Part shown: in pieces, positions 1 to 64,000 of the stretch
How the letters are laid out: the number at the start of each line of letters is the position of its first letter
Position numbering within the stretch: position 1 is the stretch's first letter
NCBI GenBank assembly: GCA_021292105.1
Contig: CM037871.1
Location: forward strand, 52,931,261-52,995,260
Direction: 5' to 3'
From: Anadara kagoshimensis
Lineage: Eukaryota > Mollusca > Bivalvia > Arcoida > Arcidae
DNA length: 64,000 nucleotides
Made by a program: the position numbers and the translations under genes
Notes under the pieces: model-generated
Told to the model about the DNA's origin: nothing
The model's database searches: none
Seen by the model: only the letters and a program-made list of their open reading frames with translations

Positions 1-341
1 TTATTGTTAACAATACTACAGGTACTTGTAGAGGACAGGTTCGTGTATTATTTATTGTTAATAACGGTATTCTAATGGGTTTTTTTTTGCATTATTTCAC
101 AATGCTACCGTCAACATATTTACAACAATTACTGCAAATCCGACATTAAAAAAGAATACATCCTCCTACGATACATTTGTCTTTTATAATATCTCGTAGG
201 AGGGTGTGTTTTTAAATGTCGTATTTTCAGTACCTCTTGGATATATTTTGGCGGTAGCATTGTGAAATAACGCTAAAACATTAAAATAATATTATTCTTA
301 ATAAATACATGTAATACAAGAACCTGTCAACAATAAAACCT
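1..341. mobile_element. foldback MITE (copy A)
   Basis: Nested inverted repeats: TTATTTCACAATGCTACCG at about 93-112 against CGGTAGCATTGTGAAATAA at 252-270, and an inner pair CCTCCTACGATA against ATATCTCGTAGGAGG. The outer arm (GTACTTGTAGAGGACAGGTT at 20-42) matches the complement of the right end. The left end is at the window edge. Confidence 0.7.
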
Positions 342-456
342 ATACTGCCACGAATCATTCAGTGACAAAGACGGAAACGATCATTATTTACCCACGGTGT
401 CAAATATCGCTAAATTTTCTTTTTGTGAACTAATTCTCTGACATTTTCTTCTTTAG

Positions 457-522
457 ACAAACAGGCGCAGACCAAGAGACTGCAATGTTGTCACGAATTG
501 AAGGTAAGGAATTACGATTGTG

Positions 523-576
<54 letters not shown>

Positions 577-2835
577 ATTTTGTTTATCAGTTTATAAGAA
601 AAAACATCAAAGTAATTTTGAAACACATTTAGGCAGGTCAGGGTGTGATATATATATATATATCTATGTGCTTTAAATAATAGTTCTTATATATTATTGT
701 CTGTAACACAAACGTCTCCAATTTGTGAATCATATAACCATCGGGGGTACAAAGTATACATCAAGATTTTTATATTTTTTCTGCTTTTTGAGGAAAACTC
801 AGAAACTTTTAAACTTTTTAAAGGGAGATTATTTTGATTAACAATATTATTTATATGTTTAACAGATTCACTGGAACGTTTAAAGTGTTTGGATGACAGA
901 AGCCAAGACAAAGACGACCAGGTTGAAGTTTTATCTGTAACCATAGAAACGTTATCTCAAACTGTTGATAAACTTTGTAATAATCTAATAGAAAGACAGA
1001 ATGTTGAGCAAGATTCAACGGTACAGGATATTTCTGAAGACAGCGAGGACATGGTTAATACTGATTCCGAAAAAACAGATATAACCGAAGACATAGACGT
1101 GTATGAAATGGATATTGTTCCAGAAGAGGAGATTGTAACCCGTGAGGAAATAGACAACATTGAAACGACTAAAGCAACTAGACAGGAACAAATTGTACCG
1201 AATGTGACCAGTTCTTCAGAAAACACTGACATCCAAAGACAGACGAGAGTGGAGGGAAACTATAGAGATAATGACGGGCCAAGAAACAGAGACAAATATT
1301 CAACGGCGGCACGCCATTCAACTAACATTGAAAATATCCCAAGAATTAAGGTTACACGGAATGACTTAGGATTCAAGCGAAAGTTAACAGAACAAGTAGA
1401 TGACAACAGAGTTTACTGTCTTGAAAACAGAATAGAAGAAACAAGAAGTACGCCGTTACAAATGTCTAATATACCGGTATCACAAGATATAACAACAGAC
1501 CAAACAGAAAGACAAACAGAAACAACAGAAGACGATCTATTTAGAGGGTTAGGTTTAGACCTGGATGGAACCGATCGGCAGACAAGCGAACTGTTGGAAA
1601 GATTTGCCACAATGAGGTTACGGTTTGCTTTTTGTGTACATAATGTATTTATAAAAACATCAGTCTAAAGGTTTCAAGTTCAAAATCGAATATGCATCAT
1701 ATCTTTAAATTTGTGCTATAGCAAAAATACATTTATGTTTCCCGAATCCAGTCAAGCATTTGCAAGAAACGCAATTTACTCATAATATATAATAATAATA
1801 ATTTGATATAATTTACAAAAATTTAATTTTAAAACAAAACATTAAGTTAGTTGATTACAAGTTACTTAAATAAACTAGAATTGACTTTGAGCTGAGTGTG
1901 TGATAAACAATTTTATACTTTTCGGGTCAATCGGCAATGAAAGCACCAGACCTAAGAAAAGTTAAAACTCCCTGGGCACGATAATCCCATTTATAACATT
2001 AATAAATAACATAGTGTAACAATTTTGTTTCAGTTTGAATATTTTTATATGTTCATCGTACTTCATTGTTTTTAGTTTTAAACTGAAACTAACAAAATTT
2101 GAATTCTCATTGTTTGTGTTTCACAATTTAAATGTTGTGTAAATATAAATTTCTTGTATTTCTAGAACAAAGAATGGAAATGAGTACAGAAATTTAGTTG
2201 CCAACCCATCAGGTACATTAAAACCGGACTAGAAACGTGCACTTTGCCAATGCAAACAAACCTAGATACAATAACGGATGTGGTGGTGAAAATACTATCG
2301 TATTTTTTTCCGTCATTGTTTATGACTATTTTCATTATTTACACCTTTTAAAAGATTGTGATTTGTGATTAGATTTCTTTTCATTTCACACTTGGTGGGT
2401 GTAGCTAGCTAAACAGGAGATAGTTACCCTTCTATCGCGCCTCCCTCGTTAAAGTTCATGTTTAAATTCATTTGCCATTTTCAAAGTTTTTACTTTGGGT
2501 TTGGACTGTGATGTTTGTTTTTGATCATTGGACAAATCAAGGGTAAGAATATGCTAATCGTACAACATCTGGTGATGGATGTGATTCACATTATGTCATT
2601 GATATAGTATTGGATCCTTGCTTTATAGTATTTTTGTATTTAATTGTCAACATCACGGGTGGAATGCTGATGCCAGTTGGTTTTTTGTGAAATGTGAGAT
2701 AAAGGCGTGAACATCAAACATTCAAATTGAATTTTAAAGTCAATAATGACAATATTTCAATCATTTTAGGCCTTAGTCGAGAAGTTATAGACGAAAGTCT
2801 GTGGGCAGAATGGGCACAAGAAGAAGTTGAAAGAG
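457..2835 (+). CDS. copy A acidic linker exons
   Basis: Exons 457-503, 866-1616, 2166-2212 and 2770-2835. The 751-nt exon encodes an acidic, Thr/Glu/Asp-rich, probably disordered segment, beginning with a short amphipathic helix-like run and ending in a conserved block (DDLFRGLGLDLDGTD). The last exon gives a helix rich in E, W and A (LWAEWAQEEVE). Exon lengths are identical to 41663-44302. The TTG at 889 is internal, not a start: the reading frame enters from the previous exon at 866. Confidence 0.8.
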
Positions 2836-5800
2836 GTAAAATATATGGTTCGGCGTATTAAACTTGGTAATACTTGCAATAACCACTTATAGATAAAAAG
2901 CCTCGGAATATCCAGAATATCTATATTGTTCAATGGATTTGGTGTGGACCACTTCCCTGGGAAAAGTTCGTGTGTTGAATCTAACTTGTCAGTTTCAAAG
3001 TTTGCTTCTGGATTGTGATCGGACATAGATTATGTTTGTTTTTTTTATTAATACAGCATTAGACGGATTTCTATAAGAAGCATTTGGATATAACAATGAT
3101 TCCTGTGATTTGTTTCTAAATGCCATTAAAATCATTGTAGTAAAACAAAGTAGTACTTGTTGATAAATAAGGAAAGACAAACATTTAACTATAGTTGAAA
3201 AATTAGCACTTCTCTAAAAATTAATGATTTTATTTGATTTTAGACGTAATGCTTAAAATCTAAAACTATTATGAACACATGACTTTATACACATTGAAAT
3301 TCCTCAAAGCACTTGTTAGACATGAAACCTGATATGTTAGACCTGTAACAAAATTCATATGAATTGTAACTTGGCACATTGCGGAAGTGTAGGTTTATAT
3401 ATATATATATATATATATTATTGAGTATGCTTCATGTCCGGTAATAGTTATAAGGGATTTGCTATACATGTATAATGGGCCAAAGTATTTAATGCTTTGA
3501 ACAAATCATCAAATATCTACTATAAAAAAGTTATAACAAATATCTTAAAATGCTCAATTTTAATTAATATTATTTTTAAGCTAAAGCTTCACCGATACCA
3601 CCGACGGACGGCCCTAAAACAGTACTGTGCCTAGATATTTCAGCAAGCATGAAAGGAGCGCCGTTCAAGCAAATGAAAGCACTAGCCATAAAGTTTGTAA
3701 ATGGTAAATATTCTATTATCATAAGAGACTTATAAATGCACAGAGCAGTTATAGGCGGACATGGCCGAGTGGCACTGTCACTGAGTTGTGGGTGCGATCT
3801 TAATTCGGGACTTTGAAATTTTATGAAATGAATTTAGTTCCTATCCATACTAGAGCTGTAAAAAGCTGAATAAGGTATAGTCATTCGGATACGAATAAAA
3901 ACCGAGTTCTTTGTCTCATACACGCTAAAGAAACTTATGTAGAGTTCGATAAAGAGCAGGCCCCTGTACTGTGGCCGCTAAGAGGTACTTACAACTGAAA
4001 CCGACCGAGCGAAGTAAGAAAGTTATGTACCTGTTTAATTTAGATTGTTTAGTATTGTTTTTTATTCGCTAGTTAATAAAACATACCTTTCTTATAATAT
4101 TGAACATTAAAGGAAGCAAACTTCAGTTCAAGATTCTATATTGTGTTGGCTTCTCATATACTCTGTAATAAATAATTTTGAAGCACTCTTGTTGTTTTGT
4201 AAAGGCAACTGTTACTGAATGAAAATACTGCGTCTGAACAATTTTTTCTAATATTATGCTTTTAAAAATAATTTTAATAATTTTACATTAGATACTCATC
4301 ACACTAAATTGTCAGTAAAATATGGTTAAAGTATAAACAGAAATATTTTACACTCAGTTATTTGTCTATAAAAATTATTACTGAAAATATTTTAATTTTT
4401 TTTGATAAAATGTATTCATAACCAATCGGCCTAATGCGCACTTTAGGTTTCCATGATGTATATTTTGCAATAATCCAGCTTTAATGAGAAAAATATGACA
4501 ATTTCTGCAATGATGGAAAATTAACAAAGTCCATTTACTCCACCCTTTTTACCATGAAAGGCACAATTATATGCCATGAGCTTTTTTATTCATATAATCT
4601 AATCTGCTTATTATGCAAGAAAGGCTAATCAACTATGTGCTGTGTCCTGTGTAAAGTCAAAACAAAATAATGTTTTGTTTAATGTTCTTCTACCACAATC
4701 CTTCTGAAGGTATTTGTGATAGAATTCAGATTGACTCACATGGGTGGGTGGCTTTAAGTATGTATCTGGATTTTACATTTTCATTAATTTTCAGAAATAT
4801 GTACATACATGTATTCTCAAACCTAACATTGGTACTACTCGTAGCTTAATTGAGCGATGAATTAACAAATGTCAGTGATACGCCTGTGTTCTTAAATTAA
4901 CTATGCAAACATTTAAACAAAATAAACATGTATAAATTGTATTCACTTCAAATGCAAGTAATTTTGCAATTTAGTTGATAGGTGTTGGATCATTTAAGGT
5001 CTCTATAACCTTATAATTATTAAGATAACCAAATTTCTATTTCTCATCTGTAACTGGTTTTTGAGACAAATCCATAAAACTGAGTGTTATCCATTTCTGA
5101 TTATACTTTAGTTTTCCTTTTGCAATGGATAAAAAGAATGAATTGGATACTTCGCACCAGTCTGCAAAATATCCGATTCTTGTATATTTCAATAACAAAG
5201 AAATAAAATACTGTAATATTGTGTTTTACAGTCTCATGTATTCACATACAAAACAACCATTTATATTGTATTATATGTTACGATTTTAGAGATGGAAAAT
5301 ATTACGAAAATGGGAGTTTCTGAAAACATTGCACTTGTTACGGTTGGTCATGAAACCCGTGTTGTAAAGCATATGTGTATGGATTATAAAGCTATTATAT
5401 CATGTATAGGTATGTGTATTGTTAATGATATTCATAGGTATGAATTAAGGAAACACCAATTAAAAGGAATGATTAATAGCTGATTATGTGATTTACATCA
5501 CAAATTACCTTGCCATATTATAATGACAAAAGAAAATGGTATTGGACACCTGTAAACCTTAAGCCTGTAATGGGGTGTGCAATACCACTTTCTTTTATCA
5601 TTACAGTTTGGTCTAATAATTTGGGATGTAACTGCTAATAACAACTCCTTTTATAGAATAAAAAGGTGGGGTTGTTGGGTATGAATTTTATTTAGTCTGA
5701 AGTGAAATTGAAAATTTTACGCAGTGCGCAAACTTTTTGAAATAAGATTTTGAGCAGAGGCAGGTATTGCACATTTGTCACTTCCTAATAAATTTAAAGT

Positions 5801-6338
5801 GATGCCACTAAAAATGGCAAAGTTTTGTAAAATGTCACGATCTTTGATAAACGAGGTTTAATATTAATTAATATGGTTTAGCATATATGATTGTCTGTTG
5901 TTTGAAATCTTTTATCATGGCTACCAAAATGCAAATTATAGGGTCTTCTGTACTAGTATTCATATAGTTCTGAACCAGCATTATTTAGATCCGTTTTACC
6001 TCCATACAAAAACAGATATTATAACAATATTATAATTGGCTAATCTATAACGCTGGCAACAGATAACTACATATAAACAAACAAACAAACCATTATTTTG
6101 TTAAATATATTACTTTTTGCAGAAAAACTTTGTCCAGATGGACCCACTCCACTTGGAGGGGGACTTTTGATGGCCTTAGCTGGTGCATTGGGAAAAGGTA
6201 ATTTATATCAGTTTTATGACTGAGTCATGACGATTTTTGTTATTGATAATAACATGATTTTTTATGATAATACGTGCATTGATAACACTGAATACACATT
6301 ATACCTATGTTAGTTTTGAAAATGTATAGAACATCCTA

Positions 6339-6399
<61 letters not shown>

Positions 6400-9300
6400 T
6401 ATATGAAAATGTATAGAACATTCTAGAATATATATATATATATATATGAAAATGTATAGAATATATATATATGAAAATGTATAGAACATTCTAGAATATA
6501 TATATCACAATTTATTTGTAAAGCCTTGATGGTTTTTTTGATATTTAGATTGGCATTTATTAATTGAATAACTTTAATTTTATTTTGTAACATTGATCAT
6601 TGGTTAGGATGTCTTACTACATTTGTCGATGTTACTGTATCCCCAAGAATAATTTTGATAACGGATGGAAAAGCAACACCGGATGGAGTTTTAGATGGTC
6701 CTGATGAATCACCCTCACCATTGTTTAATTTTCAGGTAATTATTCATAAGTACGTTTCAGCTTTACTTGTGTCCTCCTGTTCAAAAACGTATTAGACCGT
6801 CATTACAACGTTGTTGATAGGTACCATACATATCAAACGATATGATGCCTCTATATCCAATATTGTCGTGGATATAATTGACGACAGTTATAAGTTAATT
6901 CATAGTTAATTCAGTGCCCCTTTTACTATCATTTTTGAATTTACATGGCGGGTGTAGCTACCTAAACGGAAAGGTCTTGCCCCTCGTAACACTTTAGCTC
7001 AATTCCTTGTTACAACTATATTTGTTAGTCTTAAATCTTCTTATATTGCTGTTTGGATTATGATTTGAATACGACAACTTTTTGGTTTGTTTTTCTTTGA
7101 TAATCCATTGTTAATGTTTATTTTCTTCCATCCCTATTCATTCAATTTTATTACGATGCCTATGGTCGGTAATTTACCATGCGGTATAAAAGCGAAACTG
7201 AAAATATTTTACATAGTTCTTTAGCGAAAACGAAATAACATGAAGATATATATTTAGCGATTTTTACGTTCTCTGGAGCCTGGTAAACAACGTAATGTGT
7301 CTTTTATATTTTTAAACTATGCGGTTAAATTTTCGTTTTATTGTGTTTTAACAAAAGAACCCATGGAGGAAATTCCAATGTTGAATATCCAAACGACACA
7401 GAATGACACAGCTTGCATGGGTGATTGATTGTATGGCCTTCATACATTAATACCGCTTAAGTGTTACATTACCAGTCCTTGTTATGTTTTAACAGGTACA
7501 GTTGAAACTTAATGCAGTATCTAGTGATCTTGGGAGAAGAGGAAACCGAGTATTTTGTATACCAGTAGGAGATGCAAACCTTGTAAGTCCTTTATTTTTG
7601 TGTATGAAAAAATAGAACCACATTCTGAAGAATTTCTACAAAACCGTACAGCACCTATAATAACAGAGATATTGTTTGTTATATATTTGTGGCATTTACG
7701 AATCAATAAGAAACCAGCCTAACTTACTTCCGATTGAGATCCACCTATTTTTCGATGTAATTGGTCTCTAGAATGATGCAATAAGACCAACGGTGTTCAA
7801 GTGTCATTAGCACAGAACTGAATACGTCAGAGTCCTTTACATTGACCCACTGCTAATCAATCTTCACGATTTTTTGAATTTTGTAATAGGATGAAGTCTC
7901 TAGGAGCTAGGCCAGGCGAATAAACCGTTTCGCTTTATAATATTCATTACAACGTTGACAGTGTTGAATGTCGCCCGTTGTTCTGTTGCTGCAAAACACT
8001 TTCAGAAAATTTACATCGATGATTTTAACGTATTGCGGTTCTCAGCTGATCTAACACGTTTGCATATTACACTTAAGACATTGTATTTCTCTTGGGTAAC
8101 AAATCCATCATACCAACACCTTTTGCGTCCGAATAAAATGTGACATTCATCTTGCCAGCAAATGGTTACGTTTTAATCTCTTTGTCCTCGGAGACTCAAG
8201 CCCTTCTCCTTAATGGGTTTGAGTTTTATATCAGACACAAATTAAAATATGTTTTTACCTAAAACGCTTCCACAAGCATACTGAAACTCTGGTTGGCATT
8301 TGCTCATCGATTAAAAATTTGGGAACCCAGCAGGTGTCTAGCTTTCGCATACCTGCACGATCATATGATTGGTAAAACGATTCCATATAAAATGCCTAAT
8401 GTCTGCTCCTTTTTTGCCGGAACCACTACGGTAGCTCAGTGATATAGCCTTGAATGGTATTGGGAGGACGTGGGTTCAATCCCCGGCGAGTATGACTCAA
8501 GACTTGAAAGTGGTGACTGTTCTTTTGCCAAGCACTCGGCATTACGAAATGAAATTCACTGTTCTTTTGAATAGGATCTTAAAATAAACGAGGGCCTGTG
8601 TCACGATAGGCTTGGCATGCTAAAGAACCCGGCTGTATTATACAATTAGTGCAATGCAATTTCGCCAATGTCTGGCGACGTCTTGATACAAAGGAAATAA
8701 TCTTGACTGGGACGTCAAACACTATTACTCAACTCACTTACTCATTCTTTTGGCAACTTTCCAGAAATTGATAATTTGTTTTTTTCAGTATTGTTTTTGT
8801 TATTTTATTATGAGTTAGTTGATAAAAGACTAGAATTCAGCAAATTTAGACAGGATCAGATATATTGCAATAAAATTTTGAAAATCTTATTTTACACCAT
8901 TTTCATTTATATTATTGATTTTCAAGATAATCAGTATTTCAGAAATACGTTCAGTATAGTAGTCGATAGTAAAAACTATTGACGTCAGTATGTTTGGCAT
9001 AGAAATTAAACGATGAATCCCGAGGTGTAAGCGTGTTATGTTTCAATATTGCACGCAAACTTTGTTCAAGTCCGAGGTTTCTCAACGCATTTTTTTCATA
9101 CTACACCCTTTGTCACGTGACACTGTCGTTTTTGACGTCACACGATTGTTGCTGTCATATTGTACTAGTTCTTATATCCATTTACAAGAACCAATGCAAT
9201 ATTTATGCTTTATGGGACAAAATTGTATTTTTTAGATGAACTACCTAAAGTGGGAAGTAAACCAAATGTATTTTGATATATTATAAAAGGGTTATTGAAC

Positions 9301-12300
9301 TGATGCTGTGAAATATTGTCCCTCGTTGAGTCAAAATTTGCACTCGATAGCTCGTGCATATGTCGAATCAACGCGGGACAATATTTCACAACATCAGTTT
9401 AATAACCCTATAGTATTACAAATAGTATACATTGAACGGCATATTTGTCTTTTATTTCAGGCAAACATAAAAATAATAACATCTGAAAGTGGCGGTCGAA
9501 TAGTTCCTCCAGAAAAACTGAATTATCTTATTCGAATGCACATGAATTTTGTAAGTATTGTTTTAGCTTTCAATTTGACACTTAAGTGAGTTCACAAAAA
9601 TTTTAAATATAACATTCTCTCAAAATATTAAACTACATTTAAGCTGGTGCTTAACAGTGTTTGGTCTGGTAAAAAATAAAGCTTTCAGTTCACCTGAATC
9701 TTGTGTAAACTGCACTACTAAACTACTGTCCCAAATCAGATGATATTTAGCAGTGCTGATGTGAGGGTCTTAAAAATTTGCACAAATGAAGGGGTTATGC
9801 CCCCTTGGCGCCCCATAAAAGGGAAAATTGTGAAAGGCGACTTCCGGTTGGGTGGAACATCATGTAGGTCGTGTTTCAGAACAGCTCCAAAATATTTTTC
9901 AGAAAGTTGTTTAAAAGCCTTAACATACCAACTTAAGCTTGAAAAAGTAAAACTAGTAAGTTTATAGATGCGGTCTTGCATTAATAATTAACTGTACATA
10001 ATCAGCATTTTGATATAAAACGAAGATATATACCCCGGGTGATTGACATTGATTGACATTCATATACAGCTCACGTTTTTCCCCGTGCATTCATTCACGC
10101 CTGGCTTATATAGATTGAATAATGGCTAGTAATTCTGACAACATATCTAATACGAAGGGAGATATTTCCGAAGATATAAAGTCTTTATACAAAGATAGAG
10201 ATATGGTAGAGTGTTTTGCGATGTTGCAAGCAAAATTAGAATCAAAGCTAGAGTCAAGTATAGAAAATGTCAAGGGAGAGGTGAAAGAATTAAGTAAGAG
10301 GGTGGACAACCTAGAAAACTACAGGGACTTCATAGAGGATTCAATAAAGGAGATAAACGAGAGAGCAATACCGAAGGTTGAAGAAAAACTTGAAGGTGAG
10401 CAGAAAGAGAGGATAAAACTCGAAATGTGGGGGAGAAAATGGAACCTTATTATTAGAGGGGTGTCGGGGGAATTGAAAGAAAATCCTCGTACAACTGATG
10501 GGAAAATTAGAGAATTTTTTAAAGCTGTGTTGGGTGTCCCAAGTCATCAAGCTGATAATATACTTTTCCAAGCCATACACAGGCTACCAAATGGCATAGA
10601 GTCAAAAAGAAACATCATTGTAAGATTCAACAATCTGATAGATAGGGATGAAATTTTGGAATTAGCCAAAAAATTGAAAGCCGGCTCTGGTTATGGGATT
10701 AGCCCCGATCTGCCCCTGAAATCAACAAAGTGCGAATTAATCTATTACGTGAACGAAATGCCCTACCTGAAACCATGAAGAAAAAAACCAAACTAGTATA
10801 CATTAGGGAGTACCCGTTTGTACGATTATGGACCAAGGCTTAATCATAACAATAATCACGATAGACTAACTAAACATTAACCGAAAAAAATCAAATGAAT
10901 AAGTTGAAATAAAAGTTTGTAACAAAACTATAAATCTATTGAAAAGTGATAGAAAAATTACAACATTTGATATATTCTTTTGTCAGTTTTTTTCCTCTCT
11001 CGGTGGTTTCTTATTAGAAACAAGTTGTACATGTTTGAGTTATGCAAATTAGCCACGTGTAAACATGGGTTTTTTTGTCCTTCTCTTTTATCTTCCCGCA
11101 ATGGGTGAATTCTCATAAAAGTTTAAACCGATCCTGAAAATGTGTCAACATTTAAGTCTATATTTAAACTTTAGTTTAAAAATGTTGACGGGTTATATTT
11201 TGGTGACCTGCATATGTAAATAAGGGAAGGTCAAACTAATAGTCGGATCGATAATTCGCTACATGTGATAAGCTTTTTAGAGTGGCTGTTTAGTTTGTGA
11301 ACTGCGTTATGCAAATAAGGGAAGGTCACACTAATAGTCGGTCGATAATGCACTGCAAGCGATAAGCTATATAGAGCTTCGGTCACCTGGTCATGCGATT
11401 CTGACGGCCGGTTCGATATGCAAATTAAGGTCATGTTTCGGTGGGTAGTTTTGCATAGCGCAACACATTTGTCTCGACGATAGAAGATACAATTTTATTG
11501 TTTTTATTATTTTTCTCCCTACTTGTTTTCTTTAAGGTTTTGTACTTCTGTAGTTTTTTTTCATTCCTATTACAGGTTTCGTGTATGTCCGTGGTGAGAA
11601 GTGCATACTATCCAATTTTTACCCGTGTGATATCACTGACGAAAACAAGGCTGTGTTCAGAAGTGCTGAGCATCTTTATCAGTTTCAAAAAGCATCTTTT
11701 TTCAACAGAGAGGAATTGGCATTAGATATTAAAAACGCCGTAGACGCACATGAGGCAAAGCGTTTGTCCAAATCTATTGGCAGATCGCATCTTTCAAATT
11801 TATGGTACCAAATGAAACTTGGCATCATGAAAAAAATTCTCTTGTTGAAATTTAACCAAGTCGTCGATTTTAGGCATGCACTTCATGAAAGTCTCGGACA
11901 AATCATAGTTCACAATGTGTCCCATACATTTTGGGGAAAGCGGAAGAATGGTCAAGGAAAAAATCACTTCGGACATTTACTTATGAACATTCGCGATGAA
12001 AAATTGCAAAAACTATGAAGTTGTATCTCAAATCGTCTTTTTTATGTCTATTTTTGTTTTCTTTTTTGAAATCTGATCTATTTATTTATTTATTATTATT
12101 ATTTTTTTTTTTTTTAATCAACAAAGGCAATTGATAAGTATGCTGGAGCTGTAATCTGGTTTTTCCTACATTAATATATATAATAGGTATACTTATACTT
12201 GTTTCCGGAAGTATACCTGAGTTTTTGGGCGGGATTGTTTATGGGGACTATACAAAAGAAAAACCTTCCATACATATACATGTTTATGAAATGTTGCTCA

Positions 12301-15300
12301 TTTAATTTTCCACACTTTTATATTTTTACAAAGAATATTTTCATGTTATGCATTATCAATAATTTCTTATTATGGGTTCTGAGATAAAATTTGGAAGTCT
12401 GAATTGCAGGGGACTTTTTTCCGATAATTTAAAAAGAAGGGATATATTTAATAGATGTAGAAAAAACTACATATTTCCTTTTTAATAGATACGCATAGTA
12501 CAAAAGAGGTCGAAAGTTTCTGGAGAGCAGAATGGGGTTATGAAGCAAAATTTTGCTCTTATGCCAGTAACAGTCGTGGTGTTGCGATATTATTTAAAAA
12601 TTCGTTTCAGTGCGAGATTTTAAATGAAATAAAAGACCCGATGGGAAATTTTTTAATACTAGAAATTAAAACACAGAATAAAAGAATAACAATTGCTGCA
12701 GTTTATGGACCAAACACTGACCAGCCAAATTTTTTTCAGAACCTCAAAAATAATATTAATATTTTCGAAAATTCTTCTATTATAATAGGTGGGGACTTTA
12801 ATGTTCCACTTGATTATGAACTCGACACAAAGAATTATGTTCATAAAAATAACCCTAAATCACATGAAAAATACTTGAAATTATTGCTGAACTAGACTTA
12901 AAAGATATATGGAGAGATTCGAACCCAGATTTTTTTAAATACACATGGCGGGGACCAAGAGAAAAAAATCAAAAATTCAGTAGGATAGATTATTTTTTAG
13001 TATCTTCAGATTTACAACCCTTTATTTATGATTCTGACATTGATATATGTTATAGATCAGATCACTCCCCAGTAAGGATAAGTTTTAAATTTTTAGAACA
13101 TGAAAAAGGAAGGGGCACTTGGAAGTTTAACAACGGTCTTCTTTATGACAAAACTTACATTGACTTGGCTAAAGAATGTATACGTAATACTATAGATCAA
13201 TATGCGACTGATGAATCCGGTGAAAATTTTTCAATAAATGACCAACTTCTATGGGAAACAATAAAATTAATGTTAAGGGGTAAAACAATCTCCTATAGTT
13301 CTCACAAAAAGAAACGTTCTATGGAAAAAGAAAAACAATTGGAAAATAAATTAAAACAATATTATGAAAATGAAATTGACGCTTCGGCTACTGATATTGA
13401 AAAAGTCCAAGATGATCTTAAAGAGCTTCGAGATGAAAGAATTAGGGGTTTAGTTCTGAGAGCAAAAGCAAGATGGTTGGTTGAGGGGGATAAAAGTAGC
13501 AAATTTTTTTGTAATTTAGAGAAAAGAAATTTTACAGAAAAAATCATGTCAAAACTAATCATAGAGGACAATATAGAAATAACTGATCAACAGAAAATAA
13601 TGGCATCTCAAAAATCGTTTTACCAATCCCTGTATTCCTCACGTAATTTACAAACTCTTGACAAAGAAGACTTATTTTTCAATAGTGATAATCCCTTTAT
13701 TAATAAACTCAGTGACGTTGACTCAGAATCTTTAGAAGGAAAAATAACTGAATCTGAATGTTCATGTGCATTAAATAATATGAAAAACGGTAAATCACCA
13801 GGTCTCGACGGTTTTACAATAGAGTTTTATAAATTTTTTTGGAAAGACATTAAGGATTTTGTTGTTAAATCAATTAATTATGGGTATAAAAATGGATCTT
13901 TTTCGGTGTCACAACGACAAGGTGTTATCACGTGCATACCAAAAGAGGGTAAATCAAAATTTTATTTGAAAAACTGGAGACCAATATCTTTATTGAACGT
14001 AGATTACAAAATTGCTTCCGCGGCTATTGCTGAACGAATTAAACAAAAACTAAATATTATTATCAGTGAAACACAGACTGGCTTTTTAAAGGTAAGGTAT
14101 ATTGGGGAATCAACAAGACTTATTTTAGATATCATAGATAGAACAGAGGCTGGAAAAATACCAGGAGTTCTTTTACTGTTGGATTTTGAAAAGGCATTTG
14201 ACTCAATAGAATGGTCATTTATTGAAAAATCTCTAAGGTTTTTTGGCTTTGGTGAGTCCATAATTAAATGGTTTAACACCTTTTATTCTGGAATCACAAG
14301 TTGTATTCAATATAATGGACATTGTTCCGACTTTTTTCCAATAGAACGAGGGGTTCGACAAGGGGATCCTTTATCTCCTTACCTCTTTATTATTGCTGCT
14401 GAATTACTCAGTGCCGCAATTAAGCAAGACCCAAATATTAATGGTATCTCAATTAATGACTCGGAATATTTAATATCGCAATATGCCGACGACACCTGCC
14501 TCCTGCTTAACCCAGACGAAACTTCATTAAACTCTACTATTAAATTACTAGACCACTTTGCAGACTGTTCTGGCTTAAGAGCAAATTTTGATAAAACGGA
14601 GGCAATATGGATTGGTGTAAGGAGGGGTTGTGGTGAAGAATTGGAAACAGTAAAACCATTAAGATGGAATCACGAAGGAGTATTTAAACTATTAGGTATA
14701 AAATTTAACTTGAACAAAACCCCTATTTACATTGATAACTATATTGAAAAATTAACTTGTTTCAAAAAATTACTTTTATCTTGGTCGTATCGAAATTTAA
14801 CAACGATTGGTAAAACTACAGTTATTAAGTCACTTGCCCTTCCAATACTTATCCAAGTACTAACAGCTCTTCCGGATCCTCCACCTAGTATAACGAATGA
14901 GATTCAAAAAACTATTTTTAACTTTATATGGAATGGAAACACAGATAAAGTCAAAAGAAACATCATGTATTGTGATCAAGCTGATGGAGGACTACGTGTC
15001 CCCCATATCGAATCTTTTTATAGATCTCTGAAAATGACGTGGATTAAAAAACTTATAGATCCTTTCAATAAGTCACCATGGAAATTATTATTATCAGATA
15101 TAACTGAACAATTCGGAGGTTATGAAATACTCTTCTTAGATGAATCCGGTATAAAAAGTTTCTCTAATAAGCTCCCCGCGTTTTGGATGGATGTTCTCGA
15201 AAACTGGGCTAGACTTCAAACCAATGCCACCACAACCCCTGCAGATATTCTGTCGCAACCTCTTTGGTACAACCAATTTATCACAATTGATAATAAAATG

Positions 15301-18300
15301 ATCTTTAATAAAGAGATGTTACACAAGGGCATATTTTTTATCAATGATATTGTAAATGTGCAAGGAGAGATTTTGAACTGCAAGGAATGCATGGATATTT
15401 ATCAAGTTCGTCTAAAAGACTTTGATTATATACGTTTAGTCCACGCTATACCAAAAGAATGGAAGCAAAAAATAAGAGGCGTTAAAAAGATAACAGAAAT
15501 AAAAAATGATTATATACAAATTCTTAAAAAATATGAAAAAGTTACCAAACCCTTTTACAATATGTATCTAAAGAAAGTAATAGAATATCCTACTCGTGTA
15601 AAAGAATCATATCACAATAAACTAAATTGCTATTTTGAAGTTAATATTTGGAAAGAAATATATAGATCGCCTTTTAGGATAACTGACGATTCTAAATTGC
15701 AATCCTTGCAGTTCAAAATTAACCATAACATTATATTTACCAATGCCAGGCTTTACAAATGTAAATTAATTGACACAGAGTTATGTACATTCTGTTTTGA
15801 GACTAAGGAAACAATTATACATATGTTTTGTGAGTGTATACATACTAAATCTATCTGGTATCGCCTTCTGCAGGATCTCAGAGATAAATGCAACATTGAA
15901 ATCAAGAAGAAAACCGAAAATTTCTTATTTGGTATTTATGATGATCCTCGACACTATAGCATTAATTTATGTTTTCTGATTATAAAATCTTACATCTATC
16001 TCTGTAGAGCCAGAAAGACGATACCAAACTACCTAGGTGCTTTACTTTATTTAAAAAATCATATGACAATAGAAATATTCTCCTCTTTTATGTATCCCTC
16101 TAAAAAGGCAAATTTAATTAGATCAAAATGGAAAGTAATTGAAAAACTCTTTGTGGAAATGTAATAATGATGTAATATTTTGTATCTGTATGTTATATGT
16201 TTTTTTTTGTTAATAGTATGGAAGGACAATAAAAATATTATTTCCAAAAAAATTGTGAAAATCTTTAGATAACATCTTCTCTGAAGTGATAATGTTTCTT
16301 GTAAAACATACTTAATGCACCTAGTTTCAGATTTGCACAAATCGTCTCTGTACTGGTCAAAATGATGACATGGCAAAGAACTAAAGGGGGGAATTGTTAG
16401 TATTTTAGGAAACTATAAATTTTTGTATAAGCATGTATATTACAATATTGTAGGTAATGGCATAAAGATCATTTTGATATGAAGGTCATGGGTTCAAAGG
16501 TTAAGGTCACAGATACAACCGGATACTGAAATGATTATTTATCTCGAAAGTTATACGCGTTTTCCATACGCATGTATATTAGAATATTGTAGGATTGTAA
16601 TCGATGTTGAAATATTGCAGGCCCTCGCAATGCAGATGAAAATGCAGATAAAAGACACAACGATTGACGAAGCGACAATGAAAATCGCTGTAAGAACAGC
16701 TTTTTCAAGTTTACCCGAGGATGATATAGTAAGTGCTTTTGAATGATAAAACTTTGTCATGCTGAGTGTCCATCGATGTTTGACATGGTACATAGGGTCG
16801 TGTCACCTGCTTTAACCTGTATGACGTTTTTATGACACTTAAACTCTGCATCAGTACTTGATTGATATTTTAAAATTCGACTTAAGACACTCCATTGAAG
16901 GGTGGAATATATATACAATTAGTTATTTTGTAGCTATATGATTTTAAAACTGAAGGTATACAGATTTACAGGAAAAACATAGCTTTTTTTACCATAGACT
17001 GTGCTTTCGAATATAATATTCAGTCAATCTTTAACTATATTTTTTCAGGATTTTGTTTTCAAACTGGAAAAATCATGGCTGTAATTTTCCTATGTAAATT
17101 AAAACAAAGTATTAATAGTATGCGCAATATATATATTTTACATACGTAGTATATTATGTTATATGCCTGACATTAGTAATTGGGGTTTTCTTTAGGAGGC
17201 GATATTAGAGTTTGTGAAAAAACCAGAAATACTTGCATTTAATGTTGCCGACATTTTGAAAGAAAAAATACATAAAGAAATACGTGGATCTAACTTGCCA
17301 AACATAGGTACACGAGTGAAACGTGGACCCGATTGGAGCTGGCAAGACCAAGACTCTGGTGGGCCTGGGACGGTTATTGGACACCAACAAGAAGGTATAC
17401 AGTCCACATCAGTTTATTATTGTCAAATTTTTAAAACAACTATCATAGAACATCCTACAGTACATCAACTATCTAATGAACTTAAATTGTATTGAAATTT
17501 TAAGAACAAAAAACCATCCAAAAAAACCAAAAACATGTCAATATGTGTCAAAACCAAAATCCTAAAGTAAAGTAAAAACTTTGAAGCTGGCAATTAAGGT
17601 TATACATGTGAACTTTCTACAGGGAAATGAGGCTATGTCGTACGGAAGGGTAAGCACATTCTGTCACGTGTAATTAAAATTAGGAAACCAAGGAACACGG
17701 AACCATGCAATACTTTGTATCTACATACAAAAAAATTAAATATGCAACACTTTGCTAAAAGTTGCATGTTAACGTTTTCATCCATACTGTCGATATTTAA
17801 TATACCTATATATCTGTATTTGTTTCGTTGAATTTCTCTCTACTTGTATTATAAGGTGTGGTGTTCGTTGAATGGGATGGAAATGGCAGACACAATACAT
17901 ATAAATATGGTCACAACAATAAATATGATTTAACGGTTATTGATAAACCAAGGTCATTGGGACCAGACGAATTAATAGCAACCGGATGTGCTGTCAGACG
18001 TGGTAAGTATATTATGTAACATATAAAACACAAACATACCAAATCCTTGTCCAAATTACATCCGATCCCAAAGCAAAGTAAACTGACAAACTAAAGTAAA
18101 CATGTGAGCTGCCATCAGAAAAGTGAGGTTGGCTACTCCGGAAGGGTAAGCTCTTCCTGTTAAGATAGCTACACACGAAATAAATGTAATATATTGTGCA
18201 TATCATTTTCGTTTACGGATGGGTATAAACGTTGTACCTCAAATATATAGAGAATCGTGTAATTTTGAATTTTTTGAAGAAGGTGAATAAATCTCATAAT

Positions 18301-21300
18301 GCAACGAAACTTGTCTGTAATCTTGTACTACACTTGTTTAATAAAACCTAAAGTGTGAACGCTAATGAAGGTTAAGTTATACTGTATCTAGGAAAACTAA
18401 CTCTTGATCTCTCTTATTATTATAAAATATAAGTATTATCATTATTTATTGCCTTATTTACCTGACAAATCTTTTGATGGATAATAAGTATTGCAGGGTA
18501 CGACCAAATCACTTTGATACCTGCTCTGCTTATCATTCAATTAAGAAGTTATCTAAGAATAATTAATATTATTATTTATTGATTATTTAATTGATTTATT
18601 TATTCACTTATTTGCATTTATATATCTTTTGGAAATCTGTTGTTTTCATATCATTAAAAACTCTTGAAAACTGATATTGTTCTAGGTCCTGACTGGAAGT
18701 GGGATAATCAGGATGGTGGTGATGGGACCATAGGTTATGTCTTTAAGGTTGAAGCGAACGGATGGATTTTGGTAAAAAAAAATTAACATTTTCTTAATTT
18801 TATCAGTTCTATTTGTTAAATGTTTCAAATAATTTTTCGGTTTAAAAATACATATTTATGAGGATTTATGTTTGGTTTTTGATATTCAAAGTGGCGCCAT
18901 ATAATGACAAAAATAAAATGCATTGTAAAATTGCAATAATGCTTATACTATTTAAATACAAGAATTCACATTTATGCACATATGCCAAGTAGGGGTTATG
19001 GAAATCGTTGTTTATCCTATAACAACTAAAAAAACAAATATACCAACAAATATTCCAAATCACAATCCCAAAGCAAAGGAAAGACTTTGAAACGGGCAAA
19101 TACAGTTAAATACGTAAACCTCCTCTAGGGTAAACCTAATTGGTCATTTTAAGCAGCGAAATCGATTTCTATTGTTTCACATTAATATAAACCGTTATTA
19201 TTTCTTAAATTGTCATTTACTCCTACACACTTTCTTTAACATTTTGTCATTTTTAACAACCGATATATTCCAATGAGTCGTTCGTTTATTGCTGATTTTA
19301 ATAAAGGAAACAAAATTTAAATAACTTAAAACAAAAAACAAACATACCAATCTATGTCAAAATCGCAAAGCAAAGTAAAAACTATTTAAAAGCTAGCAAA
19401 TTAAGTCATATATAATATAATGGTCTTCTCTTTCATCAAATTTTTACAATTTCTGTATTCTAAAGGTTCGGTGGCCAAATGGCAAAATGCGTAACTATCG
19501 TTTTGGAGCAGAAGATAGCTTCGATCTCATTATATGGTAAGTCTACGTACAATTCATTTTATTACCTACAAAAAGATGTATGATTTATATTTTACTATGA
19601 ATATACCATTAATTAGGTGTATATTCTGTTTTTCGACATTTTTATATTTATGATGCAATTATTGACGAACCTACCTTTAATTAAAATACTTAAAACCCTT
19701 TTTTAAACTTATAAACTTATATAAATGTATATAAAATCATCAATCAAAAACAAACAAAATAGTCCATGTCCGAATCACAATCCAGAAACAACAGAAGCAA
19801 AGTAATAACTTTGCAACTGACAAGTTAATTTGAACTTCCAGTAGAGAAGTGGGGCAGAGCAGTCGTAGTCAAGGATTTAGATATTTCATGAATTTGTCGT
19901 GTATGGGAAAGAAAAATAGGAGTCAGAATACACACATATTTCAATCGTTTTGTTATGACACATTCTGCTAAACAAATTTAATTTCGCCTTTATCCCTAAT
20001 ATACACATTAAAACATAACATTGGATTATAATGTATATAATTAAATTTTAATACTATCCAGTGTTGTAAATTGTTTATATCTATGATCCCATAGACAAAA
20101 TTTTTTGAAGCATGTCGGAACTACTTTTTATTTCTACGATGACGTCATTGACGTATTGTTTACATGACGTCATATTGTGCAGAAAATGTTCATGCAAGGC
20201 TAGCTACCGGCGGTTGCCATTGGCGCTGGTTTTTTGTTTCATGTGTATAATTTAGATTACATGAATGTTATGAATATTGAACTTAGCTTTGAATTTAATT
20301 ATAAGGAATGATTGTAATTGTTTTCTATCTATGGGGTCATATTTTTGAAAATTAAATTATTTTTACAGTGATGAAAATGATTTGAAAGACTTCAGTTCAA
20401 AGCAATCAACATCACAGACAACACCTGCTACAAGTTCTGGTTCCAGAAAAAGACAAGATAGATCTAATACTGATGAAGTCACTGGAGCTGCAGCGTCTGG
20501 GCCATCTCATAGGGAAAGTGTACAAAAAGAAAGGAAAGCGAGCACAGATGGAACAATCCTCTCATCTGAATCGACAACAGGTACATCAACTACTACAAGA
20601 AAAGCTAGTGTTACTACTAAAACAACACCTGTGCCAACGAATACAAAGAGTCTTGATACAACCATCTCTACCAAAAGCAGAGGACATCCGTCCAGTCCAA
20701 GTAGGGCCATATCGAAAAAGGAAAGGAGTAGAAAGGATGAAATTATTATAATGCCAGCAGATGATAAACGAGGACACAGCGATAAAGGAAATGAATCAAA
20801 ACCTTTGACGCTTGCAAATAAACAGGGTATGATGGCATGTTTTCTTAAATTTCTTAACACTTACGTTTACCATACATTCGTGTTTAATTCTCTGTATTCT
20901 GAAACAGAAAAGATTACAAAACACAATAGAATGGTGACCTCATGTTCCGGTTGTTGCCACGAAGATAGATGGGTAATTTGAAGCATGTAAAGATAAAAAC
21001 GGTTATTTGTCATTGTTTGAATTTTCGGAATGTAAAGTGCTGAGTGTTAGCACTAGGAGTTATTTTCAATTCCATATTCTTTAGGTTTATCCTGTTCACA
21101 TTAACTCATCATTTGCATTATATGCCTGTATGATCAATAATCTTGATCAATATAACCTCTTTAATACTTTCCTAGTCATCTATATCATGTTTGAAGATAT
21201 ATTTGCATACATAGTGGATATGTACTTTATATACATCGTTCACTTCAGGAATAAATCAATGTCTAATTTTCTATTGTTAACTTTCCATTTCTATGCAGCA

Positions 21301-23908
21301 ATATACATGCTTCTCTTGCTTATGTTTCCATTTCACTAATAATTATATTTGTACCATAGAGCAACTGCTAACAAATAAATTGCTGACGCAAAGATATTGT
21401 AAGTCTATGCTTTTCAAGGCCCTCAAAAAGATTAAATGGCCATAATATTGCTCATAAGGTGTTTCAATACCAATATTACCTTGGATATATTTGACGTCTA
21501 ATAGTTCCATGTTACTTTCATTCTTAATTTTGAATACACAAAGGTTTAGCTAGGAGCCTACCCTTTCGAAGCACCCAGCCACACTTTTCTGTTGCACGTA
21601 CATGTGTGTTCATTTGTTAGCAAAACTACTTTGCTTCGTGATTTTGATGAACAAAATACTATTTGCATGTTTTGACAGTGATCACGCCTAAATCGACTGA
21701 AATAAAGCCAGATATCTCAATAGCTTTTTGGAGTTATCAAAAAGATAATAAGGAGTGGGAGCCTTACCCAGAAGGAATTAGCGAGAAAATAGAAACAGCT
21801 TTCTCCAGGAAACCAACCGGAACAACCGTGATACAGCTAAATAACATTACGTAATTACATTTTATACTATATCATTAAGGCTGCATATTTCATTTTAGTT
21901 GTACGAGTTACGACGGCTATAAATTTATAAATAGCATTCATAAGAGTTCGCGAATGGAATTACATATAACGAGTCATAATATTAATTACAGAGTGATAGA
22001 TTGACATTTGCTCATATCTAAATGGTGCACTTAATATATATTTTCCAAAAGTCCTTTAGGATTCTTATTCATTGACAAAAGTATTTATTAATGTATCACG
22101 TGATCAATACCTTGTAACGATAATGCGCATCAATTACATCCAAAATCCCAAAATTTTCATTTTCAGTTCGTGTAAATATGAACGTTATTGAATAAACGTG
22201 TGTTTCAACATTGTAACTCCTTTAGGTCTCTAGAATGAGCTTTGAAAATGCATTTAAGAAATTGTTATGGAAGTACGAAGTTTTGATATAGTAATTGCAT
22301 TTATGTTTCGATTTCTGCTCTGTGAAATAAATTTACAACTACTGGATGTTGCTAATGTCTGACTGCTGGTTTATACTTCATTCGCTCTAACCTATATTTC
22401 TGATTTGCTACGAAGATGAACTTTTTTTGCAGATGAAATGCATGTATATTTTATGTATTCACATAAAAATTCACATAAAATATAAAACAAACAAACCGGT
22501 CTATGTTCAAATTCTTTTTTTCATTTTTTTTTTTCAGTTTTCGAATTCATTTCCCGAGGATGATTCAGGTTGACATAACCACAAAAGTGGCACGACCAAT
22601 ACGACGGACAGGTATAGTAATATTATACTTAATAAAAAAAATATATCAAATAGTTCTCATTATATAGAAATCAACAAAATGAACAAGATTAAAATATTAA
22701 AACATCCGATGTTTTGTTTAAATTAACGATTGATTGGATCAGGATTATCGCCCCAGTCAAGAATATTTTAATTACATCGAGACGTCACCAGCTACATGTG
22801 AATTGTTTTAGATAATGACCTTTGCAGGTCAATGTGCAGGGAGTGTTCTTGTACGTCATCTATATATCTGTACGTTGTGTTGAATGATTTGGCGACAGTC
22901 TTCTCTAGATTTAACAAGGTTTTGCATGTATTCTGCTTCGTAAGAAAAAAGAAACAAATCAGCAAGTAATGGTGCACAGTTTGTACCCATTGGTATACCG
23001 ATTGTTTGCTGAAAAACTATATTACCAAACACAACAAATATGTTATTTATCAAAAACTCCAACATTTTGATGATAGTATCTTCAGTATATTTTTCTTTGG
23101 AATCCGTATGGTGCTTGACAAAATAACCAGAATCCCTGTTCAGCACCAGATATTTGTATCTTGGTTTACCGTTTTTGTAAAAGAAAGACAAGTGAATAAT
23201 TTCTTTAAGGCGTTCTTTCAATTTAGAATGAGGGATAGTGGTGTATAGTGTAGAAAGATAAAATGTTTAAATACTTTTACTTGAGATTAAGTATAAGAAG
23301 AAAGATGTTCAAGTAATTCTTTAGAATTTTTGAGAATCCACATTTGGTTGATTCCAGATGTAGAATATAAAAACTGATGACAAAAATCACTTGTTTGAAC
23401 TGTCACCAGATAATTGGCCTTGGTATGGTTAAATTATATTTGTAATAAATGATAAATAAAGTACATAGGGATAGTATAAATATTTGTGTTCATCCAGTTT
23501 TATTTTTTCATTCGCATATTTAAGAGCTCCAAAGACTATTTCATCGAGTAGTCATGTCCATTTTTCTTAAGATATGATGAATAGTTCATAGAATTGTTAT
23601 CTTAGCTGATAGTGGTATTTTTGGTAGAGTTAAATTAGTCTTACAGAAATATACTAGTCCCTTTCAAAAGACATACAATCTAAAGTTAAAGTCTTAAAAA
23701 ATGACAGTTTAAGTTAATCAAGAAGAGCATCAGGCCTCATTTCCTGGTGAAAGGTAAACTTTTTTAACTTTGTAAGGTTGTGATTTGGACAAAACAATTG
23801 TTTTTGGTGCTCTCAATCACACATGAAAATATCAAATTTTATTAAGTGATGTATACTAGTTATAATTTTTTATTTGACATTATTTGTGTCATTTCAGAAA
23901 ACGCCTGA
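457..23908 (+). CDS. VWA - 2x MIB/HERC2 - WWE protein, tandem copy A (5' end off window)
   Basis: Spliced gene; exons 457-503, 866-1616, 2166-2212, 2770-2835, 3581-3703, 5290-5409, 6123-6197, 6608-6735, 7496-7582, 9461-9550, 16621-16728, 17196-17394, 17856-18002, 18686-18771, 19466-19536, 20369-20826, 21679-21850, 22538-22611, 23898-23908. Every junction has AG/GT and a compatible phase, and every exon has a counterpart in copy B at 41663-62933. The visible part encodes 952 residues plus stop; exons equivalent to the first four of copy B are left of the window. Order: acidic low-complexity region, VWA domain with DISAS, a Thr in DGPTPLGGG and ITDG, helical stretch, two MIB/HERC2 domains (GPDWSW and GPDWKW cores), Ser/Thr-rich linker, WWE domain. 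WWE domains bind ADP-ribose and MIB/HERC2 domains occur in ubiquitin ligases, but no ligase catalytic domain is visible, so the function is inferred only. The frame is open throughout. The intron 9551-16620 carries a 6.4-kb LINE absent from copy B. Confidence 0.88.
523..576. repeat. GT microsatellite
   Basis: (GT)n directly after the donor of the 457-503 exon; shorter counterpart at 41731-41768. Confidence 0.95.
3581..7582 (+). CDS. copy A VWA-domain exons
   Basis: Exons 3581-3703, 5290-5409, 6123-6197, 6608-6735 and 7496-7582. The first carries the D-x-S-x-S MIDAS motif (LCLDISASM), the third the MIDAS Thr in GPTPLGGGL, the fourth the distal Asp in IILITDGKATP, and the fifth the end of the Rossmann-like fold (RVFCIPVGDANL). 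All five metal-binding positions are present, so divalent-cation-dependent ligand binding is plausible. The introns hold a shared small MITE (5476-5645) and an A-specific TA expansion (6313-6500). Confidence 0.88.
4060..5280. other. intron sequence without recognised elements; deletion in copy B
   Basis: Intron 3704-5289. About 370 bp (roughly 4070-4440) is missing from copy B, where the junction near 45580 carries three tandem TTAGGT-like hexamers. The rest aligns with 45590-46410. Confidence 0.6.
5476..5645. mobile_element. short palindromic MITE (copy A)
   Basis: An almost complete palindrome of about 170 bp: TAATGACAAAAGAAAATGGT on the left pairs with CCACTTTCTTTTATCATTAC on the right, and the outer ends (ACATCACAAATTA / TAATTTGGGATGT) also match. 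Present at the same site in copy B. Confidence 0.7.
6313..6505. repeat. TA microsatellite with interspersed 20-bp unit (copy A)
   Basis: A (TA)n tract of over 50 bp, then further copies of GAAAATGTATAGAACATTCT separated by TA runs. Absent from copy B, where the same intron has a hammerhead-bearing repeat. Confidence 0.9.
7725..8390 (-). mobile_element. mariner-like transposase relic (copy A)
   Basis: On the minus strand, degenerate coding sequence recalls the C-terminal half of mariner transposase: a DQL-TAIR-like stretch, LAPRDF-like residues near 7910, and LEHRWSYCI followed by NYIEK near 7750-7800. Stops and shifts are frequent. The same relic is at 48830-49600, so it predates the duplication. 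No TIRs were located. Confidence 0.5.
8421..8745 (+). mobile_element. tRNA-derived SINE (copy A, shared with B)
   Basis: Begins with a tRNA-like head containing an A box (GTAGCTCAGTGATA) and B box (GGGTTCAATCCC), then a conserved body (GCCAAGCACTCGGCATTACG, ACGAGGGCCTGTGTCACG) and a tail CTTGACTGGGACGTCAAACA. The orthologous copy at 53846-54180 shows that it inserted before the duplication. It may belong to a known molluscan SINE superfamily. Confidence 0.85.
9461..9550 (+). CDS. copy A exon after the VWA core
   Basis: A 90-nt phase-0 exon bounded by TTTCAG and GTAAGT, encoding a stretch with IITSESGGRIVPPEKL and a helix (YLIRMHM). Its counterpart is 55142-55231. It continues the C-terminal part of the VWA fold, where a strand is followed by the last helix. 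The following intron (9551-16620) contains the 6.4-kb LINE. Confidence 0.8.
10122..10843 (+). CDS. LINE ORF1, L1-type RNA-binding protein (one frame break)
   Basis: ATG at 10122. The first 100 or so residues are charged and coiled-coil-like; residues about 104-200 (MWGRKWNLIIRGV onward, IHRLPNG, NIIVRFNN) match the RRM-like central domain of L1 ORF1 proteins (Transposase_22 type), which package LINE RNA. A missing base in or near the C run at 10713-10716 moves the C-terminal part to another frame, which then reads to TAA at 10841-10843. Without the shift the ORF stops at 10778. It belongs to the LINE at 9836-16248. Confidence 0.75.
11214..11400 (+). repeat. imperfect direct repeat in the LINE spacer
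   Basis: A block of about 95 bp, starting with AAATAAGGGAAGGTCA and continuing through ACTAATAGTCGG and GATAAGCT, occurs twice, at about 11217 and 11312. It lies between ORF1 and the NADAR ORF. It could be a promoter-like or structural duplication; function unknown. Confidence 0.6.
11581..12018 (+). CDS. NADAR (YbiA/DUF1768) domain ORF inside the LINE
   Basis: About 145 codons, uninterrupted to TGA at 12016-12018. The NADAR signature is complete: GEKCILSNFYP near the N-terminus, SAEHLYQFQKA (position of the conserved Glu), a central Trp and MKKILLLKF helix, and WGKRKNGQGKNHFGHLLMNIR at the C-terminus. Characterised NADAR proteins act as N-glycosidases (YbiA) or remove ADP-ribose from guanine in nucleic acid. 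The first codon is GTG, and an in-frame TAG lies at 11551-11553 with no ATG between, so the true N-terminus probably comes from splicing (a strong polypyrimidine-TATTACAG acceptor ends at 11575) or from a non-AUG start. It sits between ORF1 and ORF2 of the LINE. Confidence 0.8.
   Translation: MYVRGEKCILSNFYPCDITDENKAVFRSAEHLYQFQKASFFNREELALDIKNAVDAHEAKRLSKSIGRSHLSNLWYQMKLGIMKKILLLKFNQVVDFRHALHESLGQIIVHNVSHTFWGKRKNGQGKNHFGHLLMNIRDEKLQKL
12372..16164 (+). CDS. LINE ORF2: APE endonuclease plus reverse transcriptase (two frame breaks)
   Basis: Begins at ATG 12372 (FGSLNCRGL). The APE-type endonuclease is recognised by AAVYGPNTD, IIGGDFNVP, and RSDHSPV near 13060. One-base shifts near 12470-12483 and 12880 split it across three frames; from about 12883 to 16164 one frame is open for over 1000 codons. 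The RT has NWRPISLLN, LLLDFEKAFDS, GVRQGDPLSPYLF and the catalytic SQYADDTCLLL. A C-x2-C-x-H-x-C type knuckle (CTFCFETKETIIHMFCEC) is near the C-terminus. This set is typical of the L1/Tx1 group. The catalytic YADD and polymerase core look intact. Confidence 0.85.
16621..16728 (+). CDS. copy A helical linker exon
   Basis: A 108-nt phase-0 exon between TTGCAG and GTAAGT, encoding a Met- and Lys-rich helix followed by SSLPEDDI. Its counterpart at 56164-56274 is one codon longer, in an A-run. It links the VWA domain to the first MIB/HERC2 domain. Confidence 0.78.
17196..19536 (+). CDS. copy A tandem MIB/HERC2 domain exons
   Basis: Exons 17196-17394, 17856-18002, 18686-18771 and 19466-19536 encode two successive MIB/HERC2 domains (Pfam MIB_HERC2). 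Domain 1 has GTRVKRGPDWSWQDQDSGG and ends in YKYGHNNKYDL; domain 2 has AVRRGPDWKWDNQDGGDG and ends in YRFGAEDSFDL. Each shows the RGPDW-W-QD-GG core and closing Y-G-E/N-(Y/F)DL that define the family. In Mind bomb and HERC2 these modules bind protein ligands. Confidence 0.92.
17510..20000. repeat. recurrent short intronic repeat (CAAATCACAATCC / AAAGTAAAAAC family)
   Basis: Segments combining AAACAAACATACCAA, CACAATCCCAAAGCAAAG, a short spacer and CCGGAAGGGTAAGC recur in introns at about 17510, 18030, 19020, 19330 and 19750 here. They also occur in inverted form at 2390, 6950, 40620, 43860 and 48050, and in copy B at 57080, 57590, 58380 and 59060. Most predate the duplication. Probably a MITE- or SINE-like family; class not identified. 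Confidence 0.55.
20369..20826 (+). CDS. copy A Ser/Thr-rich linker exon
   Basis: A 458-nt exon (TTTACAG before, GTATGA after) encoding about 152 residues rich in Ser, Thr, Lys and Arg, probably disordered, with KKERSRKDE near the end. It starts by completing the Cys codon shared with the previous exon and ends in phase 1, which fits the WWE exon at 21679. The open frame beyond 20826 reads into the intron. It is a candidate region for phosphorylation. Confidence 0.8.
21679..22611 (+). CDS. copy A WWE-domain exons
   Basis: Exons 21679-21850 and 22538-22611. The first has the N-terminal WWE half (AFWSYQKDNKEWEPYPEGIS followed by a helix); it ends at AC|GTAATT, not at the TAA just inside the intron. 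The second has FPRMIQVDITTKVARPIRRT, the hallmark C-terminal WWE segment with its R-x-I-R-R end. WWE domains in RNF146, Deltex, HUWE1, TRIP12 and PARPs bind iso-ADP-ribose or ADP-ribose. The two Trp and the basic residues are visible; binding itself is inferred. Confidence 0.88.
22856..23368 (-). mobile_element. Penelope-like-type reverse transcriptase fragment
   Basis: Minus-strand translation gives a run with IIHLSFFYKNGKPRYKYLVL, then QQTIGIPMGTNCAPLLADLF and, after a frame break near 22870, TYRYIDDV. MGTNCAPLLADL and RYIDDV are motifs of a Penelope-like type RT lineage. The upstream part (23225-23368) is in several frames. It sits in the last intron of copy A. In copy B the same site holds other sequence, so it arrived or was exchanged after duplication. 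Element class is moderately certain; it is inactive. Confidence 0.55.
23898..23908 (+). CDS. copy A terminal micro-coding exon (Glu-Asn-Ala-stop)
   Basis: After an acceptor (GTCATTTCAG) 11 coding bases complete the phase-1 codon as Glu, add Asn and Ala, and end at TGA; the rest of the exon would be 3' UTR. The identical layout is at 62923-62933. The alternative is reading through the donor at 22612, giving an intronic tail that differs between the copies, so the spliced end is preferred. Confidence 0.6.
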
Positions 23909-24382
23909 ATAATAAGGATATTAACACCTTTTACCAAGTGGATTCAAATTGATGGTCTGATTAACCTTATTTCATCTAATGGTACAAAATGAATGTAATA
24001 AGTGTATGTGTTGTGATGACTTTTATGATTAAGTTATCAAATATATAACAGCAATGATTATTGGCTATTTTCAACCTTGATGAAAACAAGCATGCGGAAG
24101 AATGGTATATAACATTACGTCAGCACTGAAACACATTTTTATCAAATTATAAACGGAACTATGTAAAACTTAATATGGAAGTATGTTAGAAAATTTAACA
24201 ACTCTTTGTTTTATTACTTGCGTTTTCGATTTTACAAATTTAGTGTCCTTCGTTGATATCATTGGTTGTGTTTTGTTAGTGCTTAGATAACGTTATTTAT
24301 GAACGGAATATTATCCTCATAAATTATCAATATTATACAAGAGTAGTATTGTATTACACAATATATCAGTTTTAATTTTACT

Positions 24383-24426
24383 GCACAAGACAGTCGTTTC
24401 GGAATACAAATCCTCATCAGTAGTGC
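24383..24426 (-). ncRNA. hammerhead ribozyme motif, type I, 3' of copy A
   Basis: Read on the minus strand: GCACTA, CTGATGAG, a GGATTTGTATTCC hairpin, GAAAC, GACT loop, GTC, TTGTGC. All catalytic-core bases are present (CUGAUGA, GAA, cleavage after GUC). Stem I is GCACTA/TTGTGC with one mismatch, stem II is GGA-U/U-CC type with one mismatch, stem III is only A-U and C-G closing a four-base loop, as in hammerheads of Penelope-like elements and animal retrozymes. Predicted cleavage lies between 24388 and 24389. Confidence 0.65.
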
Positions 24427-25033
24427 TTGGACCGAAAATATGAAATCATAATCTTTTTTTTCAAGATGTTGAAATCCAAAGGATTTTATTTGTCAAAACA
24501 CGCTCTTCTTCATTAACAGTGTTATTGTCTTTTTTTATTCTATTCAGTGTCTGGCAGCGCTGCAATAACTTTAGTTTGAGCATGGAATAGATACAAGGAT
24601 TTTGTATGGTAACATCCAAAACGATTTCATACTTATCTGTTTCGTCATAGTCATTATTATTTTTTGCTTATGTAAATTTCACTCAAATTGTTTTGACAGT
24701 AGTCTAGTGTCTTGAACGTAATTTCATAAATCAGGTTGGTTACGTTTTAAGTATGATTATATCTTGTTTGCACAGCTTACAGATCGGCTACAACGATCAA
24801 TGACTCAAGTTGCACTCCGTATGACGTTATGCTCTTAAATGACAGGTGAATGAATTTTAGTCGTTATTCGAGGCATGGAACCATTTTCTTCGACGTGAAA
24901 ATTAATATTTTCTACTTTGAATCGGTATAATTGCGGTTTTATGATAATTATCTTCTTTAATATGTAAATGTACTGTGTATATATAGTGTGTTTTTAAATA
25001 ATTGTGAAATTTGTGAAAATAGGATATATTTTT

Positions 25034-25545
25034 AGCTCACCTGACCAAAGGTCATGTGAGCTTATGGTATGGTGCAGCGTGTGTATGTGCGTGTGTGCGT
25101 GCATGTGTGCGTGCGTGCGTCGTTAACACACATTTTCGACTTCTCCTCTGAAAGTACTTGGCAGATTTCAGCGAGACTTGGTCAGAAGCATGTCTGGGTC
25201 GGTGTAATTTAGATTTGTTCATGGCGTTGCCATGGCTACCACAACTAGGTCACAGTGACCTAGGGGTGCAAAAATCTTGAAAAATCTTCTTCTCTGAAAT
25301 CGATGATGGGAAAAAAATCTGATGTGATATTTGGCTTCTCTAGGGACTTAAGCCTATAGATCTCAATGCGAAACAATACCGAAATGGTTAATTATCTCGA
25401 AAACTATAAACTTTTTGTATAGGCATGAATATTAGAATGTTGTAGGTATTGATACAATGATTATTTTGATGTATAGAAAAAGGTCATGGGTTCAAAGGTC
25501 AAGGTCACAGAATCGAAACAATACCATTGCAGCCATGTGCATATC
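25034..25545. repeat. mollusc 'AGCTCACCTGA' dispersed repeat
   Basis: Starts TTTAGCTCACCTGACCAAAG, has a GTGTGCGTGCG tract, then AGGTCACAGTGACC and GGTCATGGGTTCAAAGGTCA. Related sequence surrounds the LINE in copy A (9663-9835 and 16249-16520) and its counterpart in B (55480-56080), showing that the LINE inserted into an older copy of this family. Non-coding. Confidence 0.7.
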
Positions 25546-26462
25546 ACACTTTCCCCTCCTAGCCCAGTAAACTGGTTACCAAGGTAACTGAACAACCTCC
25601 ATACCTTTATTTGGTATATTTCTTCATCATCTCCAGAATTTGACATTTACAAGTAAATGACACAAATTATGATTTACGTGAAGTATGAAGACAATAAATG
25701 GCGGATGATAATGACAGGTAAAATGACAGGTGAAACCAGGTAAATTAATTAAATATACATAAATATCTTATATCATACTGAAGTTTTAATTTGATGTTTT
25801 CTTTAAAATCACATGAGATTTTTTGTAATACTGAAAATTAATATGCATATTTGTCATAATATGTTTATCCAAAATTTTAATAAAAAATAAATTTGTGATT
25901 TTTGCAAATTGTTTATTAAAATATCATTGTAATTTTTTAACTCTAAACAATGGTTTTGTTATCAAAGTGTACTAAGGACCGTGTTTAACATGGCAAAGTT
26001 CAAACAAAATGTCACGCCCTACATCAGCGTAAACATGCGTGATTATGTAGTAAGATGGCATTTGGTTCCTTCAGGACGTTATTGATTTATTGCTACAATA
26101 TAACGTATTTTAACAAACAAGAGATTGTATAAAACGACACATGTCCTATTGTAACGGTTTTATTACACAATTTAAAATCAATTATATAATAAAAAATATT
26201 ATAGAATTAAAATTTATGAAATGCGTAAAATAGTGAATAAACATGGGAACACTAGATGATTTTAATATTGAATAAAAATTATATAATTTGTGACATGGTA
26301 CACTATTGTAATAATTTCGGATTGCGTGAGTTAGTATTTGCATAACTTTCAACACGTAAGGGTCTACAAATTGTTTGTAAACTTCTAATATATTATTTAT
26401 TCCCACCAAATCACACAGTCAATATAACTAGAAATCTAGAAAACCGTTTTTTTTAATTTCTA

Positions 26463-26805
26463 GAGACCACTGCGGTAGCTCAGTTGGTAAAATGCTAGCT
26501 CAGTTAGTGGGAGGTTATTGGTTTGATCCAAGGCGGGTCTCGCCTAAGACTTGAAAGTGGGCAATGATTGTTCTTTCGCCAAGCACTCTGCATTACAAAA
26601 ACTAATGAATGTCACGGTGTCATGGAAACTTACAATAAACGAGGTCCCTTGTCACTGTAGGCTTGGCACTATTAAGAAAACTTCTGTATAATGTCATCAG
26701 CGCAACATAGGCAAAATTTCTAAACCTTCCTCTTTAGCTGGCGACGCCTCGATATAAGTAAACTAATCTTGACTGAGACGTTAAACACCATTACTTAACT
26801 CAACC
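26463..26805 (+). mobile_element. tRNA-derived SINE, intergenic
   Basis: Starts CCACTGCGGTAGCTCAGTTG with a partly duplicated A-box region, has a weaker B box (GGTTTGATCC), the GCCAAGCACTC body and the TTGACTGAGACGTTAAACAC end. Confidence 0.85.
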
Positions 26806-26989
26806 CCATCAAATTACACAGTCGGTATAAACAAAGACCTAGAAAACTGTCCTTTTCTTACTACATAAGTAATCTAGTTTTACTACTTGATACACCATGT
26901 AAACTAATAATCATACATGTAGAATGCAATATTCTCATTTTAGTTGGGTTGATTGCTAATACCATTGATCACACCATATGTTCGGAGTT

Positions 26990-27318
26990 GAGAGTTGTGA
27001 AATGGTGTTTAACGTCCCAGTCAAGATTATTCCACTTATATTTATACGTCGCCAGCTATATATATATATAGACGTATGTGCAGATATTTTGCCTGTGCAT
27101 TGCGCTTTAGTACAGCAGGGTTCTTTATCGTGACAAGGGACCTCGTTTATCGTAAGTTTCCATTACACCGTGACATTCATTAATTTTTGTAATGCAAAGT
27201 GCTTGGCGAAAGAACAGTCACTACCCAATTTCATGGGCCAGAGTAGGACGGGGTGCGAACCCACAACTTTCTACTTTCGGAGTAAGCACTCTACCATCTG
27301 AGTCACTGAGGTGGTCAA
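26990..27318 (-). mobile_element. tRNA-derived SINE, inverted
   Basis: Reverse orientation of the same family: the 3' end (GTGTTTAACGTCCCAGTCAA) lies at low coordinates and the tRNA-like head (GGGTTCGCACC on the minus strand) at 27240-27318. It contains a short TA expansion at 27057-27070. Confidence 0.85.
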
Positions 27319-27952
27319 CATGTGTTTGGAATGAAACTCTATTTTGCATTTTGTTTCAAAAGCATTCCTTATCTACAGTTTCTCTAACATATCTGGCAAA
27401 ATTTACCTATATTCATGAAAAGAAGTAATGAGAAAAACTAGGATAGAATAAATTGCACTAATAATTATTTTGGAACTATCTAAAAGTAAAAGGGAAAATC
27501 TTAGTCAATGAGTAATTTTGAAACTGGGGTCATTGACTAAAATAAAAAAACAACAAAACTGGATTCGAAATGACATCAGCTTAAAACGATCGTACAAATA
27601 AAACATTACATTTATGAATATCTTGGAAATAACACAATAATTTAGATATACAAATTGCCAGACTTGTGTTTAGGCGAAGTCATTGCGAAACTAGGATTAG
27701 TTAAGAGTTTACTTGAAGTGTACGACTTTTCCTGGCTGATAATTATACGAAGGTGTTGACATATTTTAAAATTCTGATAAAGATACAGCATGGTATCGTC
27801 ATATATACCATATTTTAAATGTATTTTATGATTAAATTAAAACAAATGGCATATGACGGTATAAATAGCACATATTGACTGGCTAGATGAACATATCTAA
27901 AAGAACCGGAACCGGAGATATGTAGTTAATGGTCAAATAAAATGTAGCACGC

Positions 27953-27956
<4 letters not shown>

Positions 27957-27994
<38 letters not shown>
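27957..27994. repeat. GA microsatellite
   Basis: (AG)n of about 36 bp in the intergenic region. Confidence 0.95.
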
Positions 27995-27999
<5 letters not shown>

Positions 28000-28373
28000 T
28001 ACTTTTGTTGACATAATTGTACGCAATGTACGCTTAATAAAAGTACAGTTTACCCTACAATGAGACACATGTGTACATACATTGTACACATTATGAATAT
28101 ATTATAAACTATAGTCTCCTTTTGTGCTTTGAAGTAAACATGTTGTAATTATTTAAATTTAAGTTTAAAGAACATGCGATGATAAATACAGTTACTATTT
28201 CTTTTGTTTTGTTTTTTCTTTTTTAAATTTTTATGCACAACAAAGTATAAGAATTACACAACATCATCATGACAGAATTATCAAAGCTTTGTCTTGTTTC
28301 TTTAGTTTCATTTATACTACGGTATAATGAATAATGTTACATACAAAATACAATACTTTATGACTTATACAGG

Positions 28374-28577
28374 CCTGTTGAAAGTGTAACACTCGTCTGA
28401 CGAAAAGGAGTCGAAACCGGCTGCCTAGTGGTTGACCTTTGAATAACCAATGACGGAAAACCTATTAAAACATATAATAGATGGCATTTACTCAGAATCT
28501 GTCGAGATATAACTAACGAGGGGACCAAAATTAGATAATTCTATACCTCATTGTTAAATTTTCGACAGGTCAGTACT
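28374..28577. mobile_element. 200-bp TIR MITE containing one 35-bp satellite-like seed
   Basis: The left end ACAGGCCTGTTGAAAGTGTAA is an inverted match of the right end GTTAAATTTTCGACAGGTCA. Inside, at 28499-28535, CTGTCGAGATATAACTAACG resembles one unit of the array at 34050-37562. The flanks of that array resemble this element, so it looks like an unexpanded relative. Confidence 0.6.
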
Positions 28578-28771
28578 GTTTAACAATAAACATGTTTTAT
28601 TCATTGACTTGTTGTGTAAAGTTTTTAAAATTAAATTTTATATTAATTTATTTGCCAAAAAAATAAACATATACATGTACAAGTCTGAACTTTTATGTTT
28701 TATTGTGTATGAATAACAAAACAGTAACATATTTGCGTAATAATTAGACAATATTTGTCAGTTTGAAATCA

Positions 28772-29095
28772 GATCACTGCAATAATCTCAGTTGGTAGAG
28801 TCTCGCTCCGTAAGTGGGAGGTCGTGACCGGGTAGGACTTACAACTGGGTAGTGACTGTTCTTTCACCAAGCACTCGACATTACGGAATGAAAGTCATGA
28901 TTCTTTCGGGTGGGAAATTAAAAAAAGAGGTCCCGTGTCACGGTGGGCTTGGCACAATAAAGGACCCTGCTGCATAATGCCATCAGCGCAACGCACAGGC
29001 AATATTTCTACACTTTTGCCTATAGCTAACGACGACTCAATACAGGTGAAATATTCTTGACTGGGGCGTTTAACACAATTACTCAACTCTCTGTT
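28772..29095 (+). mobile_element. tRNA-derived SINE, intergenic
   Basis: Head with TCAGTTGGTAGAGT, degraded B box (GGTCGTGACCG), body CACCAAGCACTCGACATTAC, and tail CTTGACTGGGGCGTTTAACA. Confidence 0.82.
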
Positions 29096-29754
29096 TAAAA
29101 TCAGCGTTAATTGTCTGTGGTTATTCAAAACATTTGAAAGTACCATTTTTTTAAATTAAAAAGGAAAAAATAGAATAAAGCAGTTTTTAACTGAAATTAT
29201 TACTTTTTCAAAAGATATTGTAACAAAAACGGAAACCTGTCGGTATCCAATCTAAAACGTACATTCGTCAAATGTCGGGTAAAGAGTAAAGTGGGGTAAT
29301 ACGTCCCTGTGTAAGGATTCTTTCGCTTTTGTCGAGGTGGTACATAGCCAATGTGATCAAAACACGTTTTACTGGATAGCCAATTAAAAACAAACAAAAA
29401 AGTCCAATGTCAGGAAAAGGGCAAAAGAATAAAGTGGGACAATGGACGTTTAAACACTAGTCAAGATTTTTTAACTGATAAGAAGGCGGTCAGTTCCAGT
29501 AGAATGAAGAAAACCAGAATTCCCAAAGAAAACCACCGGACATTACCAAGATAAGTGATAAACTTTATCTGTACCGAGTGTAATTCGAACTAAGCCGCTG
29601 AGGGAAACTTTTGGACTTTGTTATCAGTTAAAATTAAGTTAATTATGATTCTTCATTCGTCTAAAAGGTTTGATTTGGTCGTAACCAGACAGGGTAATGA
29701 CTTTACTTTATTGTTTCCAGAATAAACCAGAACTGTCTCACGAGGTGCAAATTC

Positions 29755-29950
29755 CCCGCCCACAACATTTGCTGTTTTCCCGAGACCTTGACCTTTACGA
29801 TATTATCTTGGTTCAAGATCATGACATACCTTTGAACCATGAAGATTATTTATGTGAAGTTTTATGACAGTCGTCCAACGCATCTATGAAATATGGCTCA
29901 AATACGATTTTACACGGACGGACAGACAGACATGGCGATTCCTATATTTA
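29755..29950. repeat. dispersed repeat with GACGGACAGACAG end
   Basis: Contains ACCTTGACCTTTACGAT, TTGGTTCAAGATCATGACAT and ends near CACGGACGGACAGACAGACA, resembling a second widely dispersed molluscan repeat. No ORF of interest. Confidence 0.5.
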
Positions 29951-32160
29951 AACTAGTTTACGGGGTATAATAATTCGACATGTAGTACTGTATTTATTTA
30001 CGCTACCTTACTGTTTACTAGTAGAGTTAGAAGGGGCGTGTACCTTCTTACTATGAGTTGTACTTACTCTTTGTGCATTGGTTTAACAGTGACAAAGTAG
30101 ATGGACACCACCAAACCAGAGACAATATATATGAAACATTTATAAGTTATTTTTATTACATGCAGTTGTTTGGTTAATAAAACATTTTTCAGAACTAAAT
30201 AATTCCTATCCTCATACATTAATCTCTAAATAACTTGACCGACATACCGGTCGCATATTCTGTCGGAATCTATGAATGGACGTTTTATCACATATTCTTG
30301 AGTATTTTTTTTCGTCAGACCACCAGCTATGTGAACCATCAGCACAAGGAATCATTTACGCTGATTCAAGTTTGTGATTTTTAACACGAATATTTAGTAA
30401 AAGGATTGGTATTAACCTATATAATGAACAATCTTTTAAAATTGAGTATCAACATTCGACGTGTTTACTCTAGAAATACACATATTTTAACTGTCATTGA
30501 ACTTAAATGTTCGAGTTTATTTATTCTAATTTTTTCATCTAATACTAATTTCTTTATTTAAGTAAAACTGTTTGTAAATTAATCGGGATGGTTAGCTATA
30601 GGTTCAACGAATCTTTAAACCACACCACCTGGCAACAATTTTAAATTATGCCCGATGATTGTGGTCATGTTATATATTGTTCTTAATGTTTTATTCCGAA
30701 AATTTAAAAAGAAAAAAATACACAAAACGAATGAATTATCATAATGGGAAGTAACTCTTATAAGACTACGATGACTTTTATCAGCTGGAAGGCATAGGTT
30801 ATCCCCCTTATTTGTATCAATCCGACATACATTTTTTTGCATATTTTAATTAAAAACATATTTTATGCGAATTAACACGTGCTTGAATTCTGGTTACTCA
30901 CGCTATAGATGTGTTATCGCCAAACATTCATCAAATAAATGACTCCACGTGTACATGTATATGGACTTTTTTCGCCAGCTTCGATTATTCTATCTAGTCT
31001 GTGGCATGGATCGCCTAAATCCTATATATTTCGAAATGGCTTTTGTCTCAACTGTTTCTGTATATAGCATATTTAGAGTCTTGGATCAGTTTAACGACGA
31101 AAGAAGACGAATACGAAGACATAGCACAGAATCATTAATTTATTTGTACTTAAATTTACTCATTGCCGACTACAAAAGAACAAGATGGCTGTTTCACAAC
31201 AAACTGATGTATTCACGACAGTCATCATAGACAAACTTTCCTCCATGCGCCAGATAACGCTTTCTATTTGTCTCAAACGCGCCGTTTCGTCATTATCTTA
31301 CAGTTTGGATACATAAATAATCATCCGTCCAAATGGTGAATAATTTGTTTGACATTTATAAAATAATTCTCTTACAGATTGTCACATTTCCCATAACAAA
31401 ATAGCACTTAATGTGATTTATACAGTCTGTAAGCCTATCACATGTACCATACACGGAAATACAACTTTAACCTAATTGTCTTTTACCGTTAGCATGTTGA
31501 AATGCAGTTTAAAACTGCCAATTATTAAATGTCTTAAAGGCCACCCGTGGTAACCAGTAAAAGTGGCCTGAAAGTAATGACCAGGTGACACTTATACAGA
31601 GGTGGCTTTTAAGACAGGTTCCACTGTTTACAAATGTGTTTTAAAATGCTCATTGAATAAACCGAATTCCTTCCTTTAGCTTGTTTTGTCGTGTCGAGGG
31701 GATTTAACTTTAACTTTTGTAATGATATTAGAAATCATATAAAATAAACCCAAATATTTTCTGGTATTTCAAAATTATACTTTCGGTTATATTTTAATAT
31801 TAGGTTAATTACTCAAGTCATCCTCATGTCAATGGTCAGGCAAACATTGTGCAATCTTGAACTTACAGTATGGTCTACCTTGTCTAATTAACTTAAAAAA
31901 TCACGATATTTAGTCAAAGATTCGGCCTTGCTCTTCCCTTCTTTTATCTAACAGAAAAGTATATAAGTCCAAGGCTTTACGCGACACACACACAGACAAC
32001 CACAAAGACTCAGTATGCAATCACAATATAAAGCATTATAAAGAACAAGACCTCTCCGTTGCTTAAATAACAGGGCTTTGGTACACTTTTAAGATGAAAT
32101 GTGATGAACGATAAAATATAACTACATGTATAAGAGGCAATGTGACCTCAATCTCTTCTC

Positions 32161-32164
32161 TCGG

Positions 32165-32195
<31 letters not shown>

Positions 32196-32209
32196 GAGAG
32201 AGAGAGAGC
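32161..32209. repeat. GA microsatellite
   Basis: (GA)n with one GGG interruption, upstream of copy B, possibly within its 5' UTR exon. Confidence 0.95.
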
Positions 32210-33150
32210 TTGCTTCCAAAATAAGTCACCGATAGGTAAAACGAGTTGTCTCCCTTTAACCACTAAACCTGATATGCTATTTATAGCTCATTGGGTATTC
32301 CAACCATAAACGGAAAACCACTGTAAATGTCCAAAACGTCCAGAGGCAATCTTGAAGTGAAACGTAAAATTTTAAAATTTATGATGTAATTTCAACACTT
32401 ATTAAAGGTAAGTTTGCATTTAAATACGTTGTCTTAGTAACGGTACATATATACAAGTACATAAATAAAGTTACCAATAAACACAGTATAGGTTAGTTGA
32501 TAAAGTCAAAATCGAAACAAAAATTAATCAATGAAAATACAAAGTTAAAAATAATAAAGATACGAAACTTAAAAAATACAGTGCTAAGAAAACAAAATGG
32601 TTAAGTGTGAATATTGAAAAATGTCCTCAAAGTTCCCAAATTCGATCATCATTTCTTTTCAATCAATTGAAAACCCTAAAAAATGAAAGTAGATTTGGGG
32701 CATTTATTCCAAATTTATTTAAATCATGTCGTTATTTGACAAAAAATGAACGCACCTTCAGTATTTACATGCACTGACGGCAACTATAGTCTTGGGTAAG
32801 CTTCCTCAAAACCCCCCTTTGTGACCTGTCTCCATTTGGTGTTTAAATTTTAATGAAAATAGTAATACCCAAAATAAAATCCCTTTCAGTTCTGACTTTT
32901 AATACTTAGTTTACTTAGGATACTAAATCGGCACGAAAGAACAGTTATTTAAATAGTGTTCCATCTTGAGAGATTAGTATTTCTCCATGGAATGTGATGA
33001 ATCTAATCTCTATGGTAAACGGCAATGTACTTTATACAATGCCCCATGTACTTGTACTTGTATAATATACTTTAGAGCAATAATTTGGGTGAATTATTTT
33101 AATAATTGCTGTGAAATATCTCTTGATTTCCGTTAAACAAAAACAAAAAA

Positions 33151-33420
33151 TGAATGAGTTGAGTATTGGTGCTTCACATCTCAGTCAAACACATTTCTTT
33201 TATATCGAGACGTCGCCAGCTATAGGCTAAATTTTAAGGAAATTTTCCCGTTTACATCCGATTGAACAGTCAGTGACTTTTTATTTTATAATGCCGAGTG
33301 CTTGGCAAAAAACAGTAACTACCCACTTTTAAGTCTTGGATCAGATCCCATGGATCCGATCGTGATTTGAACTTATGGAGAGAGCACTCTACCAAAAATG
33401 GTCTACCGCAGTAGTCATGG
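33151..33420 (-). mobile_element. tRNA-derived SINE, inverted and internally deleted
   Basis: The 3' end at low coordinates contains ATATCGAGACGTCGCCAGCT; the head on the minus strand near 33400 is GACTACTGCGGTAGACC. The central body is shorter than in other copies. It lies about 350 bp 5' of the first coding exon of copy B. Confidence 0.78.
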
Positions 33421-33824
33421 TGGTGCAATCAGGGTAACGTTAAATTACGAAGGAGCAATGATCGTGCATGTGCACGGATACGTTTATTTGAAGTTTATGT
33501 GACATGTCTTTATAATGAAAACAATACAGCCATTAAGATAGTATACTGATTTACTAATGATAAACTCAACACAGTCAATCCTGCCTTAAAGGCACGTCTG
33601 TATATTAAGGCAACATACTCTTAGGCCAGTGATATTTTATCCTAATTGTTCTTTATTCACGTTATTTGAATTTCTAGGTCACCTGCCCATAAAGACCACT
33701 TGAAATCACTGGTTTCTTTGTGTGGCAGTTATAGACCTGTTTGACTGTAATTGAATTCTTATTTGCAGCCTAGAACCAATTCTGTACATAAGCGTTAGTA
33801 CAACAGAGGTGATGACACAGAGGT

Positions 33825-36800
33825 ATGGGAGACAATCCATCAAAGCAACAGCAGAAACGACAAGATGAACCAAAGCGGTCTCGTACAGGTGAAATGTTGA
33901 ATTATTATTATTTAAAGATACTGTAAAGACATGTCGAAAGTTTAACACAGAGCTAACAAAATAAGTTGAACTTTGGCTGCCGAGTGGCTTAGATATGGAT
34001 AGCCAGTGATTGAAAAACTGCAGACATATATATAGAGCTAAAATATAATATCAGCTGTAGAGATATAGATAACTTAGGCCCGAAGTTAGTTGTCGAGATA
34101 TAGGTAACGAAGGCCCGAAGTTAGTTGTCGAGATATAGGTAACGAAGGCCCGAAGGCAGCTGTCGAGATATAGGTAACTAAGGCCCGAAGTTAGCTGTCG
34201 AGATATAGGTAACTAAGGTCCGAAGTTAGCTGTCGAGATATAGGTAACGAAGGCCTGAAGTTAGCTGTCAAGATATAGGTAACTAAGGCCCGAAGTTAGC
34301 TGTCGAGATATAGGTAACGAAGGCCCGAAGTTAGCTGTTGAGATATAGGTAACTAAGGCCCGAAGTTAGCTGTCGAGATATAGGTAACTGAGGCCCGAAG
34401 TTAGTTGTCGAGATATAGGTAACTAAGGCCCGAAGTTAGCTTTCGAGATATAGGTAACGAAGGCCCGAAGTTAGCTGTCGAGATATAGGTAACTAAGGCC
34501 CGAAGTTAGCTGTCGAGATATAGGTAACTGAGGCCCGAAGTTAGTTGTCGAGATATAGGTAACTAAGGCCCGAAGTTAGTTGTCGAGATATAGGTAACTA
34601 AGGCCCGAAGTTAGCTGTCGAGATATAGGTAACTAAGGCCCGAAGTTAGCTGTCGAGATATAGGTAACGAAGGCCCGAAGTTAGCTGTCGAGATATAGGT
34701 AACTAAGGCCCGCAGTTAGCTGTCGAGATATAGGTAACTAAGGCCCGAAGTTAGTTATTGAGATATAGGTAACTAAGGCCCGAAGTTAGTTGTCGAGATA
34801 TAGGTAACTAAGGCCCGAAGTTAGTTGTCGAGATATAGGTAACGAAGGCCCGAAGTTAGTTGTCGAGATATAGATAACGAAGGTCCGAAGTTAGTTGTCG
34901 AGATATAGGTAACTAAGACCCGAAGTTAGTTGTCGAGATATAGGTAAATAAGGCCCGAAGTTAGCTGTCGAGATATAGGTAACAAAGGCCCGAAGTTAGC
35001 TGTCGAGATATAGGTAACGAAGGGCCGAAGTTAGCTGTCGAGATATAGGTAACGAAGGCCCGAAGTTAGCTGTCGAGATATAGGCAACTAAGGCCCGAAG
35101 TTAGCTGTCGAGATATAGGTAACGAAGGCCCGAAGTTAGCTGTCGAGATATAGGTAACTAAGGCCCGAAGTTAGCTGTCGAGATATAGGTAACTGAGGCC
35201 CGAAGTTAGTTGTCGAGATATAGGTAACTAAGGCCCGAAGTTAGTTGTCGAGATATAGGTAACTAAGGCCCGAAGTTAGCTGTCGAGATATAGGTAACTA
35301 AGGCCCGAAGTTAGCTGTCGAGATATAGGTAACGAAGGCCCGAAGTTAGCTGTCGAGATATAGGTAACTAAGGCCCGCAGTTAGCTGTCGAGATATAGGT
35401 AACTAAGGCCCGAAGTTAGTTATTGAGATATAGGTAACTAAGGCCCGAAGTTAGTTGTCGAGATATAGGTAACTAAGGCCCGAAGTTAGTTGTCGAGATA
35501 TAGGTAACGAAGGCCCGAAGTTAGTTGTCGAGATATAGATAACGAAGGTCCGAAGTTAGTTGTCGAGATATAGGTAACTAAGACCCGAAGTTAGTTGTCG
35601 AGATATAGGTAAATAAGGCCCGAAGTTAGCTGTCGAGATATAGGTAACAAAGGCCCGAAGTTAGCTGTCGAGATATAGGTAACGAAGGGCCGAAGTTAGC
35701 TGTCGAGATATAGGTAACGAAGGCCCGAAGTTAGCTGTCGAGATATAGGCAACTAAGGCCCGAAGTTAGCTGTCGAGATATAGGTAACGAAGGCCCGAAG
35801 TTAGCTGTCGAGATATAGGTAACTAAGGCCCGAAGGCAGCTGTCGAGATATAGGTAACTGAGGCCCGAAGTTAGTTGTCGAGATATAGGTAACTAAGGTC
35901 CGAAGTTAGTTGTCGAGATATAGGTAACTAAGGCCCGAAGTTAGTTGTCGAGATATAGGTAACTAAGGCCCGAAGTTAGTTGTCGAGATATAGATAACTA
36001 AGGCCTGAAGTTAGCTGTCGAGATATAGGTAACGAAGGCCCGAAGTTAGCTGTCGAGATATAGGTAACTAAGGCCTGAAGTTAGCTGTCGAGATATAGGT
36101 AACTAAGGCCCGAAGTTAGCTGTCAAGATATAGGTAACTAAGGCCCGAAGTTAGCTGTCAAGATATAGGTAACTAAGGCCTGAAGTTAGCTGTCGAGATA
36201 TAGGTAACTAAGGCCCGAAGTTAGTTGTCGAGATATAGGTAACCAAGGCCCAAATTTAGCTGTTGAGATATAGGTAACTAAGGCCCGCAGTTAGCTGTCG
36301 AGATATAGGTAACTAAGGCCCGAAGTTAGTTGTCGAGATATAGGTAACTAAGGCCCGAAGTTAGTTGTCGAGATATAGGTAACTAAGGCCCGAAGTTAGT
36401 TGTCGAGATATAGGTAACGAAGGCCCGAAGTTAGTTGTCGAGATATAGATAACGAAGGTCCGAAGTTAGTTGTCGAGATATAGGTAACTAAGACCCGAAG
36501 TTAGTTGTCGAGATATAGGTAACTAAGGCCCGAAGTTAGCTGTCGAGATATAGGTAACAAAGGCCCGAAGTTAGCTGTCGAGATATAGGTAACGAAGGGC
36601 CGAAGTTAGCTGTCGAGATATAGGTAACGAATGCCCGAAGTTAGTTGTCGAGATATAGGTAACTAAGGCCCGAAGTTAGCTGTCGAGATATAGGTAACGA
36701 AGGCCCGAAGTTAGCTGTCGAGATATAGGTAACTAAGGCCCGAAGGCAGCTGTCGAGATATAGGTAACTGAGGCCCGAAGTTAGTTGTCGAGATATAGGT

Positions 36801-39800
36801 AACTAAGGTCCGAAGTTAGTTGTCGAGATATAGGTAACTAAGGCCCGAAGTTAGTTGTCGAGATATAGGTAACTAAGGTCCGAAGTTAGTTGTCGAGATA
36901 TAGGTAACTAAGGCCCGAAGTTAGTTGTCGAGATATAGGTAACTAAGGCCCGAAGTTAGTTGTCGAGATATAGATAACTAAGGCCTGAAGTTAGCTGTCG
37001 AGATATAGGTAACGAACGCCCGAAGTTAGCTGTCGAGATATAGGTAACTAAGGCCTGAAGTTAGCTGTCGAGATATAGGTAACTAAGGCCCGAAGTTAGC
37101 TGTCAAGATATAGGTAACTAAGGCCTGAAGTTAGCTGTCGAGATATAGGTAACTAAGGCCCGAAGTTAGTTGTCGAGATATAGGTAACTAAGGCCCGAAG
37201 TTAGTTGTCGAGATATAGGTAACTAAGGCCCGAAGGCAGCTGTCCAGATATAGGTAACTGAGGCCCGAAGTTAGCTGTCCAGATATAGGTAACTAAGGCC
37301 CGAAGTTAGTTGTCGAGATATAGGTAACGAAGGCCCGAAGTTAGCTGTCGAGATATAGGTAACTAAGGCCCTAAGTTAGCTGTCGAGATATAGGTAACTA
37401 AGGCCTGAAGTTAGCTGTCGAGATATAGGTAACTGAGGCCCGAAGTTAGCTGTCGAGATATATGTAACTAAAGCCCAATGTTAGCTTTCGAGATATAGGT
37501 AACCAAGGCCCGAATTTAGCTGTTGAGATATAGGTAACTAAGGCCTGAAGTTAGCTGTCGATTCGACACCATTTGGTTAGAGCATTGTTAAACTTTCTAC
37601 AGGCCTGTTCTCTACATATGCGGTATTAACGAAATATTCAATGCATAACCAATCATTCGATCACACACGATATCACACGCCTAGGCATATCAAGGCTAAC
37701 AAACAGTCCCTGTAATCCATTTTAGAACTCCTGGGTTTCTATATGTTTAAGTAACCGGTCCATTTAAAGATATTTAAGAAATGTGCTAACAAAACTCGGC
37801 TAAGAAGAGCTGGATACAATGTATTAAACATTCTTACTTAATTCTTGAACATCCAGCCTCAATTAACTGGTGATAGTTTAAGTAACTTACTTTACCAGTT
37901 TTAACTTTGCTTTTGGCATGGATTAGTATGTTTTTATAATATATTTTTCAGCTGCAAATTTCTTTGTACTTTTTTAAACGTAAACTAAGAAAAAAATGGG
38001 AAGCAATATCAAAGCTTGAAAGGGAGCTTCCCACACCCTAAGTACCTTTGCATGCAAGTACATGGCTATGTTACACTTTCACCAATATTTTCTACAACGG
38101 ATTCAAGGATTAAGTGGTTCATACCTCATTAGATATATTTTTTCAGCCCACGTTAGAGGTGTTATAAGCTCGTTCCTAGAAAAGCGTTCGTACCAAACCA
38201 AAAAAGGGGGGTCTTAATACTTGCCTATTAAAACGTTGCCAATTTACAGAGGATACTTACTTCTAGTCACTGTAGACGAGTTATTAAATGCCCAAGAAAG
38301 ACACAAGTTATAACTATATTATATGATATAAGTATATCACATTACAACTGGTACAATTAAAACATTCTTATCTCTTACTTTATTACAGGTTCATCAACCA
38401 ATGTTAGATACCAGAATCCTACTTCAAACATTAATGTTACAAGTCAAGTTCCTTCCACAGAGACTGTGAGGAATGAAAGGCTACGCAGGTTTGAAAATGG
38501 AAGGGAAGAACAAAATTTATCAAACAGCCAAGTTTTACCACAAATGGCAACTGATGAGGGAAATCCGAGATTATCAAGGCGTGAAATGGAAAGATTGAGC
38601 AAGTCAACATCCAACATTCCGAATGTAATAGAATTCGACAATGTGAGGGGTACATCTTTGTCTAATGTACCCACAGGTCGATCACGCCAGGAAAGCAAAT
38701 CTTTGTCAAATGTACCCCAAGGTAATCCTTCAGACATATCTTACAAGTTTTTTTGTTAAGCATGTATATTGTTACAATCGCTATATAATCATATGTACCA
38801 CAGTCATATGAAACCAAGGATTTATATTAAGACATAAGGTTTTGTTTATATTTATAATTTGATTAAAACAGTTATATTGAATTAAAATGGGGGTAAATTA
38901 ATTAAAATAGCAATTTAACACGATATACGGCAATTTATTAATTATTATAAATATAGGAATGACTAACATTTTTCAAAACACGTTACACTAATAATATTTT
39001 GGTATCAGGTCAAAGTGCTCCCTTAAATTCACCTGACACCGGGACGCTTTTGCTGAAAGTGGGAGCGAATTTGACGAGGACGATTTTACCTTGGGGCAAT
39101 TTGACTTGAATTCAATATTTTTATTTATATAAATAGTCTTCTTTTCATGAGATATGTCATGTTTTATATATAGTCATAGGAAACAGTACTCGGCTTGGAT
39201 ACAAATCTCCCAATTACATAAGATATAATTATTGTATTTCCATATGGTTATTATTATTTATTTCTTTTAATTGAAAATGGTTCCATTAAACTATCATAAA
39301 ATGCATTTAAAATGCACTTACCTAACCCAAAAATATTTTTATTTTAAAAAAAATTATTGTTCAGTTCTCATGTACATAGAGAATTTTGCGAAAATTTTGA
39401 AATTTGATCAAGTTTATACATCAATTGGGCCTCATGCAAAGTTACATCAGGGCATTTAGGGTCAGGTAGGTCATTGTTGTTCGGGTTTTTCCAGGTGTGA
39501 TTATCATGAATATTCGCGTTTATAGTTGTTCCAAGTAAGAAGGCACAGAAGAGATAATTTTGAGATAGTCATATTTGTTGTTTTGTTTATAAGTTCAAAG
39601 CTTGCTCTATGTACAGAATTAAGTTCACTTTTTCATGAATGAAAAATATTTTTTCCTATTAGTTCAGTATATTCTGCATTGACAATTTTTTGTGACTTTG
39701 TTGGAAAATACGACTTTATTTTTGCATTTTTCATGTGCACTGAATTTGTGGAAATACAGTAATTACATCTTATACCAGTGCTGATTTTTTAGCATTAGGC

Positions 39801-41019
39801 GACAGTTTCGAATTGCAAATGCTCATCAATGGTGTTTGGACAGAAATTGTGTAACTAAAAGTTTTTCAAGAGGTTAAAAAAACATCCGAAAAACCGAAAT
39901 ATATTGAACCAAATTTAAGGAATACTTTAGTAAATACGAGGGAGTATACCTTGGCTTTTATAAGCGATTGCCGAAATGTATTTTATTAATTGATACATTG
40001 GTGTGACTTAACTTCCAGCTCAAGTTCAAAGTACACAGAACATTCATATACAAGACAACCAAGTTAATGTTCCAGCAGTTGAGAGTAGAAAACCCTCTAT
40101 CAGTAGAAAAATGACACCAGAACCAAACCGACATTCCAAAGGAATAAGTGAGAAGAAATCAACCAATGACGTATTTAATAACAACATTGTACCTGAATTC
40201 AGAGAAGCTATGAAACAGGTTAGTACAAAATGGTCGAAAGAGAAAACAGATAAATAAAGCTTCAACCTCAAACCAGTTATTTTGCTGGTTTTACCTTTAA
40301 TGTTTTGGCCTTTAATATTTCAATCAGGTCATTGTTTACACGCATGCACGTCTTATAGAAACAAAAGGTTCAATTTTTTATCACACAAATGTGTTCAGAA
40401 TGAATTATAACAAAACGTCTAATACCGGTAATGTAAAGTACATTTTACAAAAATAAAATCAATGATCTACTGACTCCTGAAATATATAAACATCACCATT
40501 AACTAACCGCAGTATTGAATGGAAGTTACAAATGTCCCACGTGTTAGCCCCAATTGATTGTACAGGATATTTACACGAAGTTTCATTAGATCCGTATGCC
40601 TTTCAATCTCAAGTTTGATTACTAACGTGACAGGTGTAGTTAGAAGGAGTTGCTTACCCTTCCGAAGCACCCGGTCTCGTTTCCATGGCTGAAGGTAATG
40701 TGATTTGACAGTTGTCAATGTTTTTACTTTGCTCTTGGGATTGTGATTTGAAGATGGATCGGCGTTTATATCGCATAATGTTTGTCCGTGTATATATATA
40801 CAACGGTATTCCCAGAGTTTGTTATTGCAATCATGTGGTATGTTCATCGATCCGTTAATCCCTTCACATAAGATGTTCTTCTTATAATAGTAAATTGTAT
40901 TGTTATTTGTTATAATAATAATCTTTGTATCTCTTACAGTTTCAGAAGTTATCCCGTGAAGTAGATGAAATGCAAGAGACAAACAATGACATATTAAGAA
41001 AATTGAACAGCAGAGAACG
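33825..41019 (+). CDS. copy B N-terminal exons 1-4 (disordered region and short coiled coil)
   Basis: Exon 1 (33825-33888) encodes 21 residues rich in K, R and Q. Exon 2 (38389-38721) encodes a polar Ser/Asn/Arg-rich stretch with two repeats of a SLSNVP motif. Exon 3 (40019-40218) and exon 4 (40940-41019) continue in compatible phase; exon 4 looks like an amphipathic coiled coil. Phases are 1, 1, 0 and 2 at the ends, and exon 4 joins the exon at 41663. No domain is recognised. The equivalents in copy A lie outside the window. Confidence 0.75.
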
Positions 41020-41836
41020 GTATTTATATACTTAATATCTCGATGTTATAACTTAATATAGATTATATAAATGTTTCTTCTGTGATATGTAATTTTTTTA
41101 CTCCTAAGATTAAAACATTGAATATTATTAAATTAAATCGTAGAGTGGAAGTACCACTGGCTCTGATTGAACAGAATACATGCTAAAATACTTCGACAAT
41201 TATTGTTAACAATACCACAGGTACTTGTAGAGGACAGGTTCGTGTATTATTTATTGTTGATAATGGTATTCTAATGGTTTTTTGCATTATTTCACAATGC
41301 TACCGTCAAAAAATTTACAAGAATTGCTGCAAATCCGACATTAAAAAAGAATACACCCTCCTACGATACATTTGTCTTTTATAATATCTCGTAGGAGGGG
41401 TGTTTTTAAATGTCGTATTTTCAGTAATTCTTGGATATATTTCGGCGGTAGCATTGTGAAATAACGCTAAAACATTAAAATAATATTATTTTTAATAAAT
41501 ACATGTAATACAAGAACCTGTCCACAAGTACCTGTGAACAATAAAACATATACTGCCACGAATCATTCAGTGACAAAGAAGGACACGATCATTATTTATC
41601 TAGGGTGTCAAATATCGCTAATTTTTTTTTGTCAACTAATTCTTAGACATTTTCTTCTTTAGACAAACAGACTCAGACCAAGAGTCTGCAATGTTGTCAC
41701 GAATTGAAGGTAAGGAATTACGATTGTGCTTGTGTGTGTGATTGTGTGTGTGTGTGTGTGTGTGTGTGATTTTGTTTATCAGCAAATAAGAAAAAACATC
41801 AAAGTTATTTCGAAACACATTTAGGCAGGTCAGGGT

Positions 41837-41909
<73 letters not shown>

Positions 41910-44900
41910 AGTATACATCAAGATTTTTATACTTTTTCTGCTATGTTCGTTTCTAGAATCGATACTTTATTATTACCAACCCAACCAGTCAAATTTTGCA
42001 GCACTAGACGGTCATTTCGGAATACAATACCTCACTTGTAGTTCTCGGAAGAAATTTATGCAAATCCAAAGAGTTTTAAGTGTTGCATTGTAAAAAATAG
42101 AAGGCCCTAGTTTTATTTTACCGAATCCATTAAAGATATTACTTTGAACGCTTAAACGTAGTGTAGTTTTCTGAGGAATTTTAAACTTTTTAAAGTCAGA
42201 TAATTTTGATTAACAATATTATTTATATGTTTAACAGATTCACTGGAACGTTTAAAGTGTTTGAATGACAGAAGCCAAGACAAAGACGACCAGGTTGAAG
42301 TTTTATCTGTAACCATAGAGACCTTATCTCAAACTGTTGATAAACTTTGTAATAGTCTAATAGAAAGACAGAATGTTGAACAAGATTCAACGGTACAGGA
42401 TATTTCTGAAGACAGCGAGGACACGATTAATACTGATTCCGAAAAAACAGATATAACCGAAGACATAGACGTGTATGAAATGGATATTGTTCCAGAAGAG
42501 GAGATTGTAACCCATGAGGAAATAGACAACATTGAAACGACTAAAGCAACTAGACAGGAACAAAATGTACCGAATGTGACCAGTTCTACAGAAAACACTG
42601 ACATTCAAAGACAGTCGAGAGTGAAGGAAAACCATAGAGATAATGACAGACCAAGAAACAGAGACAAACATACAACGGCTGCTCGCCATTCAACTAACAT
42701 AGAAAATATCCCAAAAATTAAGGTTACACGGAATGGCTTAGGATTCAAGCGAAAGTTAACAGAACAAGTAGATGACAACAGAGTTTACTGTCTTGAAAAC
42801 AGAATAGAAAAAACAAGAAGTAGGCCGTTACAAATGTCTAATATATCGGTATCTCAAGATATAACAACAGACCAAACAGAAAGACAAACAGAAACAACAG
42901 AAGACGATCTATTTAGAGGGTTAGGTTTAGACCTGGATGGAACCGATCGGCAGACAAGCGAACTGTTGGAAAGATTTGCCACAATGAGGTTACGGTTTGC
43001 TTTTTGTGTACATAATTTATTTATGAAAACATCAGTCTAAAAGTTTCAAGTTCAAAATCGAATATGCATCATATCTTTAAATTTGTGCTATAGCAAAAAT
43101 ACATTTATGTTTCCCGAATCCAGTCAAGCATTTGCAAAAAAAAAACAATTTTCTCATAATTGATAGTAATTATAATTTGATATAATTTACAAATATTAAA
43201 CTTTAAAACAAAACATTAAGCTAGTTGATTACAAGTTACTTGAATAAACTAATATTGACTTTGTGCTGTGTGTGTGATAAACAATTTTATACTTTTCGGG
43301 TCAATCGGCAATGAAAGCACAAGACCTAAGAATAAACTAATATTGACTTTGTGCTGTGTGTGTGATAAACAATTTTATACTTTTCGGGTCAATCGGCAAT
43401 GAAAGCACCAGACCTAAGAAAGGTTAAAACACCCTAGACGCGATGATTCCATTTACAGCATGTTTGAATAACATAGTGTAACAATGTTGTTTCAATTTGA
43501 ATATTTTATATGTTCATTGTACTTCATTGTTTTTAGTTTTAAACTGAAACTAACAAAATTTGAATTCTAATTGTTTGTGTTTTACAATTTAAATGTTGTG
43601 TAAATATAAATTTCTTGTATTTCTAGCACAAAGAATGGAAATGAGTACAGAAATTTAGTTGCCAACCCATCAGGTACATTGAAACCGGACTAGAAACGTG
43701 CACTTTGCCAATGCAAACAAACCGAGATACAATAACGGATGTGGTGGTGAAAATACTATCGTATTTATTTCCGTCATTGTTTATGACAATTTTCATTATT
43801 TATACCTTTTAAAAGATTGTGATTTGTGATTAGATTTCTTTTCATTTCACACTTTGTGGGTGTAGCTAGCTAAACAGGAGATACTTACCCTTCCATCGCG
43901 CCTCCCTCGTTAAAGTTCGTGTTTAAATTCATTTGCCATTTTTCAAGTTTTTACTTTGGGTTTGGACTGTGATGTTTGTTTTTGATCATTGGACAAGTCA
44001 AGGGTAAGAATATGCTAATCTAATCGTACAGCATCTGGTGATGGATGTTGATTCACATTATGTCATTGATATAGTATTGGATCCTTGCTTTATAGTATCT
44101 TTGTATTTAATTGTCAACATCACGGGTGGAATGCTGATGCCAGTTGGTTTTTTGTAAAATGTGAGATAAAGACGTGAACATCAAACATTCAAATTGAATT
44201 TAAAAGTCAATAATGGCAATATTTCAATCATTTTAGGCCTTGGTCGAGAAGTCATAGACGAAAGTCTGTGGGCAGACTGGGCACAAGAAGAAGTTGAAAG
44301 AGGTAAAATATATGGCTCGGCGTATTAAACTTGTCAATACTTGCAATAACCACTTATAGATAGAAAAGCCTCGGAATATCCAGAATATCTATATTGTTCA
44401 ATAGATTTGGTGTGGACCACTTCCCTGGTAAAAGTTCGTGTGTTGAATCTAACTTGTCAGTTTCAAAGTTTGCTTCTCGATTGTGATCGGACATAGATTA
44501 TGTTTGTTTTTTTTTATTAATACCGCGGTTTTCTATTATGTTTGTTTTTTTTTATTAATACAGCGGTTTTCTATAAGAAGCATTTGTATATAACAATGAT
44601 TCCTGTGATTTGTTTCTAAATTCCATTAAAATCATTGTAGTAAAACAAGGTAGTACTTGTTGATAAATAAGGAAAGACAAACATTTAACTATAGATGAAA
44701 AACTAGCACTTCCCTAAAAATTAATGACTTTATTTGATTTAGACGTAATGCTTAAAATCTAAAACTATTATAAACACATGACTTTATACACATTGAAATT
44801 CCCCAAAGCACTTGTTAGACCTGTAACCTGAAATGTTAGACCTGTAACAAAATTTTTATGCATTGTAACTTGGCACATTGCAGGAGTGTAGGTTAATATA

Positions 44901-47900
44901 TAATAATATATATATATATATATATAGTATTGAGTATGCTTCATGTCCGGTAATAGTTATAACGGATTTGCTATACACGTATAATGGGCCAAAGTATTTA
45001 ATGCTTTGAACAAATCATCAAATATCTACTATAAAAAAGTTATAACCAATATCTTAAAATGCTCAATTTTAAATTAATATTATTTTTAGCTAAAACTTCA
45101 CCGATACCACCGACGAAAGGCCCTAAAACAGTACTGTGCCTAGATATTTCAGCAAGCATGAAAGGAGCGCCGTTCAAGCAAATGAAAGCACTAGCCATAA
45201 AGTTTGTAAATGGTAGATATTCTATTATCATGAGAGACTTATAAATGCACAGAGTAGTTATGGGCGGAAATGGCCGAGTGGTACTGTCACTGTGTTGTGG
45301 GTGCGATCTTAATTCGGGACTTTGAAATTTTATGAAATGAATTTAGTCCCTATCCATACTAGAGCTGCAAAAAGCTAAATAAGGTATAGTCATTCGGATA
45401 TGAATGAAAACCGAGTTCCTTTGTCTCATACACGCTAAAGAAACTTATGTAGAGTTCGAAAAAGAGCAGGTCCCGTACTGTGGCCGCTACGAGGTGCTTA
45501 CAACTGAAACCGACCGAGCGAAGTAAGAAATTTATGTACCTGTTTAATTTAGATTGTTTAGTTTTGTTTTTTATTTAGGTTTAGGTTTAGGTTTCCATAA
45601 TGTATATTTTGCAATAATCCAGCTTTAATGACAAAAATATGACAATTTCTGCAATGATGGAAAATTAACAAAGTCTGTTTACTCCACCCTTTTTACCATG
45701 AAAGGCACAATTATATGCCATGAGCTTTTTTATTCATATAATCTGCTTATTATGCAAGAAAGGCTAATCAACCATGCGCTGTGCCCTGTGTAAAGTCAAA
45801 ACAAAATAATGTTTTGTTTAATGTTCTTCTACCACAATCCTTCTGAAGGTATTCGTAATAGAATTCAGATTGACTCACATGGGTGTGTCGCTTTAAGTAT
45901 GTATCTGGATTTTACATTTTCATTAATTTTCAGAAATATGTACATACATGTATTCTCAAACCTAACATTGGTACTACTCGTAGCTTAATTGAGCGATGAG
46001 TGCTACGCCTGTGTTCTTAAATTAACTATGCAAACATTTAAACAAAATAAACATGTATAAATTGTATTCACTTCAAATGCAAGTAATTTTGCAATTTAGT
46101 TGAATGGTGTTGGATCATTTAAGGTCTCTATAACCTTATAATTCTTAAGATAACTAAATTTCTATTTCTCATCTGTAACTTGTTTTTGAAACAAATACAT
46201 AAAACTGCGTGTAATCCATTTCTGATTATACTTTAGTTTTCCTTTTGCAATGGATAAAAAGAATGAATTGGATACTTCGCACCAGTCTGCAAAATATCCG
46301 ATTCTTATATATTTCAATAACAAAGAAATAAAATACTGTATTATTGTGTTTTACAGTCTCATGTATTCACATATAAAACAACCATTTATATTGTATTATA
46401 TGTTACGATTTTAGAGATGGAAAATATTACGAAAACGGGAATTTGTGAAAACATTGCACTTGTTACGGTTGGTCATGAAACCCGTGTTGTAAAGCATATG
46501 TGTATGGATTATAAAGCTATTATATCATGTATAGGTATGTGTATTGTTAATGATATTTATAGTTATGTGTATTTATAATAATTAGGGAAAAACAAATTAA
46601 AAGAAATGATTAATAGCTGGTTATGTGAATTACATCACAAATTACCTGTCCATATTATAATGACAAAAGAAAGTGGTATTGAACACCTGTTAACCTTAGC
46701 CCTGTGACCGAGTGTCCAATACCACTTTCTTTTATCATTACAATTTGGTCTAATAATTTGTGATGTAACTGCTAATAACAATTCCGTTTATAGAATAAAA
46801 AGGTGGGGTTGTTGGACATGAATTTTATTTAGTTTGAATTGAAATTGAAAATTTTGAAAATTTTACAAAGTGTGCAAACTTTTTGAAATAGGATTTTGAG
46901 CAGAGGCAGATATTGCACATTTGGTCACTTCCCAATAAATTTAAAATGATGCCACTAAAATTGCAAAGTTTTGTAAAATGTCACAATCTTTGATAAACGA
47001 GGTTTAATAATAATGAATATAGTTTAGCATATATGATTGTCTGTTGTTTGAAATTTTTTATTTTGGCTACCAAAATGCAAATTATAGGGTCTTTTGTACT
47101 AGTATTCATATAGGACCAGCATTATTTAGATCCGTTTTACTTCCATACAATAACAGACATATACGATGATCTTCTTGTTAACAAAATTATAATTAACTAA
47201 TCTATATTGCTGGCAACAGATAACTACATATAAACAAACAAACCATTATATGGTTAAATATATTACTTTTTGCAGAAAAACTTTATCCAGATGGACCCAC
47301 TCCACTTGGAGGGGGACTTTTGATGGCCTTAGCTAGTGCATTGGGAAAAGGTAATTTATATCAGTTTTATGACCCAGTCATGGCGATTTTTGCTATTGAT
47401 AATAACATGAGTTTTTATGATAATACGTGCATTGAGAACACTGAATACATATTATACCTATGTTAGTTTTAAAACACTAAATAGTCGTTGTGAAATACAA
47501 TTCCTCATCAGTAGGGCTTGGAGCAAAATTGTAAAACCAAAATTTGTTCAAACAGTTGAAAAATATCCAAAGAACAAAAATATATCAAATTAAGCTAAGG
47601 AAATACTTTGCATGAGGGAGTATACCTTAATTTTTGAGGATTTTGAGATTTTTTCTTGAAGCAAATTGAGACAATTAAATTGTATAGCCTTGATGATTTT
47701 TTTGGTATTGATTAACTTAATTTTATTTCGTAACATTGATCATTGATTAGAGAGTGTTACTACATTTATGGATGTTCCTGTATGCCCAAGAATAATTTTG
47801 ATAACGGATGGAAAAGCAACACCGGATGGAGTTTTAGATGGTCCTGATGAATCACTCTCACCATTGTTTAATTTTCAGGTAATATTTCATAAATACGTTT

Positions 47901-49690
47901 CAGCTTTACTTGTGGCCTCCTGTTGAAAAACGTATTAGACCGTCATCACAACTATATGATGCCTCTATATCCAATGTTGTCGTAGATATAATTGACGACA
48001 GTTATAAGTTTGTTCATAGTTAATTCATTGCCTTTTACTATCATTTTTAAATTTACATGGCGGGTGTAGCTACCTAAAAGGAAGTGTCTTGCCCCTCGGT
48101 AACACTTGAGCTCAATTTCTTGTTACAACTATATTTGTTAGTCTTAAATCTTCTTATATTGCTGTTTGGATTATGATTTGAACATGACATCTTTTTTGTT
48201 TGTTTTTTTTTAATAAATCTATTGTTATTGTTTATTTTCTTCCATCCCTATTCATTCAATTTTATTACGATGCCTAAGGTCGGTAATTTACCATGCAGTA
48301 TGAAAGCGAAAGTGAAAATATTTTACAAAGTTATTTAGCGTAAACGAAAAATCATGAAGGTATAATTAGCGATTTTTACTTTCTCGGTAGCCTGGTAAGC
48401 AACGTAAATTGTCTTTTATATTTTTAGACTATGCGGTTATTTTTTTTAACAAAAAAACCCATGGTAGAAATTTCAATGTTGAATAACTAAACAACACAGA
48501 CTGACACAGGTTACATGGGTGATTGATTGTATGGCCTTCATGTATGACCACTGCTTAAGTGTTACAATACCAATCCTTGTTATATTTTAATAGGTACAGC
48601 TGAAACTTAATGCAGTATCTTCTGATCTAGGGAGAAGAGGGAACCGAGTATTTTGTATACCAGTGGGGGATGCAAACCTTGTAAGTTCTTAATTTTTGTG
48701 TATGAAATATAGAAAAATAGAACCACATTTCGAAGAATTTATACAAAACCGTACGGCATCAATTGTTAAAGTGATTTGTTCTGTTATATATTTGTGGAAT
48801 TTGCTATATACGAGGGCAATAAGAAACTAGCCCAACTTACCTCCGGTTTAGATCCACCTCTTTTCTATGTAATTAGCCTCTAGTTTGATGCATTTAGACC
48901 AACGGTGTTCAAGTATCATCAGCACAGAGCTGAATACGCCAGAGTCCTTTCCATTGACCCACTGCTGATTTATCTTCAATTTTGGAATAGATTGAAGTCT
49001 AGGAGCTAGGTCAGACGAATCAGCCGTTTCGCTCTACAACATTGCAACGTTGACAGTGTAAAGTCACGCGCGTTGTTCTGATGCTGCAAAACACTTTTAG
49101 AGAGTTTCATTGTCGATTTTCTCGGATTGTGGTTTTCAGCTAGTCTAACAAGTTTGCATATTACTCTTTAGATGGGTGATAATCCATCAATGATCATATT
49201 AACACTTTTTTGCGTCCGAATAAAATGTGACAATCACCTTTCCAACAGTTGGTTACTTCTTGAACCTCTTTGTCCTCGGAGACTCGGACCCTTCCAACTG
49301 ACGTCTTTGAGTTTTATTCTCTGGCTCATAATAATAAACCCAGGTCCACGGTCATCAGATGCAAAATGAAAAAATTTTTGACCTAAAACGCTTCAACAAG
49401 ACGCTGCATACTGATGCTCTGGTTGGCATTTGCTCATCGCTAAAAGATTTGTATAACGTACCTAATGTCTGCGCTGATTCTTTCATCTGAATTCGCCTAT
49501 CGGAGTATACCAGGTCTCGAACTGTGTTTCACATTTCTTCGTTGGTACCGATGACATCCATTGGGCGTTCACCTGGCTTTACCTTCAAAAGAAAGACGAA
49601 CTACCGAGTTTGAATTCTTTTTTTTCAAAAATACAAAATTCTCAGCCATATCAAGAAGAAAAATATACAAAACAAAATCACCTATTGCAA

Positions 49691-49731
<41 letters not shown>

Positions 49732-49831
49732 AAGGACAATTCTTATAGTACAGGTAGATATAAAATATAAGCTTAGTGTATACTAATATGATATAATGAT
49801 GTACCTTAAAATGTGTCGTTGTCTGGCTGTC

Positions 49832-49882
<51 letters not shown>

Positions 49883-52800
49883 CTACCTAACAAACCATGA
49901 CACACAAAACCCAAAACACTTATATAGCTAATACACAAATACATTATCTTGTCATATTAACATCAAGTACATTTATTCATTCACTATCTATCACTAAATT
50001 CTCTAATTTTGACCATCTGAGATTAAAGTTGTTTTTTTTTAATTTTTATCAATTAAAGATATAAATTTCTCTTTAGCAAAATGGCTTTGGATTTCTTTTT
50101 TAAAAATATTGGCCATTGGCACATTATTATTCAACCTTTTTCTGTAGATGTGATTTTTGCCAAAACACAAAATTAAGTTAAGTACATAAGCTGATTTATC
50201 ATGGATGCAAAAAAATACAGTTTTTTTTAGTAATAAACCTTTCTATGTTGTTTGTATATAAAATAACCCATGTTTCTATACTATTCCAAAAGTGCTTCAC
50301 TTCATCACATTCCCAATATAAGTGCATAATTGTTTCAGGTAGTGTGTGACAAAATGTACATAGCTGCGAATCTTTTAATCCAGTATTAAAAAGATACTGA
50401 TTAGTGACAATAATTCTATGAATAATACGGAATTGTAACCATCTAAGATTAACATCTGATAAAACATTTTACTGTAAAATAATAAGCATTCTTCCACCAT
50501 ACTTCAGAGCCATTAAAATGCAGATTATTTTCCCATTTAAATTCAGATTTTGGTTTGAAGTTACATTGATCTATAAATAAGTCATATATACCCTCTGTGC
50601 CTTTTTCCTTTGATAAAAAAATAGAAATGTACTGAGGAATATATGGGTATAGTAATTTAGTTTTATTTCTTTCAAAGAAAGGTTTTTCAAATAATTTTAA
50701 ACTGAATTTCTAACACCACAAAATTCTGTTATCAAGGGAGAGAACTCATAAATTTCACAAAATTGTTTATATTCATAAAAATTTCCATTCTTATCAAAAA
50801 GATCAATAACTAACCAGATTGCTTTTTTATTACATACACCTAAATATACCGTTTTTCTATCAATAAGAATATGTGTATTGTACCACAAGAGTTGGGACCT
50901 AAAATTATTACACGACTCGTGAATTCTTTTAAAATGCCATACATTTCTTTCCAAAAAATATTTCCACAATTTTACATTACAAGTTTGAAATAAACACTAC
51001 CAAAATGAAGACATGATTCTTTAAAATTGTTCTCTAACAATATATCTTTCCATGCAGTACAATTTGTTTTTAATAATCTCCGGAACCAGGTTAATTTTTA
51101 AGATTTCATAAAAGCATTTAGGTGTATCATTTTACAGCCCCCATTTCTATATGATTGTACCATTTTTTGTCTAGAAACCCTATCAATTTTGCTACCCCAT
51201 ATGAATTTATATAGCATTTGTTCTAGCATTTTCATTATATGTTGACTTGGTGAGGGTAAACTAATGAATAGATGAGTTAATTTAAGTAATAAAATTGACT
51301 TGACAACTACTATTTTTCCTAAAGTAGATATATTTCTTTTGACCAAGATTCTATACTTTTTGATAATTTTGCCATCTTTTCTTCAAAATTAAGATCTATT
51401 ATTTCCTCAAGGTTGGTACTGTAATGTATACCCAATGTAGTAAAATAAGAATCTGACCAGCAAAGAGGGAGATCGGTGCAAATTTTCTCCTTGCATAATT
51501 TATTAGCCCCAATCCAAATACAACAAGTTTTTTAAATGTTTGGATTTGAGCCAGAATGTTTTGCAAATTGGTCAAGGAGGTTAAGAGTAAGTCTAAGTGA
51601 TTGTTCAGAGCCATCTAAAATTATGGTAATATCATCTGCATATTGAAGTATTTTTATTTCTTTATTCCCAATAGCTATTCCTTTAATATTTTTCTCTTTA
51701 AAATTTTATGATTCTTTAAAATTGTTCTCTAACAATATATCTTTCCATGCAGTACAATTTGTTTTTAATAATCTCCGGAACCAGGTCAATTTTAAAGATT
51801 TGATAAAAGCATTTAAGTGTATCATTTTACAGCTCCCATTTCTATATGATTGTACCATTTTTTGTCTAGAAACCCTATCAATTTTGCTACCCCATATGAA
51901 TTTATATAGCATTTGTTCTAGCATTTTCATTATATGTTGACTTGGTGAGGGTAAACTAATGAATAGATGAGTTAATTTAGGTAATAAAATTGACTTGACA
52001 ACTACTATTTTTCCTAAAGTAAATATATTTCTCTTTGACCAAGATTCTATATATTTTTATAATTATGGTATCTTTTCCTTAAAATTAAGGTCTATTATTT
52101 CCTCAAGGTTGGTACTGTAATGTATACCCAATGTAGTAAAATAAGAATCTGATCTGTATAGAGGGAGATCGGTGCAAATTGTATCCTTACATAATTTATT
52201 AGCCCCAATCCAAATACAAGTTTTTTCAATGTTTGGTTTTAAGCCAGAATATTTTGCAAATTGATCAAGGAGGTTAAAAGTAAGTCTAAGTGATTGTTCA
52301 GAGCCATCTAAAGTTATAGTAGTATAATCTGCATATTGAAGTATTTTTATTTCTTTATTCCCAATAGCTAATCCTTTAATATTTTTCTCTTTCGTATCAT
52401 CATTTCCAAAATTTCTACACATAGTAAAAAATGTATTGCGAAATTGGGTCCCCCTGTCTACATCCTCAAGGAATTTTAAAATGTTGTGATGAAATGCCAT
52501 TTTGAATAATACATGTGTTTGTTTCACTGTTTAGAACTTTAAACCATTTTCTAATGTCATTACCAAAATTAGAAAATTGTATAAAACTCCAAGAAACTGA
52601 ATCAAGTGCTTTTTCAAAGTCAATCAATACTATCATTCCGGGAATGTTATTTTGTTCTGTATAATGTAGTAAATCATATATTATTCTCGTATTTTCCCTA
52701 ATAAATCTACCAGACCTAAAATCTTTTTGGTTGTAATGAATTAGGTAATCAAGTACTTTTTTAATTCTCTGTGCTATGCATGCGGAGAGGAGTTTGTAGA

Positions 52801-55800
52801 TAACATTCAACGAAGTAATAGGGCGCTAATTTTTTAAATAATATTCTCTTGGTTGATCCGCTTTTAGAATTAAAGTAATTAATCACTGCCTTTGTGTTTG
52901 TCATAGAAAACCTTGTTCAAAACCATAATTTAATGAACGCAGTAAAAGATCACATAAATCTATCCAAACTTTTTTTTTATAGAATTCAGCAGTAAAGTCA
53001 TCTAAACAGCAGTTTTAGTGTTTTTTAATAATTGTAATACATTGATCAATTCTGGTTTTCTTATTTTTCCTTCCAATTGCTCACTTTCTGTGTTAGATAA
53101 TTTGGGAACATTCTCATCCATAAACAATGCATTTAAATCTATTTCAGTTAGTTCATTATCTCTACTAGTAAATAAAGTTTTATGAAAGTTTGTAGTTTTT
53201 CTTAAATTAAATCTTGATCTGTAATAACATTACCATGACTGTTGATTACTTTGCTTATTGTTTTGTTTATAAAGTTTCTTTTTTCCAAGCTAAGAAAATA
53301 GTTTGAATTCTACTACCCAGAATTTACCTGAGCATAAGATGTTGCAGAGAACAGACCCATAAACACTGGCTAACTCGCCTTTTATTTCTTTCCCTGTTTT
53401 ACCTTTTAAATAGAAGTACCGAATTACAGCATAACACAACTTTGTATGAAGAAATGCCGCCTTTGCACCACAAGCCATGTTTGACGTTCAATATCTTATT
53501 GAAAAAATGACTCGATACATGTGGAATTGTGTACTAAGGTATAAAAGTTGTATTAAAACAAAACAAGGAAATCATAACCATGTTGGACAATCGGAAATAA
53601 ATACGGCTGGTCACTAATTTTCTCGCCCTTGTATTCCGTTGATATAAATCAATCTAGCTCTGACAGTCATATTCTGTCATAAATCTTATAATTTTTTATT
53701 TACATAAAACTATTAAACAATTTTGAACTAAGTAACATGAATTACATGTTTTAAATATACGAATCATTTCTATTTAGAAACAATGCAGTGTCAGGTTTAA
53801 CATCTTTATATTTCGTTTAATAGCGTGTATTCGATAAATTTTGGCAGAACCACTGTTGTAGCTCAGTGGTAAAATGTCGCTAAGTATTTGTTTGGTCATG
53901 AGTTCGAACCCCGGCCAGGTATGACCCAAGACCTGAAAGTGGGTAGTGACTGTAAGTTAGCCAAGCATTCGGCATTACGAAATGAAAGTCACGGTTCTTT
54001 TGGATGGGAACTTAAAATAAACTAGGTCCCGTGTCACGGTAGGTTGGGCATTCTAAAGAACCCTGTTGTATAATGCCATTAGCGCATTGCAATATTTCTG
54101 CAACTTCGCCGATAGAGGGGGACGTCTCGATATAAGGGCATTATTCTTGACTGGGACGTCAAACACTCAATTCACTTTTGAGACTTTCCTGAAATTGATA
54201 ATTTGATTTCCTTCAGTATTGGTTTTGTTATTTTATTATATCTTAATTGATCACATCAGCAAATTTAGAAAAGTCACGTATATTGTAGTAAAAAAATCTT
54301 GTTTTACGCCATTTTCATTTATATTAATATAAAATTATCAGTATTTTAGAAGTGTGGTCAGTCTCATGTAGCAATATATGCTTCACATAAACATTAAACG
54401 ATACGTCCTGAGGTTTAGCGTGCAATATGTTTCTATGTTAGCACGTAAAGATTCCAGTCAAAGGTTTCCCAAACATTTTTTATACTGCAAGCTTTTTCAC
54501 GTGACACATCGATTATGATGTCAAAAGATTGTTAACTGCATAGCTGTGTTGTTTATGGGACAAAATGGTATTTTTAGATGGACTACTAGTGGGAATTAAA
54601 AAAATGTATTTTTCTATATATTAAAAAGGTTATTGAACTGATATTATATAAATAGTGCTCTCGGTTAAGGCAAATATGTAGGAATTTCTCCCCGAGAGAA
54701 CATTATCGACTTTCGGCTCGGGAGATAATTGAATTGAATAGTGAAATTTTAGAATATTGACTGCGAATATTTTGTGTTTACGTTTCCCTAACAGAAATGA
54801 GGGATATACGGACAAAAGAAGAATTACTCAGTAGATTTCGTGATAAAAAGCCCTAAGTTTTCGTGTCTAGCGATGAATATTGCAATATCCCATGGTAATG
54901 TTGACCGCTGCTTGAAACATTGTGAATTGTCTCATACCACGTGATTAGAAATTGACCAATAATATTTTAAGTATTTTCCGTGATGTACGAGTATAATAAT
55001 GTGGAATATTGTTCCTCGTTGAGTCGGAATTTGATTGAAAGCTCGTGAAAATGTCGAGTCAACTCGGGACAATATTTTATAATATCTGGTAAATATCCCT
55101 ACAGTATACATTGACATTGACATGTTTGTTTTTTATTTTAGGCAAACATAGAAATAATAACATCTAAAAGTGGCGGTCGAATAGTTCCTCCACAAAAATT
55201 GTCCTATCTTATTCGAATGCACACGAATTTTGTAAGTATTTTTTTAAGGTTTCATTTTTGAAACTCAAGTGAGTTCACAAAAATTTAAACATAACATATT
55301 CTCTCAAATCACACATTGTACCAGTCTTAATTTTCCAGCAAAAGAGCGCCATTTCGGAATACAATTCCTCATCAGTAGTGCTTGGATCAAAACTATGAAA
55401 CAAAAACTTAAATATTAAAATACATTTAAGCTGGTTCTTAACAATGTTTAGTCTGATAAAAACAAAAGCATTTTAGTTAACCTGAAAAAAGGTTCTTATG
55501 ACCTATTGTTATCTATCTTGTTTACACTTTTCACTACTAAGCAGTGATGATATGAGGGTCTTTCAAATTTGAAAAAATGAAGGAGTTCTATCCCCTTGGC
55601 TAGAAAAAGGGAAAATTGTGAAAATCTTTAGACATCATCTCCTCTGAAGAGATAATATTTCATGTGAATCATACCTAGTGCACCTAGTTTCAGATTTGCA
55701 TAAATCACCTCTGTACTGGTCAAAAAGATGACAGGCAAAGTACAAAAGGGGCAGAGCCTCGTTTCAGATGAAAATATCTGACCACTCGACTGGAATTTCC

Positions 55801-58800
55801 TTATCTCGGTCTGGAACTCGTTATAGATTCTCTTTGTATTGGCATGTCTATTAGAATATTGTAGTTAATGACATAAATATCATTTTGATATGAATGTCAT
55901 GGGTTCAAAGGTTAAGGTCACAGATGCAAACAAATACTGAATGATTATTTATATCGAAAATTGTACACTTTTTATTGGCATTTATATACGAATATTGTAG
56001 ATAATGATATAAAGATAATTTTGATATATAAACGAAGCCCATGGGTTTAAAGGTTAAGGTCACAGATACTAACGAATACTGTAATCATTATTTATCTCGA
56101 AAATTATACGCACGTTGAATGTTAGAATATAATAGGATTACAATCGATGTTGAAATATTGTAGCTATTCGCAATGCAGATAAAAATGGAGATGAAAGACA
56201 CAACGATTGATAAAGCAACAATTAAAATTGCTGTAAAAAAAACAGTTTTATCAAGTTTACCCGAGGATGATATAGTAAGTGTTTTTAAATTATAAAACCT
56301 TGTCATGCTTAGGGTACATCGATGATTGACATAATACATAGAAACTTGTCACCTGCTTTAACCTGTATAACGTTTTTGTACTAGATTGATCGTTTGAAAT
56401 TCGACTTGAGGCACTCCATTGAAGGTTGGCATATATATATTATATATATATATATATACAATTTGTTATATTGTAGCTACATTGTATATGCTTTTCAAGA
56501 TATAAACCGGAAAATTTACCTATTTACAGGAAAAAACATAGTTTTTACCATAGACTGTGCTTTCTAACTAACATACAATAAATATTTAGTGCACTAAATA
56601 TAGCTATAATTGTTTAAGGGTTTTGTTTTCAAATTTGGAACATCATGATTATAATGTGATTTCCCCATGTAAATTAAAACAAAGTATAAATGGTATGCAC
56701 AATATATATATTTCACATACGTAGTATATTATTTTATATGCCTGACATTAGTAATTGGATTTTCCTTAGGAGGCGATATCGGAGTTTGTGAAAGAACCAG
56801 AAATACTTGCATTTAATGTTGCCGACATGTATGAAGAAAACAAATATAAAGAAATCCGTGGGTCTAAAATGCCAAAAATAGGTACACGAGTGAAACGTGG
56901 ACCCGATTGGAGCTGGCAGGACTCAGACTCTGGTGGACCTGGGACGGTTATTGGACACCAACAGGAAGGTATACAGTCCATTTCAGTTTATTATTGCCAA
57001 ATTATTAACAGAGCTATCATAGAACAGCCTACCGTATATCAGATATCTAGCGAACTTTAATTGTATTAACATTTTAAGAACAAAGAATATTAAAAAATAT
57101 ATGTCAAGATCAAAATCCTAAAGTAAGGTAGAAGTTTTGAAGGTGGCAAATTAGGTTATACATGTGAACTTTCTTCAAGGATATGAGGCTATGTCGTACG
57201 GAAGGGTAAGCACCTTCTATCACGTGTAATTAAAATTGGAAAAGCAGGGAACACGAAACCATGCAATACTTTGTATCTACATACACGAAAATTAAATATG
57301 CAACACTTTGCTTAGAGTTGCATGTAAACTTTTTCATTCATACTGGCGATATTTAATGTACCTATATATTTATATTTGTTTCGTTGAATTTCTCTATACT
57401 TGTATTATAAGGTTGGGTATATGTTGAATGGGATGGAAATGACAGACACAATGCATATAAATATGGTCACAACGATGAATATGATTTAACGGTTATTGAT
57501 AAACCAAGATCACTTGAACCAGACGAATTAATAGCAACCGGATGTGCTGTCAGACGCGGTAAGTATATTATGTAACAAATAAAACACAAACATACCATCC
57601 AATCTAAAAGAAAAGTAAAAACTTTGAAACTGACAAATTAAAGTAAACATGTGACCTGCCACCAAAAAAGAAAAGTTGGCTATTCCGGAAGGGTAAGCTC
57701 TTCCTGTTAAGATAGCTACTCCCGAAATAAATATAATAAATTATGAATATAGTGTTTGTTTGCGGATGGGTGTACCTCAAATATATAGAGAATCGTGTAA
57801 TTTTGATTTTTTTAAGAAAGTGAATAAATCTCATAATGCAACGAAGCTTGTCTGTAATCTAGTACTACACTTATTTAATAAAACCAAAGGTGTTAACGCT
57901 AAGGGAGATTAGGTTAAACTATATGTAGGGAAACTTACTCTTGATTTCTCTTATCATTATAAACATATTACCACTATTATTACTTTTAATTATCCTATTC
58001 ACCTGACAAAGTTCGACCCAATCACTTATATATCTGCTCATTATCATTTAATGAAGTAGATATCGAAAAATATTGTTATCATAACTATTGTTATTATTAT
58101 TTAAATATTTTTTTCAATTAATTGTTTGCATTTATATATCTATTGATAATCTGTTGTTTTTATATAATAAAAGACTGATATTATTCTAGGTCCTGACTGG
58201 AGGTGGAATGATCAGGATGGTGGTGATGGGACCATTGGTTATGTCTTTAGGGTTGAAGCGAACGGATTGATTTCGGTAAAAAAAATTAACATTTTCTTAA
58301 TTTTATTAGTTCTATTTGTTTAAAATAATTAATTTTAGGACGTCATTGAAATCGTTGTTTATCATTTAACAATTCAAAAGAAATATACCAATGTGATTTG
58401 TCCAAAACGCAATCCAAAAGCAAAGCAAAAACTGGCACATAAACGTCCTCCAGTGTATGCAAACCAAAATTGGTCATTTTAGTAGTCAAATCGATTTCTG
58501 TCGTTTTATCTTTAATATAAACCTTTATTCTTTCTAAAATTTTCATTTATTCCTATTAATTTTATTTTACGTTCTCATTTTTAACAAGGGATGTATTCCA
58601 ATATTTGTTTATTGTTGATTTTAAAGGAAACAAAATTTTATTAACTTAAAATGCAAAACAAACGTACCAATTTATGTCAAAACGCAATCCCAAAGTAAAT
58701 TGAAAACTGTTGACAAGCAAGCAAATTAAGTCAAATATAATATAATGATCTTCTCTTTCATGAAATCTCTATAATATCTTTATTCTAAAGGTTCGGTGGC

Positions 58801-61800
58801 CAAATGGCAAACTGCAAAAATATCGGTTTGGAGCAGAAGATAGCTTCGATCTAATTATATGGTAAGTCTAGGTACAATTCAATTTATTGCCTGATTTATA
58901 TTTTACTATGAATATACGATTAAAATGTGTATATTCTGTTTTTTCGAAATTTTTATAATTGTAATGCAATTTTTGACGAACCTACCTTTAATTAAAATAC
59001 TTAAATACCTTTTTTAAAACCTTATTAACTTGTATAAATATATATAAAATTATCAATCAAAAACAGACTAGTCCATATCCGGATCACAATCCAGAAACAA
59101 CAAATGCAAAGTAGTAACTTTGCAACTGACAAGTTAGGTAGAACTTCCAGTAGAGAAATGGGACAGAGTAGTCAAGGATTAAGATATTTCATGAATTTGT
59201 CGTGTACGGGAGAGAAAAAAAAGGAGTCACAAAAACACACATTTTAATCGTTTTGTTATGACACATTCTGCTAAATTGATTTAATTTCGTCTTCATCCCT
59301 AATATGCACATTAAAACATAACATTGAACTAAACTGTATATATAATTATATTTTAACACTATCCAGTGTTGTGAAATTTTTATGTCTATGATCCCATAGA
59401 CAGAATTTTTTAAATGATGTCAAAACTACTTTTTTATTTATCCGATGATGTCATTGTCGTATTGTTTACATGACGTCATATTGTGCAGAAAATGTTCATG
59501 CAAGGTTAGCTACCGGCGGTTGCTATTGGCAATCATCTGTGTTTTTCTTTAAGATTAATGCGCTGTGTTTTGTTCTATCGTGTATAATTTAATAAAAGAT
59601 TACATGAATGTTATGAATATTGAACTTAGTTTTGAATTTAATTATAAGGAATGATAGTAATTTTTCATTCTATGGGGCCATATTTTTGAAAATTAAATTA
59701 TTTTTACAGTGATGAAAATGATTTGAAAGACTTCAATTCAAAGCAATCAACATCACAGACAACACCTGCTATAAGTTCTGGATCCAGAAAAAGACAAGAT
59801 AGATCTCATACTGATGAAGTCACTGGAGCTGCAGCGTCTGGGCCATCTCATAGGGAAAGTGTAGAAAAAGAAAGGAAAACGAGGAAAGATGGAACAATCC
59901 TCTCATCTGAATCGGCAACAGGAACATCAACGGCTACAAGAAAAGCTAGTGTCACTACCAAAACAACACCTGTGCCGACGAATACCAAGAGTCTTGATAC
60001 AACCACCTCTACCAAAAGCAGAGGACATCCGTCCAGTCCAAGTAGGGCCGTATCGAAAAAGGAAAGGAGTAGAAAGGATGAAATTATTATAATGCCAACA
60101 GATAATAAACGAGGACACAGCGATAAAGGAAATGAATCAAAACCTTTGACGCTTGCAAATAAACAGGGTATGATGGCATGTTTTCTTAAATTTCTTAAAA
60201 CGTACGTTTACCATACATTCGTGTTTAATTCTCTGTATTCTGAAACAGAAAAGAATACAAAACAAAATAGAATGGTGACCTCATGTTCCGGTTGTTGCCA
60301 CGAAGATATTTGGGTGTTTTGAAGCATGCAAAGATAAAAACGGTTATTTGTCATTTTTTAAATTTTCGGAATGTTGAGTGCTGAGTGTTAGCACTAGGAG
60401 TTATTTGAATTCCATATTCTTTAGGTTTATCCTATTCACATTAACTCATCATTTGCATTATATGCCTGCATGATTAATAATCTTGATCAATATAACCTCT
60501 TTAATACTTTCCAAGTCATCTATATCATGTTTGAAGATATATTTGCATACATAGTGGATATGTACTTTATATACATCGTTCACTTCAGAAATAAATCAAT
60601 GTCTAATTTTCTATTGTTAACTTTCCATTTCTATGCAGCAATATACATGCTTCTCTTGCTTATGTTTCCATTTCACTATAATTATATTAGAGCTTGTTCC
60701 ATACGGGGACTTTGTACCATGGAGCAAACTGCTAAAAATAAATTGCTGACGCAAAGATATTGTAAGTCTATGCTTTTCAAGGCCCTTAAAAAGGTTAAAT
60801 GGCCATAATATTGCTCATAAGGTGTTTCAATACCAATATTACCTTGGATATATTTGACGTCTAATAGTTCCATGTTGCTTTCATTCTTAATTTTGAATAC
60901 ACAAAGGTTTAGCTAGGAGCCTACCCTTTCGAAGCCCCCAGCCACACTTTTCTGGTGCACGTGCATGTGTGTTCATTTCTTAGCAATACTACTTTGCTTC
61001 TTGATTTTGATGAACAAAATACTATTTGCATGTTTTGACAGTGATCACGCCTAAATCGACTGAAATAAAGCCAGATATCTCAAAAGCTTTCTGGTGTTAT
61101 CAAAAAGATAATAAGGAGTGGGAGCCTTACCCAGAAGGAATTAGCGAGAAAATAGAAACAGCTTTCTCCAGGAAACCAACCGGAACAACTGTGATACAGC
61201 TAAATAACATTACGTAATTACATTTTATGCTATATTATTAAGGCTGCATATTTCATTTTAGTTGTACGAGTTAAGACGGCTATGAATTTATAAATAGCAT
61301 TCCTAAGAGTTCGCGAATGGAATTACATATAAAGAGTCATAATATTAATTACAGAGTGATAGATTGGAATTTGCTCATATCTAAAGGGTCCACTTAATAT
61401 ATATTTTCCAAAAGTCCATTAGGATTCTTATTCATTGAAAAAAGTATTTATTAATGTATCACGTGATCAATTCCTTGTAATGATAATGCGCAACAATTAC
61501 ATCCAAAATTCCAAAATTTTCATTTTCAGTTCGTGTCTATATAAATATGAACGTCATTGAATAAACGTGTTTCATCATTGTAACTCCTTTAGGCCTTTTG
61601 AATGAGCTTTGAAAATGCATTTAGAAATTGTGATGGAAGTACGAAGTTCTGATATAGTAATTGCATTTATGTTTCGATTTCTGCTCTGTGAAATAAATTT
61701 ACAACTACTGGATGTTGCTAATGTCTGACTGCTGGTTTATACTTCATTCGCTCTAACCTATATATCTGATTCGCTACGAAGATAAACTTGTTAAGCAGAT

Positions 61801-62933
61801 GAAATGCATGTATATTTTATGTATTCACATAAAAATTCACATACAATATAAAACAAACAAACCGGTCTATGTTCAAATTATTTTTTTCATTTTTTTCCAG
61901 TTTTCGAATTCATTTCCCGAGGATGATTCAGGTTGACATAACCACAAAAGAGGCACGACCAATACGACGGACAGGTATAGTAATATTATACTTAATAAAA
62001 AAATATATATCAAATAGTTCTCATTATGTAGAAATCAACAAAATGAACAAGATTAAAATTTTAAAACATCCGATGTATTGTTTAACGGTTGATTCGATAA
62101 GGATTATCGCCCTAGTCAAGAATTTTTTAATTACATCGAGACGTCATTAGCTACATGTGAATTGTCTCAGATTATGACCTTTGCATGTGAATGTGCAGGG
62201 AGGGTTTTTGTACGTGCAACACCTTTCTACAACGTTCATTTCCAAATGCCGAGTGCTAGGTAAATAACAAGTACTACCTTTTTCCAAAAACTTTGTTAGA
62301 CTCGACCAAAGTTCGAAACCACAACGTTTCAAAAACGGAGCCAGCGTTCTTCTACATTGACGAGAAATATAAAGTCTCATGATGCACAAACTGATGGCAA
62401 AAATCACTTGTTTGAACTGCCTCCAGATAATTGGCCTTGGTATAGTTAAATTATATTTGTAATAAATGATAAATAAAGTACAAAGGAATAGTATAAATAT
62501 TTGTGTTCATCCAGTTTCTTTTTTTTTTATTCGCATATTGAAGAGCTCCAAAGACTATTTTGTCGGGTAGTCAAGTCCATTTTTCTTAAGATATGATGAA
62601 TAGTTCATGGAATTGTTATCCTAGCTGATAGTGGTATTTTTGGTAGAGTCAAACTAGTCTTACAGAAATATACCTGTCCCTTTCAAAAGACATACAATCT
62701 CAAAAGCAAAGTTAAAATCTTAAAAATGACAGTTTAAGTTAATCAAGAAGAGCATCATGCCTCATTTCCTGGTAAAGGTAAACGTTTTTAACTTTGTAGG
62801 CTGTGATTTGGACAAAACAATTGTTTTTGGTGCCCTCAATCACACACATGAAAATATTAAATTTTATTAAATGATGTATACTAATTATAATTTTTTATCT
62901 GACATTATTTGTGTCATTTCAGAAAACGCCTGA
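33825..62933 (+). CDS. VWA - 2x MIB/HERC2 - WWE protein, tandem copy B (complete)
   Basis: Spliced gene; exons 33825-33888, 38389-38721, 40019-40218, 40940-41019, 41663-41709, 42238-42988, 43627-43673, 44237-44302, 45090-45212, 46415-46534, 47276-47350, 47751-47878, 48594-48680, 55142-55231, 56164-56274, 56770-56968, 57412-57558, 58190-58275, 58791-58861, 59710-60167, 61042-61213, 61901-61974, 62923-62933. The sum is 3540 nt, exactly 1179 codons plus stop. The ATG at 33825 has a purine at -3 and G at +4, and several in-frame stops lie just 5' of it. Approximate residues: basic N-terminus 1-21 (KR-rich, possibly a nuclear localisation signal), disordered 22-200, coiled-coil-like 200-226, acidic linker 242-490, VWA 541-720 with MIDAS D548/S550/S552/T619/D655, MIB/HERC2 809-869 and 883-942, Ser/Thr-rich 943-1095, WWE 1108-1177. 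No RING, HECT or kinase is seen. Intron 1 contains a 35-bp satellite; the intron 48681-55141 contains an antisense LINE. It may act as an ADP-ribose-reading adaptor linked to ubiquitin signalling, which is inference. Confidence 0.88.
33926..37607. mobile_element. TIR element expanded by an internal minisatellite
   Basis: Left end GTCGAAAGTTTAACACAGAG (33929 on) and right end TTGTTAAACTTTCTACAGGC (37588-37607) are inverted matches and resemble the ends of the MITE at 28374-28577. Between them lies the 35-bp array. The element occupies most of intron 1 of copy B. Confidence 0.55.
34050..37562 (+). repeat. 35-bp minisatellite, about 100 units
   Basis: The unit is 35 bp: GGTAACTAAGGCCCGAAGTT followed by AGCTGTCGAGATATA. 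About 3.5 kb of head-to-tail units with recurrent variants (GAAGTTAGT, GGCAGCTG, CCGCAG). All frames contain stops, so it is non-coding. Marked units recur at fixed distances: the CCGCAG variant at 34711, 35376 and 36286 is 665 and 910 bp apart, i.e. 19 and 26 units, showing block duplications. It lies in intron 1 of copy B. Confidence 0.97.
39009..39116 (+). pseudogene. possible alternative terminal exon with one-base frame break
   Basis: An acceptor (GGTATCAG) precedes 39009 in intron 2 of copy B. Read in the phase of exon 2 it gives about 32 residues ending in TGA at 39108-39110. A second frame, reached by one extra base near the GGG at 39051-39053, gives an acidic stretch (EFDEDDFTLGQFDLN) that looks more protein-like. 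No splice donor follows in either frame. Exon 2 joins exon 40019 directly in phase, so this segment is not required by the main transcript. It could be an alternative 3' terminal exon, a decaying exon or a spurious ORF. Confidence 0.3.
39770..39960 (-). ncRNA. degenerate hammerhead-bearing repeat (copy B intron)
   Basis: Minus strand has TTGATGAG (the first core C is changed), a poor stem II, GAAAC and GTC. The body extends to GAGGGAGTATACCTTGGC near 39955, giving the longest view of the repeat family. Confidence 0.45.
41200..41547. mobile_element. foldback MITE (copy B)
   Basis: Same element as 1-341, with a more complete right arm: AACCTGTCCACAAGTACCTG is the near-complement of the left arm, so the terminal inverted repeats are about 50 bp. 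Copy A lacks about 14 bp of this arm. It lies in the intron between 41019 and 41663. Confidence 0.75.
41663..44302 (+). CDS. copy B acidic linker exons
   Basis: Exons 41663-41709, 42238-42988, 43627-43673 and 44237-44302, residues about 226-530. They differ from copy A only by scattered substitutions and keep the frame. An internal stop-free run at 42261-43040 reads past the true donor at 42988/42989, which is fixed by phase agreement with the next exon. No catalytic domain is seen; the composition suggests a flexible tether before the VWA domain. Confidence 0.8.
41841..41906. repeat. TA microsatellite
   Basis: About 33 TA units in copy B; only about 7 at the matching copy A site (648-663). 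Confidence 0.95.
41945..42130 (-). ncRNA. degenerate hammerhead-bearing repeat (copy B intron)
   Basis: Contains GACGGTCATTTCGGAATACA on the + strand, i.e. GAAA, loop and GTC on the minus strand, but the CTGATGAG box reads AAGTGAGG. Absent from the matching copy A intron. Confidence 0.45.
43245..43421 (+). repeat. 88-bp tandem duplication, copy B intron
   Basis: The block beginning AATAAACTAATATTGACTTT and ending near AAAGCACAAGACCTAAG occurs twice in tandem here and once in copy A (about 1870-1957). The two units differ at about one base, so the duplication is recent. Confidence 0.85.
45090..48680 (+). CDS. copy B VWA-domain exons
   Basis: Exons 45090-45212, 46415-46534, 47276-47350, 47751-47878 and 48594-48680, residues about 530-707. 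MIDAS residues D548, S550, S552, T619 and D655 are intact. The start of the 47751 exon differs more from copy A than the rest (ESVTTFMDVPV against GCLTTFVDVTV), while the frame is kept. The domain has intracellular-type VWA spacing; no signal peptide is seen at the protein's N-terminus. Confidence 0.88.
46610..46778. mobile_element. short palindromic MITE (copy B)
   Basis: Ortholog of 5476-5645, with arms AATGACAAAAGAAAGTGGTA and TACCACTTTCTTTTATCATT; the pairing is slightly better than in copy A. Confidence 0.7.
47473..47650 (-). ncRNA. degenerate hammerhead-bearing repeat (copy B intron)
   Basis: Minus strand has CTGATGAGGAATTGTATTTC, but the GAAA box reads ACAA, which should abolish activity. 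The repeat continues to about 47650 with sequence also found at 39840-39955 (GAGGGAGTATACCTT). In copy A this site instead has a TA-rich expansion. Confidence 0.5.
48830..49600 (-). mobile_element. mariner-like transposase relic (copy B)
   Basis: Counterpart of 7725-8390, slightly longer at its high-coordinate end and followed by B-specific insertions. It has the same LEHRW-type block near 48890-48920 in reverse. Inactive. Confidence 0.5.
49690..49880. repeat. CA and TA microsatellites beside the antisense LINE
   Basis: (CA)n at 49690-49729 and (TA)n at about 49836-49880, just 3' of the LINE's tail in LINE orientation. Confidence 0.92.
49900..53270 (-). mobile_element. decayed 5'-truncated L1/Tx1-type LINE, antisense in copy B intron
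   Basis: Minus-strand fragments encode RT blocks: IVLIDFEKALDSVSWSF (52466-52810), ILQYADYTT with the catalytic YADD altered to YADY and LKPNIEKTCIWIGANK (52063-52527), and downstream FIWGSKIDRVSRQKMVQ (51098-51346). Many stops and frame breaks interrupt it, and no endonuclease is seen. A block of several hundred bp (about 51011-51670) is repeated at about 51712-52370. It lies in the intron 48681-55141 and is absent from copy A. Confidence 0.8.
53846..54180 (+). mobile_element. tRNA-derived SINE (copy B, shared with A)
   Basis: Same insertion as 8421-8745, with A box GTAGCTCAGTGGTA and B box GTTCGAACCCC well preserved and the standard body and 3' tail. Confidence 0.85.
55142..56274 (+). CDS. 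copy B exons between VWA and MIB/HERC2
   Basis: Exons 55142-55231 and 56164-56274, residues about 708-774. They encode the C-terminal VWA strand and helix and the SSLPEDDI linker. The second exon has three extra bases within a run of A relative to copy A (GTAAAAAAAACAG), adding one codon without breaking the frame. Confidence 0.78.
55335..55384 (-). ncRNA. degenerate hammerhead-bearing repeat (copy B intron)
   Basis: Minus strand has GCACTACTGATGAG and a perfect stem II (GGAATTGTATTCC), then GAAA, but the cleavage triplet region reads GCTC rather than GTC. B-specific insertion. Confidence 0.5.
56770..58861 (+). CDS. copy B tandem MIB/HERC2 domain exons
   Basis: Exons 56770-56968, 57412-57558, 58190-58275 and 58791-58861, residues about 775-942. 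The two domains have cores RGPDWSWQDSDSGG and RGPDWRWNDQDGGDG and ends YKYGHNDEYDL and YRFGAEDSFDL. Both MIB/HERC2 signatures are intact. Differences from copy A are conservative or surface changes (for example WNDQD for WDNQD). Confidence 0.92.
59710..60167 (+). CDS. copy B Ser/Thr-rich linker exon
   Basis: Same length and phase as 20369-20826, residues about 942-1095. Low-complexity Ser/Thr/Lys/Arg composition, no recognised fold. Open reading continues into the intron to 60322, but a good donor (CAGG|GTATGA) at 60167/60168 and phase agreement with the WWE exon support ending here. Confidence 0.8.
61042..61974 (+). CDS. copy B WWE-domain exons
   Basis: Exons 61042-61213 and 61901-61974, residues about 1095-1177. 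W1112 and W1121 are the two signature tryptophans; the second exon encodes FPRMIQVDITTKEARPIRRT. As in copy A, the first exon ends two bases before an in-frame TAA-containing sequence, at a GTAATT donor. Only a few residues differ from copy A. Confidence 0.88.
62095..62365 (-). mobile_element. diverged inverted SINE in last intron of copy B
   Basis: Contains the family's 3' part reversed (CCTAGTCAAGAATTT, ATCGAGACGTCATTAGCTA), AAATGCCGAGTGCTAGG and a B-box-like GTTCGAAACCAC. Copy A keeps only the 3' fragment (22735-22855) before its RT fragment. Confidence 0.6.
62923..62933 (+). CDS. copy B terminal micro-coding exon
   Basis: Acceptor GTCATTTCAG, then 11 bases completing Glu, Asn, Ala and TGA. 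It brings the summed coding length of copy B to an exact multiple of three. Confidence 0.6.
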
Positions 62934-63403
62934 ATAATAAGGATATTAACACCTTGTACCAAGTGTATTTAGAATTGATGGTCTGATTACCTTATTTTCT
63001 AATGATACAAAATGAATGTAATCAGTGTGTGTGTTGTGATGATTTTATGATTAAGTTATCAAATATATAACAGCAATAATTAATGGCTATTTTCAACCTG
63101 ATGAATACAAGCATGCAGAAGAATGGTATATAACATTACGTCAGCACTGAAACACATTTTTATCCAATTATAAACGGTACTATGTAAAACTTGATATGGA
63201 AGTATGTTAGTAAATTTAACAACTCTTTGTTTAATTACTTGCGTTTTTGATTTTACAAATTTAGTGTCCTTCGTTGATATCATTGGTTGTGTTTTGTTAG
63301 TGCTTAGATAACGTTTTTCATGAACGGAATATTATCCTCATAAATTATCAATATTATACAAGAGTAGTATTGTATTACACAATATATCAGTTTTAATTTT
63401 ACT

Positions 63404-63447
63404 GCACAAGACAGCCGTTTCGGAATACAAATCCTCATCAGTAGTGC
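63404..63447 (-). ncRNA. hammerhead ribozyme motif, type I, 3' of copy B
   Basis: Ortholog of 24383-24426. Core and stems are identical; the only change within the motif is in the stem III loop (GGCT instead of GACT), where no pairing is needed. About 470 bp beyond the stop of copy B. Confidence 0.65.
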
Positions 63448-64000
63448 TTGGACTGAAATTATGAAATTATAATTTTTTTTTCAAGATGTTGAAATCCAAA
63501 GGATTTTATTTGTCAAAACACGTTCTTCTTCATTAACAGTGTTATTGTCTTTTTTATTCTATTCAGTGTCTGGCAGCGCTGCAATAACTTTAGTTTGAGC
63601 ATGGAATAGATACAAGGATTTTGTATGGTAACATCCAAAACGATTTCATAGTTCCTTATCTGTTTCGTCATAGTCATTATTATTTTTTGCTTATGTAAAT
63701 TTCACTCAAATTGTTTTGACAGTAGTCTAGTGTCTTGAATGTAATTTCATAAATCAGGTTGGTTACGTGTTAAGTGTAGTTATATCTTTTTTGCAAAGCT
63801 TACCGATCGGCTACAACGGTCAATGACTTTAGTTGCACTCCGTATGACGTCATGCTCGTAAATGACAGGTGAATGAATTTTAGTCGTTATTCGAGGCATG
63901 GGAACATTCTCTTTGACGTAAAACATTAATATTTCTACTTGGAATCGTTATAATTGCGGTTTTATGATAATTATTTTCTTTAATATGTAAATGTTATGTG

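Follow-up and report, generated by a model that had tools for sequence, protein, structure and literature searches.

The 64,000-nucleotide stretch of Anadara kagoshimensis DNA analysed here (the window) carries a LINE in which a NADAR domain, a kind known to strip ADP-ribose from DNA, is encoded between ORF1 and ORF2. LINEs are usually regarded as intronless, with one or two ORFs. From sequence comparison, we consider the element to represent, with a probability of roughly 0.7, an L1-superfamily lineage in which a NADAR exon has long been held and would be spliced onto the coiled coil of ORF1; the ADP-ribose step is the weaker part of this explanation.

The preliminary description of this DNA had reported a 6.4-kb insertion bounded by a target-site duplication (TSD) and missing from a second, paralogous copy (copy B). 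Both statements held. The 12-bp repeat is exact at the two ends (Table 1), and the absence from copy B stands because the flanks, joined without the element, align to the paralogous stretch at 73% over 606 columns, with the junction spanned. The placement of NADAR was also borne out, with ORF1 on one side and the reverse transcriptase (RT) ORF on the other. The copy in the window is damaged, as its ORF1 encodes 218 aa compared with 240 aa in four other copies (L033-L036), and its ORF2 is in pieces.

Table 1. Features of the element and its surroundings, in window positions.
Feature	Position	Strand	Basis or remark
Target-site duplication, 5' copy AAAATTGTGAAA	9824..9835	.	exact 12-bp repeat
LINE insertion (L1 superfamily, family A)	9836..16248	+	blastn to other copies, boundaries, TSD
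ORF1, predicted coiled coil then L1-type RRM/CTD	10122..10778	+	218 aa here
Proposed shared first exon, coiled-coil half of ORF1	10122..10395	+	91 codons + 1 base
Proposed 5' splice site GTGAG, in codons GGT GAG	10396..10400	+	top-scoring ORF1 donor
Proposed alternative intron, 1180 nt, RRM/CTD half of ORF1 inside	10396..11575	+	each of the three frames has stops
Proposed 3' splice site, pyrimidine tract ending TTACAG	11554..11575	+	one phase in 11/11 lineages
NADAR open frame	11554..12018	+	
NADAR exon	11576..12018	+	146 aa plus stop
NADAR domain	11578..12015	+	
ORF2 (EN, RT, zf-RVT)	12372..16164	+	broken here; 1264 aa in L031 and L035
RT ORF of the window copy	13165..16164		
Target-site duplication, 3' copy AAAATTGTGAAA	16249..16260	.	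exact 12-bp repeat
Paralogous empty site (copy B)	55410..56000	+	joined flanks align over junction

The L1-superfamily traits of TSDs, 5' truncation and an A-rich 3' end are present, and the L1 superfamily is the element class used here, Tx1 being the label of the preliminary description. The ORF2 protein of copy L035 matches human L1 ORF2p (8uw3) over residues 8-1190 (E 5.4e-95), and the Pfam domains of ORF2 are an AP-like endonuclease, RT and zf-RVT, the last at 26.0 bits, just below its cut-off of 27.5. ORF1 had no match in the Pfam search; its top PDB profile match was LINE-1 ORF1p (2ldy), a weak one (E 0.098) that starts at position 100. In the predicted model of ORF1 (pLDDT 74), two helices (28-82 and 86-105) precede RRM-like strands that begin at position 108.

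The identity of the NADAR ORF was confirmed by the profile search that had been named beforehand, in which the domain matched PF08719 (E 4.2e-23; 82.8 bits, with a curated cut-off of 35.1) and, in the PDB, YbiA (2b3w, E 8e-11). The proposed comparison of the predicted structure with YbiA agreed, giving a YbiA-like fold at a pLDDT of 94.2.

Besides the copy in the window, family A has four full-length copies (L033-L036), 99.3-99.5% identical to it over 6.4 kb by blastn, and all five differ in their TSDs. Copies L031, L032, L037 and L039 are truncated at the 5' end, L037 having an internal deletion as well. In a genome-wide NADAR search the best 150 of 546 candidate places were scored. The NADARs were sorted into eleven lineages: A (window), B (L042), C (L045, L075), D (L019, L046, L049), E (L017, L024), F (L048, L053, L071, L073), G (L050), H (L054, L067), I (L047), J (L052, L072) and K (L055). 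NADAR is flanked by ORF1 upstream and the endonuclease downstream in eight diverged families (A-G and J); one flank was seen in H (ORF1) and I (endonuclease), and neither in K. NADAR thus occupies the same place in independent insertions, in five full-length copies with their own TSDs as well as in the diverged families.

Among the matches listed were two clusters of NADAR matches, all on the + strand, with 19 matches at G000:C18:45.02-46.10 Mb and 6 at G000:C12:19.45-19.60 Mb. Both are mostly partial or contain stops, being local arrays of decayed family A relatives. Separately, L043 (G000:C11:8400500-8407000, ORF 719-5512) has a 1598-aa frame in which NADAR is joined by an SGNH/GDSL hydrolase and, under the Pfam cut-off, by a weak DUF6589-like end; frames of 1592 and 560 aa lie on C5 and C15, and L043 may represent a further NADAR-bearing mobile element outside the LINEs. 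A 335-aa frame at L044 (G000:C9:65590800-65597500, ORF 1484-2488) also combines NADAR and SGNH/GDSL, and may belong to a repeat family too, because frames of equal length recur at several places.

The dN/dS check that had been named beforehand gave values of 0.23-0.53 for NADAR in interfamily pairs with pS under 0.70, which are rough because dS is near saturation, and 0.47-0.60 in two within-family pairs with few changes. Distances of ORF1 and NADAR correlate (r 0.36, 712/20,000; without family C, r 0.58, 106/20,000), and in 61% of bootstrap trees the LINE NADARs group together. In family C (L045, L075), ORF1 is sister to that of family A (98/96) and NADAR stands apart, with Asp kept at the D130 place (reference numbering, below). 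On these trees, the oddity of family C may reflect an exchanged NADAR exon or a fast branch.

For the residues of the domain, residue 1 was set at window position 11578 and the NADAR of P. nicotianae was used as the reference. The equivalents of E43, K50, W89 and W133 are kept in the window NADAR as E31, K38, W76 and W119; E31 and K38 were matched to E43 and K50 by spacing and motif and are at least 90% conserved in alignment A2. In the P. nicotianae protein, E43 and E125 are reported to hold the distal ribose, and K50, W133 and, via water, D130 the pyrophosphate; in the E. coli C7 NADAR, efficient activity is reported to be lost when the E125 equivalent is changed (PMC11543638). The equivalent of the catalytic E125 is Val in the window, aligned directly to the Glu of YbiA, and Val or Ile in other LINE lineages (Leu in L043). 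Neither the last-strand Glu of the YbiA subfamily nor the Asp that the BC4488 subfamily has at this place was found in the window NADAR in these alignments. The D130 place holds His in 9 of the 11 lineages, the window included, and Asp in C and K. It is therefore quite possible, if not the reading we favour, that the LINE NADAR binds ADP-ribose/NAD or RNA as a reader or packaging factor and is not a hydrolase, which would be compatible with splicing. Besides the replacement of the E125 and D130 equivalents by Val and His, this would agree with SNA-3, a nematode NADAR protein described as needed for trans-splicing, which places NADARs in RNA contexts (PMC9303266). However, the four other residues are kept, the aligned LINE lineages share an invariant His (H112) next to the E125 place, one residue away, and activity is reported for phage NADARs, in which His is described as replacing E125 (PMC11125620). 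De-ADP-ribosylation by the LINE NADAR is therefore possible, as judged from its residues.

How the domain could be translated is suggested by two sites in the element. The first is a donor in ORF1, G|GTGAG, which would cut one base into a codon and is the highest-scoring donor within ORF1 in families A, B, C, D and E; in F, G, H and J its position in the protein is the same. The codons GGT GAG are found in the same phase in all nine families whose ORF1 covers the site, and this phase fits the NADAR acceptor. Across the nine aligned ORF1s, 36 columns carry the same degenerate amino acid in eight or more families, and the only two of them that use a single codon are the donor codons (2 of 20 columns in a seven-family version). 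In the predicted ORF1 model, the donor (codon 91/92) would fall after the helix at 28-82, within the helix at 86-105 and before the RRM-like strands.

The second site is the acceptor. When YAGs were ranked by pyrimidine count, the top one left 2 nt of a codon in 11/11 NADAR lineages. A strict rule, which called for a YAG, 10 or more pyrimidines among 15, a fixed distance range and that phase, was passed by 10 of the 11 lineages, C being the exception, compared with 2.9% of 10,530 control anchors from the same elements; the odds cannot be multiplied as independent because the families share ancestry. Six further loci agree (L071, L072, L073, L075, L076 and L077), and in L074 the NADAR start was not located by motif. 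At the NADAR loci where no LINE ORF1 or endonuclease was seen in the sequence examined (L043, L044, L078 and L079) the acceptor was not found.

The proposed intron is 993-1234 nt long over the families and, in the nine introns counted, has many stops in every frame. Of 28 family pairs compared by blastn (E 1e-5), 13 matched in the NADAR part, with short NADAR pieces for C and J (140 and 81 bases), 10 in the ORF1 part of the intron and one (A-D, about 42 bp twice) in the intron outside ORF1. Donor, acceptor and phase have therefore persisted while most of the sequence between them was lost. Within the proposed intron of the window lies a 34-bp direct repeat (94%; 11213-11246 and 11308-11341), and the A-D match may be this same element. 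In the predicted spliced product, a NADAR exon of 137-153 residues comes after the coiled coil, which takes up 72-91 codons in families A, B, C, D and G. The spliced junction was not found for families A and B in a genome-wide word search run without a positive control, nor at the examined loci of families A, B, D and E. As the copies keep the intron, unspliced RNA must be the template. A conserved alternative intron that would swap the RNA-binding half of ORF1 for NADAR is, on this comparative evidence, the best reading.

Another first exon, either from the 5' UTR of the element or from the host upstream (exon trapping), could be spliced to NADAR instead, since family B has three strong 5' UTR donors (scores 7.3-7.4). 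We regard this as unlikely, because no donor that strong was seen upstream of ORF1 in the 5' stretches scanned for A, C, D and E, which in some cases covered part of the 5' UTR, and because the codon-frozen ORF1 donor in nine families and its phase match to the acceptor would be needless for a non-coding exon. In L042 (family B), positions 60-250 contain a 5' repeat of about 84 bp, with three units bearing the strong donor-like ACAG|GTAAG.

The preliminary description had presented NADAR as a free-standing third ORF between ORF1 and ORF2. Such an ORF would have to be translated from full-length RNA by a non-AUG start, an IRES or reinitiation, and the frame is indeed open for 154-190 codons in the seven family A copies with the whole exon. 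An ATG is present in frame three codons after the acceptor in K and inside the domain in D, G and I (further upstream as well in I and one D copy). However, no in-frame ATG precedes the SNF motif of the domain in 7 of the 11 lineages, the family of the window included, the listed ORF start at 11581 is a GTG of the bacterial table, and what is translated in the upstream part of this frame is pyrimidine tract. A free-standing ORF also explains neither the frozen donor codons nor the phase lock. We therefore consider it highly unlikely, and the splice marks suggest an alternative second exon.

A host NADAR gene inserted once into the window copy, as a nested passenger with no role, is ruled out by the same placement in the five full-length copies and in the diverged families. 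Family copies lacking the ORF, which would have favoured such an insertion, were looked for with the endonuclease region of family B (best 150 of 1548 places scored). Among the places of at least 50% identity, at least 57 of 102 had a same-strand NADAR within 5 kb upstream, and below 50% identity 0 of 48 were paired with NADAR among the matches listed. None of the 6 copies inspected among the 45 unpaired places was demonstrated to be full-length and to lack NADAR. L060, L062 and L065 start downstream of the point at which NADAR lies in their family, and L061 and L064 do contain NADAR, broken across frames. L063 has no NADAR and almost no match to its reference, as would fit, though not demonstrate, a truncation further down.

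With alternative splicing of NADAR onto ORF1 as the preferred reading, the element would make two RNAs. The full-length RNA would give ORF1p (coiled coil-RRM-CTD) and ORF2p and serve as the template for retrotransposition, while the spliced RNA would give a second protein with the same coiled coil and NADAR replacing the RNA-binding half. Less securely, because the presumed trimerising coiled coil is shared, this protein could join ORF1p trimers and bring NADAR to the particle of the element's RNA or cDNA, where it might remove or bind ADP-ribose on guanine. That mixed trimers of such a two-form ORF1 carry an ADP-ribose eraser onto their own RNA or nascent cDNA, maybe to counter a defence by putative CARP-1-like guanine ADP-ribosyltransferases of the host, is a tentative and rather unlikely extension. 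Guanine-N2 ADP-ribosylation of DNA, a CARP-1-kind activity, has been reported in six edible clams (PMC11209040), and a substrate for the LINE NADAR is plausible. If true, a splice switch that selection has kept in diverged LINE families would give this class a new layout of gene expression, and nucleic-acid ADP-ribosylation would be tied to the conflict between transposon and host.

The preliminary description knew of no described case of NADAR in a LINE. However, NADAR in Tx1 LINE ORF1 proteins of Crassostrea gigas is given in one sentence of a paper (PMC12477816). These elements resemble ours in having NADAR on an animal L1-superfamily LINE; there it is called ORF1, and an intron, a second ORF1 form and splice sites are unmentioned in the accessible part of that source. 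No paper on LINEs with two forms of ORF1, or with an alternative intron that is conserved, was found among the matches listed, in a search mostly outside the coverage of subscription journals. NADAR in LINEs is thus already described, and the predicted splice layout, NADAR onto the front half of ORF1, is the part for which that search gave no description in LINEs.

A Gypsy lineage of Ectocarpus is alike in that NADAR was captured by a retroelement and conserved, but it is an LTR element, and its NADAR forms the N-terminal part of Pol (PMC12477816). The TRAS LINEs of Lepidoptera also carry a captured accessory domain, which is a helicase and lies inside ORF2 (PMC5563155). The NADAR antitoxins of DarT1 and the P. 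nicotianae NADAR (8bau) share the fold and the E43, K50, W89 and W133 equivalents with the LINE NADAR, whereas the latter has the E125 and D130 equivalents replaced (PMC11543638). In human L1, splice sites likewise join the 5' UTR or the ORF1 region, but this splicing, known from SpIREs, is described as a dead end that yields non-functional ORF1p variants and inhibits retrotransposition (PMC5860796). The sites described here, in contrast, are conserved across families and would add an in-frame domain.
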